DNA of 64,000 nt, taken from NCBI GenBank assembly GCA_956465555.1, contig OY101118.1:2191751-2255750 (forward strand), in the 5' to 3' direction. Shown here piece after piece: positions 1 to 64,000 of this stretch (its first letter is position 1; every line of letters begins with the position of its first letter). This DNA is from Nitzschia sp. pyKryTriq1. Taxonomy: Eukaryota > Bacillariophyta > Bacillariophyceae > Bacillariales > Bacillariaceae. Under the pieces are notes generated by a model. The model ran no database searches. It was not told the origin of the DNA and saw only the letters and a program-made list of their open reading frames with translations. The position numbers and the translations under genes are program-made.

Positions 1-2037
1 TAATAATGTCATCAGGGGCGGTCGATGGCGTCACAACTTCCTTTGGCGTGGAAGAAGGGAACATGGGCTCTTGTCGTGGCTGTGAGAAGAAGGCACGAAT
101 GGGTTCCATTACACGTTCTTTGATACTTTTTCTGTCATTGCCGACTTCGTCCGCCTCATCCGTTTGTTGGTCAGCGATCGCTTCTTCTGTGGGTGGTTCC
201 AGATCCAAAGTCGTTCCCTCGGGGGGTGATGGGTTGGGGTCATCTATGACCAATGGGACAACCTCCTCCTCTTCCTCGTAAGTAGCCTTGGAGCTTACTG
301 GCACTCTCACTTCGAGCATACCTAAATCAGACAAAATAGCAAAGGCTTTGTCTTCGAGCGACATGAGTCTGTACTTTTCAGCAGGGTCTTCCTCATCCTT
401 GAAAACGGCCTCCGTAGCTGTTGGTGTGGGGACCGCTGTGGCCTCATCTTCGGTCGCGGTTGTCACAGGTGATTCATCTTTCATCACAGTGGTCGTCTCT
501 TCCTCTTCGTCCACCTTGCTGGCCACAGAATCATCCAAATCCGCTGCGATATCCGATCCTTTAGCTTCCTCGCCTGCAGGTACTTGTACACTCGCAGCCA
601 TTGCTTCTCCTTCTTCTAAAGTATCAATCAACGCGGTAGAGCTGTCTTCTGGCGTGGTCACCGGAGTGGTAACTTCCATCGTCGACGAGATAGCAGCAGA
701 TTGTTCGGCGTCCTGTCCTTGAGCTGGTTCAGATGAGGCTACTTCTTCTCCTGTTACTTCGTGTACTTCATCTTCTACTTTGATATTAGGAGATGGTAAG
801 GGATCGATTGGTGAGGACCATGGCAGCAGCAACAACCAGCAACAACCAACAACTCCTATTCTTGCAACAATTATGATTCTTCTGACTTACAAACCGTAGA
901 CGAGCTAGTAGAGGAGGAGGAGGATTCCTGAGATCGCTGTGGCATAGAAGCTTCTCGGAGTGGTGGAACATTGGATGAAGTCACCTCCAAAGGTTTTCCG
1001 AAATCTTTGGAGATGATATCAGGGATTCGTGGAGCCATGCTCGGTAGGGAGCTCGTAGACGACGATGATGATGATTCATCGGTTGTGGGAGCTGCAGGGG
1101 GAGGTGATGCGACTTTCTCTTCTGCAAGGACCGGTTCGGGTGACATCATACTACTAGCTGTTTTGGACTTGCTGGCGGCTGCAGCGTTTTGGATCGTCGC
1201 CGCCAGCAAGGATCGCTGGAACTTCTCTTTTTGTACCATTATACCGCTCTCTTGTGAAAGACTTCTTACAACGGGAGTCTCGTTATCCTCGCTTGCTTTA
1301 AATGTTGGGGCACGTGACGCCATCCTTTCTTTTGCGTCGTTTTGGATCTTTGCGGCTAGCAGGGACCGCTGAAACTTTTCCTTTTGGACCGTATTAACTG
1401 AGACTGGAGGAGGAATTGCGTCCTCTTTTGCATTTTCTTCTATACTAGGAATTTCCATGGCCTCCACTTTTGTGCTCGCAGCAGCAACTTCGAGTATGTC
1501 CTCCTTTGGCATGGTGGTTTTATCAGGAGACGAACTACTCGAGGCTGACGACGGTTCTTCCGCCTCGGTCAAAAGTTTTTCTTCCACGGCCTCCTCTGCA
1601 GCTTGCCAGGCTGTGGATATTTTATCCTTGGCTACTTTTGCCTCACTTGCGCTTTGTAATGTTTCAAGCAAGGCCAATGCGTCTTCTTCGGACATTTTGG
1701 ATTTCTCCTTGGACGCCTCCAACATGGCTTTTCCTAGCATTTGTGTAACAAGAAAGGAAGCCATCGTTCGAACCTTCTTTGTATTGGGGGACAAGGATTC
1801 GTCGTCGTGGTTGTTGTCTTCAGAGGAGGATGCTTCGGCTCGCAACGGTGCGACTTGTGCCAAGGAAGGGAAAACGGTAGGACCGCTCACACTTGCCGCT
1901 GCGTATCCACCACCACCATAGCGATAATATCTGGATGTAGCTCGCGGTACTACCGGTACGTCAAACGAATGGGCCGTGGGAATTGACGCCAGGAGACTTG
2001 GTGACAGTGCGAAAATAAGAAGGGAATGATGATTCAT
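1..2037 (-). CDS. Presequence-bearing acidic protein with C-terminal A-F-x-I-L-x-D-L-G-M motif; 3' end beyond window
   Basis: Two exons are visible. Exon 1 (891-2037) starts at an ATG followed by a hydrophobic signal sequence ending SIPTAHS|FDVP, an ASAFAP-like plastid presequence. A GTAAGT donor (890) and an AAAG acceptor give an intron at 778-890 that joins in frame (phase 1) to exon 2, which stays open to base 1, so at least 641 residues are present. The body is Ser/Glu/Ala-rich and low in complexity. It contains an internal duplication: VQKEKFQRSLLAA(K/T)IQN occurs twice about 50 residues apart. Exon 2 carries EKYRLMSLEDKAFAILSDLG followed by MLE, the same motif that ends the two genes at 2426 and 4449. 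No enzymatic domain is recognised. The plus-strand reading frames over this gene are shadows of its biased composition. Function unknown; plastid location is inferred. Confidence 0.75.
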
Positions 2038-2425
2038 GGTTGTAGCTTTGGCTTCTTGATGTGGATGTTGATGTTATTGTGGTATCAATCAGCATCGATC
2101 TCGATCGAAATGAAAACAGTAGTGAACCGTGAACCCTTCGCATGATCGAGATGCAGAGAGATGACGCGATCTTTCGATTTCGCGAATTTGCGATCGGTGG
2201 CAAAGTGATCCTTCTGGCCGTCGCACGGATTCTGACACGTGGCGCCTGGATATTCTCAACCTCCAAATAACGGTACCAGGGTACAGTAGGGCGCGCAATA
2301 ACGAACGTCTCCTGTCGTCAAGCTAGATCTTCTTTCGTTTTTGTTTTGTTCTGTCATTTTTTGTGTGGTTGTCTTTGCATCGAAGTGTACAAGTATCCAT
2401 TAACTTCGTACCTCAGAGAAAAACT
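2038..2425. promoter_or_regulatory. Divergent intergenic region
   Basis: 388 bases between two diverging genes that share the DLGM motif, so it must hold both promoters. I see no clear TATA box. It has several CGATCGAAA-like and TTCGCGAATTTGCG-like words near 2100-2190 but no strong repeat. Confidence 0.4.
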
Positions 2426-3681
2426 ATGCTTCCTTCACGAGCGTTATATGCTATGATCTTTGCCGTGGTGGTGCTTTTATCGGCTGCTGATGCCTATATA
2501 CTGCCGTCGAGAGTTCAAAAGGCTCCTCCTTGTTCGACGACACGTGATTGCTGGTCGTCAAGATCGAAAAATCTTTTGTTCCGCATCCAAGACACCAATG
2601 CCAAGGATGATTCTTTGAGGAGCCATTCAAAAGGGCGTTGGTTTCATGTTTTTCCATCTATAAAGAAAGTGTTTCCTACCAAGGCAAGAAGATTCGTCAT
2701 GGCGTTGATGCTGTTTATGTCGCTCTGCACGAGAACTCCAACCAGCACCGCTGCTGCCAACGCGTCCAAGGCTCGTACTACTACTACTACTACTCGTACC
2801 CCTCAAGTCAAATCTTTTGGAAGCACAAAGATAATCATTCAGCCACCACAACAAGCTAGCATATCCACGTCCAAATCATCTTTATTATCAAAGCCTCTCG
2901 TGGTGGTCGCTGGTACCTCGGGGCTAGCATTATTCCTTGTACGACAACAACAACAACAACGCGTAAGCGGTGGTAAAGACGAAGATAAAGGGAATTTCGA
3001 CTCTACTACAGAACCATCGTCGACAACTGTTGACATGCAACATACATTGAGTTTTGATGATGATACGGAATCTACGGCAACAACAGTGGGTAAAAAATTC
3101 AACGAGGTACCGTCAATCGAAGAAGAGGCAGACTCTGTCGAAGATGATGAAATCGTCCCAGAGCCAGTGGTGTTACCAACAGGTAAGCTTCGACGAACTT
3201 TGTTGGTATATGAGTATATCTGCAGTTCTGACTCACTAAAGAAACGGAAGAATGGGATGCAAAGCTAAATTTACAGACAGCTGAAATGATTGAAGGTCGT
3301 ACTCTGATGGAAAGTACTAGTAGTGCTGAGGAGGAATCCTTGGCAGAAGGATATGTGGAAGGGAAGTCCGCTGTGATTTTGGTTGATGATAAAGGAACGG
3401 AAGAGCTTAGCCGCGTGCTCGCCCTTACAAATGAATGGAAATTTCTTCAAGAAGATGCAGCCAATACTGTCTATCCACTGCGAGAACAGAAATTCATTGA
3501 AGCAAGACGACAGCCAAAAGCAAAGACGGATGCAGAAAAGCTGGCAATGAAATATGGTAAAATCAGCGACACTTCTGAGCGTGCTTATCAAATATTGGTA
3601 GATCTGGGAATGGTGGAGCCCAGCAGTAGAGCCATGGATATATCAAAATTTGAGGGGATTATCGACATGGATAAGCAATAA
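2426..3681 (+). CDS. Secretory/plastid presequence protein ending in the DLGM motif
   Basis: Exon 1 is 2426-3182 and exon 2 is 3242-3681. The 59-nt intron has GTAAGC at its 5' end and CTAAAG at its 3' end, joins in phase 1, and gives a 398-residue protein. The ATG at 2426 is preferred over an in-frame ATG at 2363 because it directly precedes a signal peptide (ALYAMIFAVVVLLSAADA|Y). A second hydrophobic stretch (VVVAGTSGLALFLV) lies near residue 165, followed by a Gln run and an acidic Ser/Thr-rich region. The C-terminus has MKYGKISDTSERAYQILVDL followed by GMVE, clearly related to the neighbours on both sides, and the basic segment before it (EARRQPKAKTDAEKLAMKY) resembles the one in the gene at 4449. 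The rest of the protein is not recognised. The signal peptide lacks the usual Phe at +1, so plastid targeting is less sure than for its neighbours. Confidence 0.75.
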
Positions 3682-3860
3682 AATGGAGAAAGAAATTCCT
3701 GGGACAACAAAATTGCTGACTGTTGTATATTTTTGGTTAGTCTTTCTTCGGTACGTGCCGTACTCTACCGTAGAACGTACTGAATGAAGAGCACCCGGCG
3801 ATCAGTGGAACGTACTGAAGAGCACCCGATCCACGTTATCGGTAGGAAGTACCATATAGT

Positions 3861-3900
3861 ACTCTCTCTCTCTCTCTACTAGAGTAGAGAGAGTACTACT
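3861..3900. repeat. CT/AG inverted repeat (hairpin)
   Basis: AGTACTCTCTCTC and its complement GAGAGAGTACT flank a short CTACTAGAGTAG centre. Similar ACTAGTAG-centred hairpins recur between genes elsewhere in the window. Confidence 0.6.
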
Positions 3901-3902
3901 AA

Positions 3903-3930
3903 AGTGCACTTTTTCCCTGCTTTACTCTCT
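3903..3930 (+). repeat. Fragment of dispersed short repeat
   Basis: AGTGCACTTTTTCCCTGCTT followed by TACTCT matches the second half of the repeat copy at 20022 (AGTGCACTATTTCGCTGCTT then TAC). The first half is absent. Confidence 0.45.
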
Positions 3931-4448
3931 ACTCTCTACTACTAGTAGTAGTAGAGCAGAGGAGTCAAGAGAGAGAGTAGAAGTATTGTCGCATACGAGT
4001 ACTTGTACTGTACCGTACTGTACCAGGTACCGGTACTGTAGACAGGGAATTCCCTGTCTATTGTTTGATCTCTTGGATCGAAAAAGGGGCTACAGAAGCG
4101 CCAAAAAATCATCACCACGTCATGCTTTTTGCACCGGCCATGCATTTTGCGGACGTTTGCCGCGTCCCCTCTACCGTGCGTATTTTTTATCTCCCCTCGC
4201 TCGTTCGTTTTGGCGAGATCCTTTCACTCACAAAACAAGCATCGTCGCAGGATACCATACCATATTGTTCGTTTATTCCAACCCTCGTCTGGGGTAGATA
4301 CATTCTGTTGTCCACCAGTACGTCTATGGCAACATACAGGCTTCACCTATCCCTGGCAAAGTAAACTGACTTTTTGATTCTGCCTACACCGAGTGAATAT
4401 TCCAATTCTAATCGCTACAAACAAGCCGAGCGTCGAAGCAAATCAACC

Positions 4449-4757
4449 ATGCAACCACTTTCAAAGCTCATAGCGCTTCTGTTGGCGGCCTGTGCCCTTT
4501 TCCCTTCAACTACAAATAGTTTTTCGTTTAAATTGATCAATGCAAAAGCTGGTGGGAAGAAGCTACTCAGGATTTTTCGTCGCGAGCCAAAGGAACCGGA
4601 AAATTTCCCCTTCCCAGCCAGGAACGAGGCTTTGATGGTTCAACCGAAGCGAAGAAAAGTCGAGGCCAAATTACAGGAGAAATATGCGGCAATCGACAAC
4701 CTGGAAGAACGCGCCTTCCAGATATTACTTGATCTAGGAATGGTGGTGCAGAATTGA
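4449..4757 (+). CDS. Small presequence protein ending in the DLGM motif
   Basis: A 102-residue protein. The ATG at 4449 is chosen over the in-frame upstream start at 4374 because it immediately precedes a signal peptide (MQPLSKLIALLLAACALFPS) ending TTNS|FSFK, with Phe at the predicted cleavage point as in diatom plastid presequences. After a short basic region (GGKKLLRIFRREPK, QPKRRKVEAK) the protein ends with EKYAAIDNLEERAFQILLDL followed by GMVVQN, the third copy in 5 kb of the motif seen in the genes at 1-2037 and 2426-3681. It is nearly just presequence plus motif, so it is a good guide to the minimal unit. No known domain is recognised. Function unknown. Confidence 0.7.
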   Translation: MQPLSKLIALLLAACALFPSTTNSFSFKLINAKAGGKKLLRIFRREPKEPENFPFPARNEALMVQPKRRKVEAKLQEKYAAIDNLEERAFQILLDLGMVVQN

Positions 4758-4826
4758 GATAGACGGAGCAAGCTAATGTCTATGACTGTAGCGTGAAATT
4801 GACGGGTTGGATGTCGAATTTGTAGC

Positions 4827-7373
4827 CTAATCGTATAATACGGCCTTCATCAAATCAAGAAGCTCCTTGTCTTGACCCCCAAGGCTGCCATCATTTTCTG
4901 CGTCTTTCATTACATCCTCTATGCTAGCACCGAACGAATTTTTGAACTGCTCCTTTACCTCCTTCATTTCTTCGTCAGGAATACTTCCTGAGTCCTTCAT
5001 CGTCTTCAGAAGAGTCAAAACTTCTTTCAATTGTTCTGGGCTCATGTCTTCGCTACCTTCGCCACCCATGCCAGGCATACCTGCCAATCCTTCCAAATCC
5101 ATGCCTTTCATCATTTCTTCCATGCCTTCCATGTCCCCTGATTTGAGAGCCTCCATCATTTGCTTTTGAACAGCCTTCATGACGAGACCTTCAGCTTTCT
5201 TTTCGTTGATCTGGAAGACATCCTGTAGGAGAGCGACTCGGTCTTCAAAGTCCTCTTCCATTGACATCATATTGGTCATTCCCGAAGCGGCGTAAGCGGT
5301 GAACATTTGCTCCAGCTTACCCTTTGGCAGATCCCCGCCATAAGTAACTGGCTTGATTACTACCCCTTCAGCAATCGAATTGTAGAGAGAGGCGGCGTGA
5401 TTCATGAAGTTGACGACGATAGCGATGGCCTCCACTGTTAGCTTGTCGTCCTTTTCCTTCAGCGTAGAAGATGCCAGGTCGACAATGTCAATGAGCATGC
5501 AATTGACAACGTTTGCAAAGACTTCGGCTGCTTCTTCCTTCGTGAGGCCAGTCGACTCTTGGGCCTCGGTCAACATGCCACAAGCGGTGTCAACATCAAA
5601 TTTTTCCATGGGCATGTCCCCGGAAAGCGCAACAATACCGGGAAATCGACCAGGAGCCCCAAAAGTCAAAATCTTCGAGAGCAACTTGGCAAACTCTGGA
5701 GCCTTCGCATCATCCGTTACCATAGCACTGATATCAGTTTCTCTTTCATTCTTCTTTTTTCCAAACACTGATTTGATACCGAGACGCTTCTTCTTTTTCG
5801 GTAAACTTTCGACCTCTGCGGTCTTCTCTATTGGCCTTGACTGCTCTTCGTCGAAAGCGAAATCAGACATGTCAGTATCCACCTCTTCCAGCGCCGGAGC
5901 AGAGCTCGGAGAATCTTCGTCATCCATACCCATGAGAAGCTTGAACTGACGCTGTCTTTCTTCTTCATCAGCGGCGGACTTGTCTCTCAAAAGCTTCAGA
6001 GCATAGCCCCCACCACCCACAGCGACAACCACACCAGAAACAGGCAAAATTGGAATCTTCGAAGACTTCTTGGTTGCAATCGGTGCTTCCCCCTGACCTT
6101 CAATCTCTTCACCAGCGATTTCCTCAGAGGAAATTTCAACTCCTCCCATCTCCGAGTCAGGTGCTATCGGTGCGTTGGCAATGGCGTCGGCAGATGTGGA
6201 CGCGACTACTTCAGCCGCGCCCACAGCAGCTCCGGTGGCAGCTGCGACTGCCGCCGCAACAGCTGCTTTTGCATCTTCCTTCTCTTTCTTTGCAGCTTCT
6301 TTGGCTGCAGCTGTCTCAGCTTTCGCTTTGGCCTTTTCTTCTTGCGCCCTTTGCTTGGCCGCCGCTTTCTCGGCCGCTGCCTTTTCCTTGGCTTCTGCCT
6401 TCAGGCGTTTGGCTTCAGCCTTGTCCATGGACTTGATCTTCCCACTTTTTGCCATCTTCTCTTTGGCACTCATCTCACCTTCTTTTGGCGGAGTGATCTG
6501 ACCGTACATTTCAAGATTGGCGTTGTACTTGGCAGCCAACGCTGACGCTTGTGCTGCTGGCAATTCTAGAATACCACTGGTTTTGTCCTGGTGCTTTTCA
6601 AAGTATTCCACAGGGTCCATACCACGGTTTTCCATGTCTTCGACCATCGCCTTGATCATTGCCCGGTTAGCTTGCTTTTGGTAAGCATAGCTCCTTTGGG
6701 GGCTTTTAGTCTCGAACTCCTTTTCAACAGAGAATCTGGTTCCAGGGACTGAAGCCGGGTCCAATCCCTTTTCGGCTTCAAACATTTGCCGTAACCCTTC
6801 CATATCAGTGAAGGGGCAGATTCCCTGATGTAGCAAGTCTCTTTTTAGCTTGTTGATGCCATCTAGACGCTCTTGCGCCTCCTTTTCTTGTTCCGCTTTG
6901 TACTCAGCTTCAAACTTTTCCCGAGCAGCCGGTCCCTCTTCAGCTTGGATCTGTCGGGCTTTGGCATTCATCGCTGACAAATCGTGCTGAGCTTGAGCCT
7001 GCATTTTCCTCTGATGATTCTCCAGAGCGTCTGTAAGAGGGTCTCGAACATCAGCTTTGGGCATCGCCATAACAGGAGCGGAAGCTTCAGCTGCTTTGGG
7101 CATCGCCACCACAGCTGCCGATGATGCCAAGGCTACAAAGGCTAAGGACTTTTTCGTTCTAGAAAGGAGTCGCCTTAACTTTGAGGGACGCGATCGTTCT
7201 GAGCCATTGTCTTCGTTGTCCTCTGCCATGCCCCAGCATGTCGTAGAAGACGATATTTCCGGCACTGTTGTCACACGTGCAAGGTCATTGCGGTGGAACT
7301 GTGACGTTGGCACCACAAATGCTTCGGATGGCTGCAAAATCACCGCCAACAAGGCCAGATGCGAGAATTTCAT
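4827..7373 (-). CDS. Large plastid-type membrane and coiled-coil protein, unknown function
   Basis: Single exon, 848 residues from the ATG at 7373, which begins MKFSHLALLAVILQPSEA|FVVP, a textbook ASAFAP-type plastid presequence; an upstream in-frame start at 7406 would bury it. A hydrophobic segment (LAFVALASSAAVVAM) follows after about 75 residues and could be a thylakoid-transfer or membrane signal. Residues of roughly 310-400 are a long Ala/Lys/Glu coiled coil. A second hydrophobic segment (ILPVSGVVVAVGGGGYAL) is followed by Lys-rich KKKKRLGIKSVFGKKK. The C-terminal 300 residues look globular and alpha-helical, Met-rich near the end (MEGMEEMMKGMDLEGLAGM). I recognise no named family. It converges on the DLGM gene at 4449 with only 69 bases between. 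Confidence 0.8.
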   Translation of the reverse strand: MKFSHLALLAVILQPSEAFVVPTSQFHRNDLARVTTVPEISSSTTCWGMAEDNEDNGSERSRPSKLRRLLSRTKKSLAFVALASSAAVVAMPKAAEASAPVMAMPKADVRDPLTDALENHQRKMQAQAQHDLSAMNAKARQIQAEEGPAAREKFEAEYKAEQEKEAQERLDGINKLKRDLLHQGICPFTDMEGLRQMFEAEKGLDPASVPGTRFSVEKEFETKSPQRSYAYQKQANRAMIKAMVEDMENRGMDPVEYFEKHQDKTSGILELPAAQASALAAKYNANLEMYGQITPPKEGEMSAKEKMAKSGKIKSMDKAEAKRLKAEAKEKAAAEKAAAKQRAQEEKAKAKAETAAAKEAAKKEKEDAKAAVAAAVAAATGAAVGAAEVVASTSADAIANAPIAPDSEMGGVEISSEEIAGEEIEGQGEAPIATKKSSKIPILPVSGVVVAVGGGGYALKLLRDKSAADEEERQRQFKLLMGMDDEDSPSSAPALEEVDTDMSDFAFDEEQSRPIEKTAEVESLPKKKKRLGIKSVFGKKKNERETDISAMVTDDAKAPEFAKLLSKILTFGAPGRFPGIVALSGDMPMEKFDVDTACGMLTEAQESTGLTKEEAAEVFANVVNCMLIDIVDLASSTLKEKDDKLTVEAIAIVVNFMNHAASLYNSIAEGVVIKPVTYGGDLPKGKLEQMFTAYAASGMTNMMSMEEDFEDRVALLQDVFQINEKKAEGLVMKAVQKQMMEALKSGDMEGMEEMMKGMDLEGLAGMPGMGGEGSEDMSPEQLKEVLTLLKTMKDSGSIPDEEMKEVKEQFKNSFGASIEDVMKDAENDGSLGGQDKELLDLMKAVLYD

Positions 7374-7991
7374 GGTTCTGATCGCTAGGATAGGGTTCAA
7401 TTGCAAATGAGACGTCTCGTCTTTGCTGTGCTAAGAAGAGTACTATGGAGCTCTATCTTTAGGAGTACTTGCAGCATTCAATGTCCGATGCCCAACGATT
7501 TGGCGGGATGTGATGCTTTTGCTTGATGCATGCTTGATGTGTTGCGTTTCGCAGGTCGCAGAGCGCGGGGCAGATGATAGAGGCCGAAGCGAGAGCGATC
7601 TTTTCCGTCATCATCGTGCTGACACGTGGATATTTTCTTGAACGCGTACACAGTACAGACAGGATCCAAAATGCAGTCGGCTCAGTCGCATGTCATATAG
7701 TCGTACATTCTTCACAACATAAGACCGACCGCCAACCGCGGCGGCGATGCGTTGCCCTCTTCTCGTTATCTCGATTGTTTTGGATGGCTGTCACTGGCTC
7801 TCTCCCGCCCTCAAATGGTGGTTTCTACAGTACTTTCTACGTACCGTATTGGTACTTCTACTGTACCATTATGATAATATGTAGCCGTGTTGTGCCTGCT
7901 GTCCTGCTATCTATTTCCACCGATCCTATTGCGATCATACTGTACTGGTAGTCTCGGCACTCTTTACGTCCAACAAACAAACAACATCATC
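7374..7991. promoter_or_regulatory. Divergent intergenic region
   Basis: 618 bases between a minus-strand and a plus-strand gene, expected to hold both promoters. Open frames here are short and unconvincing. A TACCGTATTGGTACTTCTAC-type stretch lies at about 7840-7865. Confidence 0.4.
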
Positions 7992-8543
7992 ATGTTCCGT
8001 CATATGGCATCATTGGCCTTTCGTGCTCCTTCCGTGACGCGTCTGAGCAACCTCAACATTGGAGCCATCCGATACATGTCAGATGTCGTCAACACAGGAA
8101 CAGTCAAATGGTTCGACACGAAGAAGGGTTTTGGATTCATTGTTCCAGACGACGGATCCGAAGACATTTTTGTTCATCAATCGTCTATCCATGCGGAAGG
8201 TTTCCGTTCTCTTGCTGTGAGTCGAATGCTATGTTTTAGATTGATTTATCAAGCCGCCTGTGACTTCAGTGTTTTGCGCCTTTCGATTTCTTGCACAAGA
8301 ATAAATTCTTTTGTTTCTCACTTCTTCTACTATTATTTAAAATGACAGGACGGTGAAGCTGTAGAGTTTTCGGTATTCAAGGATCCCAATGGACGAAGCA
8401 AGGCAGAAAATGTCACTGGTCCCATGGGCGCCTACGTTCAGGGCGCTCCCAAGAGGCCTCGAATGTATTCTGACAACAACTTTGGCGGTGGTGGTGGTTT
8501 CGGCGGAGGCCGAGGAGGTTTCGGTGGAGGCAATGACATGTAA
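7992..8543 (+). CDS. Cold-shock-domain RNA-binding protein, probably mitochondrial
   Basis: Exon 1 is 7992-8216 and exon 2 is 8349-8543; the 132-nt intron (GTGAGT...GACAG) is in phase 0, giving 139 residues. The N-terminus ([20 protein letters not shown]...RYMS) is rich in Arg/Ser/Ala and lacks acidic residues, as mitochondrial presequences do. The cold-shock domain begins near residue 37 with [16 protein letters not shown] (RNP1) and IFVHQS (RNP2), and its second half is in exon 2 ([10 protein letters not shown]...ENVTGP). The tail is Gly-rich ([19 protein letters not shown]), like plant and algal CSD proteins. The family binds single-stranded RNA or DNA and acts as an RNA chaperone. The family call is firm; the compartment is inferred. 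Confidence 0.92.
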
Positions 8544-8793
8544 ACGAACGCCACCCAGATTAAGATACTACATTCGAAGCTTTCCATAGATATCTATAAT
8601 AAGAAATTTAATAGAGCGCGTGCTCATTTTTCTTTTTATTGAGGGGGGCATTCCTTTCTCCTTCCTTGAAAAAAGAGGTGTACTCCGGACTACAGTATTA
8701 GCAGCATTACTAGGATCTTCGTCTATCTACTCTAGTCAGACTAGAAAATCAGGAATAGAAAAGGTGTTCGTTACTTGCTAATGTACTCTACTA

Positions 8794-9723
8794 TTACTTG
8801 CTTGAACATGGAGAATAGTACACGGTCGTCACAAATTTCGTTTTGAAGCGCTGCGTTATTCCGAGGACCATCATGTTGTCTTTGATCGCTGTACAATACA
8901 AGTGATTCAATGCAACATGTTGCGGTACTGGCAAGGCCGCTGTATCCTGAAGCTGGGGCGGCTTGTTCAAAATAATGTGGCGCAAATGAGGGGGAAGAGG
9001 TGGCGGCTCCTTCGTGTAATCATCCAAGTCAGGCATGTTGTGAGAAAATACTTCCCCATCCTTGTCCGGGCGGTTGCCCATCTCCTCCGATCCATCGCTG
9101 TTGTCCCCTGATTTGTCAGTGTCGACTTCTTCCCCGGAATAGCCGTACTCTGCGGCGGCCTTTTCTCTCTCGAACTCTCGATCACCCGTGTACGCCTTGA
9201 AATCCGTGACATCGATAAAGTTGTTGATACGACCTTCAATGTCCGCAACCGTTGGTTGATCAGGGGCAAATCGCCATTCGTCGTCCACGATGAACTTAAA
9301 GGCGTGCTTGCCTCTCTTCAAGTTATGAATGTACGTAAAGTCGTTACCGGATCGATGCATCGGAATCTGACGCGACCATCCATTGAAGGTTCCAGTGATG
9401 TACACTTGTCTACCCCCGTGTTCCCATCGAAAGACTGTCGGTACAGTGTCATCGTCCAGCCAATTCTCGATCCCAGTAGATCCAGCTGAAGCTGCAACGG
9501 CCGCTGCTGTCTGCTCTGCGTCCAACATATTCATGGAAGCATCGCTTCCGGATCGCTGCATCTGCTTCGACTGTTGCTGCTGCTGTTGCTGCTGCTCCGC
9601 TCCGTATCCTCCACTTGCGCCCGGCGGGATTCCGTACCCACCGTATCCGCCAGCACCTCCTTGATTACGCGGATCGTCACCTGACGGTGTTCCACCTCCA
9701 TTGATAGGCTGTTGATTTCCCAT
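8794..9723 (-). CDS. AMPK/SNF1 protein kinase beta subunit
   Basis: 309 residues, single exon. The ATG at 9723 gives MGNQQP, a likely N-myristoylation site as in animal and plant beta subunits; the in-frame ATG six codons upstream would destroy it. After a Gly- and Gln-rich N-terminus, the CBM48 glycogen-binding domain spans about residues 90-180 (PTVFRWEHGGRQVYITGTFN, then GWSRQIPMHR, and GKHAFKFIVDDEWRFAPDQP). The C-terminal ASC domain that binds alpha and gamma subunits is intact (PPPLPPHLRHIILNKP, then PVPQHVALNHLYCTAIKDNM and a final TTVYYSP). It is the scaffold of the energy-sensing kinase. Clear family match. Confidence 0.95.
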   Translation of the reverse strand: MGNQQPINGGGTPSGDDPRNQGGAGGYGGYGIPPGASGGYGAEQQQQQQQQSKQMQRSGSDASMNMLDAEQTAAAVAASAGSTGIENWLDDDTVPTVFRWEHGGRQVYITGTFNGWSRQIPMHRSGNDFTYIHNLKRGKHAFKFIVDDEWRFAPDQPTVADIEGRINNFIDVTDFKAYTGDREFEREKAAAEYGYSGEEVDTDKSGDNSDGSEEMGNRPDKDGEVFSHNMPDLDDYTKEPPPLPPHLRHIILNKPPQLQDTAALPVPQHVALNHLYCTAIKDNMMVLGITQRFKTKFVTTVYYSPCSSK

Positions 9724-10988
9724 GGTAACAACGCAAAACAAACTATTATTAAGTTTTTGGTGATGATTCTTCGAGGAACCGTGGGTTGCGCGGGAAAATC
9801 TATTGCACGCAGAGTGTAATGTAAATGGAAAGCCGTACTCAGCAAGTTCCTATTAAACCAATCAATTCAGTGGAGTGTGTTTCTAGTGCCTGTGTTGCCA
9901 GTCTACTAGGATGTTGTCTTTCGAGACGTCCGGGACAAGAAAGCAATTCAAGCAAAGGTAAGGTATCTCGAGTCTGGAGGTGTCACCAGTCAAAACAGAC
10001 ATCGTTGCCATACCGTGATGCGTCGCGACCCTCCGTCATCGTGGAGTTTCACGTGGAAAAGCTACGAGTGTCTACCAGGATGTCCGGCTGCGCTGTGCGA
10101 CGCCGAAATGGACTGGTCCGGATACAAAAAGCAGTCAGTTGAGTCGAACTTCCAAACCCGTGCGTGCGGGCGGGCGTCCATGTTACGCTTGCGCGACCGT
10201 ACCGGTATGTACCAGTACCGGTACTCGTAATTGTTAGTAGAGCTAGCTGCTAGAGCTGTTTCTCTCTCCAAAGTCTATTATTTCGAGTAGTGTGGGATGA
10301 TTAATTCTGCTTTACGAACAGGTTTCTTCAATGATGCCTATTCTTTGCCTTCTTTCTTCAAGTATTTCCATCCTCTTTACGGCGGAATGTGTTGTACTGT
10401 AGAAATAGGAATCGAAAAATATCGCAAAAGCTTCTCAGCGGCGAGGACGGTCACGAGGAGTGCTGGTCCGATTTTTGAATTTCCTTGAGAAGCTATTTTC
10501 GTGGTGGCGACTGTCTCTCCGGCGCAAGAGATATGATTCCCTCCCTCTCGACCGTCAAAGTAGTTGGTAGATTGGACAGTGTGCCTTTTTCGCTCCTTTA
10601 ATTAGGAATACTACTACTCGTAGTAGCAGGCTGCGAAACAAGCACCACCAGTCGCCGTTAGGACGCTTCTGAGCTGCTACTAGCGATGTTTTAATGTACT
10701 AAAGAAGTAGAACTTATCTTTCAAAGGATTCTAGTAGAGTAGATTGTATTAATGTCGATGAAATGCTTTACGAGAAAGATGGTTGCATGGAGGATGTAAC
10801 TTGAGGGGGAGATGACGCTGTAGTAGTGTGCATCTAAAAAAGTCATGATCTTGTGTGTCTGCGCGGCGAGTGTTTGGTGCAAGGAGTTGTGGTGGTAGGA
10901 TTGTACTTGGTGCGTGCAGGGACAAAAGCAATCGTTGCTTTGAATCTATCGTGGTAAGTGTATGTACTCGTGGGTAGTCGGCTCTACT
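9724..10988. other. Intergenic region with dispersed repeat copy A
   Basis: 1.27 kb without a convincing gene; open frames at 9825-10142 and 10297-10488 have no recognisable protein character. It holds CGTACCGGTATGTACCAGTA-type palindromic sequence at about 10197-10230 and a diverged copy of the dispersed repeat at 10545-10601. Confidence 0.45.
10545..10601 (+). repeat. Dispersed short repeat, copy A (diverged)
   Basis: Begins CTCTCGACCGTCAAAGTAG, then a diverged form of the core (GGTAGATTGGACAGTGTGCC) and TTTTTCGCTCCTTTA. It lines up along its length with copies at 20022 and 60635. Confidence 0.6.
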
Positions 10989-11708
10989 CTAGGTAGCCAT
11001 TCGCGCAAGGATCCCCTTGAGGCTCAACGGCTTCATGTCATCGAACAAGTGCTGGAGGTGCTTCTTTCCCTGCTTCTTCATGGCAAGCTTAGGCTTCTTG
11101 CGCAAGGGACCACCAACAACAGAAGACGAGGGGATCACATTGTAAGAAGAATCGATTTCGTTTTCCTTACAATCGAGATCCATCGAGTAAGATCGCTTGT
11201 TGGCCTTGCCGCTGCTGCTGTAGTCCTGCGGCGGGGGTGGCGACTGAGGAAAGTGCCCACCGATGATCGGAGTCGGATGGAAGTTTTCAATGCTGGCAAT
11301 GCGGATTCGTCTAGGTGGCGGAGGGGGGGGTGGAGGAACGAGCTGCATTCGGGATGGCTTGTCGCGATCCAATGCGTCTGGAGAGTTCCATGGATTGCGT
11401 TGCTCTTGAAGGTTCGGTGAGAAGCGGTGGTGGCAAGTTTCGCATTGCCGAACGGGAGCGGTGGAGAGATCGCCGTCTTCGGTCTCATACTCGGAGGAGA
11501 TCAAAAGTCGAGCTGACTCTCTGATAATGCGTTCCAAAGCAGCCGCGTTGATGATTCGATTGCTTGGAGAGCTCGGTGGCGTTGCCAATGTATACTCTCG
11601 GCTAGGACTCCCGAAGCCCACTGCTTCTTCAAACTCCATGCCATGACGAAGATTGGGGATCTGGAAACTGACTTCTCGTCGTTTGGTGGGAATGGGCGAT
11701 GCGGTCAT
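10989..11708 (-). CDS. Unrecognised Pro/Ser-rich, probably nuclear protein
   Basis: 239 residues from the ATG at 11708 (MTASPIPTKRREVSFQIPNL); an upstream in-frame start at 11789 is possible but adds an unlike segment. Low-complexity runs include VPPPPPPPPRRIRI and QSPPPP. One CxxC pair (QCETCHHRF) near residue 90 could belong to a small metal site but has no partner pair that I can see. The C-terminal third has a bipartite basic stretch (LRKKPKLAMKKQGKK), a plausible nuclear signal, followed by HLQHLFDDMKPLSLKGILAR. The internal SSPSNRIINAAALERIIRES looks helical. I do not recognise a family. It is probably real because the coding frame is long and its basic C-terminal part is not low-complexity. 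Confidence 0.6.
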   Translation of the reverse strand: MTASPIPTKRREVSFQIPNLRHGMEFEEAVGFGSPSREYTLATPPSSPSNRIINAAALERIIRESARLLISSEYETEDGDLSTAPVRQCETCHHRFSPNLQEQRNPWNSPDALDRDKPSRMQLVPPPPPPPPRRIRIASIENFHPTPIIGGHFPQSPPPPQDYSSSGKANKRSYSMDLDCKENEIDSSYNVIPSSSVVGGPLRKKPKLAMKKQGKKHLQHLFDDMKPLSLKGILARMAT

Positions 11709-12833
11709 GGTCAAAGACTGTTTATTCAAAAAGTCAAACGGAGGTCGGCAAAGATGGCGGCCCTGAAACAAGAATGAATAGATTTCCACGGAGGTGTGCT
11801 AGCTGCGAAAATTGTGATGAGAAGAAACTTTTTGCCTTCGATCCATCATCGATGAAAACAATGCACGCACGGAGTGGACGACGACTTGGTTGTGTGACTC
11901 CTCCCGGCCAGCTCCCGGCGGCGCCGCGGCGTCTCAGCGACTCCCACGGGCAACCCGGCAGTTTTACTTAGAGAAATCTATGGAAATCCTTGACTCAACA
12001 GGAGGGCAGGCGCGAGAGCACTCCGAATTGTCAATTTGAACTGAAGGTCTGGTAGGAATTCTAGGGAGAGGCGGCACTCGCTCGAAGACACTCCCGCGAC
12101 TCCACTGAGGCATATAAAATAACGTGGCTAAAAGTATTGCCCGCGCGTTGTTGTGAAGCATATCTTCCTTTATTCCGTCCGTGCGTGCGGGTATGGATAC
12201 CGGTAATGAAAAGGGTGTAAATATTTATTTGTACCGATAGTAGTAGTCCATTGGTACGGTACGAGTACTGTACCAGGTACCAGTTACCAGTACTGAACCG
12301 TACGAGTACAGACAGTCCGAGTTCCGAGTGCAACAATCGTCAAATTCATCATCTTGACATCCTCTCGTCTCCTCGCTCCCTTTCTCTAGAGCTAGCTCTC
12401 TACTCTACGAATAGAGAGTGAGTGAGTAGAGATCGATGTAGGAGGACCAGTAGGAGTCGAAACAATCAGCTCAAAGCTTCTTTGGGCAACACCTCACCAT
12501 TTTAAAAATACAGTACTATTATGTTCTAAAATGTTACTTCATCAGAAGTAGGATTGACGATTGACGACCCCGAACCAGGAAATCAATGCTTCTGCACTCG
12601 ATAAGGAATCACTGGAGTAGTAGAGCACCGGAAAACGCTACAGCTTTTGTATTACTTATACTATTTTAGAGGGTTTGTACTATGAAACCAATCCTGTACT
12701 AGACCATATGTTCTTTTGTACTTCCTACTTGTACCTCACGGAATTTCAGCAGAGGAAGATGAGGAAGTATTCAAACCGACACTCAGCTTAGAATGTATAA
12801 CAGGTCGGAGCAAGTCGTGCAGCCGATCGCCTC
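11709..12833. other. Intergenic region
   Basis: 1.1 kb without a supported gene. Contains GTACCAGGTACCAGTTACCA-type sequence (about 12270-12300) and a CTCTAGAGCTAGCTCTCTAC-type inverted-repeat patch (about 12385-12430). Confidence 0.4.
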
Positions 12834-13343
12834 TTAATCTTCATCGTCGCCATCCCAGTCTTCCTCGTCGTCATCATCATCGTCGTCGTCGTCCATCAGG
12901 ATCTGCCCAGTTTCCACTCGCTTCCAATACTCCTGCATATTGTCTTCTTCCGGATTCATGTACGCCCAAACGACAATCGCGCCCGTCAACGCAACCGTGA
13001 GAGGGAACAACACTCTCTCTGTCACCGACTTGGTTGGGGGGTGCGGCGGAACTGTCCAGACTGGTGGTTCTAACGTCGCATAGTTGAGACGTGACAAGCC
13101 ATATCGCCCCATTTCCAAAGAGGTGGGTCTAGCGCCCTTGGAGGTGTACCAAACACCCTCGACAGTTCCACCGGATGTGTGAACTCTTGGGCGTTTTGAG
13201 TTGCTACTTTTGCTCATTTTGCTGACACTATAAGCGCGGGACGACATGGAACCACCAGTTGAAGCATATGCAGCAACTGAACAAGCTGAGCCAAGAGACT
13301 TCCGGTGCAATATTCGCTGGGACGTTGACAGTGCCGCCTTCAT
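12834..13343 (-). CDS. Small single-pass membrane protein with acidic tail, probably mitochondrial
   Basis: 169 residues, single exon. The first 45 residues are rich in Ser/Ala/Arg/Lys with no acidic residue (MKAALSTSQRILHRKSLGSA), as in a mitochondrial presequence. The middle has a conserved-looking WYTSKGARPTSLEMGRYGLS and then one membrane segment (VLFPLTVALTGAIVVWAYM) near residues 110-130, followed by NPEEDNMQEYWKRVETG and a nearly all-acidic C-terminus (DDDDDDDDDEEDWDGDDED). The layout (presequence, one membrane span, short tail) resembles accessory subunits of respiratory complexes, but I cannot assign one. Function unknown. Confidence 0.65.
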   Translation of the reverse strand: MKAALSTSQRILHRKSLGSACSVAAYASTGGSMSSRAYSVSKMSKSSNSKRPRVHTSGGTVEGVWYTSKGARPTSLEMGRYGLSRLNYATLEPPVWTVPPHPPTKSVTERVLFPLTVALTGAIVVWAYMNPEEDNMQEYWKRVETGQILMDDDDDDDDDEEDWDGDDED

Positions 13344-13983
13344 TTTCTGTGTTTTCTATGAAATGGGCCAAAAAATCGTGGTAACGCCACTTTTTCAATT
13401 TGGGGTCTCAGTCTGAAAGAATCACAGTCCCTCGTCCACTAACTATTGTGGTTGTTCCGTATTTAAAACTTATGCTTTCCTCAACACAAGAATTCTGCGT
13501 CCAAACATTATTTTACCAGCGCCCATCTCGGCGCTGCCACACCTGGTACCAGGTAACGGTAATAGCTGTACAGTGCTCGTAAGCTCCTCGCGTCGCGGGG
13601 GAGAGAGTGGCTGATGACTGACTCACTCAACGCGAAAATCGCATGCTTCGATCGATCATCATCGTCGTCCACAACATCGTCCGTCGTTTCGTCGCGCGAG
13701 CAGGCGCAGAACCGCGACAAGCAAACGAGAAGCACAGTCGCCTTTTTGTGCTAATACGCCACTCATCACTCAACGTGATGGACCGACCGTCACGAAGAAA
13801 CAAGCTTGCATTCTTGGGACCACAGACAGCACATGAACACTCGCTCCATTCCAAGACGATGTACTTGTACATAGCCAAAGCAAAATAGTAGCATGAATCG
13901 TATTTCCCAATGTTCGATCAAGCGCTAAGTCAATTTTTAAACTATTTCATTGATTTTCTCGTATTTTCCAAGCACCGTTCGTC
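13344..13983. other. Intergenic region
   Basis: 640 bases upstream of the small membrane-protein gene and downstream of the Cdh1 gene. No supported gene; includes CACCTGGTACCAGGTAACGG near 13540. Confidence 0.35.
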
Positions 13984-15702
13984 TCATCGAATTGGTGGCA
14001 TGCCAAAAGACATTTCGCCCATTGGTAGAACTGAAGATCGACGACTAGGAGGGTTCCCAAAGATATTCCAGAATCGAAGAGACTCATCACCGGCAGCAGA
14101 TACAACTGTGCTTCCATCGGGGCTACAGGCCAAGCTCAGCACACGGGAAGTGTGGCCTGTTAGCTCTTTGACTTTGGTCAACGAAGAGCCACTTCCGAAC
14201 TTCCAGAGGATCAACTGATTTTCAGAAAAGCCATGTGAACTGCATAGCTCACGCTGGTGCTTACTCCAAACAAGAGAGCACACTTGGGATCCAGTATCGA
14301 GAGAGTTGAGCATCGCTCCACTGTTCGAATTCCAAAGTTTGATGGTTCGATCCGCCGTTCCACCACCACTTGCCAAAAGACCACGGCGGAAGGGGCACCA
14401 ATCAAGTGCTTTCACGGCAGCTTTGTGTTGCCTCAGCATTATGCGTGGGGTGACATCGGTGGAGGAAAAGGGACCATTGCTTCGTCGGTTTCGAAGAACA
14501 GCGGACATGGTTGCATCCCATATGCACAACAAGTTTTCGTTTCCACCGCTCGCTAGACATGTCCCCTCATCGTTCCATTTGAGTCCACACACTTCCTGTT
14601 CGTGAGCTCGATACTTTGAAACAAGATGCGCAGCAGCCCGTACGTCGTGTTGCAAGATCAAAGAGTCGCGTCCACCAGAGCTCAACCAGTGTTGGTTCCA
14701 CGCTAGCGAGGCCACACGGCCAGAATGACCATACAATGTTCGAACTCGCTTGATGGCTTGGGCATCCCACAGCTGAATTGTATTGGAATTTGTACCGATG
14801 GCAATATACTTTGAATGGCCCGGCATAGTACACCAAGATACCGAGGTCACATAGTCGTCGTTTCCCGTCACAGTCGCTAGGTGTTGGATCTCGCCCGTGG
14901 AAGCGTTCCAGAGGTACACGCAGTGAGCCAAGGCCACGGCGAGAATATTGTCGTCGCTCCAGCTGATCAAGTTGAGATAGTAGTCATCCACAAGGTCCGG
15001 AGCATCCAAAATTCGGGAGGGTTGTGCAGGGATTCGTCTGTTTACAGCGTCGTTGTGGTTCGTTGCGACGGGATTCGCGGCCTCGTAGCTCTCAAATTGC
15101 TGCAGAACCCGAAGGGTGTCATGGACAAATGGGTCCTCCAGCCGTGCGAAGTTCTTGCGACCAGAGGCAACCAAAGATGGATCTGAATTCTCCCTTTGAC
15201 CAAACGAGAGAAGACCCTTGGGTTGAGCATTCTCAGTCAGCTGATCCAGCGGTACGTTGCAAAGCGAGCTGAGCATTCGACGCTTGTATTCCTTCTGGAC
15301 TGGGGTTTCAATCGGAGACTGGGGAATTTTCTCATCTGGGGTCGGAGTGCTATCGGGATCTGCTGTGATCTTCTCGTCTTTCTTTTCTTCACTGAGCAAC
15401 GCTCGGCGACACAGCTCTACGTTCATCACTCGGCGTGAGGGGATGAAACGATCTCCATTTTCGTTCGACGAAGATCCACCAGGCGTTACGTTGTGCTGAG
15501 GCGGCAGCCTTGCAACGGAAGGGGAAGGGGATCGTCGTGTTGGTGTAGATACTCCTTTTCTCAAACTTCGAATAGGTGTCTTGGTAGGTGTTCGGAAGGG
15601 CGACGACGACGAAACCAAACTGCTGTTGGTGCGTTTCCTAGAAGACCGAGGAGGGGTTTTGACAGATGGGTATTGCGGTGGAGCCAAAGGTCGTTCGAGC
15701 AT
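13984..15702 (-). CDS. CDH1: Cdh1/Fizzy-related WD40 activator of the anaphase-promoting complex
   Basis: 572 residues from the ATG at 15702 (MLERPLAPPQYPS); an in-frame ATG at 15771 would add 23 residues and cannot be excluded. The N-terminal third is Ser/Thr/Pro-rich with several TP and SP sites of the kind CDKs use to hold Cdh1 inactive (TPTKTPIRS, STPTRRSPSPS). A C-box, GDRFIPSRR, lies near residues 83-91. Seven WD40 repeats fill residues of about 230-550 (VSWCTMPGHSKYIAIGTNSN; SLAWNQHWLSSGGRDSLILQ; KALDWCPFRRGLLASGGGTA). The protein ends in Ile-Arg, the IR tail that docks on APC/C. It recruits D-box and KEN-box substrates in late mitosis and G1. Cdh1 is preferred to Cdc20 on overall likeness, but the two are close. 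Confidence 0.93.
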   Translation of the reverse strand: MLERPLAPPQYPSVKTPPRSSRKRTNSSLVSSSSPFRTPTKTPIRSLRKGVSTPTRRSPSPSVARLPPQHNVTPGGSSSNENGDRFIPSRRVMNVELCRRALLSEEKKDEKITADPDSTPTPDEKIPQSPIETPVQKEYKRRMLSSLCNVPLDQLTENAQPKGLLSFGQRENSDPSLVASGRKNFARLEDPFVHDTLRVLQQFESYEAANPVATNHNDAVNRRIPAQPSRILDAPDLVDDYYLNLISWSDDNILAVALAHCVYLWNASTGEIQHLATVTGNDDYVTSVSWCTMPGHSKYIAIGTNSNTIQLWDAQAIKRVRTLYGHSGRVASLAWNQHWLSSGGRDSLILQHDVRAAAHLVSKYRAHEQEVCGLKWNDEGTCLASGGNENLLCIWDATMSAVLRNRRSNGPFSSTDVTPRIMLRQHKAAVKALDWCPFRRGLLASGGGTADRTIKLWNSNSGAMLNSLDTGSQVCSLVWSKHQRELCSSHGFSENQLILWKFGSGSSLTKVKELTGHTSRVLSLACSPDGSTVVSAAGDESLRFWNIFGNPPSRRSSVLPMGEMSFGMPPIR

Positions 15703-16421
15703 GATGGCAGCTTTGGATATGAATGAAAGGCGGGAGGTACAGATAGTGATACTCGTAGCTTCCAACAGCAATGTGTTGTTGAATGCAGAAGTGAGAAGTG
15801 GTTCGACGACACAAAAAAGATGTGAACATTCTTTCCATCATCGTTCCACGCTCGCAAGCAAATAATAATCAATCATCGTGGACGATGGACTTTGGCGATC
15901 CAAAATACCTTCCACATACAAATTGGTGTCAGGCTGGCGCGCAGGCTCACCTTGCGCGTTTTTGTCAGAGCTCAGATAAGCCCTGCGCTGGTCCTGCGGC
16001 CGACGGGCGAGGTCGAATGAGTCGTCCACTTTCGCGCCATATTGCGCGATGCGCGCCATCTTCTTCCGAGAAACGGGACAAGGGAAACGGATCCGAAACA
16101 ACGACAAAGTCAAGAAGAAACCGACGATGGCGGAATCGGGAAGGTTGCAGTGCTGGATGAAACGGCCCGAGGCAATTACAACTCCCAAAAACGGGAAAGT
16201 ATTTCTGTTTCTCAAGAGCATTTCTGTACTATGATCACGCAGAGGATGTTTCTTGTCATAACGGGATAATTATTTCCAAATCCGTTTTAGATGATGAAAG
16301 TACCGACATTTGCCGTGATGGCCGCTGTTTGCACCGCTGTTTGCGGTCATAATTTCGGTTCTTGCCATTTTGATTTCACTTTCGCGAAGACAATTATACA
16401 CTGAAACAGCACAAGTATACC
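15703..16421. promoter_or_regulatory. Divergent intergenic region
   Basis: 719 bases between the Cdh1 gene and the secreted-protein gene. Frames on both strands are short and unlike proteins. It is presumed to hold both promoters; GCGCGCC/GCGCGAT words cluster near 15940-16060. Confidence 0.35.
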
Positions 16422-17102
16422 ATGAAGCTCCTTATTGTCTGCCTTTTTGCTTTCGCCCATTGCCCTTTTGCTGCATCGCGTCCGGCAGAGGATGAGGCTA
16501 CCATTGCTCCTACCTACCTTACACCATCTGTCGATCAACGCAACCTCCGAGGGGCCAATGTCCTTGACAACGAAAGCGATAGCCCCTATGTGGATTCCGT
16601 GGTAGGAAGCGCTCGTCGCCACATCTTGCAAGCTCGAACGACTTTGATCAATGTCGACGTCGACGACCTGACTCCTGAACACATCATCTTTTTCGAGGAC
16701 ACTTGGGTTCGAGCGTTCAACAAAGTTTTCTTTGGTGCTGACAGCCGCATTCATGGTAGTGACTTCGATGATGATTCTTTTCCGCGCCTGCGATCCTTTG
16801 TGGTGGAAGAAGTGCTGAGCAATCAGCATGTCCGTCAACGTGCACTCAAACGTGGTCGCGGTGGTAGCCGTGTCCGTGACATCAAGTCGATCAAGTGGTT
16901 TGATATATCGGCTGTTGCGGAGACCTCTTGCCGGTTCTGTGGAAAGGATGACGATCGTCGCCTTATCTTGAACCGTTCGTTGAAGAAGGACAAGTCGATT
17001 CTTCGCTATCTAGAAACCGAACTCTGCGAGGGCCTCCGCCAAGGCCCGTTCACGTGCTTTCAAGATCTGGAAGAATGCTTTGTGGTGTATGACGAGGAAT
17101 AG
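16422..17102 (+). CDS. Secreted protein of unknown function
   Basis: 226 residues, single exon. A clear signal peptide (MKLLIVCLFAFAHCPFAAS) is followed by a short linker with DQRNLRGANVLDNES at residues 38-52. The mature part contains DLTPEHIIFFEDTWVRAFNK near residues 85-104. A basic patch (RQRALKRGRGGSRVRDIKSI) follows, and the C-terminal half has four Cys (CRFCGKDD, ELCEG, FTCFQDLEECF) that could form disulphides. There is no second membrane span or plastid Phe at +1, so secretion or an endomembrane location is inferred. I do not recognise a family. Confidence 0.7.
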   Translation: MKLLIVCLFAFAHCPFAASRPAEDEATIAPTYLTPSVDQRNLRGANVLDNESDSPYVDSVVGSARRHILQARTTLINVDVDDLTPEHIIFFEDTWVRAFNKVFFGADSRIHGSDFDDDSFPRLRSFVVEEVLSNQHVRQRALKRGRGGSRVRDIKSIKWFDISAVAETSCRFCGKDDDRRLILNRSLKKDKSILRYLETELCEGLRQGPFTCFQDLEECFVVYDEE

Positions 17103-17638
17103 GCATCACGTCTTCTCGCCTGCCTGATATATTTCGTATCGAAGTCATGCATCGATTGATGAATTACACTATAGTATGATGAACCATCTTCTTTGAATCT
17201 TCTATGACTTTTGTAGGCTAGTACCGTATGATACGTGGTACTGTACAGGTCGTCGTCTTTTCTCGTACTCTTGCATCGCCCCCCGACCAAAAAGGGGGAT
17301 CGATCCCCTAAAAGCGATGGGCTGTCCGTCGGCCGCTACCGGTACTGCGCTACCTGTACCGTAGGTACTGTATTTTCCCGCATGCAGGCGGTTCTACTGT
17401 ATTGTGCAGGTGATGCGGTTCGTGGTTCGTACGTTTCTGCCTTTTCATTAGAAAAAAAGGCGCCCCCGACGATGATGATTCCACATCCAACGCCAATCGC
17501 CAAGGCCAAACATAATTCATGTATATTTTACAACAGTGTCTTGGACTGGTCACCTAATAAGGACTAGAGAAACGGGAAGAGCAACGACAAGCACCTCCCA
17601 GAGCGACTCGATACACTGCCATTCGACACATCTTGCCA
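17103..17638. other. Intergenic region
   Basis: 536 bases, no supported gene. Contains GCTACCGGTACTGCGCTACC and TGTACCGTAGGTACTGTA around 17335-17370, part of the palindromic GTACC family of words. Confidence 0.4.
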
Positions 17639-19801
17639 ATGGGTCAAAACATCTCCCCGAAATCGTTTCGTCGCAAATCGAGTTCAAAGGTCGTTTTTTT
17701 GTTGCTGTTGACAGCATCTGTTGTAGGAGAAGCATTTAGTCCGTATCTGTGTGGTAAGCAATCTGGGTGGCCGTTTCGCAACATTTGGGGAGGAAAAATG
17801 GAGGCTTCAGTAGTCCAAGTTGATCAAGAAGTTGGAGAGGCAACGGCCCCACCAAATTGGAGAGTGGTCCCTGCTTCGTCGGATTACTATGAAAGCCACT
17901 TGTCTGCGAGATCCAATTGGTCCGAAGACCAGTTCCACGAATCTTTGGAGCTCTACAGGCAACTAACCAGTTGTGATGATTCCTATGTCCATCCTGGAAT
18001 TAAAGTGGCGTTAAACACTCTGGATCATGCCTATCGACTATATGGGCCGAGCTCGGTAATTTGTTCGTTCAATGGTGGCAAGGATGCGGTTGTTATTTTG
18101 CACCTTGTGAGAGCAGCACATGCCAAGTATTACAACGATACACTCGCAGCTACGGGTGACAAGCAAATGAAGATCGTTCGTCCTCGTGTGGTCTACTTCA
18201 ATCACCCCGACGAGTTTCCTGAAGTTATTGAGTTTTTGCAGAAGAGTGTCGTAAATTATGATTTGGATATGGTTGCATTCGAAGACGGTGTCAAGTTCGC
18301 AGATGGGCTCAAGATTTTGGTCGATAACAACTTTTTGCCAGGAACCAATACTACTTTTCCGATGGCCTTTGTCTTGGGAACGAGGAGTTCGGACCCCAAC
18401 GCCGTAGGTCAAGACCATTTTGCTCCGTCTTCCCATTGGATGCCACCTTTTATGCGCGTCAATCCAGTGCTGGAATGGAACTATGGGCATGTGTGGCATT
18501 TTTTGAGACTGTTTCAATTGCCGTACTGTAGTCTGTATGACGAAGGGTACACGAGTCTTGGAACAACCAAGGATACGCTACCCTGCCCAGCCTTGGCTGT
18601 AACCAGAGGTTCATCATCTGAGGGCGAAGAAGAATCGACCTTTCCCAAGTTCTGGCCAGCCTACATGCTCCGTGATTGGGATCAAGAGCGAGCAGGTCGC
18701 ATCAAAAGGGAAAAGAAACCAGAAAAGAAGAAAAAGAGTATTGACCCAGAAGGCGACCTCCCCAGCTCGGTTAGTGCTTTGTCGATTGGTGGTCAACTAG
18801 AGGCTCGGTCGGTCATTTCCGATGAGTCGTCTACAATCGACACGACATCTTCGAACGAACACGATAGTTGTATGGGCAATGAGCAGAAAAGGGTCGGCGT
18901 TCTGATAATCGGAGACGAGATCTTGAAAGGTCTGACCTTAGATCAGAATACCAACGCTGCTGCCAAAGCCCTTCGCAAAGAATGTGTCAAACTCAGCCGG
19001 GTAGTAGTCGTCTCTGACAATCAAGAGGAAATTGTCAAGGATATTCAACGTCTACAGGGCGAGGTCGATGTGATAATCACTTCTGGTGGTGTCGGTCCTA
19101 CTCATGACGATGTCACCATCAAGAGTGTGGCCGCCTCGTTGGGACGACCCATGATATTACACGAGGAAATGGCAGAATTGCTCAAAGAAAAAATGAATAG
19201 TGGAAAAAATGAACCGTTGACGCCTGCCCAAACAAAAATGGCTACTTTACCCTCGAATGCCAAGCTACGATACCTGTCTAACAAGAAAGATGATTGGCCC
19301 GTCCTACAATGTCGCAACATTTTCATATTGCCTGGGGTTCCAGAATTCTTCTCCCAAAAGATACAAAATGTGGCCGCTTATCTATCATCTCAGCTAGAGC
19401 GAAGCGCTGCCTACAAAGTCGTCCTCAAAGTGGATGAACCAGCCATTGTAGATATACTCAACGAGGCCGTCGAGAAACACCCTAACGTTACCTTTGGAAG
19501 CTATCCTTTTGTCAGTCATCCTGACTACAAGACCGTGGTGACACTGGAAGGAAGCCTAGTGGAGAATAATCATCGGCTGTCTGTGCCGGATGTCGCCTCC
19601 GACGGCAGTTTGGAAGCAGGAATCCCGCCGCTGTTGGCGACACGTGCCCGGAACTCCACCTTTTTTGATCCCAAATCAACAATTATTTCCAAGGATATCC
19701 GAGATCAATATGTGCGAGTCGCGTTGGATGATTTGATCCGAAAGCTTCCCAAGGACAGTATTTTGAGAGTGGAGAACGATGACTTAAGTCCTTTCACCTA
19801 G
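17639..19801 (+). CDS. Plastid-type FAD synthase fused to a molybdopterin-binding (CinA/MoaB-like) domain
   Basis: 720 residues from the ATG at 17639. The start has a basic stretch, a hydrophobic core and an ASAFAP-like junction (KVVFLLLLTASVVGEA|FSPY), so a bipartite plastid presequence is predicted. Residues of about 100-350 are a PAPS-reductase-type FAD synthetase: the nucleotide loop ICSFNGGKDAVVILHLV (141-157), YFNHPDEFPEV, VLGTRSSDPNA, and DEGYTSLGTTKDTLPCPAL. After a Lys-rich linker, residues of about 417-640 are a molybdopterin-binding domain (RVGVLIIGDEILKGLTLDQN; IITSGGVGPTHDDVTIKS; IFILPGVPEFF). FAD synthase makes FAD from FMN and ATP; in human FLAD1 the molybdopterin-like domain precedes the synthase and has FAD hydrolase activity. 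Here the order is reversed. Confidence 0.9.
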   Translation: MGQNISPKSFRRKSSSKVVFLLLLTASVVGEAFSPYLCGKQSGWPFRNIWGGKMEASVVQVDQEVGEATAPPNWRVVPASSDYYESHLSARSNWSEDQFHESLELYRQLTSCDDSYVHPGIKVALNTLDHAYRLYGPSSVICSFNGGKDAVVILHLVRAAHAKYYNDTLAATGDKQMKIVRPRVVYFNHPDEFPEVIEFLQKSVVNYDLDMVAFEDGVKFADGLKILVDNNFLPGTNTTFPMAFVLGTRSSDPNAVGQDHFAPSSHWMPPFMRVNPVLEWNYGHVWHFLRLFQLPYCSLYDEGYTSLGTTKDTLPCPALAVTRGSSSEGEEESTFPKFWPAYMLRDWDQERAGRIKREKKPEKKKKSIDPEGDLPSSVSALSIGGQLEARSVISDESSTIDTTSSNEHDSCMGNEQKRVGVLIIGDEILKGLTLDQNTNAAAKALRKECVKLSRVVVVSDNQEEIVKDIQRLQGEVDVIITSGGVGPTHDDVTIKSVAASLGRPMILHEEMAELLKEKMNSGKNEPLTPAQTKMATLPSNAKLRYLSNKKDDWPVLQCRNIFILPGVPEFFSQKIQNVAAYLSSQLERSAAYKVVLKVDEPAIVDILNEAVEKHPNVTFGSYPFVSHPDYKTVVTLEGSLVENNHRLSVPDVASDGSLEAGIPPLLATRARNSTFFDPKSTIISKDIRDQYVRVALDDLIRKLPKDSILRVENDDLSPFT

Positions 19802-20620
19802 AGTAGAGAAGTCCTACCTTACTCGAAACGGGAGTACTGTACGGCAGTTTATGTCTATACAGTATTCATATCTACTGGTAGCCTCTCTTCTAGCTTGCCA
19901 AACCAGCACCCTTCGAGAGTAAATCATCATCATTTGTGTTCTAGTCATTATAAAATTAGTGTGCTCTACTCTAGAGATGTGGGTAGATTGCGCTAGATAC
20001 TACTACCTCTAGTAGAGATTAATTGCTCTCGACCGTCAAGGTAGTAACTAAATTAGACAGTGCACTATTTCGCTGCTTTACGATATACTCTAGTACAGGG
20101 ACCTGCTCTAGTAGAGGTAGTATTTCACGAAATTTGTCGCACCTATTATCTACCGGTAGTAGCCCTACAGTATCTTCTGTAGAACACGAAGGCAAAGGCT
20201 GTCCGATAATTTCCGAGAAAAAGATCCACCCGGCGGGCGCGCATCCTCCGTCCTCCGCATTTTACTTTTTGACAATGGGCGCCGAGAAAATGAGAAGCAG
20301 CGCAAGCAGCCGCGATGCGATCGATGAGCGAGGGAAAGAGAAGTCTTTACCAATTCAAGCATAAAGAATAATACGGAACGGTCGCCGTGAGCATTCATTG
20401 CAGGGACTGACTACTCCGGCTAAGCAAGGTTCTCCGCTTCCAAGGGTCTCAACTCGAAGGCATGCTACCTGGTTCTGACCGTACACGTACGAGTACTCTG
20501 CAGACTTGAAGTTTCACACTTCCCACCACTCACTCACTCACTCGCTCGCTCACGGGACTACGAGTAGAAGTCTAGTTGCGGTGCTTTCTCCGCCGCTGTG
20601 CAATCAAAGTTTAGTTGATA
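19802..20620. other. Intergenic region with dispersed repeat copy B
   Basis: 819 bases without a supported gene. Holds the best copy of the dispersed repeat (20022-20090), flanked by CTCTAGTAGAG-type words, and then the promoter side of the USP48-like gene. Confidence 0.45.
20022..20090 (+). repeat. Dispersed short repeat, copy B (reference copy)
   Basis: Starts ATTGCTCTCGACCGTCAAGG, then TAGTAACTAAATTAGACAGT and GCACTATTTCGCTGCTTTAC. The copies at 10545, 37401 (inverted) and 60635 align to it. It encodes nothing obvious. Confidence 0.7.
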
Positions 20621-23600
20621 ATGTCCGATCCTCCAGCGAAGGAGCATGTTTCCGGTTTCTCGTCCTCTTCGGACGATTCCGTTGTGTTGGCGGATGGAGT
20701 TCAGCCTCCTCCCAAGAAAATGAACAACCACGCTGAAGTGGCCTCGAAAAAGGCGGCGGCGACGACGACGACGTCGACGACGAATGAAGAAGATACAAGT
20801 GCCTCCTTCTCAGAATCATCCACGCGAAACCGTTTCCAGGAAAAGGCCCTGAATGTTCTTGCCAAGGCTACAGAAGCTGTCGCGAGTGGTGTGAGTCGTC
20901 GCCTTCGTCGTACTCGTACTCGTAGCGGTGGTGATGGTGATGGTGGTGGTGGTGGTGGTGGTGGTGGTGGTTCATGCGATGGTACCACTGGCAGCTCGTC
21001 CGGCGGCGCAGGCGGGTCTTCTCCCAACAAGTCGGCTCCTACTGCTACTGCTATTGCTACGCTCCCAGGAGTCACCGAATTGGAGACGCTCATGAATGTG
21101 GCAGAATACGAAATTCATCAAGATCCGTACCGGGGCATAATGTCCCAACAGCAATCGCTGGAGACTCAAACATCCATAACCACGCCCTGGAATGCCTGTG
21201 AATGGGGGACCTTGCCACCCGAACCGATTGAGGATCCCGCCACGGAGCTTTTGGATCCTCAGATTGTCGTTCGCCATGTTGGAAATTGTGCGTGTCCTTC
21301 CATGAAAGAATGGACTAGAACTATTTTGGAGGAACGCGCCAAAAAGATTAGCAGCAGCAATAACAGCAACAAGAAGAGAAAACGAAATTCGAAATCGAAT
21401 GATAATGAACAGGAGAAACAACATCCATCCTCAGGATTGTTATCGTCGTCGTCATCGTCGTCATCGCCAAAACAACTCTTCACTGTAGGATTCAGACCAC
21501 AAGGGGACAAAAGACTACGAGGAGACAACTTTGTCTGTCCATGCGATTACAACCCGCTTTGCCTTGCATCTTTGGGGGGAATCATCAATGAAGTGATAGA
21601 AGAACGGTGTCGAGCCTTGGATGCTTCCCTTCCGTTGCCAACTCCTCCTCCCAAGCCGGCGTCGTCCACAGCGTTGACTGAATTCTTCAAGAAGAAGAAG
21701 AAGAAGAAGCTCACAACAAAAACGAGCAACGATGACACGAAGGATGATGATGGTGATGGTGATGCCGAGCTGGAAGTTCTGGGGGGTCCACCGCCACCCA
21801 AAAAACAAAAGGAATCATCATCATCATCATCATCATCGACGCCAAAATCCAAAGAACTGGTGATCGTCGATGTAGACAAGGTCGTCGAATCATCATCCAA
21901 TGGACGCAAGTTTAGGGACCCGGCCCTTGATGACAGTAGTGCCGATACACTTTCCTTCCAGGGGGATAATAATCCGAGCACTCCTATTACGAAAGACGCG
22001 AAAACCTCGGGAAAGAATCATCAGTCCCTGACTACGCCATTGCTGAAACATCGCGTGGGTCCGTTACCTGAGGAGGAAGACCCAGCCGAAATCTTCTCGT
22101 CATCCACAATACCCCCGCAAGATTTTAGCTGCATTGAATTTTCCTCCAAAACCAACGAAGCGCTTCAGAAAGTTCGACGTTCGATCGTGGTAGACACCGC
22201 TCCTATTCGTTCCTACATTCATCGGACATTGAGAATAGATCCTTCTACTATTGAGGATAAAGACGGTCTCACCATTGACAAGTACATCAAAATTCTGAAG
22301 GACTGGCACGAACGGCTTCAATTCCACAATCCAGTTCTCGATACGAAACAGCTCTCGGGAGATCGGATATCGCTCTCCATGCCGCCAGGGATTCGGAATT
22401 TGGGTGCGACTTGCTATTTGAATACGCAGCTTCAGTGTTTGGCTCAGAATGTGACGTTTTTGGAAGGAATCTTTTCGTGGCACGTGGTCGATACGAATCA
22501 CAAAATGAATGATGTCATGAACAAACTCCAGTCTCTGTTGGCAGAAATGTTCCTAGGCGGGAATTGCAAACTGACCACGCGACCTTTTTCCGACGCATTG
22601 GGTCTGCAACACCACGAACAACAAGATCCCAATGAGTTTGCACGTCTTCTTTTTGATCGAATGGAAGAATCCTTTCAGCAATGTGACAATGATGGAGACC
22701 TTAGCAACCTCTTGAGAAGGATCTTTCATGGTACCAGTACCTACGAGACCATCTGCATGACATGCGGCAAGGCCTCGGAACGGAGTGAAGGCTTCATGGA
22801 TCTGAATTTGCCCATTGTCAAACCACCGAAGGAACCCAAGAAAAATACCGGGACAATTAAAGAAGCCTTTGCCCTTTCTAGCGCAAAAAATGTTGATACC
22901 GATCTTCAGTATTGTTTGGACCAATACACGTGTGCTGAAATGTTGGACGGAGAAAACCAATACTTCTGTGACGCCTGCAATGCCAAGCGAGACGCAAAAC
23001 GAGTTCTCAAACTGACCGAACTTCCTCCGGTCCTCAATGTTCAACTCTCCCGTTATGTCTACGATCGGGAAAAGGGCGAAAAGAAGAAGGTCTCCGATAA
23101 GGTTCTTCTTCCCACTTCATTGACTGTACAGACAGGTGGCGTGACAAAGAAAAAGTATTTGCTCTGTGCAGTTATGAAACATCAAGGAACTTCCGCTTAT
23201 AGTGGACATTATTTGGCAGAAGCCATGGACTGGCTGACGGGGAAATGGTTCGAATTTAATGACGAAATAGTCAAACTGCTACCTGAGGGTCCCTCCTCCA
23301 GTTTCGACCCTGAGATGGTTGAGGAAATGAATGTCAATGGAGAGTCGAGTGGTACCAACAAGGAGAATACCACAAAATTGGAGCCCTCGGGCAGCCAGGA
23401 TGCCTACAACATGTACTATGTCGAGGAGGGTTACTTGTCCCAAACTGCCAAGAAATCAACTCTGTGGCGAGAGAAACTGTGCAAATCCGGCCCAAACGCT
23501 GGCGAAGTCCTCGACGACATCACAGACGACCGAAAGGGGGCATTTCGGGACTTAACGGAGTAAGTTGTTTGTCTGTGCGTCGTTTTGCTTCGCACCAAAT

Positions 23601-26600
23601 CGCTGCATTTTCCTCAGTCATATATGTTTGTCCCTTGTCAGAATGTGTTTTGAGGACTCTTACATATCAGAGCGGCTAAGTCGACGAAAAGCGGGCATTC
23701 GAAAATACATGCTACCAAATGTGCAAGCGCTCGTCCCAAACAAGTCCGCATCAGGTGGGGAGATTGGAGCTTGGGTTCCGACTGACTTTCTTAAACGCTA
23801 CCTACAGTGTCGAGAAGATAATGACCTTGATTCAATCATTGGCGGCTTCAGTCCTATTTTAAATGAGGCCTCGATATTATGTGAGCACAAATGCTTGTCT
23901 CCAAAAACCGCACGAGCAGGAAAACTTCTTCCGATCCCTATCTACAATGCCTTGCTATCTTTGCTTCGGGGTGAGCGGGCTTTGCTTCATCAGGGAGACG
24001 CATCTGAGGTTGATGAAATTGAGGGGTGCAAGATAACACCGACCAGCAATTTGATATGCCATGAATGTTCGAAGACGCACAGAGATCAGTTGTCGGAGAA
24101 ACTAGAATTATTGAGAGCCGCCAAGGAACTGTATGATGCTTTGGACACAAAGAAGGCAGATGCTGCAGTTGATTTCAACGAGGGTGAGGAGCCCAAGTCT
24201 GACGAGGAAATGTATGTATACGTCGTGTCACGACAGACTGCCACAAAGTTCCGCCGTCGTGTGGGGGCCATAATAAAGTCGGTTGCAAAATGTGAAGGTG
24301 GAGGGAAAGTTGAGCATACTTTGAATTCAAATGAAATGCCCATCTATGAAGGTTTGGGTGCAATCGACATCTCTTCCATAACGCAGCATACTCTACCAGA
24401 AAACGGAAATGGCAAGCTACCCGTCTCAAAGGCATCAGATTCTGAAGACCTTGACAAATATTTTAATACCAACATCACATGTAAGTACGGCTTGCAGTCG
24501 AACAAATTATGGTTTCATCCTCGTGAGTCACTAATATTCGCACAGGCTCCCATCGAAATTGTAATTCCATGTACAATGGGCGACAGGTTCGCTACCTTGG
24601 CCAAAGGGAGTGGAGCTTGGTAAAGAAATTATTTCCAGATGCTATCGAGCACAGACGAAAGCGAGAGTTAAAAAATGGCAAGAACGATGTGGATATATAC
24701 GACCAAGATTGCTCTATATGTCGAGCAGAAAAGGCATCCGTGGAAACTCTCAAAGAAGCCATACAAGCGTGGGCCGCAAGAACTCGAGCGGACACCGACC
24801 TCAAGAGTCTGCTGGACGGAAAGCGCACTCTTTCACGCGAGCAAGAGGTTTCCAACTTTGCAGCTGCAACGAGCGGCTGCCGCCTGGTGCACAAGTCCGA
24901 CATCACAACATGGCGAGAGGCTGTCAAGCTCCTTTCAAATACTCAGAAAATCAAAGGTGACAGTTGCGGCGACGTGAGGTCATTCGCCGAGAACCTGGTC
25001 TTTCCGAGCTGCCACACTGTCGTACTTGAGTTTGAGAATGAACCCGTGGACAAGCTTGTGGCGAGTATCCGATCTTTCATCTGTCGTGAGCACCATGGGG
25101 TGGTCAAAAGGGCCATTCTTGGGAACGCTGCAAGCAACGATGAAAATGAGCTGCGGACGCTTGCCGATTACATCACCGTCGTTGGCAACGAGGAGTATCG
25201 GGCCTATATTTCGTCCCTGGCCACCCTTCTACGTATCCTCCGAGTCGATGGCAACCCCATTCGCAATCTCATGGGAAGCCCAATTGCCGTCGATGAAGAG
25301 AAAGCCTTCATCAAGCAAGTCCGGGATGTTGCCGCTTCGCACCACCCGCTCATTCAGAATCATCGATGCAATGAGGCAAGTGAAGGCGAAAACACAAACG
25401 CTCTAAGTTTCACACATGAAGGTTCTGTCAAGAAGTTTACGCTTGTCCCGGCCTTGTGTGAACACGACACTTGTATTAAAGAGTGTGCTCCGCTTCAAGA
25501 CGTAGCGAAGGAAAAGGACGACGAACGCATCGAGAGTATTTCTGTGGACAGTTGTGACGCAAAACCGTCAGCAAAGAAATCCACCAAGAACCGCGGAGCT
25601 GGTGTCTCCGACCCGATTCTAGTCGAATCCGATCTCGATGAGGACACGAATGATGGTCTCTTTCCATTTCGCGTTTTCGAACTTGAATCTGGGGCAACCA
25701 AGGAACAAGCCCTGGATTCTCTCCAGAGTATTTCCGCCATACCGAACGATTTTGAGGCAAACGCCAACGATCTTCGTAGATCCAGCAGAAAGCGCAAGGC
25801 AAATTATCCGTGTGGTCCGCTTCTCAGCGAAAATTCAGTGAAGATTGGTTTGTATCACAATTTTGCGGCCATCTGTCTCTGCATGTACGAGCAATCGAAC
25901 ATTCCAGCAAACTATGGGAAACTCTTTCTTGTGCTAACTCCACAATTCGAGAAACCCCTCATTGACGAAGCTAGCCCACGCGGGACCGAGTCGGAGCTCA
26001 CCCTTGAAGAAAAAATCCACAACATGCGAGAAGGCCGACCCGACGATGACAATTTTGACTCAACGAAGCATGTACTTCTCCTGTACCAAACAGACTCTGA
26101 AACGAGCAATGGCGACGATCCACTTCACGAAACCCTCATCGAATCCTTGTTTCAATTTGCCAATTTTGGCTCTCGGAGTGAGAAAAAGTCTGGTATTTCT
26201 TCTTCCACCAAGAAGGGCCCATCAACTCCCGTGAAAAAGAAAAGTAGACCCTCCGAGCGTGGATTCATGGGGACATTGCTTCAATCAGGGGCGCCTCCAG
26301 CGCCAGCTCCTTCCAGCAACGGCGGCGGCGACGACGACGACGACAGCGTGATCCAGAGTCATCCCGAGGCATCCACGATTTCCGATGACGACAAAGATCG
26401 TCCTCGACCAAGCATGGTAGTAGACGACACTTCGCCACAATCCTCTCGACCCTCGTCTATCGATATCAACCGAATGGTCTTGAGCGATGACGATGATTCG
26501 CAGGATGAAGCAATATTGAAACGATCGCCGACCTTTAGCAAGAAACAGAGTAGGGACTCGGCTCCAAAAAATCCTCCCAACAATGCGGCGACTATCATTG

Positions 26601-26806
26601 ATACATCTATTATCGATCGCGAAGAGGAAGCTCGTGCAGAACTGAGCCAACGAGTTTTCGAAGATCTTGAAAAGTGCGTGGATGAAAGCACAGCCGATCA
26701 TACTAGGATGTGGAACGCCATGCATTATGCGATCACCGAGTTCCCAGCACTGAACGACGCCCCTGCGTTGTTGGACATTGCTTATGCCAAATACATGGAA
26801 TCATAG
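20621..26806 (+). CDS. USP48-like ubiquitin-specific protease with DUSP-type domains
   Basis: Three exons, 20621-23559, 23642-24480 and 24546-26806; introns of 82 nt (GTAAGT...TGTCAG, phase 2) and 65 nt (GTAAGT...CACAG, phase 1) keep one frame of 2012 residues. The N-terminus is low complexity with poly-Gly, poly-Ser and a Lys run. The USP domain spans about residues 588-920: Cys box GIRNLGATCYLNTQLQCLAQ with C598, QQDPNEFARLLFDRMEE, a CxxC...CxxC zinc ribbon (CMTCGK, CDACNA), and the His box SAYSGHYLAEAMDW with H863. The wording of these boxes is closest to USP48. Downstream, ILCEHKCLSPKTARAGKLLP with WVPTDFLKRYL and, across intron 2, ITCSHRNCN...GQREWSLVKKLF look like two DUSP domains, as in USP48. 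A Ser/Asp-rich tail ends the protein. It is predicted to remove ubiquitin in the nucleus. Confidence 0.92.
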
Positions 26807-26946
26807 ACTCTACTAGACGAGCGAAAGCCTTTTACAGTAACTCTATAAGCGAGCTCGTTTACCACAACTGCTGTATCATATCACAGAATATGACTACTTA
26901 CGGATAAGTAGTGACAACTGACTTATTGTCTGTGCTAACCCACCAA

Positions 26947-29679
26947 TTAAAAGAAAATCGACGCCGCCGCATTGCTGGCCTGATGATGTCCAATGGGTTC
27001 TGATACCTGAGACCCCATCAAAAAGTCAATGACCTCCAATTTCGCTTTCTTGGGGACCCGTCCCAGAGGGGGCTCAGTCGCATCTTTACCACCGTAGATT
27101 TCAAACCGACGCTTGGCATGATAGTCAGCCGTCTCGGCTCCCTTGGCTAGTTGGGGTCGAAGGGCCAGATCGGCCATGCTCGTGGCTTCTTCCAAGGTTT
27201 CTCCTTGGAGGACTCTGGCACGAGTGGGAACTCCGGACTGGCGTTCCAATGCTTGTTCCATTCGTTTCACGGTCATGGCAGCATTACCAGCGGCCTGTGC
27301 CTGCTGACGAGGAACATCGCACCCCAATCGCAAGGACAAGGGTGGTTTTTCAGGTTCCTTCTTTTTGGCCTCCTCGCCATTTCCATTTTCTCCTGTCGTC
27401 GTCGTCGTCTTGGTATCAGTCGTATTCTTATTCTTGTTGGTATGTTGTTGATGCCACAAACGAATCCCATCCAAATTTTGTCGTTGACGAGCACATTGAA
27501 TCGCTCGTTCCAGAATGCCTTTGAGGTAAATCTCGGTTCCTTCCGACAACATGGCCAGCGTCGTATCTTGTTCGGCCGTTTCTTCATTGACCCAAGAAAT
27601 GTCTGGCCCTGTAGTCTTATTACCCGTACTCGTACTATCTTTCGTGTCTGGCGAACCTGGAGTTTGAGGTAGGGTCAATCCAGCATCCCCCACCACAGGT
27701 TGCTGCGAGGCCCGCTGTTGTTGCTGTTGTTTGTACTCTCGCAAGCGAACGACGGCCCACGCCGTCCGGGCGGAGACGACATTGCGTGTGCCCCACCCCG
27801 CCCGTGGTCCCATGGTATTCGCATCCTCCTCCTTGGATGCCGGTTTGCTTCCTGTCAATTCTCCATACAACAAATTATTTTGCTCGTCCGTTAGTTGCAA
27901 ATCCATCTTGGATCCTAACAAGAGCCCTGCTGTCTTCCAATCATAATCAATCGCGTGATCAACGAGTTCCATGAGTTCATTGTATTCACGGGGCGGCAAG
28001 GCTTCGGCTGCATCGACGGGAGGAGCCGCCACTGCTGCTGCGGTCTTTTGGGCGGTGGAAGCTGCCGCATTTTGAGTCGAGGCAGCACTGGTAGTCGTGC
28101 TCGCTTTGCTGCGACTGGACGAGGCTCCCGTACTCGATTTGCGTTTGACTTGTTTCTTTCCTACAGACGCACCCTTCCCTCCACTGCCTTTTCCACCGCT
28201 TGCCACTTTGGCTTTTTGAGTGGCGATTTCCCGCTGGACTTGTTGAATCGTCGGGACAGCTGCTGCCGCTGCACTACTCCCTGCTTGTTGCTGCTGTTGT
28301 TGCTTGGCTTTGGCAGCCTTGGCCAGTTGCAACTTGCGCTGCTTTTCTTGCAACTGTTGCTGTTGTTGCGCCGTCCGACCACTACTGCTACTGCTGGCCG
28401 CCGCACCACCGGTTGAGCCTCCTGTTCGGGTACTACCATTCCCAGCACTACCAGAACCACCAATACCACTACCACCCCCAGAAGAAGCAGCAGTAGTAGT
28501 AGCACTGCCACCACCACCACCACTCGCGGCCGCTGCGGCTGCCGCCTTTTTTTGTTCCAAAAAGTGTTTCAAGTAAGCTTCGGCTCGTTTCCAGTATTGT
28601 TCTCCCACTAGGGCTTTGAGTCGTTCCTTCATGGCAGCTGTTACACTCTCATATCCCTTTTCTTGTCGTTTATTGCGATCCGCACAATCTTTAATGATAA
28701 GTTTGGCTTGTTGATGCAATTTGGGATCTTTTTGTTCGAGATATTTGATCAAGACGCGAGTAAACATGAGAAACTTTTCTTTTTGGCGACGCAATTCTCG
28801 TTCCATGGCGGCACGATCTGTAGTTGTAACTGCTGATGAGGATCCTCCTCGAGAAAGAGCTTGCTGTTGAGGGGGTGGTGCTTGTTGTTGTTGCTGCTGT
28901 TGAGGCGGGCCCCGATTGTACTGTTGCTGCTGCTGCTGCTGAGGAGGAATAACTTGTTGACGTTGTTGTTGTTGTTGAGGGAGTGGCGCTTGTTGTTGTT
29001 GTTGCTGCTGCTGTTGCTGCTGATGACGTTCCTTGATGCGATGCAAGGGCGTTGGCGCAAAGGGGTCCGGAACACCGGTGGGAGTGGTACCACCAACGGT
29101 GGGATGATGGCTGCTGCCACTCGACGGACGATGAGACTGGGAATGATACTGAGGTTGCTGTGGCGGAGGAGCCACTGCTGGTTGCTGCTGCTGATGATGC
29201 GGCAAGACATGAGGCCGATTGGGCATCAAAGGTCGGACTGACGAGGGGCCACCCCCTTGCTGCTGCTGATGGTGTTGATGTTGTTGTTGTTGCTGTGGGG
29301 GTGGTGCTTGTTGTTGCGGTTGTTGTTGCGGAGGAGGACCCGGCGATGAAAGATTGTTCGTTGGCGGAGTACTCGCTCCACTAGAATTCGTCGGTGTCGA
29401 TCGTTTTGGTTGCGATTGATACAAACTCTTGAGACGAGCCATTTGATCCGACTGGCTCAACTTGCCACCACCAGACGCAGCAGCAACAGGAGGAGGCGCT
29501 GCGGCTGCTGGACTGGCTGCTGCCGGTACTTGTACTGGCGGAGCGGGTGCTGGAATAGCCGCCACGGCAGATGCTGCTGTTCCTCCTACTGGAACATTGA
29601 CTTGGACTTCTTCGTCGGATTCACCAGAGGATGAATCATCGTCTCCCATGAGGAGCGACTCCATGTTGTTGCCGGACAT
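26947..29679 (-). CDS. Gln-rich nuclear protein, possibly TFIID subunit TAF4-like
   Basis: 910 residues, single exon, starting MSGNNMESLLMGDDDSSSGE. The first 280 residues are Pro/Gln/Ala low complexity built from CAG/CAA microsatellites. Residues of about 290-370 form a compact helical segment (EKFLMFTRVLIKYLEQKDPK; ERLKALVGEQYWKRAEAYLK). After Gly/Ser and Gln-rich linkers, the C-terminal 330 residues are again ordered: LMELVDHAIDYDWKTAGLLL, then TTLAMLSEGTEIYLKGILER leading into AIQCARQRQNLDG, which fits the histone-fold pattern of the TAF4 C-terminal domain, and a basic tail (GRVPKKAKLEVIDFLMG). A TAF4 or SAGA Ada1-like role is inferred from this pattern only. It converges on the USP48-like gene (140 bases apart). 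Confidence 0.6.
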   Translation of the reverse strand: MSGNNMESLLMGDDDSSSGESDEEVQVNVPVGGTAASAVAAIPAPAPPVQVPAAASPAAAAPPPVAAASGGGKLSQSDQMARLKSLYQSQPKRSTPTNSSGASTPPTNNLSSPGPPPQQQPQQQAPPPQQQQQHQHHQQQQGGGPSSVRPLMPNRPHVLPHHQQQQPAVAPPPQQPQYHSQSHRPSSGSSHHPTVGGTTPTGVPDPFAPTPLHRIKERHQQQQQQQQQQQAPLPQQQQQRQQVIPPQQQQQQQYNRGPPQQQQQQQAPPPQQQALSRGGSSSAVTTTDRAAMERELRRQKEKFLMFTRVLIKYLEQKDPKLHQQAKLIIKDCADRNKRQEKGYESVTAAMKERLKALVGEQYWKRAEAYLKHFLEQKKAAAAAAASGGGGGSATTTAASSGGGSGIGGSGSAGNGSTRTGGSTGGAAASSSSSGRTAQQQQQLQEKQRKLQLAKAAKAKQQQQQQAGSSAAAAAVPTIQQVQREIATQKAKVASGGKGSGGKGASVGKKQVKRKSSTGASSSRSKASTTTSAASTQNAAASTAQKTAAAVAAPPVDAAEALPPREYNELMELVDHAIDYDWKTAGLLLGSKMDLQLTDEQNNLLYGELTGSKPASKEEDANTMGPRAGWGTRNVVSARTAWAVVRLREYKQQQQQRASQQPVVGDAGLTLPQTPGSPDTKDSTSTGNKTTGPDISWVNEETAEQDTTLAMLSEGTEIYLKGILERAIQCARQRQNLDGIRLWHQQHTNKNKNTTDTKTTTTTGENGNGEEAKKKEPEKPPLSLRLGCDVPRQQAQAAGNAAMTVKRMEQALERQSGVPTRARVLQGETLEEATSMADLALRPQLAKGAETADYHAKRRFEIYGGKDATEPPLGRVPKKAKLEVIDFLMGSQVSEPIGHHQASNAAASIFF

Positions 29680-30329
29680 GATGCTTGATAATAACCTGCA
29701 GACTGACTGACTGACTGACGGAATGAATGAAGCTGACCTCCACCCAGAAGTTATCCTTCTTCCACAGTAGCGGTAACAGGAATATGTTGATCAAGACAAC
29801 AGAGGAAGCTCAGCAACTGCAATATGTATCCATAGGAGGAGAGTGAAAATACCAGCAGGAGAGACCCTGAAGAGACCCATGCAAGCAGCCAAGCGATGAG
29901 CCAAGGACCGGATCCTCAATCCGAAAAAACAAACGTTGTCGTTCGGCGCCGATCATCGGAGAGAGAGAACGTCGGTGGCGACGCGCGCACACGCGCGCAA
30001 GACATACGAAGGATATGGGGACAGACACCTCTTTCGATTTTGCGGGATTTTGGTATTGGTGCGGAGGACGATCCATCCGAGTGAAAAAGTTTTTGAAAAA
30101 AATGACACATACTGTATTCTACTACGAACCGGTAGTGTGTAGATAGTCTATGTATCTCTCCGCCTCTACCTCTCACAACCTCACTTCTCACTACCGGTAC
30201 TTGTACTGTATGAGTTGGTGTCAACACAAGAAAACACAAACAGTAACACCAATGGAGCGACGAAGGATAACAATATCTTAGTAGAGTCCACTTCTGACTG
30301 TACTAGTCTACCTATTCCATCGACGAACG
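29680..30329. promoter_or_regulatory. Divergent intergenic region
   Basis: 650 bases between divergent genes. Contains TGACTGACTGACTGACTG-like sequence just upstream of the minus-strand gene (about 29700) and ACTACCGGTACTTGTACTGT near 30190, upstream of the plus-strand gene. Confidence 0.4.
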
Positions 30330-31331
30330 ATGCTATCACCCCTTCGTTCCAGCCGGGAACGAGCATCCTCGTCGTTGTCTCCTTCCAAAAAGGCGGACCC
30401 ACTCCATCATCATCATCATCCTCCCCGTTACGTTCATTCGACTCGCAATACTAAACGAGCCGTTATTCGAAAGGGTCCTCTGTGGATCAGCGCTGGAATT
30501 CTCGTCTTGGTTCCCCTTTTCATTTTAAATGTCCAATTGTGGTTGTATCAAGATCCAGCTATACAAGGAGATCAATTGGTGGAGTCGCAACATTGGAGGC
30601 CGCCATCACGAATATTAGCTGAAACGGATGTGGCGAAATGCATTCAGTGGGAATCGACGGGACAACTGGTCTGGGTACAACGGGATACGGTACAAATACT
30701 TGTGGTGGATGCTCAAAATCAATGGTGGTTTGTGCCTGCTACTAGTACTACTAGTGCTACTCCTAATGCGGATGCTTCCCATTACAATAATCATACCACG
30801 CGTTTCACCAAATTACAACTGGTGCAAGGCAACATTCAGCGGCCACCACCATCGACACAACAAAAACAACAACAATCACAGCCACCGGATCTGTATCAAT
30901 TTTCCACAACTTTGGGAGACGATGTCAGTCCCTGGCATGCCGCACAACGGATCGTTCAAGAACAATGGGGAATTCCCTCACAGCTCTTACGAATCACCGA
31001 CTATGACGGATATACCGAAGGAAAGGTTCCACCTCTGGCCCAAGAGCATTGGAAATTTTTGGGGCGAATGCCACTGATGGAAAATAACTATTTTCACCAT
31101 CATCATCATCATCATTATGCTGGAGACTTTAGTGGATACTTGTACACATATCTTTGGAAGGTCCAAAGTGCACCGCCCGCCAACAATGGCAATGCTATCA
31201 TTATTGCCTTGCCGAGAGCCGAGCTCCAACGAGCGATTATGCAACAAAGGTTTGTCGAAATTCGGTCTTTGGCATCCTTGGCACTGGCACTGGCCTCTAC
31301 TTCTACCAGTACTAGGAACACAATACAGTAG
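30330..31331 (+). CDS. Type II membrane protein with a Nudix-like domain lacking a full Nudix box
   Basis: 333 residues. A basic cytosolic-type N-terminus is followed by one membrane segment near residues 50-72 (GPLWISAGILVLVPLFILNV, then QLWLY), suggesting a type II anchor. The rest resembles a Nudix fold: VWVQRDTVQILVVDAQNQWW as the first strand pair, SPWHAAQRIVQEQWGI in the place of the Nudix box, and SGYLYTYLWKVQSA as a later strand. The canonical GX5EX7REUXEEXGU residues are mostly missing, so hydrolase activity is doubtful. A run of seven His comes from a CAT microsatellite. Several low-complexity inserts (Gln, Thr/Ser) lie between strands. The family call is tentative. Confidence 0.6.
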   Translation: MLSPLRSSRERASSSLSPSKKADPLHHHHHPPRYVHSTRNTKRAVIRKGPLWISAGILVLVPLFILNVQLWLYQDPAIQGDQLVESQHWRPPSRILAETDVAKCIQWESTGQLVWVQRDTVQILVVDAQNQWWFVPATSTTSATPNADASHYNNHTTRFTKLQLVQGNIQRPPPSTQQKQQQSQPPDLYQFSTTLGDDVSPWHAAQRIVQEQWGIPSQLLRITDYDGYTEGKVPPLAQEHWKFLGRMPLMENNYFHHHHHHHYAGDFSGYLYTYLWKVQSAPPANNGNAIIIALPRAELQRAIMQQRFVEIRSLASLALALASTSTSTRNTIQ

Positions 31332-31575
31332 GGCAAGGAGTAGGTGCCAATGTGACAGGATGAACATTGGTGTTCGTTAAAAGCAATGGGCGATCAATCG
31401 ATTCCTCAACGAATTATTTGCCCGGATCGCAACCATGGGCGCCATTAAAGACGAATGCCCGCAGGCTCAACCTGCCCACTTCGCCCGTCCCATCATCCTG
31501 TTCACTGTCTAGTATCCATTTTTCCTAGCTTTCGTTTCTGAAACTACGAACTATCAGTCCCCTATTATGGGTAGC

Positions 31576-32883
31576 CTACACAGAAAGGGTCCCCTTGCTG
31601 CTAGCGGTTTGTCCTGCACGTCGCTTGTCCACCATGGCGCAAACATGTAGGGCTTTCCCCAGGGCTTGGGCCGTAGCCAACACGGATTCCTTTACGGTCG
31701 CACCTGCCTTGGTTTCAACGATATGGACGGTCATGCGACCATTCATCACCAGTGAATCCAGAACATGCTCCAACATTTCACAGCTCAAAGGACTACCAGC
31801 AGCACCATTTCCATTAGTAATCGTCTCGGGGTCAACGTACTCTTCGCGCCCTAATGTTTCGTGCAAGTTGTGACCCAAATAGGGACGATTGCTCAAATCC
31901 ATTGTGACTTCCACCTCGGCATCCCCCAGTTTCGCCTTGGCAAGCCCCATGCGATTCAATCCTGCCTTGGTCCCCAAAGCTTGGGTCAAACACTGACCGA
32001 TCGCAATGCTCACATCTTCTGCCGTGTGATGATCGTCGACCCACAAATCACCCGTACATCGGATGTTCAATGTTAAATTGGCGTGTTCTGCCAAGACAGT
32101 AAAAAATTCATCCAAAACAGGAACTCCTGTTTCAACGGACGTATCTGCGCAGGAGCCATTCAGTAGTAAATGAACCGAAATAGAGGTTTCCTTGGTCGAT
32201 CGTTCCACTTTGGCTTGTCTTGAGAGCGCCACACTGGCATGATCGTTTTCACTCTTTGACGCAAAGACATTTGGATCATCCAAATACTGACGCAAGGCCC
32301 GAGAAAAAGCCTTGAAAGAAGACTCGACAATATGATGACCGTTCTCGCCCCGGATCTTGCGAAAAGAAACCTCTAGTTGGGACGATTTCGCCAAGGCGCT
32401 CCAAAAACTCTCCACGGCAAAGGTTTCCCACTGTCCAATCTTACTTCGACCCTTGCCTTTGGGATAACTTCCGTAGGGAGCCAATGTATATTCCACTAGG
32501 CGACCCTCCTCACCCGCCGCCGATTTCCGAATGCAGCACTCCACTAGACCTTCATCCAAAGGACAACAGAATCTCGATTCAGCACCATCCACTTTGTCAC
32601 TCAGACGCAATTCAGTGTACATGGCCGATCCCAGTGCGGCACCCACCGTTTCACACAATTGCACTTGATTAGTAGTCGCCCAGCGGTTCTTGTTATCAAT
32701 GGGGGCAAGTTCTTCGTCATTATTCAAATTCAATTCCAGATCCACTTGGAGACCAACACCAATCTGGGCGTGAGAATTGAATTGATCGAGCATGTGATCG
32801 AAAAATCCAATGCCCGTGAGAATGGGAACTCCCGCCTTGGCTTCATTGACCACCTTGAGGTTGGAGATTGAGAATGGAGACAT
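31576..32883 (-). CDS. Tandem imidazoleglycerol-phosphate dehydratase (two complementary IGPD domains)
   Basis: 435 residues from the ATG at 32883 (MSPFSISNLK); the frame is open upstream but that part is unlike the family. IGPD catalyses the dehydration of imidazole glycerol phosphate in histidine synthesis and is normally about 200 residues, with metal-binding motifs around DHML, DDHHTxED and HHIIE. Domain 1 (about 12-205) has GIGFFDHMLDQFNSHAQ (25-41) and GENGHHIVESSFKAFSRALR (179-198) but has RWATTNQVQLCETVG (67-81) where DDHHTxED should be. Domain 2 (about 232-435) has WVDDHHTAEDVSIAIGQ (281-297), GLNRMG and the C-terminal AGQTASSKGTLS, but has VLDEFF for LDHML and ATVKESVLATAQAL for the HHIIE box. 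The motif sets are complementary, so one active site may be shared between the two domains. Confidence 0.88.
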   Translation of the reverse strand: MSPFSISNLKVVNEAKAGVPILTGIGFFDHMLDQFNSHAQIGVGLQVDLELNLNNDEELAPIDNKNRWATTNQVQLCETVGAALGSAMYTELRLSDKVDGAESRFCCPLDEGLVECCIRKSAAGEEGRLVEYTLAPYGSYPKGKGRSKIGQWETFAVESFWSALAKSSQLEVSFRKIRGENGHHIVESSFKAFSRALRQYLDDPNVFASKSENDHASVALSRQAKVERSTKETSISVHLLLNGSCADTSVETGVPVLDEFFTVLAEHANLTLNIRCTGDLWVDDHHTAEDVSIAIGQCLTQALGTKAGLNRMGLAKAKLGDAEVEVTMDLSNRPYLGHNLHETLGREEYVDPETITNGNGAAGSPLSCEMLEHVLDSLVMNGRMTVHIVETKAGATVKESVLATAQALGKALHVCAMVDKRRAGQTASSKGTLSV

Positions 32884-34194
32884 GATGATGATGATGAAAT
32901 TTTCGTTACGTAGTAGGAGTAGATGAGAGAAGCGAATAATATAACGACAACACCGTCGCACGGGTCCTGGTACTGTTAGATGGATAGAATGGCGAAGATT
33001 GATGCATTCCACATTCCACAGCAGTTGCAAGGTCTGCTGCCTCTCGCCTCGCCAATCGCGTGTTCCGAGTTCATCGTTCATCCGTCATCGTCAAACGTTT
33101 TGGAATTTTTTCTGCGGTTGATGGGGATGAAAAAAAGTTTTGCGGCACAGTACTCATTTGTGTAGATTCTACAGAGCGTACCCGCTGCGTAGACGTGTAC
33201 CAGAAACTCCTAGTCGCACGACTCCTCCGAATCATGGACTCAATTGCTCGTTTCGCCGCGTTACCGCGCAATTTCCCCTCTACCACTACGGGTCCAATCT
33301 CTCCAGCTCTACTACGGGTACAGTACGTAGAGACTGGTCACCATACAAATGGGTTTAGTCAAATGAATCTTGTGAACGTGTGGTCGACAAGTTAAAGTCA
33401 TTTGGTCGGTCGGTTTACTCTACTTACTAGAGAGGGTAAACATTTGGAGATCTTCAACGTATTTTCGGTGTGACATTCACTTGACAGCGTATCAGCAGTA
33501 CCGGTTCATATTTCTTCACGAGCACGCGCGTCGACCCGCCAAACGATAATCGACGGTTATTTCTGTGAGACGTAAACGAAATCTGCCGTAATGTGAACCC
33601 GCCAGGTCCCGGTACGAACGAACTGGGACTCGTGCGAAGACTACTAACTGTACCTGTACCGGTACACCCATAAATCCAATTATCTCCGATTAGAGGCGTT
33701 GGAGAACCGCGAACGCACCTCATGCTCGCTTGATGAGTTCGCACGGTCGGACATTCGTGCTATACTATGGTATTGCGAGGAAAATGGATCCCCGAGAAGG
33801 GCCTTTCATTCTTCCGGATCTCCGAATTTTAATAATGGTATACCCGGTATACATATGGTCACCATCCATTATCAACAAGCCGAGAGGGATAGGATAGGCG
33901 CAGAGAACCATACCCAACGATAGGCGCACTAGGTAGAGCTACTCTCTACATACCGGTAGCGAACCAAACAGAATACAGAATGCATGCGAACGGTCGGTGT
34001 TCTTCTGGTCAAAGTCTACTCTACTGTTGTGCGCTATTAAAAAAATTGATGCCTATTACCCCGTTTTATTTGCACGATACTAAAATTTATGGAATTGTAG
34101 ATTGATTCTTCCTCCTAACGGTACCCGCCCCACCACGCACGCCAAGAAGCCACAATTTCCAAAAAGCAAACGCAATTCAAAAGACCTACCAACA
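32884..34194. other. Intergenic region between divergent genes
   Basis: 1.3 kb with no supported gene. Palindromic words are dense: ACCTGTACCGGTACACCCAT near 33650 and GGTATACCCGGTATACATAT near 33837-33855. Confidence 0.4.
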
Positions 34195-35145
34195 ATGATG
34201 CATCATCCTCAACAAGACGAGCAGAGCAAGAAGGCTTTGTCAAAGCTACAAATACTTGCGATCTTTGAAAACAACCAAGCTGTGGAGCTCCTTCGTCGGG
34301 GGCAGTGCGATGCAGCTATCACGCAGTTGTCGGCGTCTCTGAAGAAGCAGCAGAAGGTGATGACCGCTTCACATTCTCTACTATCGGCCGCCGCCACTCC
34401 TGCTGATCATGAAGAACGAATCACCAGGAATCGCTCTTTACTGGTGCTGAGTCTCGATCAGTGCATGACCAGCAGTCGCCGAACAAGTACAACAAGACTA
34501 CCTCCCTCTTCCTCACACCCATTGTTTCGTGCCCCCACCACGGCACCAGCAGCAGAAGAAGCATCTCCCTTTTTCTACGATACCCCGATCAAGATTCCTT
34601 CTCGCCCGGCGCTCTCTTCCTCCTCCTACAACACATCGATCATAATTGCTACAATGGTCATGTTCAATCTGGCTCTCGCTCATCACGTAGCCGCGAACGA
34701 ACTCGTTGTCCAGGGTCGTGCTGGACATACACGGTCGATCCTGCTTCGGAAGAAAGCTGCCACTTTGTACGAGCTAGCTTTTAATCTTCAAGCGGAAGCA
34801 AAGATCAGCAACAATATTCTCTTCACCTTGGCCACGGTGAACAATCTTGGTCTCGCTCACATGCAGAATCACAACGATATCATGTCCAAGATGTACTTTG
34901 ATCATCTCTTGTCGATCATCATGTATGTTGTTGTCAACTGTGGCAGTGTCAATGGGCGGGAAGAACAAGAGCAGAAAGCCCGTTCTCAACTACCATTCTC
35001 AGTCTTCGAGGTTGAAAACTTCTTGCTCAACATCGAAGAGATCAATGGACGAACAAGCTTATCGTCAGGAGCTTCTACTGATGATGATGCTGGGGTGGTG
35101 ATGCTTACTAATAGCGGCACCACCAGAGCAGCTCCCGCGGCCTAG
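34195..35145 (+). CDS. Helical-repeat-like protein, paralogue of the gene at 38002
   Basis: 316 residues from the ATG at 34195; the open frame continues upstream but without an earlier ATG. The N-terminal helix LAIFENNQAVELLRRGQCDA followed by AITQLSASLKK looks like a TPR-type helix pair. Later segments are shared with the gene at 38002: LDQCM, MVMFNLALAHHVAANE, ATLYELAFNLQAE, NNILFTLATVNNLGLAHMQN, YFDHLLSIIMYVVV, and a final APAA. The linker between them is Ser/Pro/Thr-rich and variable. The pair looks like members of a lineage-specific family, perhaps of TPR origin. No partner or function can be named. Confidence 0.75.
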   Translation: MMHHPQQDEQSKKALSKLQILAIFENNQAVELLRRGQCDAAITQLSASLKKQQKVMTASHSLLSAAATPADHEERITRNRSLLVLSLDQCMTSSRRTSTTRLPPSSSHPLFRAPTTAPAAEEASPFFYDTPIKIPSRPALSSSSYNTSIIIATMVMFNLALAHHVAANELVVQGRAGHTRSILLRKKAATLYELAFNLQAEAKISNNILFTLATVNNLGLAHMQNHNDIMSKMYFDHLLSIIMYVVVNCGSVNGREEQEQKARSQLPFSVFEVENFLLNIEEINGRTSLSSGASTDDDAGVVMLTNSGTTRAAPAA

Positions 35146-36177
35146 TAGTAGAGATAAAACTAGTACTAGTGGTGCATTACTACCCCCAAGAACACTGCAT
35201 CGTCTGCTGCTGCTGCTCGTCGTCGTCATTGCTATTGACGACACTGCCGCAAACCACGCTAGTAACAGAGTAAAAATAAAGGCATGAGTAAAAGTAAAGG
35301 CATGAACTACTTCTAGCAACAATAGGCGACTTTGTTCCTCTAACAGAACTGAGGGATGTATGCCACCACGTCCTACCAGCAGCAGCGTGGTCCTCCTCGT
35401 CGTCGCTTCTCGGTCTTCAGTACTTGTAGCACCGCGGAGACGAGTACTACTAGTACTATTATTAGCTGCTAGTAGTAGTAGTAGTTGTTGTTCTTGTCGT
35501 CGTCGTGCTGCTCTTTACAAGAAGGTAGTACGCTATGGCTTCGTAGGTGTGCTACAAGTAGTTGTTCACACCAGAGAAGGAATACAGGTAGAGGATCAGC
35601 ATCAGGAGCATACTCGTACTAGTAGGACCCCTAGTAGTACGAAACAACACGCAGGCGCCGGGGTCGCTCGGTCGGCGATTGATGATGATGATCGTCTTCA
35701 GATTTTCGTACTCGTCGTACCGGTAGCTCGTACAAGCGCGCAGTGCTTGTACTGTAGTGCGAAGCAGCAAGAGATGGCCCCCCGGCGCTGACACCCAAGC
35801 GTGCGCGCGCGCTGGGAACTGCGGACTGCTCCCTTATGACCCGCGCGATAATAAAGAGACATCCGGCCCAAGATAAACGCAATACATTACCAGTAGCCAG
35901 TACTGTACGAGTGGGAGGACTCTCCTCCTTACTACCGACTACCGGTAGTGAACAGTGATACGAGTACGAGTACATAGGGCAGGGAGGTTTCTCGTCTCCT
36001 TTCGGACGGAGGCAGGTGGTGTTGAGAATCCAGTACAACATACCGGTACAACAGATAGCTTATCCTCTTGTCAACTGCTCGTGCATCAAGAGCAGACTTT
36101 CCCTCGCCTCGGTTTCACCTCAATAGCAAAGGAAGATTTTCGAGAGGCTCCCTTGTTTTTAACAAGCATCAGGCAAC
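35146..36177. other. Intergenic region with trinucleotide-repeat tracts
   Basis: 1 kb. Plus-strand frame 35360-35791 is made of Ser/Val/Arg runs from GTC/GTA/AGT triplet repeats (about 35385-35515) and is not supported as a gene. TACCGGTAG-type words occur near 35715, 35940 and 36040. Confidence 0.45.
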
Positions 36178-36849
36178 ATGGGATGGTACCACGACGCAAA
36201 CTTTGACTGGGAGTCTTCAGGAGCAGCACCCAGCGGTACATGTTCGATTAGTAACAAGCCAAAGGCAGAACAACCCCCACCCCCCGCCGCCAAGGCAGAA
36301 GACTCGAAGCCAGCGCCTTCAGGCAACACGGCTTGCCCTTTGCCAGCCGACTCACCGCCTCCCCCACCGCCACCCGATGTTGATTCGATCTTTCACCTTT
36401 GCCAAAAGTCCAAGTGGGAAGAGGCTGTTCGCGACGGTCAACCTTACTTTCCACCGACGTACATGACCGATGGAAAATTCACACGGGCCACCGTCTTTAA
36501 GAAGGATATTGTTTCAACCGCCAACGAGTATTATAAAGAAGTGAAGGGCGAATGGATAGTCCTGGAAATCGACTGCAAGACTCTGTACAGCCTTGGTATT
36601 CCAATTCTCGCTCAAGATGCCCCGGAATCAACGCCAAAGCAGCCTGTGAAATGTCTCAAAGTCTTCGGAGGGCTCTCCACTACGCTTCCTGGACTTGTAA
36701 AGGAGATTTACAAGATGCGAAGATCGACCGATGGTACCTTCCTCAAAGTTATGGATCCACCCAAGCCAACGCCAAAAGAGGAAGAAAAGAAGGAAGAAGC
36801 TCCTTCCAAGGAGAAAGCACGAAGATTCTGGCCGAAGATGAAGAAATAA
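36178..36849 (+). CDS. DUF952-domain protein
   Basis: 223 residues, single exon, starting MGWYHDANFDWESSG; Gly2 makes N-myristoylation possible but unproven. A Pro/Lys/Glu-rich linker (PPPPAAKAED, SPPPPPPP) leads to a DUF952-like domain at about residues 68-185: IFHLCQKSKWEEAVRDGQPY, then FPPTYMTDGKFTRATVFKKD and IVSTANEYYKEVKGEWIVLE, and CLKVFGGLSTTLPGLVKEIY. The usual family words (W..A...G.Y.P..L...GF.H.S, then FPH.YG.L) are recognisable although the GFIHCS box reads GKFTRAT. DUF952 proteins have no settled function. The tail is basic and acidic low complexity ending RFWPKMKK. Confidence 0.75.
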   Translation: MGWYHDANFDWESSGAAPSGTCSISNKPKAEQPPPPAAKAEDSKPAPSGNTACPLPADSPPPPPPPDVDSIFHLCQKSKWEEAVRDGQPYFPPTYMTDGKFTRATVFKKDIVSTANEYYKEVKGEWIVLEIDCKTLYSLGIPILAQDAPESTPKQPVKCLKVFGGLSTTLPGLVKEIYKMRRSTDGTFLKVMDPPKPTPKEEEKKEEAPSKEKARRFWPKMKK

Positions 36850-37400
36850 TTACGTTAGTCGGTCACAGGCGTGTGGTATCTATCTGGGCATCACAGAAAA
36901 GCCGAAAAGAGAATGGCCGAAGTAGCATAGTAGTCTAGTAGATCTGGGGGAGGGAAATTGTTTCGAGCACCATCATTCGAGGAGTCGTCTGTCGACCAGT
37001 TTATTTAGGATCTGTTCTCTGCGTGACGAAGTTAGAAGTTCTTGAGTAGAGAGAGAGAGATCACATTGTACAATCATAGAACGAGTGTACGAATACTGTA
37101 TAAGTACCATTTATGGCACTATTCAGGGACACGCTACTCTTGATTGTAGCGGCTCAAAGATAAAGAATATGTTTTATTCTTACGTTTGCTACGAGTATGT
37201 ACCGGTACTTCCTTTTTTAAAATCAACCGCTCATGGCGCTTGTCAGGCGGCATGGGCTACTGGTACTCTCTCGAGATAGATGAAGCAGTACGGGAGGAGT
37301 ACAAACTAGTAGCCATAGGCTCCGGCATTACAATTAGTACTGCGAGGGAGAAATACAGAGGATTTCTCTCTAGAGTAGTCTACTACGAGCTATAATATAT

Positions 37401-37450
37401 TGTAAAGCCGTGAAAAAGTGCACTGTCTAATTTAGTTACAACAAGTACCT
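37401..37450 (-). repeat. Dispersed short repeat, copy D (inverted)
   Basis: On the minus strand it reads AGGTACTTGTTGTAACTAAA, then TTAGACAGTGCACTTTTTCA and CGGCTTTACA. The 19-base core CTAAATTAGACAGTGCACT is identical to copy B; the CTCTCGACC end is not recognisable. Confidence 0.65.
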
Positions 37451-37664
37451 TGCTTGATCAATTGAGTACCGGTAGAAGCTTACTCTCTCTCTCTAGAGTA
37501 GTACTCCGACAGGTACACTGCTATGTACACGTACTGTATGACAACCACGATTCGCAATTTGCGTACGAATTCACCAGGCACAGGGCACTGTGCTTCTATA
37601 TTTTTAGTCGCAAATCCTACCGGTACTCTACCAGCAGCAGACAATACTACCTACTACAGTATCT

Positions 37665-37800
37665 ACTACTACTACTACTACGACTACTCTCTACTCTCTA
37701 CTACTAGTAGGAGTAGAGAGTAGTAGAGCTAGCTAGCTACTACTAGTACTACTACTAGGTAGTAGAGTAGAGTAGTAGAGTAGATAGAGAGACGACTACG
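37665..37800. repeat. CTA/TAG trinucleotide inverted-repeat tract
   Basis: CTACTACTACGACTACTCTC, CTACTACTAGTAGGAGTAGA and further GTAGAGAGTAGTAGAG words form overlapping hairpins around ACTAGTAG centres. Confidence 0.65.
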
Positions 37801-38001
37801 AGTACAGTACAGTATGTGGAGAGCGAAGGCATCGGCGCCTTTTCCGCATGATTGAAGATTCATTCGAGCATGAACAAGGAAGTTCTGAGAAGCTGAATGA
37901 TGCTCCGACACCACAAAATTTTGATCCTCTTGCTTTCCTTTTAAACACTTTTCCAGCGTTTCTACTATTCCCACAACAACTAGAAACAACCAAACATAGA
38001 A

Positions 38002-38736
38002 ATGGCAGAAACATATCATGTTGATACGTTAGATTTCAATGACACAGTGAAAAAGAATAATGAAGCAGTTTTTCTGATCAAATATGGACTCTACGAGCAA
38101 GCAATTACCCTATTGACAAACGCGCTGACCGTCAACAGAAAGTTGCTCACGAAACCATCGGGAGACGACAAGGAACAAGCTTCATTAGACCAATCTCAGC
38201 GCACATTGGAGCCCCAAATGACGCTGGATCAATGTCTGATCGGTAGTAGAGATGATTCAAGCCTCGCGTGGAATGATCACGAGTTCGGGCTGAGCCCCTA
38301 CATCTATCGCGAAGGAATTCTGATGGCACAGAGGCCACACATTTCTTACCAAACCATTGAAATCTTCTCAACTATCATAATCTTCAACCTTGCACTTGCT
38401 CATCATCTGACAGCGAGTCAAGATAATGCAACGCCGTGGAAGTTGTTGAGAGCTTACAAGCTCTACAATCTTGCGCTTAATTTGCAACGAAAGGAAGATC
38501 CGAAAAATAACTGCAATGTACTTTTCACTCTTGCGACAGTGAACAACATGGCTATTCTCCAATTTGATATCGACGAATCCAAAATTTCCTACGTGGCATC
38601 CTTTGAGTACCTACTCTCAATAGTGCTGCTGCTTTTTGCTCGAGGGGAAGGTTATGGCTGTTTATTGGAAGGTTTTCACACCAACGCCATCAGTGCTCTG
38701 ACAAGTCTCCGTGAGTGTATCGCCCCAGCAGCTTGA
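38002..38736 (+). CDS. Helical-repeat-like protein, paralogue of the gene at 34195
   Basis: 244 residues, single exon, beginning MAETYHVDTLDFND. Shares with the gene at 34195 the N-terminal helix pair (KKNNEAVFLIKYGLYEQAIT followed by LLTNAL), LDQCL, IIIFNLALAHHLTASQ, YKLYNLALNLQRKE, CNVLFTLATVNNMAIL, FEYLLSIVLLLFARG and the same C-terminal APAA. It is shorter in the linker. The order and spacing of the blocks are kept, so the two are true paralogues rather than a chance likeness, but they are diverged and not a recent tandem copy. Function unknown. Confidence 0.78.
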   Translation: MAETYHVDTLDFNDTVKKNNEAVFLIKYGLYEQAITLLTNALTVNRKLLTKPSGDDKEQASLDQSQRTLEPQMTLDQCLIGSRDDSSLAWNDHEFGLSPYIYREGILMAQRPHISYQTIEIFSTIIIFNLALAHHLTASQDNATPWKLLRAYKLYNLALNLQRKEDPKNNCNVLFTLATVNNMAILQFDIDESKISYVASFEYLLSIVLLLFARGEGYGCLLEGFHTNAISALTSLRECIAPAA

Positions 38737-39080
38737 TCGTTCAATTTTTTTGAAAGTGCAATAGAAAATGATCTTGTAGACCATTTTAATTCCAACAATC
38801 AGCGAGTAGCTTTGCCCTCCTTTACCTAGTATCGGCCCTCCGTTCAAAACTGCAGCAGCTTCGAGGAAGGATACCACAAGATGAATGCACAGGGCAATGA
38901 TATCCTGATATTCCCGGAGGAACTCTTTCGTGTGCACCTCTCCGTTTCTTCCGACTCAGTGGCTCCGAAAGCGATAACTCCCCACTTGAGCGTTTTAGCT
39001 TCACTATATCAATGGGAGGTTTGCCGCCCCCTTTGGTCATCTCCTCCTGCAGACACGATTGAGGGGAATGCCCCACCCAC
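38737..39080. other. Intergenic region between convergent genes
   Basis: 344 bases, expected to hold two 3' ends. Nothing else seen. Confidence 0.35.
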
Positions 39081-40079
39081 TCACAAATTTTTCTGCAGCA
39101 GGAAGTATACCAAGTCATTTCGAAAGCAAGTATCACCCCGCGTCACGCATGAGAGAAGATCAGGCCAACACGCCATATTTTCCATAAGAAGCCACTTTCC
39201 TTCAATGATTCCGTTTCGAGTTTGGAAGAGCTCGATTTCTTTAAAACGTCGGATGCATTGGCGCTGTGTCTCGCGTTGATCCTCGCTTGAGTAGTGTTCG
39301 ACCTGGTGTAGAACGATCCCGGAAAGTTTCCATACACTAGTATTGGCTTTCATCGCTCTTGCCAATCCTGCCATTAGTGGTTCCTGTTGATCTAAACACT
39401 CAGAGATTCCCGTCAGTTCTGCGTTGATAATTTGAAGTTTCATTCTAGGTAAATATTGAACGAGACTCGTACTAAGTGCCGTTCCAATTTCAATATTCTC
39501 AGACACATCCAAAGTCTCAAGACTACGGTTTCGAGAAATTGCTTGAAATAATTTCTGAACTTGATCGGGCCGGATGCCAGTCTTCCTTAGGTTGAGCGTC
39601 TTTAGTTTTGTTGTGGACTGCATTATCACGTCTGCCAGGGTTCTACTCGCGTCCCTCGAGGCGAGAACGGAAGGGTAGGATTCGAAAATACCCCAAGAAA
39701 GTGAAAGATCAAGTTCTTCCAATGTTGAGTTCTCCTTGAGCGATCGGAATATTGTCGTAGCAGAGAAAGAAGGAATATGACAGGCACGGATCTTCAGAAT
39801 TCGCAAGGTCGAATTTGCTTGGAGCATTCTCGCAACAACTCCTCCAATGGAGAGACTGGTGCAAGAAATTTCCAGTCGATATAGATACATATTTTGCTCC
39901 ATAGCCTTCATCAGAGACGGCAAGACATCTTCGATGGCCACTTGAATGGAAGTGACAGAAGGATCGTTTTCTCGAATCTTCCGGATTTTGTACGAAAGTC
40001 GACGGCAGTATCGGGCGACATGCCGCTCGGTCATTTTCGAAGCAATCTCGTCATCCTGCTCATGGGGATGTCGCTGCAT
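39081..40079 (-). CDS. Leucine-rich-repeat protein (ribonuclease-inhibitor-like)
   Basis: 332 residues, single exon. After a charged N-terminal helix region, LRRs run from about residue 55 to 230: MYLYRLEISCTSLSIGGVVA, STLRILKIRACHIPSFSATT, STLEELDLSLSWG, TKLKTLNLRKTGIRPDQVQK, RSLETLDVSENIEIGTALST and LQIINAELTGIS. The pattern (LxxLxLxxxxI...) is that of RI-type repeats. The last 100 residues are less regular. There is no kinase, F-box or membrane segment, so it is probably a scaffold; no partner can be named. Proteins of this general type are common in diatoms. Confidence 0.8.
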   Translation of the reverse strand: MQRHPHEQDDEIASKMTERHVARYCRRLSYKIRKIRENDPSVTSIQVAIEDVLPSLMKAMEQNMYLYRLEISCTSLSIGGVVARMLQANSTLRILKIRACHIPSFSATTIFRSLKENSTLEELDLSLSWGIFESYPSVLASRDASRTLADVIMQSTTKLKTLNLRKTGIRPDQVQKLFQAISRNRSLETLDVSENIEIGTALSTSLVQYLPRMKLQIINAELTGISECLDQQEPLMAGLARAMKANTSVWKLSGIVLHQVEHYSSEDQRETQRQCIRRFKEIELFQTRNGIIEGKWLLMENMACWPDLLSCVTRGDTCFRNDLVYFLLQKNL

Positions 40080-40681
40080 AATGCTAAAGTACTATTGCTC
40101 AAAGCAAATAATTCCTTTGACGATGACCTTCTTGATCTATCTCGAGGTCGTGCCTAATTTTAAATAAGACGAGGGGCGAGTTGCCCGACGAAACTTTCGC
40201 TCGACACATACATCGTCACATCATCATAGATCTGATGGTAGTGCGTGACATGGGAATCGTGTTGGCATCCGGGATGCCGACAAATTGTGAGCTCGCATAG
40301 GAGTTTCAATAAACATACCCGCGCCAGCAAGCCAGAAAAAGGCGCGCCAGTCTTGCAGTCCACCCAACCGTCAAGGTTACTGCGTATTGAAATACTTGTC
40401 CGAACTCGTACACGTGTACACGTGCCGGTTAGGTGGAACAAAAGATCGTGTCGCGGGTCGTCTGTCGTCTTCCCGAATCATCATCCCGAAAAAAAAGGGA
40501 AAGCAGAAGGTTCGATGAAAGCCATAGAAGAACCGGCAATGAGCGATGAGGTACATATGAAGGAAGGCGATTGATCACCTTGCGTTAAGGATAGATGAAC
40601 AGTTTTGGGAATGTTTGTCAGTATAACAGAGCAATTTGAAAGGCGATGAAACGTCAGTCCGCGTAGCGTCGAAAATATATC
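40080..40681. promoter_or_regulatory. Divergent intergenic region
   Basis: 602 bases between the LRR gene and the BMT5-like gene. Includes CGTACACGTGTACACGTGCC near 40407, a dense CACGTG/GTACAC palindrome. No gene seen. Confidence 0.4.
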
Positions 40682-42691
40682 ATGACGTTGAAGGTCTTGA
40701 CGGTCGGCGATGGGGATTTGACACTATCATTGGCCTTGGCGAGGGCGTATGGCGACAAACATGTTGCAGTGACTGCCTCCGTCTTGGATTCAAAGGAAGC
40801 CTTGCTGTCAGCATTCCCTAGTGCTCCACTGGCCGAACTAGAACGACTGCACGTCCCTATATTGTTTAGAACCGATGCCACTCAGCTCCATCGAAACTAT
40901 GTTCGAGATCACTGGGATCTGGTATTGTTCCATCACCCTCATCTAGGTCTGGCATCTCTAGGTCAAGATGAGGCAAAACACGCGATTCGTCACCACCAAC
41001 TTATATGCCACTATCTACATTCGGCCACGCAAGTTTCCAAATGTGTTCACATTTGTTTATGTGGGACGCAACGGGAAGCGTGGCGTTTGGATGAAGCAGC
41101 CGAACGGCAAAACTTGACGATGGTGCGAGAAATTGCTACTGCGGCGCCCTTTTCCAAAATATGGACTGACGAGGAACTTGTTCCCAACAACTCAAACTCG
41201 GATTATGCTGCACCTCGACGGTATCGCAATGGGAAACTGGGAAGTCGCCACTTTTTAGGAAAGTATGGATATCGACATCGCCGTACGGCTGGAGAACAAT
41301 ACCATGGAGGGTCATCGGACATGAATGTCGCGGGGTCAATGCATTACGTGTTTTCTTCCGGATCAACAGAGACTATCAGGAATACACGATCACGCGATGG
41401 GAATGGGTCATCAGTTACTACCTGTTCCGTTTGTGGGGCCACGTTTTCCTCTCAGAAGGAGTTGGACGATCATTTGAAAGCACCAGCAGTCCCACAATTG
41501 GCTGAATTAAGCAACTCCGTCGCGTCGAGCTCAGAAACAGAGAAAGGAAAGGAGTCAGCATCAGCACTGAACCCAGAAAAGGACATCACAGAGCCTCCAA
41601 TAGCAGCTGCAAAATCCACTCAAGCTTCTGCGCCCAATAATTTCAAGAACTATGAGCTGGAAGTCAATGAGCCTCACGACGGAAAACGTCTACGGTCTTT
41701 CTTACAGCACAACACCACCATGTCCAAACGTCAAGCAGAAGTAGCGATTCAAAATGGAGCCGTGCTCGTTGATGAAATCCAAGCTTTGGACTCGAGTCGA
41801 ATATTGAAGCCTGGAATGGTCGTCACTGTCCTATCGACTGATATTGGGGACGAGACAAGTTCGAGCTCCAGTCTGAACAAAACTACTACTATCGATGTTT
41901 CTTTCCGTCAGGAACCTTTCTTGGTAGTGGAGAAACCATCTGGCATGCGAACCAAGGGAGCCATTCCAGGAGCATTAGAATATGTTGTTTCGCAACAGGA
42001 AGGAATGTCGTATGAAAGCCTTTCGAAGTTGGATACTTCTTGTCCCGGTTTGTGTGTCATGATGTCGCAAGCTTATCTGAAACAACAATCAGAACCTATC
42101 ACCATTCAGCACTCCCTATTAGTTTTGGTTCATGGCCACGTCCCGGACGATTGGTTCCCACAACACCAACTTTCCATGACTCTCCAACGCAAGTGGAAGC
42201 AAAAGAAGCGAAAGTATAACCCTGAAGAGGAAGCTGCTGATAACGTCTGGCCGCCTGACACTTCAACGATCACGATTGTTCCATTGGAGCGAACCGACAA
42301 TGATACCTCATCGGGTGACACTGCATCTGGTGCGACATCCACATGCCTTTCGACCATTTGTATTCAAACAGACCATCCCTCGGCCGCCAGTATCTGCCAG
42401 TGGATGCGCCAGCTAGGTTTTCCTGTAGTCGGCGACATGAATTGCCGCAGAGAGTATCTACACTTGAAAAGATCTATTCGCAATCGCATCAAGAACAAGC
42501 TATGCATTGTCTGCCACCAAGTACAGTGGCATGCTGATGATTCTTCTCCCGGTAGAGGACCTGTAAAAGTACCTCTATCGGACCCCGGTATCCCAGATAA
42601 GTTGTCTGCAAAGTACTGGGAAGAAAATTTTGGCGCAGCCGATCCAGAAGCAGCAAGCCAAGAGTCGTCGACAGGAAGCTTAGTGGACTAG
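40682..42691 (+). CDS. BMT5-like rRNA methyltransferase fused to an S4/RluA-like pseudouridine synthase module
   Basis: 669 residues, single exon. Residues 1-205 match the BMT5/DUF2431 Rossmann methyltransferase family (yeast Bmt5 makes m3U in 25S rRNA): VLTVGDGDLTLSLALARAYG (SAM loop), VTASVLDSKEALLSAFPSAP, VLFHHPHLGLAS, and the end block RRYRNGKLGSRHFLGKYGYR. Residues 248-264 have CSVCGATFSSQKELDDH, which is C2H2-like but with only one clear His. Residues of about 322-390 look like an S4 RNA-binding domain (KRLRSFLQHNTTMSKRQAEV, AIQNGAVLVDE, LKPGMVVTV). Residues of about 405-640 resemble RluA pseudouridine synthase (PFLVVEKPSGM; SKLDTSCPGLCVMM in place of RLDxxTSGL; HPSAASICQWMRQLGFPVVG). 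The Asp of the RLD box is kept but Thr-Ser is changed, so activity is uncertain. Confidence 0.85.
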   Translation: MTLKVLTVGDGDLTLSLALARAYGDKHVAVTASVLDSKEALLSAFPSAPLAELERLHVPILFRTDATQLHRNYVRDHWDLVLFHHPHLGLASLGQDEAKHAIRHHQLICHYLHSATQVSKCVHICLCGTQREAWRLDEAAERQNLTMVREIATAAPFSKIWTDEELVPNNSNSDYAAPRRYRNGKLGSRHFLGKYGYRHRRTAGEQYHGGSSDMNVAGSMHYVFSSGSTETIRNTRSRDGNGSSVTTCSVCGATFSSQKELDDHLKAPAVPQLAELSNSVASSSETEKGKESASALNPEKDITEPPIAAAKSTQASAPNNFKNYELEVNEPHDGKRLRSFLQHNTTMSKRQAEVAIQNGAVLVDEIQALDSSRILKPGMVVTVLSTDIGDETSSSSSLNKTTTIDVSFRQEPFLVVEKPSGMRTKGAIPGALEYVVSQQEGMSYESLSKLDTSCPGLCVMMSQAYLKQQSEPITIQHSLLVLVHGHVPDDWFPQHQLSMTLQRKWKQKKRKYNPEEEAADNVWPPDTSTITIVPLERTDNDTSSGDTASGATSTCLSTICIQTDHPSAASICQWMRQLGFPVVGDMNCRREYLHLKRSIRNRIKNKLCIVCHQVQWHADDSSPGRGPVKVPLSDPGIPDKLSAKYWEENFGAADPEAASQESSTGSLVD

Positions 42692-42823
42692 CCTACATTA
42701 TGATGTTCCTAAAAGAGACACGGACTTCTCCTCTCTCTATACCTATGACGCACTAACACCCCGAATTCCAAAATGGCGATACACGAACATACATTCTACG
42801 GTACCTAGTCTAGTCTAGTCCAA

Positions 42824-43371
42824 TCATGATGAAGACGACACCGCACCCTTTTTCACTCCCTTGGATGCCGCGCTGGTGTTCGTGGAGGCTGCTACGCTGA
42901 TCCCGTGTTGACGTTTCAGTTGTTCCAACTCGTTTTTGAGCTGCTCATTCTCTCGTTTCAACCCTTCGACATCAACGTTAGCGGGAGCCCCAATGTACCG
43001 TTTGATGTATTCCACCGCGTGCTGTGGCCGGTCTGGCTCCTCATACAGTCCCACCAACACCTTGGTCAAGGCATCCAACACTCCCGCATGCTCCAGGTAC
43101 CGTCGGAATTCTTCTTTTTTCGAGTAATCCGAATTGCTATTGTTGATGTTGTTGGCGCTGTTGTTGCTAGCACTTGACATGTTATCTTTTGCAGAGCTAT
43201 TATTGGGTTGTTGCTGAAACAATATTATTTGAATGTCAAAGGTTTTGGGATAAATAATAATAATGTTAGAAACAACTATCTCCGAAAAATGAGGGGGCGT
43301 TTGTCACACGTGGGTTCGTAGTATGTTACAGTAAGCTCGCTCACCTGTGCGTATGTTGTCATTCGGCTCAT
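42824..43371 (-). CDS. MYCBP: c-Myc-binding protein (MYCBP/AMY-1) homologue
   Basis: Two exons. Exon 1 is only 27 nt (43345-43371, MSRMTTYAQ) with a GTGAGC donor; exon 2 is 42824-43213, preceded by TTGTTTCAG. The 131-nt intron is in phase 0 and the product is 138 residues. The frame continues upstream of exon 2 only through the splice site and has no ATG, which supports the small first exon. The family core is YSKKEEFRRYLEHAGVLDAL, then TKVLVGLYEEPDRPQHAVEY and IKRYIGAP, followed by a coiled coil (GLKRENEQLKNELEQLKRQH), as in human MYCBP. Family members occur at cilia and A-kinase anchoring sites in animals; its role in an organism with few or no flagella is open. The Asn/Ser N-terminus and Ser tail are low complexity. 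Confidence 0.9.
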
Positions 43372-44066
43372 GATATAATAGGCAAAACTAAGTAGTCTAG
43401 GTCTTCAGCAAGGATAGGATCTCTAGAGTCTAGAGAGGAGGTACGAGTTTGGTCTTTCGAGGACTATGAGGTGAATGGTTTCCGGTACCGCTACTTGTAC
43501 TTGTGCGCATGGACAGATGTACCGGTACCAGGTACCGGTACGGTAGGTAAGAGGCAGGCGAGAGGAGAAAGCAGAGGGTCTGACGAAGATTTTTTGCGGC
43601 CCGTTGGTTGTTTGAACGGCGACAGTGAGCGCGGGCAGAGCCACCCTCACTCATCATCAAAAAATACCGACGGCGCGCAAGAAGTCAGTCTCTGCCTTCG
43701 CGCGAGTCGCGCACCGGCATTCGGATTCTATCAGGTATGTTAGGACTTTAACGCTACTAGCTACTCTCTACTACTAGTAGAGAGTAGTCTCTCTACTATA
43801 CTCTCTACTCTCTTTTCGCTATCTTCTTACTTCTTATCTGTTTTCACTTTTCACATTTATTTTTTACTGTACTGTACTGTACTGTTCTGGTACATTACTC
43901 CTTGACCCACTCGTCTATTGCAGCCCCACCCTACCGGTACCGGTATCGCACAAGCGACGAGATCTTGCTTTCTGTCTGTCTTTGCATGCGTTGGAAATGG
44001 GGGCCTGTTGTCGTCGGAAAGATCCTCTACATTCAAGGCTTGCTGCAGCGGAATAGAACCACAACA
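43372..44066. promoter_or_regulatory. Divergent intergenic region with hairpins
   Basis: 695 bases between divergent genes. Contains TGTACCGGTACCAGGTACCG at about 43518-43540, a clean CTACTCTCTAC...GTAGAGAGTAG hairpin at about 43760-43790, and CTGTACTGTACTGTACTG at about 43868. Confidence 0.5.
43760..43815. repeat. CTACTCTCTAC / GTAGAGAGTAG hairpin
   Basis: A near-perfect inverted repeat with a TACTA centre, followed by CTCTCTACTATACTCTCTAC. Same type as at 3861 and 37665. Confidence 0.65.
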
Positions 44067-45557
44067 ATGGCCTTGTATTTTCCACAACCTCCTCCTGCCA
44101 AAAAGAACGACCCTTCGTTAGTCCTCCAGCCACAGCCGACGTTCGAAGAGGTTTGCCAGCAAGCAGTAGCTGCACAAGTGCCGCTGATATTGACACGGGA
44201 TGTGACCTTGTCGGAGACGATCCGATTACGAAACCAGCAGATATTACACATCCAAGGAGCTAATACTGACCCCGCCGCCGAAGACAAACGGGTCAAAATT
44301 AGAGGAGATCTACACTCGTTATTTCTGTTGAACAATAAAAGCCGACTAATTCTGGAACATGTGGATCTGGATCACACGTTACAAACCGACAATCACAAAG
44401 AGGTGGGGGCAGCCATCAACTTGCGATACAAGGGAAGTGTGTCCATCGCTCACTCCACAATGACGTCAGCGTCTGGATTTTGCGTTTGGGCCGTGCAAAA
44501 GAGTAGCATCAATTTGAAGCACTGCCGCTTGATAGCCACCACGAGATCGGCCATGGTATGCTTTGGGCAAGCGGAGGGTCAACTGCACCAGTGTCGTATC
44601 GATCAAGCGGGAGTTCACGGGGTCTGTGCCAGAGGTGCCTGTCGGATCGAGCTCTCTGCCTGTGAGATCACGGAAAGTGCGGCCCGAGCTATCTATGCAT
44701 ACGCCAATGCATCCATTCGACTAGGGCACTGTCGTATTTCGGGGACGTTACACCCAGAAAAGGCCGCGATCGAGGTCTCCTCAATGGGATGCGGAGACGA
44801 GACGTCCTCGTCGTTGATAATACGAGACTGCGAGGTGAGGGACAATCGGGGGGTTGGAATTCGACTACGGGGAGCCGTATCCTATGATGTGCAAGGGGAA
44901 AATGTGCTGGACCTAAATGATAATGGTGACTGGGATATCCTAGAACATCTGCAAGATGAAGATGAAGACTCGGCGGGCGTTTCCAATATAAAAGGAGGAT
45001 TGCCTCTTCTGCGCCGAGACGCAGCCGGTTCTTCTTTTCGCAGGGGGGATTGGTGGTGTACCAGCTGCTACAAGATCAACCCAGCTAGTACCGGAAGATC
45101 TAATGACGATGAGATCTGTAGCAACTGCACCACACAGAAGTCTCGAGGTGGACATTTGTTGACCATGGATGAGATACGCCAATGCAATCAGGGAGTCGAT
45201 ATTCGCAAAGACTTTTTATTATTGAACAATGATTCCAGGACAAAGTTGTATGCCACAAGAACCAACCCCGGCGAGTCTTCAACAGCATACGGTGCAGTGT
45301 GGCAATTTGACGGCGATGACGAAAAGGGCTGGCTTACGTACGACCGCGAAAGTTCTCGACTTCTTGAGGATGCGTATCATCGGATGACTCGCACTTGCGC
45401 CACTACAGCAACGTCCACGAACGATGCCGATTGTATCTTGTCACTATCCGGAGGGAGGTATCGGGTGAACTTGGGGACCATGGAGCAGATAAACACGGAG
45501 ACTCAATTCTTACGCCTCGTACGGAGGCGAATCATGAACGATGGCAGGGGTAAATGA
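44067..45557 (+). CDS. Beta-helix protein with RanBP2 zinc finger and WWE domain
   Basis: 496 residues from the ATG at 44067 (context ACAACAATGG); an open stretch upstream to 43902 has no family likeness. Residues of about 45-285 form a right-handed parallel beta-helix of the pectate-lyase-like type: repeated short turns such as SSINLKHCRLIATTRSAMVC, GQLHQCRIDQAGVHGVCARG, RIELSACEITESAARAIYAY and LIIRDCEVRDNRGVGIRLRG. Residues 329-354 are a RanBP2-type zinc finger (WWCTSCYKIN ... ICSNC, Cys 331, 334, 351, 354). Residues of about 408-490 are a WWE domain (VWQFDGDDEKGWLTYDRESS, then RLLEDAYHRM, and GGRYRVNLGTMEQINTETQF ending LVRRR). WWE domains bind poly-ADP-ribose units and often sit in ubiquitin ligases; no RING or PARP domain is present here. 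Role unknown. Confidence 0.85.
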   Translation: MALYFPQPPPAKKNDPSLVLQPQPTFEEVCQQAVAAQVPLILTRDVTLSETIRLRNQQILHIQGANTDPAAEDKRVKIRGDLHSLFLLNNKSRLILEHVDLDHTLQTDNHKEVGAAINLRYKGSVSIAHSTMTSASGFCVWAVQKSSINLKHCRLIATTRSAMVCFGQAEGQLHQCRIDQAGVHGVCARGACRIELSACEITESAARAIYAYANASIRLGHCRISGTLHPEKAAIEVSSMGCGDETSSSLIIRDCEVRDNRGVGIRLRGAVSYDVQGENVLDLNDNGDWDILEHLQDEDEDSAGVSNIKGGLPLLRRDAAGSSFRRGDWWCTSCYKINPASTGRSNDDEICSNCTTQKSRGGHLLTMDEIRQCNQGVDIRKDFLLLNNDSRTKLYATRTNPGESSTAYGAVWQFDGDDEKGWLTYDRESSRLLEDAYHRMTRTCATTATSTNDADCILSLSGGRYRVNLGTMEQINTETQFLRLVRRRIMNDGRGK

Positions 45558-46718
45558 CGCCACTAAATTCTCCCTCGAAACGATTTTGCTACTACAACGA
45601 TATATTGTGATTCTGTCAAACTGGGGGGTCGAACTACATAGGAGTAGCTGTACAGAGGGACAAAATAATACCTGAAAATGAAATTTTGAATCATCATCAC
45701 ATCCATTACGCCTAGCCATGGGTCGAGAAATTTGCCTCCACCATGGGCGCTACTAGTAGCTACTAGCTAGAGTATTCACCACGTCGGGTACTATCGGGTA
45801 CTATAGCTACTAGCTAATCGGTACCGGTATGGGTAGTAGTACAGAAAGAACTTTCTGGAAGATAGTAAACAACAAAAAATCTACTCTCTCTAGCTAGTAT
45901 ACTCTAGAGAGCTAGCTCTCTACCATCTTAGTAGAGAGTCGAAAGCAGCGCGACTTATCGTCGACGTTGATCTATTCATCGCAGGCAAACGTTCTTGTTG
46001 CAAGCACACCACCCCTCCTCCTCTTTCTTTCTTTCATTGGTATTTGGAATTTCCTGTACGAGTAGTCCACGAATACTACCGGTACGTACTCATTCCGGTA
46101 GGCGACATGCGATCGATGGATGGACGGAATGGAACAATCATCATCTCAAGTCCCAGCCACGCACACCATCTGCCTTCAAGTGCGTACTTGCACTTTGTCA
46201 AGAACCGCTGACACCTGCCCAATCTACCAAAATATATGCCCCCACTCACTCGGGTACCGGTCGAGAACTAACTCACGATATCGAAAACTGGTAGAAGCTT
46301 CCGTCTGTTTCGCCTTCTTAGATCATTCTACATACCGGTACTCGTCCGCCATTCTTACACACCACGTCAGGAGGTGGTCGAAAATCACTTCGATGAACGT
46401 TAAATAATGTCGGAAGATAGCGCTTTCCGTGGAATCAGTGTCGTTAAGTACTTACTTTGGATTCTGCCTGCCACGCACGGCGGATGCAATTTATTTTTTT
46501 CGGTGTTGGCTAGATAGCTGTTCTATTATCTTTTCACAACGCCTCATCCTTCGAGAAAGTGCAGATCTGATCTGCTTGCAGAAATCTCTGCTGATGGTTC
46601 TTCTCTCCAGCCGCCTGAGTAGCAGCCCAAATGGCCGTCATCATAATTGATAACAACCAAGTTCTTCTTGACTGTGCATCGAATCTGATTTCGACACTAC
46701 GCACATGGTTGCTCACGC
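45558..46718. other. Intergenic region
   Basis: 1.16 kb, no supported gene. Hairpin-type sequence CTCTCTAGCTAGTATACTCT and AGAGAGCTAGCTCTCTAC near 45885-45925; TACCGGTAC words near 45820, 46078, 46256 and 46335. Confidence 0.45.
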
Positions 46719-47438
46719 ATGATTCGTTTACGAGATGAGAGAAGACTGCTGATAGACGACCCCGGCGATATTTCTTCTTTCCGATTTGAGACTCAAATCA
46801 TGGACAGCTACAGCAATGGGAAAGCGAAACAGAACATCCCGGTCGCGAAAGGCTTCGATTTTGCTCATTTCATTGCAAAAGAAGTCCCAGGAGTTTTTAC
46901 AAACGATTGGTGTGCTCATTCATCGTCGGAAGATGCTCTTTTTTCGCGTTCAAAGAAGGCTTGCGATCAAGTTGTTTCTGAATCGGAGGACGAAGCACAG
47001 CCTCGGTTGATGCCCTTTATCGGTTTCTCGTCGCCACGGGACTGCCCTGCTACTCGCGCACTAGAGCTTGCTTTCAAGTTAGACCATGCTAGAAGAGCGG
47101 GAATGGCTTTCGCCAAACTTCCTCCCAAGAAAATGATACAACGAAATAGTCTGAAGCGGAGCAGATCGTCCCTCAGTTCGTTCAATGTTGCAGACCTCAT
47201 CGAAGCTACCCAACCGGTGGAAGATTCCATCAACTTTCCATCGATAGATTGGCAGTTTGATGAAGGTGAAGATGGCGATGACGAGGCTGAAGGAGCGATT
47301 TCTAACTTGCAATCTCCTTCTCCTGTTGTAGCCGATGACGAAATGCTCGACCCACCGAGGGCCAAACGACACTGTGGAGGCCTAGTACGTTCGAAACAGG
47401 TTGCGTGCGATCTCTCCCAACTTGAAGGCTTTGGGTGA
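46719..47438 (+). CDS. Unrecognised, probably nuclear protein
   Basis: 239 residues from the ATG at 46719; an ATG at 46800 (MDSYSNGKAK) is an alternative. Visible features are PFIGFSSPRDCPATRALELA followed by FKLDHARRAGMAF, which looks helical; KKMIQRNSLKRSRSSLSSFN, a basic Ser-rich patch that could be a kinase site or nuclear signal; SINFPSIDWQFDEGEDGDDE, acidic; and a C-terminal PPRAKRHCGG. The short words SLKRS(R/K)S and FPxI(D/E)W recur in the protein at 61913, in the opposite order. No known domain. Confidence 0.55.
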   Translation: MIRLRDERRLLIDDPGDISSFRFETQIMDSYSNGKAKQNIPVAKGFDFAHFIAKEVPGVFTNDWCAHSSSEDALFSRSKKACDQVVSESEDEAQPRLMPFIGFSSPRDCPATRALELAFKLDHARRAGMAFAKLPPKKMIQRNSLKRSRSSLSSFNVADLIEATQPVEDSINFPSIDWQFDEGEDGDDEAEGAISNLQSPSPVVADDEMLDPPRAKRHCGGLVRSKQVACDLSQLEGFG

Positions 47439-48908
47439 CCCCCTATAGTACACTATAGTTTCTACATGAGACTTGCGTTGTTGTACAGATAGCGAAACAA
47501 CTTATGTTTCGGTCCGAGAGTCCGTTGCCCAAAATGTGGACGAGAACCTCTCTATGCTCACATTCTTGGACTGGATATCTACTCTGAAATGCTGACCAAC
47601 GATAGATCGGGTTCTCCTTCAAGCAAGGATTTGGTCTCGGTCGCTGCACGTATCTCGTGGTTTAGGGTTAATCGCCATTCTTGTGCCTTGTACAGAGTTT
47701 CTTATCCTTGCTTGCAGAAGAAACGCAGGGATCTGCACGAGAACGAGAACCCCATCTTATGTCACTAATAAGTAGCGGCATCAACCCAACACAGTGGCGC
47801 GTTTATAAACACTACCGGTAGCAAGATAGTAGTGAATAACCCCTGCAGCTTGCCCATGAAGCTTCTGTAGACAGTTAGAGGGTATTATTTACCATGGAAT
47901 ACACGTACGGTGCTCTCAGAGAGTTGGTTGCACTGTGAAACAAGTCCTGCTCCGATGACACTAGTAGTGGAAAAGAAGCCACCGCGAAACCCACAAAATC
48001 TCATGAGATCGGTAAAGAACTTGTTTCCAATTTTCCACTCTACTAGAGTAGAGAGTTTTGGAAAAACGATCCTCTACTAGTAGAGTAGCCCTTGTGATTT
48101 TTCCTATAGTAATCGAGTACTCCGTAGCTATCCAGGCCACGAAGGCTTTCCTTTTGTTGTCCCCAGGCGTGGTCGGCGTTTGATCGTTCAAGAAAGTACA
48201 GAACTAATCGAGGGGTGGTAAAAAAAATCAAATAATTGGAGTACATCATGATGTGCACTCATCCTTTCCTCAGCTCTGACAGGACTGGTGATACTCGGAG
48301 TAGTAGAGTACCTACCGAACTCTACTACACACCTTTCTCCATCTCGAGCGAGGAGAGAGAGCCATTTGTAGTACTACTAGCTACTCGTATAGGAGAGAGT
48401 TGTGGATTCTTGAGAGATACGCAACACGCAACGCCCAACCACCGCAACTCGGCAACCGAACTATGTACTCGTACAGCTTAACACCACCAGTCGTCTACAG
48501 TCTACAGCTCCCTACAGTAACTGGTACTACTAACTGCTGGGTATCGTACCTGTACCAGTACTATGTAGTTTTCGTTACGATGGGTTTGCCTCCATAGGGA
48601 TCCACGTGGAACTATATAACGCGCGACGCGCGAAATTGAGCGAGGAGCCAGGAGCCCCATCAGCCATCAACCAGCACCACCGTTTTCGCAGGTCGCTCGA
48701 AGGGCGGAAGAATTGTTTCTTTCCCATCACTCCAACTCGATATGATGACCATCACCCATCAACCATCATCCAGCCGACGCCCCACACTCTGCATCTTCTT
48801 TCCCAGTCTCCAAGGGAGGCACAGCAACAAGCAACAAAGGAGAGCTTGCAAGGCATCCCTCAAAACTTTATCAAGACCGATATACACATATTCTCTTCTC
48901 GACGCATC
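47439..48908. other. Intergenic region
   Basis: 1.47 kb. The frame that leads into the next gene is open from 48606, but that part is rich in His/Ser/Thr and lies upstream of the clear presequence, so it is taken as leader. Other frames are short. Small TCTACTAGAGTAGAGA-type hairpin at about 48040-48085. Confidence 0.45.
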
Positions 48909-50017
48909 ATGATTGGCTTGCAACTTAACCTAGTAGCCACACTAACTTGTCTGAGCGTGTTCTTCTTCGCAACGTCGCTCACGTCGGCTTTCCTGCAACC
49001 GACAGGGAGGCGACTTTCGGCTCCCTCGGGTCTCGGCGTTGCACAGGATATCGAAAGACCTTCAACTTTCTTGGATGAAAAGGGTGACGATGGTGACTTG
49101 AACGTTCTGTTCTTTGACGATTCCGAAGAAGAGGCATCAGACACTTCCGAATCGCAAAAGGGCGCCGGTCGCCAACGATGGGAAAATCTCAACCCCAAAA
49201 TCAAGCAACGACTGATCGAAAAAGGTCAAGCACGAGCCGTCGCTAACAAGAAAAAGCGAGAACCTGCTCTCGACAAGAAACGGCGTGAGTATCTACTGTC
49301 CATTATTAGAATATTTCAGCAGCATCCTACGTTTTCCGTGATCACACGCTAACATTTTTTGTTCTTGTTTTCAAAGGAATGATGATGCACTATAAACAGC
49401 TCCAGCGAGAAAAGAAGATTGCGTCCAAAATTGAGAGACCACTTGGTTTTGATGAAAGAGCTCCACTCTCTGCCTTCTCCCCAGGTATGGAAGTGACCGG
49501 AGTTGTCATCTCCATGACGAACTTTGGTGTTTACGTTGATGTCGGAACGGAATGTGACGGCCTTCTACATATTTCCCAGATCACACGGGATTTTTTCGTT
49601 GAGCACCCTCGACAAGTCTTCACACCCGGAGATGAAGTTACTGTTAGAGTTCGATCCACTAGTACCGAATTGAAGAAGATGCAGTTGACAATGTTGAATC
49701 TGGACGCGGACGAGATTGAGGATGACGACGACGAGGAAAGAATTCCCCTGAGTGAAATCGAAACAGACGACGAGCTGTGGGGCGTTTTGAAACGAGTCAC
49801 GGACTATGGAGCTTTTGTAGAGGTTGGTGCAGAGGTTGATGGATTTTTGCATTTCATGGATCATCCTTCCTGGGATAACGGAAGCCACCCCTCCGAGTTC
49901 ATGGAACGGGGACAACGGGTGCGAGTTTGGGTTTCAGATGTGGATCGAGAGCAACGGCGCATCAAGCTGACTGGAAATCGGCCAACAGATTTGCCAGGAC
50001 CTCGGGTTGAGTTTTAA
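48909..50017 (+). CDS. Plastid-targeted protein with two S1 RNA-binding domains
   Basis: Exon 1 is 48909-49284 and exon 2 is 49377-50017; the 92-nt intron (GTGAGT...TCAAAG) is in phase 1, giving 338 residues. The ATG at 48909 begins MIGLQLNLVATLTCLSVFFF and reaches LTSA|FLQP, a strong ASAFAP-type plastid presequence. A charged linker (RQRWENLNPKIKQRLIEKGQ) precedes two S1 domains: the first at about residues 152-225 (GMEVTGVVISMTNFGVYVDV, then GTECDGLLHISQI), the second at about 248-325 (DDELWGVLKRVTDYGAFVEV, then GAEVDGFLHF, and GQRVRVWVSDVDREQRRIKL). They are separated by an acidic Asp/Glu stretch. S1 proteins bind single-stranded RNA; in plastids this suggests ribosomal protein S1 or an RNA-stability factor. 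Full-length bS1 has more repeats. Confidence 0.88.
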
Positions 50018-50298
50018 AATGCATATTATTTTGGATAGATCGCAGATCGCTGAACGAACTGAACAATTCTCTCCCGATATCGTCACCTTTTCACACCACT
50101 AGTCACACTCTAAAACACCTGCTACAACTAATATAATCTTCGCAGCAAAGAATTCATAGTAGGAGCGAATTTAAGAATCCCATTAGATGTTTACTTGAGC
50201 AGTCCGTATCAGCGAAACGCTAGCTCGACTGTCCCGGAGCTGCCAGGGCAACAAACTGCTGTTGACCCGTAAGTAAGTCAATCCCTACAACATGACGT
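50018..50298. other. Intergenic region between convergent genes
   Basis: 281 bases holding two 3' ends; nothing else seen. Confidence 0.3.
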
Positions 50299-50838
50299 CT
50301 AATGATGAGGCGATCCGCCGTGCTTTTGGTAGTATTCAGCCAGGGCAATTCGCTCGATTTCTCTGTTGTGTTCAACTTCCGGGCCTGAGATGGGAAATGT
50401 GAGAAAAACGGATCGATGAGGATTCTGTTCCAACTGGCACACATTCGCACACCCCAAAAAGCGACTTACGGGTACGGGATAGGTAGGTAGAAGAGCACAT
50501 GATGACGGAGACACCCAGCATGCTGTGCCAAAGAAGCTTGGCGCTGGATTGGAAAGGGAGGATAGCGAGGATAGCGAAGATAGCGTGAGCAAACAAGGCG
50601 GAGAAATGGACAGTCGGTGCATTTCGCTCGGTGAAAGAAATATCGACTAGTTCGACTCCAGCGATTTTTACACAAAAGAAAGCATTTTGGAGTGCCTCCG
50701 CTTTCCCGGTCTCGTTGTTTCGACTCACCCGTTGTCCTTCACATCGGGATGGTAGTACGCTTGGGCCCGCCTGGCCGTGTTGGCCCAAATTGTGCTGTAG
50801 GTAGCAGGGTTGGTCAATCTTGCGACGATTGCAGACAT
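50299..50838 (-). CDS. Small multi-exon membrane protein, probably mitochondrial (model partly uncertain)
   Basis: Three exons are likely. Exon 1 (50729-50838) reads MSAIVARLTNPATYSTIWAN followed by TARRAQAYYHPDVKDN and ends at a GTGAGT donor. The middle exon ends at 50470 (GTAAGT donor) and in one frame encodes APTVHFSALFAHAIFAILAI then LPFQSSAKLLWHSMLGVSVI, two membrane spans. Exon 3 (50299-50384, after CATCTCAG) joins it in frame as RPEVEHNREIERIALAEYYQ then KHGGSPHH. The acceptor of the middle exon is not settled: no AG gives a phase that fits both the GTGAGT donor and the hydrophobic frame, so the first junction is open. The shape suggests a small inner-membrane subunit, but no family is named. 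Confidence 0.45.
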
Positions 50839-51466
50839 GGTAAGGTTGTTGTGGTCGGTCTGGGGTTGGTTGTGTGCTTGTCGACGTTGGCGTTGCGAGT
50901 GTTGTTGACTTTCTCCTTCGCCCCGCCCGCCGCCCGCCCGCACATTATCCCATCGTGTTTCGGCCTTGTTTCGGCCAGGATCGGCGATTATTTTTTCGGT
51001 CGTCGGCGTGCGGGGGCACGCGAGCCAAGCGAGAGGGAGAATGCGCGAAGTGCTGTGCTTCCGTCTGGCCAACATTCCGCCAAGATTCCGCTCACGTCTG
51101 ACAAACGTCATCAGCGCGGCGGTCGTACGTGTACTGTACGTGCGTGCTAGCGTGCGCGGGGCTGCGTCGTTGCGGAAGAAATCGAAGATCCATGCATATG
51201 ACCCATGACCCATGTCCCCGCATCAAGCATCAAGCGATATCCACATCCCACATCCACATCTTCTCTCCTGATCCCCTCTCCCCCCATTTCAAATTTCAAT
51301 CAATCTTCCCGTCACCCACATCATCATTCAGTACTGCCCATGCATAGCCCATAACGTATGGCGACTATTGAAAACATACTATTCCCAATCCAAACCACAA
51401 CGGTAATAGCTTCTTTCATCGTTATTTCCTGAGAAGAAGTTCAAGCGATATTTATTTTGCTAAATA
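50839..51466. promoter_or_regulatory. Divergent intergenic region
   Basis: 628 bases between divergent genes, notably GC-rich around 50920-51170 (CGCCCGCCGCCCGCCCGCAC). No supported gene. Confidence 0.4.
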
Positions 51467-52585
51467 ATGAATCTGCAGTTTCGACTTTCGGCATCTATTA
51501 TTGCGTCGCTGGTATGGAATAGCTTATCTTTTCAGCTTTCGAGGCTGCCAGCAACATTCCACCACTCACGAAAATTTGTCGCCGCTGCCACTGCTCTCCC
51601 TGACATCACCACTCCCTTATCTCCAACTACATTCGCTGGGATGGTCGAGCGGGGACTTTTGGAACGGTCCGATGAGAAGGATATTCAACGAGTATTGGCA
51701 TCGTGGCGGTTGCTGGACAAGGATTATTACCACAAAGAATATGTTGGAGAACCAGGCAAAGAAAACGAGAGTGATATGCTGCAAGAGTGCCACTCGTACG
51801 TACCGGGTCTCTCGATCAAACCATTTTGGAATGCAAAAGATTTTGATTGGGCGAACTACTTGGAATCAAAATATCCTGAGATTCGAAAAGAGTTCGATTC
51901 TGTCAATTCCAATATGAAGAAATTACAAGAGGAAGGGAATAACATCTGGGCAGGGGCTTTGACAGAAGATGCAAGCTCATATGGAGTAGGATGGAAAACA
52001 CTGGGTCTGATGAATCGAGGAAGGTGGGATCCTGTCAACGTCAACTTGTTCCCAAAGACAGCCAAAGCCGTTCACGAGAGTGGAATACCAGCGACAGAAG
52101 TCTTTTTCGCCTCCATGACCGGGCCTTCGGACATAAAAAAGCATAGTGATTTTACGAACTTCGTCTTGACATCCCATTTGGCAGTGGATATTCCCTATAG
52201 TGGTGAGAATAAATGCCGCATCACAATCGGTGACGAGACGAGACAATGGATCAACGGCAATGTGATGGTGTTCGATACGTCACTTATTCACGATGCAGTC
52301 AACGAGAGTGACAAAATGCGATATATCCTGATGTTTCGAGTCTGGCATCCAGACTTGACTCAAGTCGAACGAGATGCTTTGCAATTTACATATGATTGCC
52401 TGGAACTTCCTGGTTTGGTCAGCGACAACCCGGAGGAACGTTATGTAGCCGAAGAGACTGCCAAGAGTGTTCGAGCATTCCCAGCTATTGAATCGAAGAG
52501 CAAGGGTTCTGGATTCGGAGAAAAGAAACCGAGGGGGAAGAAGCAAAAGAACAGTGGTAAAACAAAAAAAGGCTTTGGAGTATAA
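51467..52585 (+). CDS. Aspartyl/asparaginyl beta-hydroxylase-family Fe(II)/2-oxoglutarate oxygenase
   Basis: 372 residues, single exon. The N-terminus (MNLQFRLSASIIASLVWNSL then SFQLSRLPA) looks like a signal sequence with Phe near the cut, so plastid import is possible. The catalytic domain lies at about residues 150-305 and matches the AspH family: ASMTGPSDIKKHSDFTNFVL, LTSHLAVDIPYSGENKCRIT, IGDETRQWINGNVMVFDTSL, IHDAVNESDKMRYILMFRVW and HPDLT. Iron ligands would be H226 and H275, with R285 for 2-oxoglutarate. Animal AspH has His-x-Gly at the first site and no carboxylate ligand; here the residue is Asp (HSD, D228). The substrate is unknown. The tail is Lys/Gly-rich (KKPRGKKQKNSGKTKKGFGV). 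Confidence 0.85.
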   Translation: MNLQFRLSASIIASLVWNSLSFQLSRLPATFHHSRKFVAAATALPDITTPLSPTTFAGMVERGLLERSDEKDIQRVLASWRLLDKDYYHKEYVGEPGKENESDMLQECHSYVPGLSIKPFWNAKDFDWANYLESKYPEIRKEFDSVNSNMKKLQEEGNNIWAGALTEDASSYGVGWKTLGLMNRGRWDPVNVNLFPKTAKAVHESGIPATEVFFASMTGPSDIKKHSDFTNFVLTSHLAVDIPYSGENKCRITIGDETRQWINGNVMVFDTSLIHDAVNESDKMRYILMFRVWHPDLTQVERDALQFTYDCLELPGLVSDNPEERYVAEETAKSVRAFPAIESKSKGSGFGEKKPRGKKQKNSGKTKKGFGV

Positions 52586-52817
52586 GGAACAGACAACGAT
52601 CAATTATGATTGGTGCTAATATGCCTCAGACGAAGGTCGAATGAACGCAAAGGTTGATGGTTACCCTTTGTGTTTTTAAATAGTAGCCAACTGAATTCGG
52701 CACTTGACTTGTCATTGTTTTGTCTCCTATCTGATTTTAGCTCGTCCTATGTAGAGTATTTTAGCGGTCTATGTCTCTATGGTCATGGTTGATGGCGAAT
52801 CTGGATTGAGCAGAAAT

Positions 52818-55800
52818 TTATATCTCCTGCCTTCTTGGTTTGCGCTTAGCATATGAAAGGCTCTTCTCTGACCGCAGTACCTTCGGCATATCACGCGAAT
52901 TCACCCGAACAGAGACAGGGGGGAGACTGCTGGGCTCATCTCCCCGAAGCTGAGATTTTAGTTCATCATAGCGTAAGAATAATTCTTCCCACGAAGAAGA
53001 GACCCGCGTTATCTCAACTTCGCTTCGTTGAACAATCTCCTTCGTGCTTGCGATATCGGTGGCTCTTGCTGAAACCATGAGAGTAGCCAATTTACGGGGT
53101 AAGCTGCCAAGTTGGGATCCATAGGAGAGGATTGCTGAGTATAATGGGCCTTCACATGGCAGATTTCGAGCCATGATAGAATCCAGAACAAACAACAAGA
53201 ATTGGAACTTCGAGCTCGATTCTTTATCCAAGTGAACCACCGGTGGAAGGCCACCAGTATTCTTTCTTGATGGGAATAATTTAAGGGTTTCGAATATTGA
53301 TTCATAGATGGCTTTGGAAGGAATCGCGCCCGTGCGCAGTATATCGCCGAATACATCTCTTGCCATGTCGTAGTCGCCACGTTCCAGCGTGCTCTCCATC
53401 ATGCTCTTGTACGCGAACATGCGCTGCTTTCCTGACATTGCCCGGGATTCCTTACTTCTCAAAATCTCAAACGCTTCTTTCACCTTTCTGAACCCACATA
53501 GAGCCTGGATGCCTTGTAACATTGCATACCCATCAGGCTTGGAGATGCGTTTGTAGATATCATAGGCAAGATCCGGCATTCCAGAAGCGAGACATGCTCC
53601 TACGAGCGCGGTCATTGTCTTCAAATTTGGCGAAATACCAAGACCATTCATTCTTGCCAAAAGTTCCAGCGCTCTTTCATGGTCTGCCACCGCTGCAGCA
53701 GCGCTGATAGCAGTAGTGTATAGATAGACATTTTCAGTCAAGGCAACAGTTCGGCGGTCACTGCAAGCTGTCTCGAACAGCGTTAGGGCTGCACTTGGAT
53801 TTCCAGTATCCAAGAGACCCTTCATTAGCAGGCCATAGGTCATGGAGTCGGGCGCAACCCCACTTGACTCCATTTGAACGATTACTTTCTTTGCTGCAAC
53901 AATTTTCTTCTGTTCACACAGCGACTTGATGACTGTGTTAAAAAGAATGGGATCAGGCGAGACACCTTGTTCCTTCATGTCATAGAAAAACTCTTCGAGG
54001 TCGCCTTCAGACATAGCAACAATGGCCTTAACGAGAGAGGTGTAACTGAATTTATCAGGTGTGATTCCAACACGTTTCATGCCGTAGAAAACATCTATGG
54101 CTTCCTCAAACCTTCTGCGGCTCGTCAGTGCGTTAATGATGACATTGTAGGTGACGAGGCTTTTGGAAGGAGCTACTCCGCCGTTGCGTCCAGGTTCGGT
54201 CATGGAGTCGAAAATCTGCATCGCGAGGTACAAACTATTCTCGGTCTTTGAATCCGCAAGGGCAGAAATCGCAATATTGTAGCACATCGTATTGGGCTGC
54301 AGACTCCCCTCTGGCCCGGTCCCCGGCCAGGATCCGACCTTCAGACCGTCCACAGTCGAGTCGTCTCTGCCTCCCAAGGCTGCCAGCACTCTACGGACCG
54401 ATGATAAGTCGCCATTCATTGCATGTGCCTTCAGGAGGGCGCTGGCAGTGTAATTATCCAAAGCAACGACGTTTGGTGCTAAAAGTGCATCGTTTTTGCC
54501 TTTGATAACAACAGTGGCCTTTGCATCGGAACCACTGGCATGAATTCCCACCGCTGCTTCAAAAACTTCGATGGCTTTCTGTGGTTGGCGACAGGACAGA
54601 TACGCGCACATTATCATCGACAGGGTCACGGCGTCCACTTTAGTACCGGCGCTTGCCAGAGCATCCACAACTTTATCCGCGACAAGGCCAGGAACAGCAT
54701 ATTTGTTGACAAATTTTTCCTTCGTTGGTTCGTCCGCTACCGTATAGCGTTTGATCACTTCACGGCATCTTCTTAACAATTCTTCTTGTTCCACGGCTGG
54801 CGCTGCTCCTGTAGCTGCTGTCACTTTTCTTGATCGAATTGTGACGGGTTCGTCTGACATTGGCGTATTCAAATCGACTGGTCGTTCAAATCTAAATGTG
54901 ATTTGCTGACCCGGCAATCGCGAAGTGACAGCGGATATCACACCTTCCACAGTTGAGACCGGCCACATCCGATCACCCAAAGAGGAATCCACTGCCAAAA
55001 CTCTGTCACCGACCTTCACCGCATACTGCACCAGAGTTGATGCACTGTCCGTAAATCCTGTAACCTCCACATAACCATCCTCAGATTCTGGAGAAACATT
55101 GTGTACGTCAGAATCAACAGCCGAAAGGACACAGTAACACAGCAACACATGAAATAGTTGTCATTTTTCTTTTCTTACCTTTCAGCTCCAGTCCGATCGG
55201 ACGTGTCAGCGTTAGCTCAAACTGATTGTCCACCGCTTCGCCAGGACGTTGTAGTTCGAATTGAATACTTGTCGAAACCGCCTTTCGCGATTGGAGTACA
55301 GAGCGGACGCCTTCCAGCGATGATTTCGGCCACCGCTGCGAGCCCATCGTCGCTGAAGTACTCTTGATGATATCACCGGGTCGAACACCCGCAGCCCATG
55401 CTGCGCCATCCTTCGTCACAGAAGAGACAACCAATCCTTGGAATTCTCCCGTAATGCGTCGCGAGAGACTCACTTCGTCTAGTCTCTCCACTCCCTCTTC
55501 TTCTTGGATAGCATCGGTTTTGAGGAACTCCAACGAGTCAAGATCCAGCTCGAGTCCTTCAAACTCCCGACCCTTATTAACTTGGCAAGCAGACATGCCC
55601 ATGGATAGAACCTGCGACTTTTCTTCGATGAAGGACGACTTGACCAAGGGGAGTGTGACTGTGTAAGTTTTGGTGCGTTCTTGCACCCTTTGTTGTCTCA
55701 AGGCAATCATTTCTTCGTCTGTATCAGGTTCGTCTCGCACCGCATTGGCAATCGAATCACGTGCTGCATTGAACGCCTCTCCAATGATTTCTCCGTTTTG

Positions 55801-56007
55801 ATTGTTGTTGTTGAACTCTGGATTGGAGGAAGACGAGGCCACCCGCCTTTTAACATTGGGTTCTGCTCTTCGCTGCTGCGACACAACTTTCTCGCGCACA
55901 TGACTGAGCGAATTTGGTTGGAAATTATGAAAGGCGTCGGCCGCATTCTTATTCTGAAGGTTGGCCGATGCGAGCAGTACGGCAAGTGCTACTCCAAGGC
56001 GTACCAT
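52818..56007 (-). CDS. Plastid-targeted PDZ-PDZ-pentatricopeptide-repeat protein
   Basis: Exon 1 is 55179-56007 and exon 2 is 52818-55087; the 91-nt intron (GTAAGA...TCTCCAG) is in phase 1 and the product is 1032 residues. The start MVRLGVALAVLLASANLQNK reaches AADA|FHNF, an ASAFAP-type presequence. Two PDZ-like domains follow: one at about residues 185-275 (FQGLVVSSVTKDGAAWAAGV, RPGDIIKST, GVRSVLQSRK) and a second split by the intron at about 275-350 (DGYVEVTGFTDSASTLVQYA, VKVGDRVLAVDSS, GVISAVTSRLPGQQITFRFE). From about residue 400 to 850 there are P-type PPR repeats (VTYNVIINALTSRRRFEEAI then DVFYGMKRVGITPDKFSYTS; LVKAIV; LFNTVIKSLCEQKKIVAAKK). PPR proteins bind organellar RNA; the PDZ pair may tether it to a protein partner. 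Confidence 0.88.
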
Positions 56008-57114
56008 CTTTTTTTATTGTATTGTTCTTTGATTTTGTTGTTGTTGTGTGTTGGCTTGGTGTTATGCCTTGCTTCTGTCTGTGTTTCGTTAGTGTTGCTG
56101 TGCTTCACAACTCAGCGCCGTTTAGTTCAAACGAGAAAGCGGATACTGCAGATGTTGTGTCACGGGATCTTCGAAATTAAAAAGACCACAACACTGTAAA
56201 GTTTTCCTGCCTGCCTGCCTGATGAATGCGACAGACGTGGAGTTTGCAATCACGACGGAGTAATAAGGCCTCGGCTCTTTTCGGGTTCTTCTTCCTTTTC
56301 CAGGAAGAGAAATTGGCGCCCCCGATGATGATGAGACCGCTGACGACGTTGGCGGGATGATGATTTCCTGTGTTGCTGCTTTGGCAACTTGCGACTCCCG
56401 ACGACGACTCACTCTCCTCGACTTTCGGTGATGCTGACCAAGTCCTTGGGCGCATGCATGCAGGCAACAGGCAAGGAAGCAAGGAACAGAGAGCCAATAA
56501 GCATGTGGTGCGGGGTGGAGGATCGCGAGAAAGAAGGAAATCAACATGCTGGCCAGGGGCGCTTTGATTGGCCAGTTGGGTCCCATCCCACTCCTGGATC
56601 GCTGTTCTGATCAAAACAACACGTCAGGAATGCGAGAGTTCAACTTGGCCCTCTGCGCGAGTTCTCACGCGGGAAAAGGGACCCGGATCTAGACAGGCAT
56701 TCAATTTGTTGACGTCACAAGAATGAATCATCAGATTACTCGTATGTACAGTATGTACCGGTACTTGTAGATACCGGTACTGTATCATCATCCTCTCGAC
56801 GCGACGTCATCACTTTTGGGGGATTGATCAATTCGACTCTTCCTTCCAAAACAATCTCCCCCTCCTGATGATTCTTTTTTCGGAGTTCTCATTTCTCATC
56901 TTTTCCGCCTTTTGCGCCGATAAACTCAAAACCATCGCATCTCGCATGCATCTTCATTGTACGAGTATGCTCGAGACCATTCTTGCGTTCGCTTCCACAA
57001 AATCGCTTTGCCGGAAATGAAAATGCCAATTGAGAAACAGTCGTAAAGCAGGCAGTCTCTCTCAAAAACAACAAATAAGAACAACAACAAAAGTAGTCTG
57101 TACTAGGCATCATC
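56008..57114. promoter_or_regulatory. Divergent intergenic region
   Basis: 1.1 kb between divergent genes. Overlapping frames at 56122-56614 have no family likeness. GTACCGGTACTTGTAGATAC then CGGTACTGTA lies at about 56757-56785. Confidence 0.4.
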
Positions 57115-58395
57115 ATGTTGACCATGATGTTAACCAATCGGTCTGTGTCAATCTTCTGTGGACGAAGAGCATCCTTGCAGTTTCAGAATCACCTTCGGCG
57201 GTCAGCACGGCATGTGAACAACATACCCTGTCCATCTCGCTTGGTCTCTACTCTATCGGGGGCTGATTGTTGGGAATCCATGACCGATTCCACAAGGAAA
57301 CTGGCGGAAAATATCATGGCAAAAAATGGTAAGAAGGTCGACGACCATGAGATGAACAAGAGCAACAATAATAGCAGCAATCCTTGGTTGCACAAGCGAG
57401 TGGCGCTCAGCAGGGCCATTACCTTGATGGAATCCAAAAATCCAAAGAAAAAGCAACAGGGAGACTACCTCCTGACCTATCTGTTATCACGACACGACAT
57501 GCCTGAGCCGCCCGCGCCACCCACCACTCTTCGCGTCGGTTTTGCCGGGCCGCCTGGGGCCGGAAAATCATCCCTTCTCGAGGCGTTCGGCATGTATCTA
57601 CTGGAACAAGATCCCGATCTTCAACTGGCAGTGGTCTGCATTGATCCTTCGTCGGGTATATCGGGGGGCAGTATTCTGGGTGATAAGACTCGCATGACAG
57701 AACTCTCTCGCCAGGACCGTGCCTATGTGAGACCCTCTAGTAATTCTGGCGTCTTGGGTGGACTCGCAGCATACACGGACGACGTTGTGACCACACTTGG
57801 AGCAGCAGGATACCCATTGGTATTGGTCGAGACAGTAGGGCTTGGACAATCAGAAATTGAAGTCTTTGAATCAGTGGATATTCTTGTACTATTGTTGCCA
57901 CCGGGAGGCGGCGATGAATTACAGGGAGTGAAGAAAGGAATTGTGGAATTGGCCAATATTTTGGCTGTCACCAAAGCGGACGGGAATTTGCTGGCAGCCG
58001 CCAAGGCCACAGCGGCCGACTACCAAGGCGCGATAAGAGTGTTACAGCAGAGCAGTTCTAGTGGCGGTGATGGTGAGGTCTGGAAACCTCGCATCCTGTT
58101 GACGAGTTCAGTGACGAAGGACGGATTGGATAAGCTCTGGCAGAGCATACAAGATTATAAAAATTTTCTGCTGAAATCGGGTACATGGGAAAAGAAGCGA
58201 ACAAAGCAGGCAAAGTATTGGATGTGGAAACAATTTACTCGAATGATGCAACATCGAATGCAACAAGATCCAGAGTTGGCAGAACAAGCAAACCTTCTGG
58301 AATCCGAAATGCTAAAGGGCCACCTGACACCACGGGTGGCGGCGCAGGAATTACTTGATGGTGTGTTTCGACAGATAGAGAAAAAGAGCACCTAG
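57115..58395 (+). CDS. MMAA: MMAA/MeaB-type GTPase, chaperone of B12-dependent methylmalonyl-CoA mutase
   Basis: 426 residues, single exon. The Arg/Ser-rich start (MLTMMLTNRSVSIFCGRRAS, LRRSARHVNN) fits mitochondrial import. The GTPase core spans about residues 95-355: RAITLMES, then VGFAGPPGAGKSSLLEAFGM (P-loop 145-152), VVCIDPSSGISGGSILGDKT and RMTELSRQDRAYVRPSS (switch regions), VLVETVGLGQSEIEV, and NILAVTKADG (base-recognition TKAD). The C-terminal helices (KQFTRMMQHRMQQDPELAEQ) match the dimerisation arm of MeaB. The family loads and protects adenosylcobalamin on methylmalonyl-CoA mutase, so a B12-dependent propionate route is implied. It could also act on a related mutase. Confidence 0.94.
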   Translation: MLTMMLTNRSVSIFCGRRASLQFQNHLRRSARHVNNIPCPSRLVSTLSGADCWESMTDSTRKLAENIMAKNGKKVDDHEMNKSNNNSSNPWLHKRVALSRAITLMESKNPKKKQQGDYLLTYLLSRHDMPEPPAPPTTLRVGFAGPPGAGKSSLLEAFGMYLLEQDPDLQLAVVCIDPSSGISGGSILGDKTRMTELSRQDRAYVRPSSNSGVLGGLAAYTDDVVTTLGAAGYPLVLVETVGLGQSEIEVFESVDILVLLLPPGGGDELQGVKKGIVELANILAVTKADGNLLAAAKATAADYQGAIRVLQQSSSSGGDGEVWKPRILLTSSVTKDGLDKLWQSIQDYKNFLLKSGTWEKKRTKQAKYWMWKQFTRMMQHRMQQDPELAEQANLLESEMLKGHLTPRVAAQELLDGVFRQIEKKST

Positions 58396-58493
58396 AATTT
58401 TGTCAAATGATCATTTGTAATTTATTCTTCAATATTGTGCTGCTCTTCTAGTATCCTTTTGGCAGCGATGAAATCAAAAATGTTATCTCCGTC

Positions 58494-60184
58494 CTAACTA
58501 ATCACACAGTTACCGTCCTTTCCCCCTCTGGTAGTAGATGGTGCCGTAGCAATCCTCCCTGGTGGAGGGGCAGGCGTCTCCGCATGCTGTCTGAGCGAGG
58601 CCCGTTCGCGCCGTTGCATGGCAACTGCCAACTTTCGTGACGCCTCTTCATCAGCCGTCGGATTGTTCCTACGCGCTTGCTCAGATTCCTCCTGCCGCTG
58701 TAGCTGTAGAGCCAACATCATATCTCGCTGTTCCTGTGAGGGGGGTTCCGCGGGTATCCCCATAGCAACAGTGGGCATTGCCGGTGGCCTTGGTTGAGGA
58801 GAAGACGAGACCTGCTGTGGTGCTGGCGATGATGGCATTCTGTTTGTATTGCTCGCTGAGGCCGATTGGGAGCGAGTAGCCCCAGTAGCTGACGTGGAGG
58901 AAGGAGGCGGAAAAATGGATGCTGCTGCACCTTGAATAGTAGTGCCAGCCTGCCGCACCGTCTCACTTAACGAGCTCATCTGCTGTTCAAAGGCACCAAG
59001 ATAAGAACCACTTGAAGTACTGTTGGTATTCTGAGGTATCACTGGCATAGGATTATCAGGATTGAGCCTGTTGTATTCATGCAGGCTGGCTTGTCGCGCC
59101 GCCTCCATCTCAGCTTCGTCTGAAGTGGCACTAGCTGTACCAGGCCTGAGAGGAGCAGAGGACCGAGGAGCAGGGTGATTCTCTTGACTAAGCTGCAGGG
59201 CAAGTTGATAATCCGCTTGGGATTGTAGATTGCCAGTAGCGGAGGCACCACCTTGTTCATGAATCGCAGACGGGGGCTTGAATGTGTCGGCAACATACTC
59301 AGTGTCGCCGTCAATAACGTCCAACTTTTCCCAAATAACAGTGGATACGTTAGCATATCCAAGATCAGTCACTAACAAATACAAAAGTCCATCGTGCTTC
59401 GTAAGCGTATTGAAATGATTGTTCCTGAAAAATACCACCATTTGCCCATTTTTCATATATTCATGCAGGACTGTCAAACCATACTGCGTCAGTTGATGGC
59501 CGGATCGTTCGAGAAAATGTTTGACGATAGATCCTTGCGTGGCCTTCGTAGACAACGCATCATGATCCGCCGAGATGGCACCCGAAGAAGGATCAACATT
59601 GTGTAGGGTCGTCGCCGCATCGTTTCCTTCGATCACCATGTTGATAAGTTGATTGTATGTTTGATTTCCAATGAGATCATATTCTTGTGCATCCGGTTCT
59701 AATAGCCAGCCGTGCACAAGTTCAATGTGCAACAAATCGAAGGCATTCAAATGCATTGTATACTCTACACCTGTTGGACCGGCTGTAAATTTTGGGTTGA
59801 CATCCATTCCGAATTGCAAACTAGGAAAGATCGTCAGAACTTCCTGTACATGATGATCCGCCTGACCCGATTGATGGTTGCTCAATATTCTTTCTGCCAA
59901 GACATTGACGAGCTGGTCGATAGTCACCATTCCCGCCCCCACGCAATTGGACGGTAAGTTGATTGTACCCTTCAAGATCAAACAATTTGCTGCCGCCAGC
60001 AGTGGGCAAGGTCCATTTTCATTTTGTAGAAGGATGTGGTGATCTTTCTCCTAATTGAATCCAGGGAAAAGAACGAGAAAATACCTCTGTCAGGCAAAAA
60101 ATCATCAATTGAAAAGTAACGTTCCTCACTTGACTTTTTTATTTTCCTCACCTTGTATCGGATTTGCTTCAATTGATATGCCAT
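58494..60184 (-). CDS. MINDY-type (FAM63) deubiquitinase with CaaX end
   Basis: Exon 1 is only 33 nt (60152-60184, MAYQLKQIRYK, donor GTGAGG); exon 2 is 58494-60050 after AATTAG. The 101-nt intron is in phase 0, giving 529 residues. The join rebuilds the MINDY catalytic start: KEKDHHILLQNENGPCPLLA, with C26 the expected nucleophile. The catalytic domain continues to about residue 260 with FPSLQFGMDVNPKFTAGPTG, AFDLLHIELVHGWLLEPDAQ, NQTYNQLINMVIEGN and VVFFRNNHFNTLTKHDGLLY, which carries the catalytic His. Two ubiquitin-interacting-type helices follow (DYQLALQLSQEN and DMMLALQLQRQEE). The C-terminus is NCVIS, a CaaX-type prenylation box. MINDY enzymes trim long K48 chains. A membrane anchor by prenylation is inferred. 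Confidence 0.92.
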
Positions 60185-61912
60185 GGTCGTTATTCCAAAG
60201 GCTTTAGAATTTCTTATCTTTGGCGCAACTAATCGGAAGATTTGAATTTTCGATAAATTGTAACCTACCAACCGAGATGAGGCAGCCACTACTAGTAGCC
60301 ACTTGCTTATTTCTATGTGCAGTATCAAATAATTCAGAGTCTAGTAGAAATTCTAGAGAGAAAAGAGACGAAAGAATGCATAAAGGGAAGCAATGCGTGG
60401 TATCGTCAATAATACTGTATACTGCACCTGTGAGGCGCAAGGCGTTGAGTCGTGGTGAAAATGACGTCGGTCGCTCTTTTCTTGTTGCCTCGCTCGTCGC
60501 GACGCGTCGCCGCCCGCCGGGAGAGCAGCACGAGACCGAGCGCTTATGACTGATGATGGACCCCGTGAGGGGTGAAAAGAGTCCTCTGAGTCGTCAATTG
60601 GTGGACTGTCATCATGATGTCTCGATGATGATTCATTGCTCTCGACCGTCAACAACAAGGTAGTAGCTAAATTGGACAGTGCACTACTACTACTAGTAGA
60701 TAGAGTACCGTGCTACTACTACTAGTAGTAGCACTACAAAAGCAGCTAGTAGAGAGCAGGCTACACGTACTCTCGAGAGATACTAGTCAGCAATGAGGAA
60801 CAGAACAAGCTCCTCTTGTTGCTGCTGTGGGTTCTGTTTGTCAATGCGAAGCGTTGTATCGTATTCTTGTTGTTGAACTACTAGCTAGTAGTACAATGTT
60901 TCTTACAGTACTCATAGTTGCGTTGTTCTGATCAATCTTCAATCTTCAATGCCAGCAGTGTCTGGTGGGGAGCCCAGCAAGCCTTCTCTTCGATCGTAGA
61001 CTACTCGGATACCGGGAACAACGAGAAGCATCTTGTTTTTCTCGAGTCTGGCAGTACTAAGAGAATATGGCATTGTATTTGTTTTGCAGGTCCTTGGTTT
61101 GGTGCGTACGTTTGTTTATTATTTTTGTCCTTTCTTCAAGTTCTGTTGCAGTGATAGTAAAGGGCGGTGCTGGCTGTTCTCTTCTTCCAGACAACGACTA
61201 CTAACTGTTTGTATTATATATGCAAAGAAGAGAGGCACACTAATCGTGGAATAGTCGAACAATGGAAGAACACAAAGGAAAACTGGTGCATGCATGGTTG
61301 TGCTACCTCTACCGATACGGCATACATGAGCAAGAACCCTGTGGGCCGAATGAATCGAGAATGGGCGAGAACAGGTGTGTTCCTGGCCAAGAACACTTCC
61401 GTGCTGAAAAGAAGCATGCACTTTGGATACTGGTCAAAGAATGGTTGTAAAACACGAACCTTCAAGAAAGAAATGTGGAACACTTCATGGGGCTTTGTAA
61501 TTTGTACCGCGCCAGAGAAACAAAAACACCAACTTACGCACGGTGCGGTACTCGGATGCATAAGCGGCAAAAAACATAATAATATAATAAAAAAGTCAAC
61601 TTACTCTTATGTCTCCTGTTGCAGCTGGCATAATCGTGCACAACAGTTAAAAGCCTATGGAATATTCGTACGTTAAAAAACAATAATTGTCAACATCCGA
61701 ACTTGTTCTTCGGACCTTTTGATGCGTCATAGTATCATCTTTTTGATCTGTTCTTTGGGCTCTTTCACGTCATCTCCTCACAATAAAAAAGTAACGACAA
61801 AAAAGTCAAAAGTGCTTAGTGCTTTGCACACACCGGGTAAATACCAACACAATTCATTCTCCTCCGAGGAAACAAACATTACAAGTCACGAGGTTTCGTA
61901 TCATCAGTTCCA
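60185..61912. other. Intergenic region with dispersed repeat copy C
   Basis: 1.73 kb, the longest gene-free stretch. Overlapping frames at 61167-61676 (plus) and 61119-61570 (minus) have no recognisable protein character. Holds repeat copy C (60635-60686) followed by ACTACTACTAGTAGATAGAG and CTACTACTACTAGTAGTAGC. Confidence 0.5.
60635..60686 (+). repeat. Dispersed short repeat, copy C
   Basis: ATTGCTCTCGACCGTCAACA, then a 6-base insertion relative to copy B, AGGTAGTAGCTAAATTGGAC and AGTGCACT. It then runs into an ACTACTACTAGTAG tract rather than the TTTCGCTGCTTTAC end. Confidence 0.68.
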
Positions 61913-62749
61913 ATGGCAATATTTGAGCAGAGAGCGATACCAGTAATGCCACGAGGCGTCCATTCCCAGATATTGCATGCCGAGACAAGCGTTCAAGACT
62001 CGGGCGTGTTGTTCATGGCGCCGAGCAATGTTTCGAACAGCAGAAGCCGCACCATGCGGTTGGGACAAGAACTATCGAGGATGAGGATCGACTCATCATC
62101 TTCTGCTCCTTCAACCGAACCCGGTGTATCTGGGCATGAATCACAAAGAACCGAACACTACCACCAAAAGAATGCTTCTCCAGATCGCCAACGAATAGAA
62201 ACGTTTTATCGTTCCTTATTTCGGAAATCGGTGGATCAAAAGCCCCATACAGGGGATCGACATGTATTTGACAGAGAAGACAGCTCGAACACTGAATTGA
62301 CATCATCATTCGGTGAGTCTTTGGATTCCACTTGCGAAGACTTTGAGACACGAGGCAGTGGTTCGTTTACGCACGGGGCCTGCCATGGTCATGCAAACCA
62401 ACTGATTTCTCGACCGTCACAAAACCATTTTGAGGACGATTCTTTTCCCGTCATCGAGTGGGAAACCGGTGACGAGGATCTTCACCTAGAAAAGACCGGC
62501 CTAAGACAATCTGGCAGCTCTCAATCGAGTACCGGTCGAGGCCAGCAGATCTTCAAGCAAAGTTTCGTCCCAGTCTTCTTTCAGAAATCCACCGTATCTG
62601 CGGTCGCGTATGCATCCTTAAAGAAACGAAATCTTCCCTTTGAATCATTGCCAGTTCGATCTTTGAAACGAAGCAAATCTATCAATTCTCGCCTTTGCTC
62701 CTTGGGCGGGAGCGCTTCCTTGCATCCCCGAAAGCTGCTCCGATTTTAG
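61913..62749 (+). CDS. Unrecognised, Ser-rich, probably nuclear protein
   Basis: 278 residues, single exon, beginning MAIFEQRAIPVMPRGVHSQI. Mostly Ser/Gln/Asp low complexity. More ordered words are QRIETFYRSLFRKSVDQKPH, DDSFPVIEWETGDEDLHLEK, FKQSFVPVFFQKSTVSAVAY then ASLKKRNLPFESLPVR, and SLKRSKSINSRLCSLGG. The C-terminal half is basic and could carry a nuclear signal. The words FPVIEW and SLKRSKS echo FPSIDW and SLKRSRS in the protein at 46719, but likeness beyond these is not evident. No known domain. Confidence 0.6.
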   Translation: MAIFEQRAIPVMPRGVHSQILHAETSVQDSGVLFMAPSNVSNSRSRTMRLGQELSRMRIDSSSSAPSTEPGVSGHESQRTEHYHQKNASPDRQRIETFYRSLFRKSVDQKPHTGDRHVFDREDSSNTELTSSFGESLDSTCEDFETRGSGSFTHGACHGHANQLISRPSQNHFEDDSFPVIEWETGDEDLHLEKTGLRQSGSSQSSTGRGQQIFKQSFVPVFFQKSTVSAVAYASLKKRNLPFESLPVRSLKRSKSINSRLCSLGGSASLHPRKLLRF

Positions 62750-62860
62750 ATACAATTTTGTACATCATCTAATATGCTTAACATTTCTCACAAAGAGCAT
62801 CCGTCCATTCACATTTTTGTAGACCAGTGGAAATAGCATGTCCTGTATTCCGGACAAAGG

Positions 62861-63661
62861 CTACATACGGGTTTGGCCTGGACCGAGAGAAAAGGCTTCC
62901 TTTGACGGCATCCTCTCACGTATGTTGTCCAGATATCCAAAGAATTGTTGATACGATTCACGGCCCTTCTTTGCCAATCCAAGGTGGTGCATTCTATGGT
63001 TTCTAACACCAATGAACCACCTTCTCCAAATATATGGCTCCGGACTTGCAGTATGAGATTCTGTAAGCATCCATGTCACAAGGATATTGTGAATCGCCCG
63101 ACCGAGTCTTGATTTGGGACCACCCAAGTGACTGCGCTGTTGGACACATATATTGCAAATGACCTGAAGGGTGCCATCGATCAATGAATGACGCAATACG
63201 TCCATGGCTTCAACGCCATTGGGAGGGACATGTTGGTGATGCCGTCGATGGATTCGTCGAAGAAAGTGCACTTCGTGAAGGAGCCAGTGTACCACGAAGA
63301 ATAAAGCATCGTAAGCGACGATACCGTAAGCCACCTCACAAAAAAGATGAAGTGTATCAAACGCGTCATGTGGGATGCCATCGGGAAGGTCTTGGGCGGG
63401 CACAAACGCTCTCAATATAAAAATCCCGATCCAGTAGGCATAGAGACTTTGCGTTACATCCCCCAACTCGCGAAAGTCAAGTGTATCCACCAAACGATTT
63501 TCGCGGGACACACCTAGCTTTCTTTCGTGATACCAATAAACTTGCACTGATATCATAAATGACAGTGTTGCCACCATGGGATCTACCCACCATGCTCGAA
63601 GAATACCATTGTCGATATCCAAAGTGGGGATTCCCTGAAAAAATGACAGCAACTTTGGCAT
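62861..63661 (-). CDS. Fatty acid hydroxylase / sterol desaturase superfamily membrane enzyme
   Basis: 266 residues, single exon. Hydrophobic segments lie at about residues 27-45 (DPMVATLSFMISVQVYW), 70-88 (QSLYAYWIGIFILRAFV) and 106-126 (FCEVAYGIVAYDALFFVVHW). The di-iron histidine boxes are present: HWLLH (125-129), HRRHHQH (138-144) and NHRMHH (221-226), with further His at 191 and 203. This pattern is that of the superfamily acting on sterols, fatty acids, alkanes or carotenoids with O2 and an electron donor. The substrate cannot be told from the sequence. Length is near the family norm. It converges on the gene at 61913 (111 bases between). Confidence 0.88.
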   Translation of the reverse strand: MPKLLSFFQGIPTLDIDNGILRAWWVDPMVATLSFMISVQVYWYHERKLGVSRENRLVDTLDFRELGDVTQSLYAYWIGIFILRAFVPAQDLPDGIPHDAFDTLHLFCEVAYGIVAYDALFFVVHWLLHEVHFLRRIHRRHHQHVPPNGVEAMDVLRHSLIDGTLQVICNICVQQRSHLGGPKSRLGRAIHNILVTWMLTESHTASPEPYIWRRWFIGVRNHRMHHLGLAKKGRESYQQFFGYLDNIRERMPSKEAFSLGPGQTRM

Positions 63662-64000
63662 CGCCTCAAGAATGAATCAAAAATCTTATGCCTGCTTAAT
63701 CAACGTGAAAAGGCAGCATACAACACGAACGGATATTCTGAATAATGTGTCGTCAATAACTTTCCGACAACCTCGCCCCCTTGTGTTATTAATAGCATTT
63801 TTTCATTCCATTTCCTGGTCACAACAAAGGCAACAGCGACGAAGAAGAGAGACGGTCAAGATACTCGTACCGATAGTCTACGAGTACTCGTAAAAGAAAA
63901 CGAAGTGCGAGGATCGAGGATCGATACGGTTGTTGAAATCTCCGTAGTCTGTACGCTGTCAGCTGATGCTTTGAATAGTGGGACCACTTCCTCAGTCCCG
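63662..64000. other. Intergenic region to window edge
   Basis: 339 bases upstream of the hydroxylase gene. CGTACCGATAGTCTACGAGT lies near 63869. No supported gene. Confidence 0.3.

Follow-up and report, generated by a model that had tools for sequence, protein, structure and literature searches.

IGPD, a dehydratase of histidine synthesis also known as HisB, HIS3 or HISN5, is canonically a single domain of ~200 aa with all active-site residues on every chain, and 24 such chains make 24 sites. Structures are represented here by those of Arabidopsis (4MU0-4MU4) and Acanthamoeba (6FWH). As set out in the structural sections of the Acanthamoeba paper, the ordinary enzyme is a 24-subunit shell, said to typify the known IGPDs as a whole, in which each di-Mn site lies between two chains, A and A', and involves a third, C (PMC6029752). 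The parts of a Medicago study that deal with architecture concur, with the metals bound by two chains and the phosphate by a third; they report that metal removal yields trimers in other species, which was not observed in Medicago, and they term the reason for 24 subunits unclear (PMC10978614).

The division of labour between the chains is known residue by residue from the active-site descriptions in these papers. In Acanthamoeba, Mn1 is held by H67 of chain A' with H40, H162 and E166 of chain A, and Mn2 by H66, E70 and H138 of A' with H163 of A; the phosphate contacts are K170 (A), R92, R114, S191 and K193 (C), and D101 (A) (PMC6029752). The corresponding account for Arabidopsis gives the ligands as H47, H73, H74, E77, H145, H169, H170 and E173, labels Gln51A, His55A, Lys177A, Arg99C, Glu21A and Glu173A by chain, and finds the E21Q variant inactive (PMC4509728). 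The two numberings were equated in this analysis by an offset of 7, or of 8 in the C-loop. On these published descriptions, and in Arabidopsis numbers, chain A supplies H47, H169, H170 and E173, chain A' supplies H73, H74, E77 and H145, and chain C binds the phosphate. A survey, in the portion that treats sequence motifs, reported HHxxE in both halves of all the IGPDs it covered (535/535; PMC7284861).

Fusions are known among histidine-synthesis genes. The bifunctional HisNB (PMC10978614) and the seven-activity histidine fusion of Acanthamoeba (PMC6029752), as described in the relevant passages of those papers, join different enzymes, whereas the gene described below joins two copies of one enzyme. 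Sites shared unequally between homologous domains are described, in the sections on catalytic architecture, for the C1/C2 pair of mammalian adenylyl cyclase (PMC3591389) and for heterodimeric soluble guanylate cyclase (PMC5918993), each with one complete site at the domain interface and one pseudosymmetric site in which key residues are missing. These cyclases appear to offer the closest mechanistic analogy to the tandem IGPD. They are dimers of another family and another chemistry, in contrast with the 24-subunit, metal-assembled shell of IGPD.

The window (the whole stretch of 64,000 nucleotides analysed here) holds an IGPD gene that departs from the canonical plan. On the minus strand, the frame spanning 31576-33081 runs uninterrupted over 501 codons; translated from the ATG at 32883, it yields a protein of 435 aa, organised as follows.

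31576..32883, minus strand: tandem IGPD gene, 435 aa in a single ORF, stop included; start region and architecture are matched by a second tandem, L005, at positions 344-1621

32215..32883, minus strand: domain 1, residues 1-223 including the linker, source of the putative chain A half-site

31579..32214, minus strand: domain 2, residues 224-435, source of the putative chain A' and chain C residues

32221..32280, minus strand: inter-domain linker, residues 202-221, replacing the C-loop of domain 1; poorly conserved, with pLDDT <50 over residues 204-220

Instead of one ~200-aa domain per chain, a single ORF thus holds two domains, and it does so in both tandems. When the halves were scanned separately with the Pfam IGPD profile (PF00475; curated cut-off 27), domain 1 scored 83.4 bits and domain 2 scored 125.2 bits; with the open frame, this bears out the claim of the preliminary description that the 435-residue protein comprises two IGPD domains. 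Both domains also fold as IGPD in AF2 models, the input alignments of which contained IGPDs. Compared directly by BLASTP, the domains reach only E = 0.078, and their kinship is recognised because both match IGPD profiles and structures.

The likeness to canonical IGPD lies in the fold of each domain, and the metal ligands, phosphate-binding residues and C-loop of the canonical enzyme are matched by the two domains taken together: one set of residues is shared by two domains. Residues were called from a 15-row alignment comprising the domains of both tandems, Arabidopsis (for numbering) and ten bacterial and archaeal IGPDs. The ten had been retrieved with domain-2 patterns from 12 loci, of which L008, nearly a duplicate of L007, and the partial L012 were omitted from both alignment and tree. 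The diagnostic segments are these.

32770..32799, minus strand: domain 1 DHMLDQFNSH, residues 29-38; Arabidopsis Mn ligand H47, with Q51 and H55, retained

32647..32688, minus strand: domain 1 NRWATTNQVQLCET, residues 66-79, at approximately the position of DDHHTxED, where the alignment is uncertain; histidine ligands lost; RLANNNQVDLCGA in L005

32551..32562, minus strand: domain 1 PLDE, residues 108-111; Arabidopsis D108 retained

32431..32466, minus strand: domain 1 basic loop YPKGKGRSKIGQ, residues 140-151; 12/12 identical in L005, absent from the canonical IGPD rows of the alignment

32407..32409, minus strand: domain 1 Ser159, at the Mn-ligand position of Arabidopsis H145; lost

32311..32340, minus strand: domain 1 GHHIVESSFK, residues 182-191; Mn ligands H169, H170 and E173, with K177, retained

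32185..32196, minus strand: domain 2 TKET, residues 230-233; Glu232 corresponds to Arabidopsis catalytic E21, inside a 19-residue run identical in L005

32101..32115, minus strand: domain 2 LDEFF, residues 257-261; ligand H47 lost, His to Glu

32014..32037, minus strand: domain 2 DDHHTAED, residues 283-290; Mn ligands H73, H74 and E77 retained

31951..31953, minus strand: domain 2 Arg311, Arabidopsis R99, chain C

31885..31887, minus strand: domain 2 Arg333, Arabidopsis R121, chain C

31765..31767, minus strand: domain 2 His373, Arabidopsis Mn ligand H145, retained

31666..31704, minus strand: domain 2 GATVKESVLATAQ, residues 394-406, at the position of GxNxHHIIExxFK; lost

31579..31623, minus strand: domain 2 C-loop RRAGQTASSKGTLSV, residues 421-435; S199 and K201 retained, 15/15 identical in L005

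Over the whole protein the eight Mn ligands are complete, four per domain, in both tandems. The A-chain metal ligands H47, H169, H170 and E173 are all in domain 1 (4/4) and none is in domain 2 (0/4). More broadly, domain 1 of either tandem has the full A-chain set H47, Q51, H55, D108, H169, H170, E173 and K177; at the same positions, domain 2 has E, V/L, H/E, G, K, E/D, L/M and Q/K (window protein/L005). Overall, domain 1 keeps 8/9 A-chain residues, the exception being Glu21. Domain 2 of both tandems holds all four A'-chain ligands (H73, H74, E77 and H145). H73, H74 and H145 are missing from domain 1 in both, and the E77 column reads E in the window protein and G in L005, in a region where the alignment is uncertain. 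Domain 2 of each tandem likewise holds 4/4 of the C-chain residues R99, R121, S199 and K201; in domain 1, R99 is kept, R121 is A/S, S199 is N/S and K201 is F/W. The HHxxE motif is therefore not found in both halves of either domain, domain 1 being devoid of the N-half motif and domain 2 of the C-half motif. In the ten bacterial and archaeal IGPDs all eight ligands are present, except that H145 is Glu in 2/10.

All of the motifs named in the preliminary description were recovered: FDHMLDQFNSH, GENGHHIVES and NRWATTNQVQLCET in domain 1, and WVDDHHTAED, SSKGTLS and LDEFF in domain 2, in which GATVKESVL replaces GxNxHHIIE, LDEFF replaces LDHML and HHIIE is absent. Several positions go beyond that description. 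At the C-half ligand His (Arabidopsis VEHFF), domain 1 carries Ser and domain 2 has kept the His, which is the outcome expected from the split. Only domain 1 retains the water-binding Asp of PLDE. Of the residues with which chain C holds the phosphate, R121, S199 and K201 are all preserved by domain 2 but not, as a group, by domain 1, and both domains have R99. The catalytic Glu of TKET occurs in domain 2 only.

The most probable account of this pattern is that the sole recognisable IGPD of the genome arose through tandem duplication with fusion, after which the two copies underwent reciprocal loss, which would leave one composite site and one dead site per chain. The duplication and reciprocal loss proposed in the preliminary description find support in three properties of the retained residues: they sort by structural chain, recur in the second tandem and are under purifying selection. 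Two residues sit less comfortably with the composite-site account, as both domains have R99, and Q51 is not invariant, being Ala in 3/10 of the bacterial and archaeal rows.

The second tandem was found in a genome scan that returned 58 matching stretches, 13 of them encoding relatives; one of the 13 is the tandem L005 (L005/L026, contig CAJQPF010000061.1, 3,569 bp), and it is the only tandem relative in the comparative sample. It too is a single-ORF tandem IGPD, 71% identical to the window protein and with the same residue split. The contig is filed under a Flavobacteriales bin (MAG), the tandem being eukaryote-like, and by eye it carries no other clear gene; one minus-strand frame resembles what we take to be a retrotransposon fragment. 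Relatives of domain 1 among 395 genomes of the class to which the bin belongs (E 1e-20) were confined to the L005 contig. The most probable origin of the contig is contamination by a diatom or a relative of one. The tandem may otherwise have been acquired by the bacterium of the bin, a reading for which some room is left by the lack of any other IGPD match in that bin (both of the 2 matches, from 3 candidates, lie on the L005 contig). Searches of viral contigs gave no relative among 7 pattern matches with the window protein and 112 with query A1.

L005, on a contig independent of the window, repeats both the one-ORF architecture and the division of residues, which makes chance or assembly error very unlikely. 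An assembly or gene-model artefact, such as two genes or a pseudogene wrongly joined, would fit the fact that the gene is known from one assembly, and is nearly excluded by the single open frame without a stop, the independent contig with the same tandem and losses, and purifying selection on both domains. As the source of the tandem, an assembly artefact was rejected on the strength of L005.

In a domain tree, a check suggested in the preliminary description, the two copies of domain 1 group together and the two copies of domain 2 group together, each with 100/100 support; one plant row is the sole other eukaryote, and the long domain 1 and domain 2 stems call for caution over long-branch effects. 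The domains group by type and not by tandem, and duplication and fusion therefore predate the divergence between the tandems.

Purifying selection has acted on both halves. Between the two tandems, pN/pS is 0.34 for domain 1 (pN 0.257, pS 0.755) and 0.19 for domain 2 (pN 0.133, pS 0.708), with synonymous sites saturated. Mean identity in 9-residue windows is 0.954 at the 17 retained positions and 0.447 at the 17 lost positions; the windows overlap, and the tally places E21 of domain 2 among the retained positions and R99 of domain 1, despite its Arg, among the lost. The difference was equalled in 0/425 circular shifts. Ten runs of at least 9 residues are identical between the tandems, and together they contain 16/17 retained positions, all but His373. 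Two of the ten are without a retained position, one of them being the basic loop YPKGKGRSKIGQ. This loop of domain 1 sits near the canonical R121 loop, and may have assumed phosphate binding or a role in domain contact.

The gene appears to be the only one of its kind in the genome. Searching the 40.65-Mb, 20-contig assembly (the window lies in contig 4) with the IGPD profile and with the Arabidopsis IGPD protein returned matches only to the two domains of this gene, and no second IGPD; a hidden separate IGPD was rejected by these whole-assembly searches. The separate intact copy that the preliminary description had regarded as most damaging to its proposal is thus absent by both profile and Arabidopsis query. 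HisG, HisD and HisI (PRA-CH) have one match each in the assembly, and the presence of these enzymes implies that the IGPD step is needed. From uniqueness and pathway context, we infer that the tandem has IGPD activity (EC 4.2.1.19, dehydration of IGP). Eight matches to the silicon-transporter family, which we take as a marker of a diatom or close relative, were found in the same assembly; five of the eight lie within ~240 kb on one contig (C1:79892-317295), four of them within 42 kb.

The opposite reading is that the protein is a degenerate IGPD without dehydratase activity, a pseudoenzyme or moonlighting protein, the step being performed by an unrecognised enzyme or replaced by histidine uptake. 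Such a protein would account for the fact that neither domain alone has a complete site and for the misplaced Glu21. We consider it improbable: this is the sole IGPD found in a genome with HisG, HisI and HisD, and the retained residues, which show strong conservation, add up to a full di-Mn site.

If the protein is a composite-site enzyme, its assembly would be constrained in definite ways. Domain 1 would be confined to the role of A, and domain 2 to those of A' and C; contact between domain 1 and domain 2 would complete a di-Mn site and contact in the reverse sense would yield a dead one, giving one site per two domains as opposed to one per domain in ordinary IGPD. Chains A and A' would lie in neighbouring trimers, to judge from metal-dependent trimer assembly, and a plausible shell would have domain-1 trimers alternating with domain-2 trimers at the corners of a cube. 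An alternating shell of this kind would have 12 working and 12 dead sites, with its symmetry lowered from 432 to 23. Whether A and A' are taken as a 2-fold or a 4-fold pair, computed colourings of the cube yield 12 complete sites and 12 dead ones. When chain C is made the trimer mate of A, at most 8/12 sites could be complete, and the prediction from the model is therefore that C and A' are trimer mates.

The tandem model has a pTM of 0.79, against a TM of ~0.4 when one domain is matched, which suggests that the two domains pack in a definite arrangement. The structure matches listed for the tandem model were taken up by domain 2, and the model of domain 1 was searched separately.

The two halves might instead be released from a precursor by cleavage, forming a hetero-oligomeric IGPD for which the fusion is incidental. 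Poor conservation of the linker, and the very low confidence with which it is predicted, would suit a cleaved segment. Both genes nevertheless keep one frame through it, and its last residues join the conserved start of domain 2 within the identical run 222-240; we consider cleavage improbable.

The location of Glu21 is the main difficulty for a plain composite-site model, as far as the alignment can tell. In canonical IGPD, catalytic Glu21 shares a chain with Glu173; here Glu173 is in domain 1 and Glu21 in domain 2, the Glu21 position being Pro in domain 1 and Glu in domain 2 of both tandems. E21 belongs to chain A and is needed in Arabidopsis, yet only domain 2 has the Glu, and either a strand swap or a substitute is therefore required. 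An upstream exon that would give domain 1 its own Glu21 was considered and rejected: the ATG directly precedes S(S)PF in both genes, the upstream stretches are dissimilar, and no AG stands immediately ahead of the ATG (by eye).

Hypothetically, the first strand of domain 2 could be swapped into the sheet of domain 1 and so complete the A half. Such a swap is plausible because the TKET strand comes directly after the end of domain 1. The alternative is that Glu21 has been replaced. A composite-site enzyme would then work without a swap, the role of Glu21 being substituted or dispensable and the TKET of domain 2 being kept for folding or assembly; this is a sub-case of the composite-site reading, with which its odds overlap, and we put it at somewhat short of an even chance. 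The domain-1 model aligns from its residue 1 at Arabidopsis residue 19, and domain 1 therefore has a first strand of its own; the Glu forms part of a VERxTxE block and is present in 10/10 bacterial and archaeal rows, so that general reasons may keep it. Set against this are the inactivity of Arabidopsis E21Q, in the mutant data of that study (PMC4509728), and the position of Glu232 in the longest run identical between the tandems, 19 residues (222-240) at the start of domain 2, although chance alone would quite often give domain 2 a run of at least 17 (P ~0.33 under independent sites).

Returning to the composite site with a swap, its fullest form would combine a 12-site mixed shell of 23 symmetry, a catalytic Glu on a swapped strand, a cryptic, interlocked circular permutation inseparable in function, and dead sites free for regulation. 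We regard this combination as speculative and, taken as a whole, rather unlikely.

The tandem is an unusual architecture of a known enzyme. In the literature on IGPD and histidine synthesis, the matches listed, in a coverage with subscription papers mostly outside it, include no tandem or reciprocally degenerate IGPD. A review of diatoms, in the part concerned with this pathway, gives two ORFs for the IGPD step in P. tricornutum and one in T. pseudonana, without sequences (PMC3901274). Two further papers, in the passages where the enzyme is mentioned, do so only in P. tricornutum expression data or as a yeast marker. If the composite-site reading is true, the split motifs in fused domains are a natural experiment in which an obligate homo-oligomeric metalloenzyme has become an obligate hetero-domain one, and the question of why there are 24 subunits becomes testable through symmetry and metal counting. 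There is possible relevance to IGPD inhibitors in diatoms, where half of the sites would be expected to be dead.

Among the neighbours, a scan of 10/29 other ORFs of at least 200 aa in the window gave Pfam matches for 6, and none of these matches was to a histidine enzyme. A MeaB match (270.6 bits) lies at 57115-58395 on the plus strand; MeaB is a GTPase linked with methylmalonyl-CoA mutase. On the minus strand are a MINDY deubiquitinase match (58494-59981, 209.3 bits) and a pentatricopeptide-repeat protein of 776 aa (52818-55148). The plus strand further carries matches to an aspartyl/asparaginyl beta-hydroxylase (51467-52585, 128.1 bits) and to a BMT5-like rRNA methyltransferase (40682-42691, 76.7 bits).
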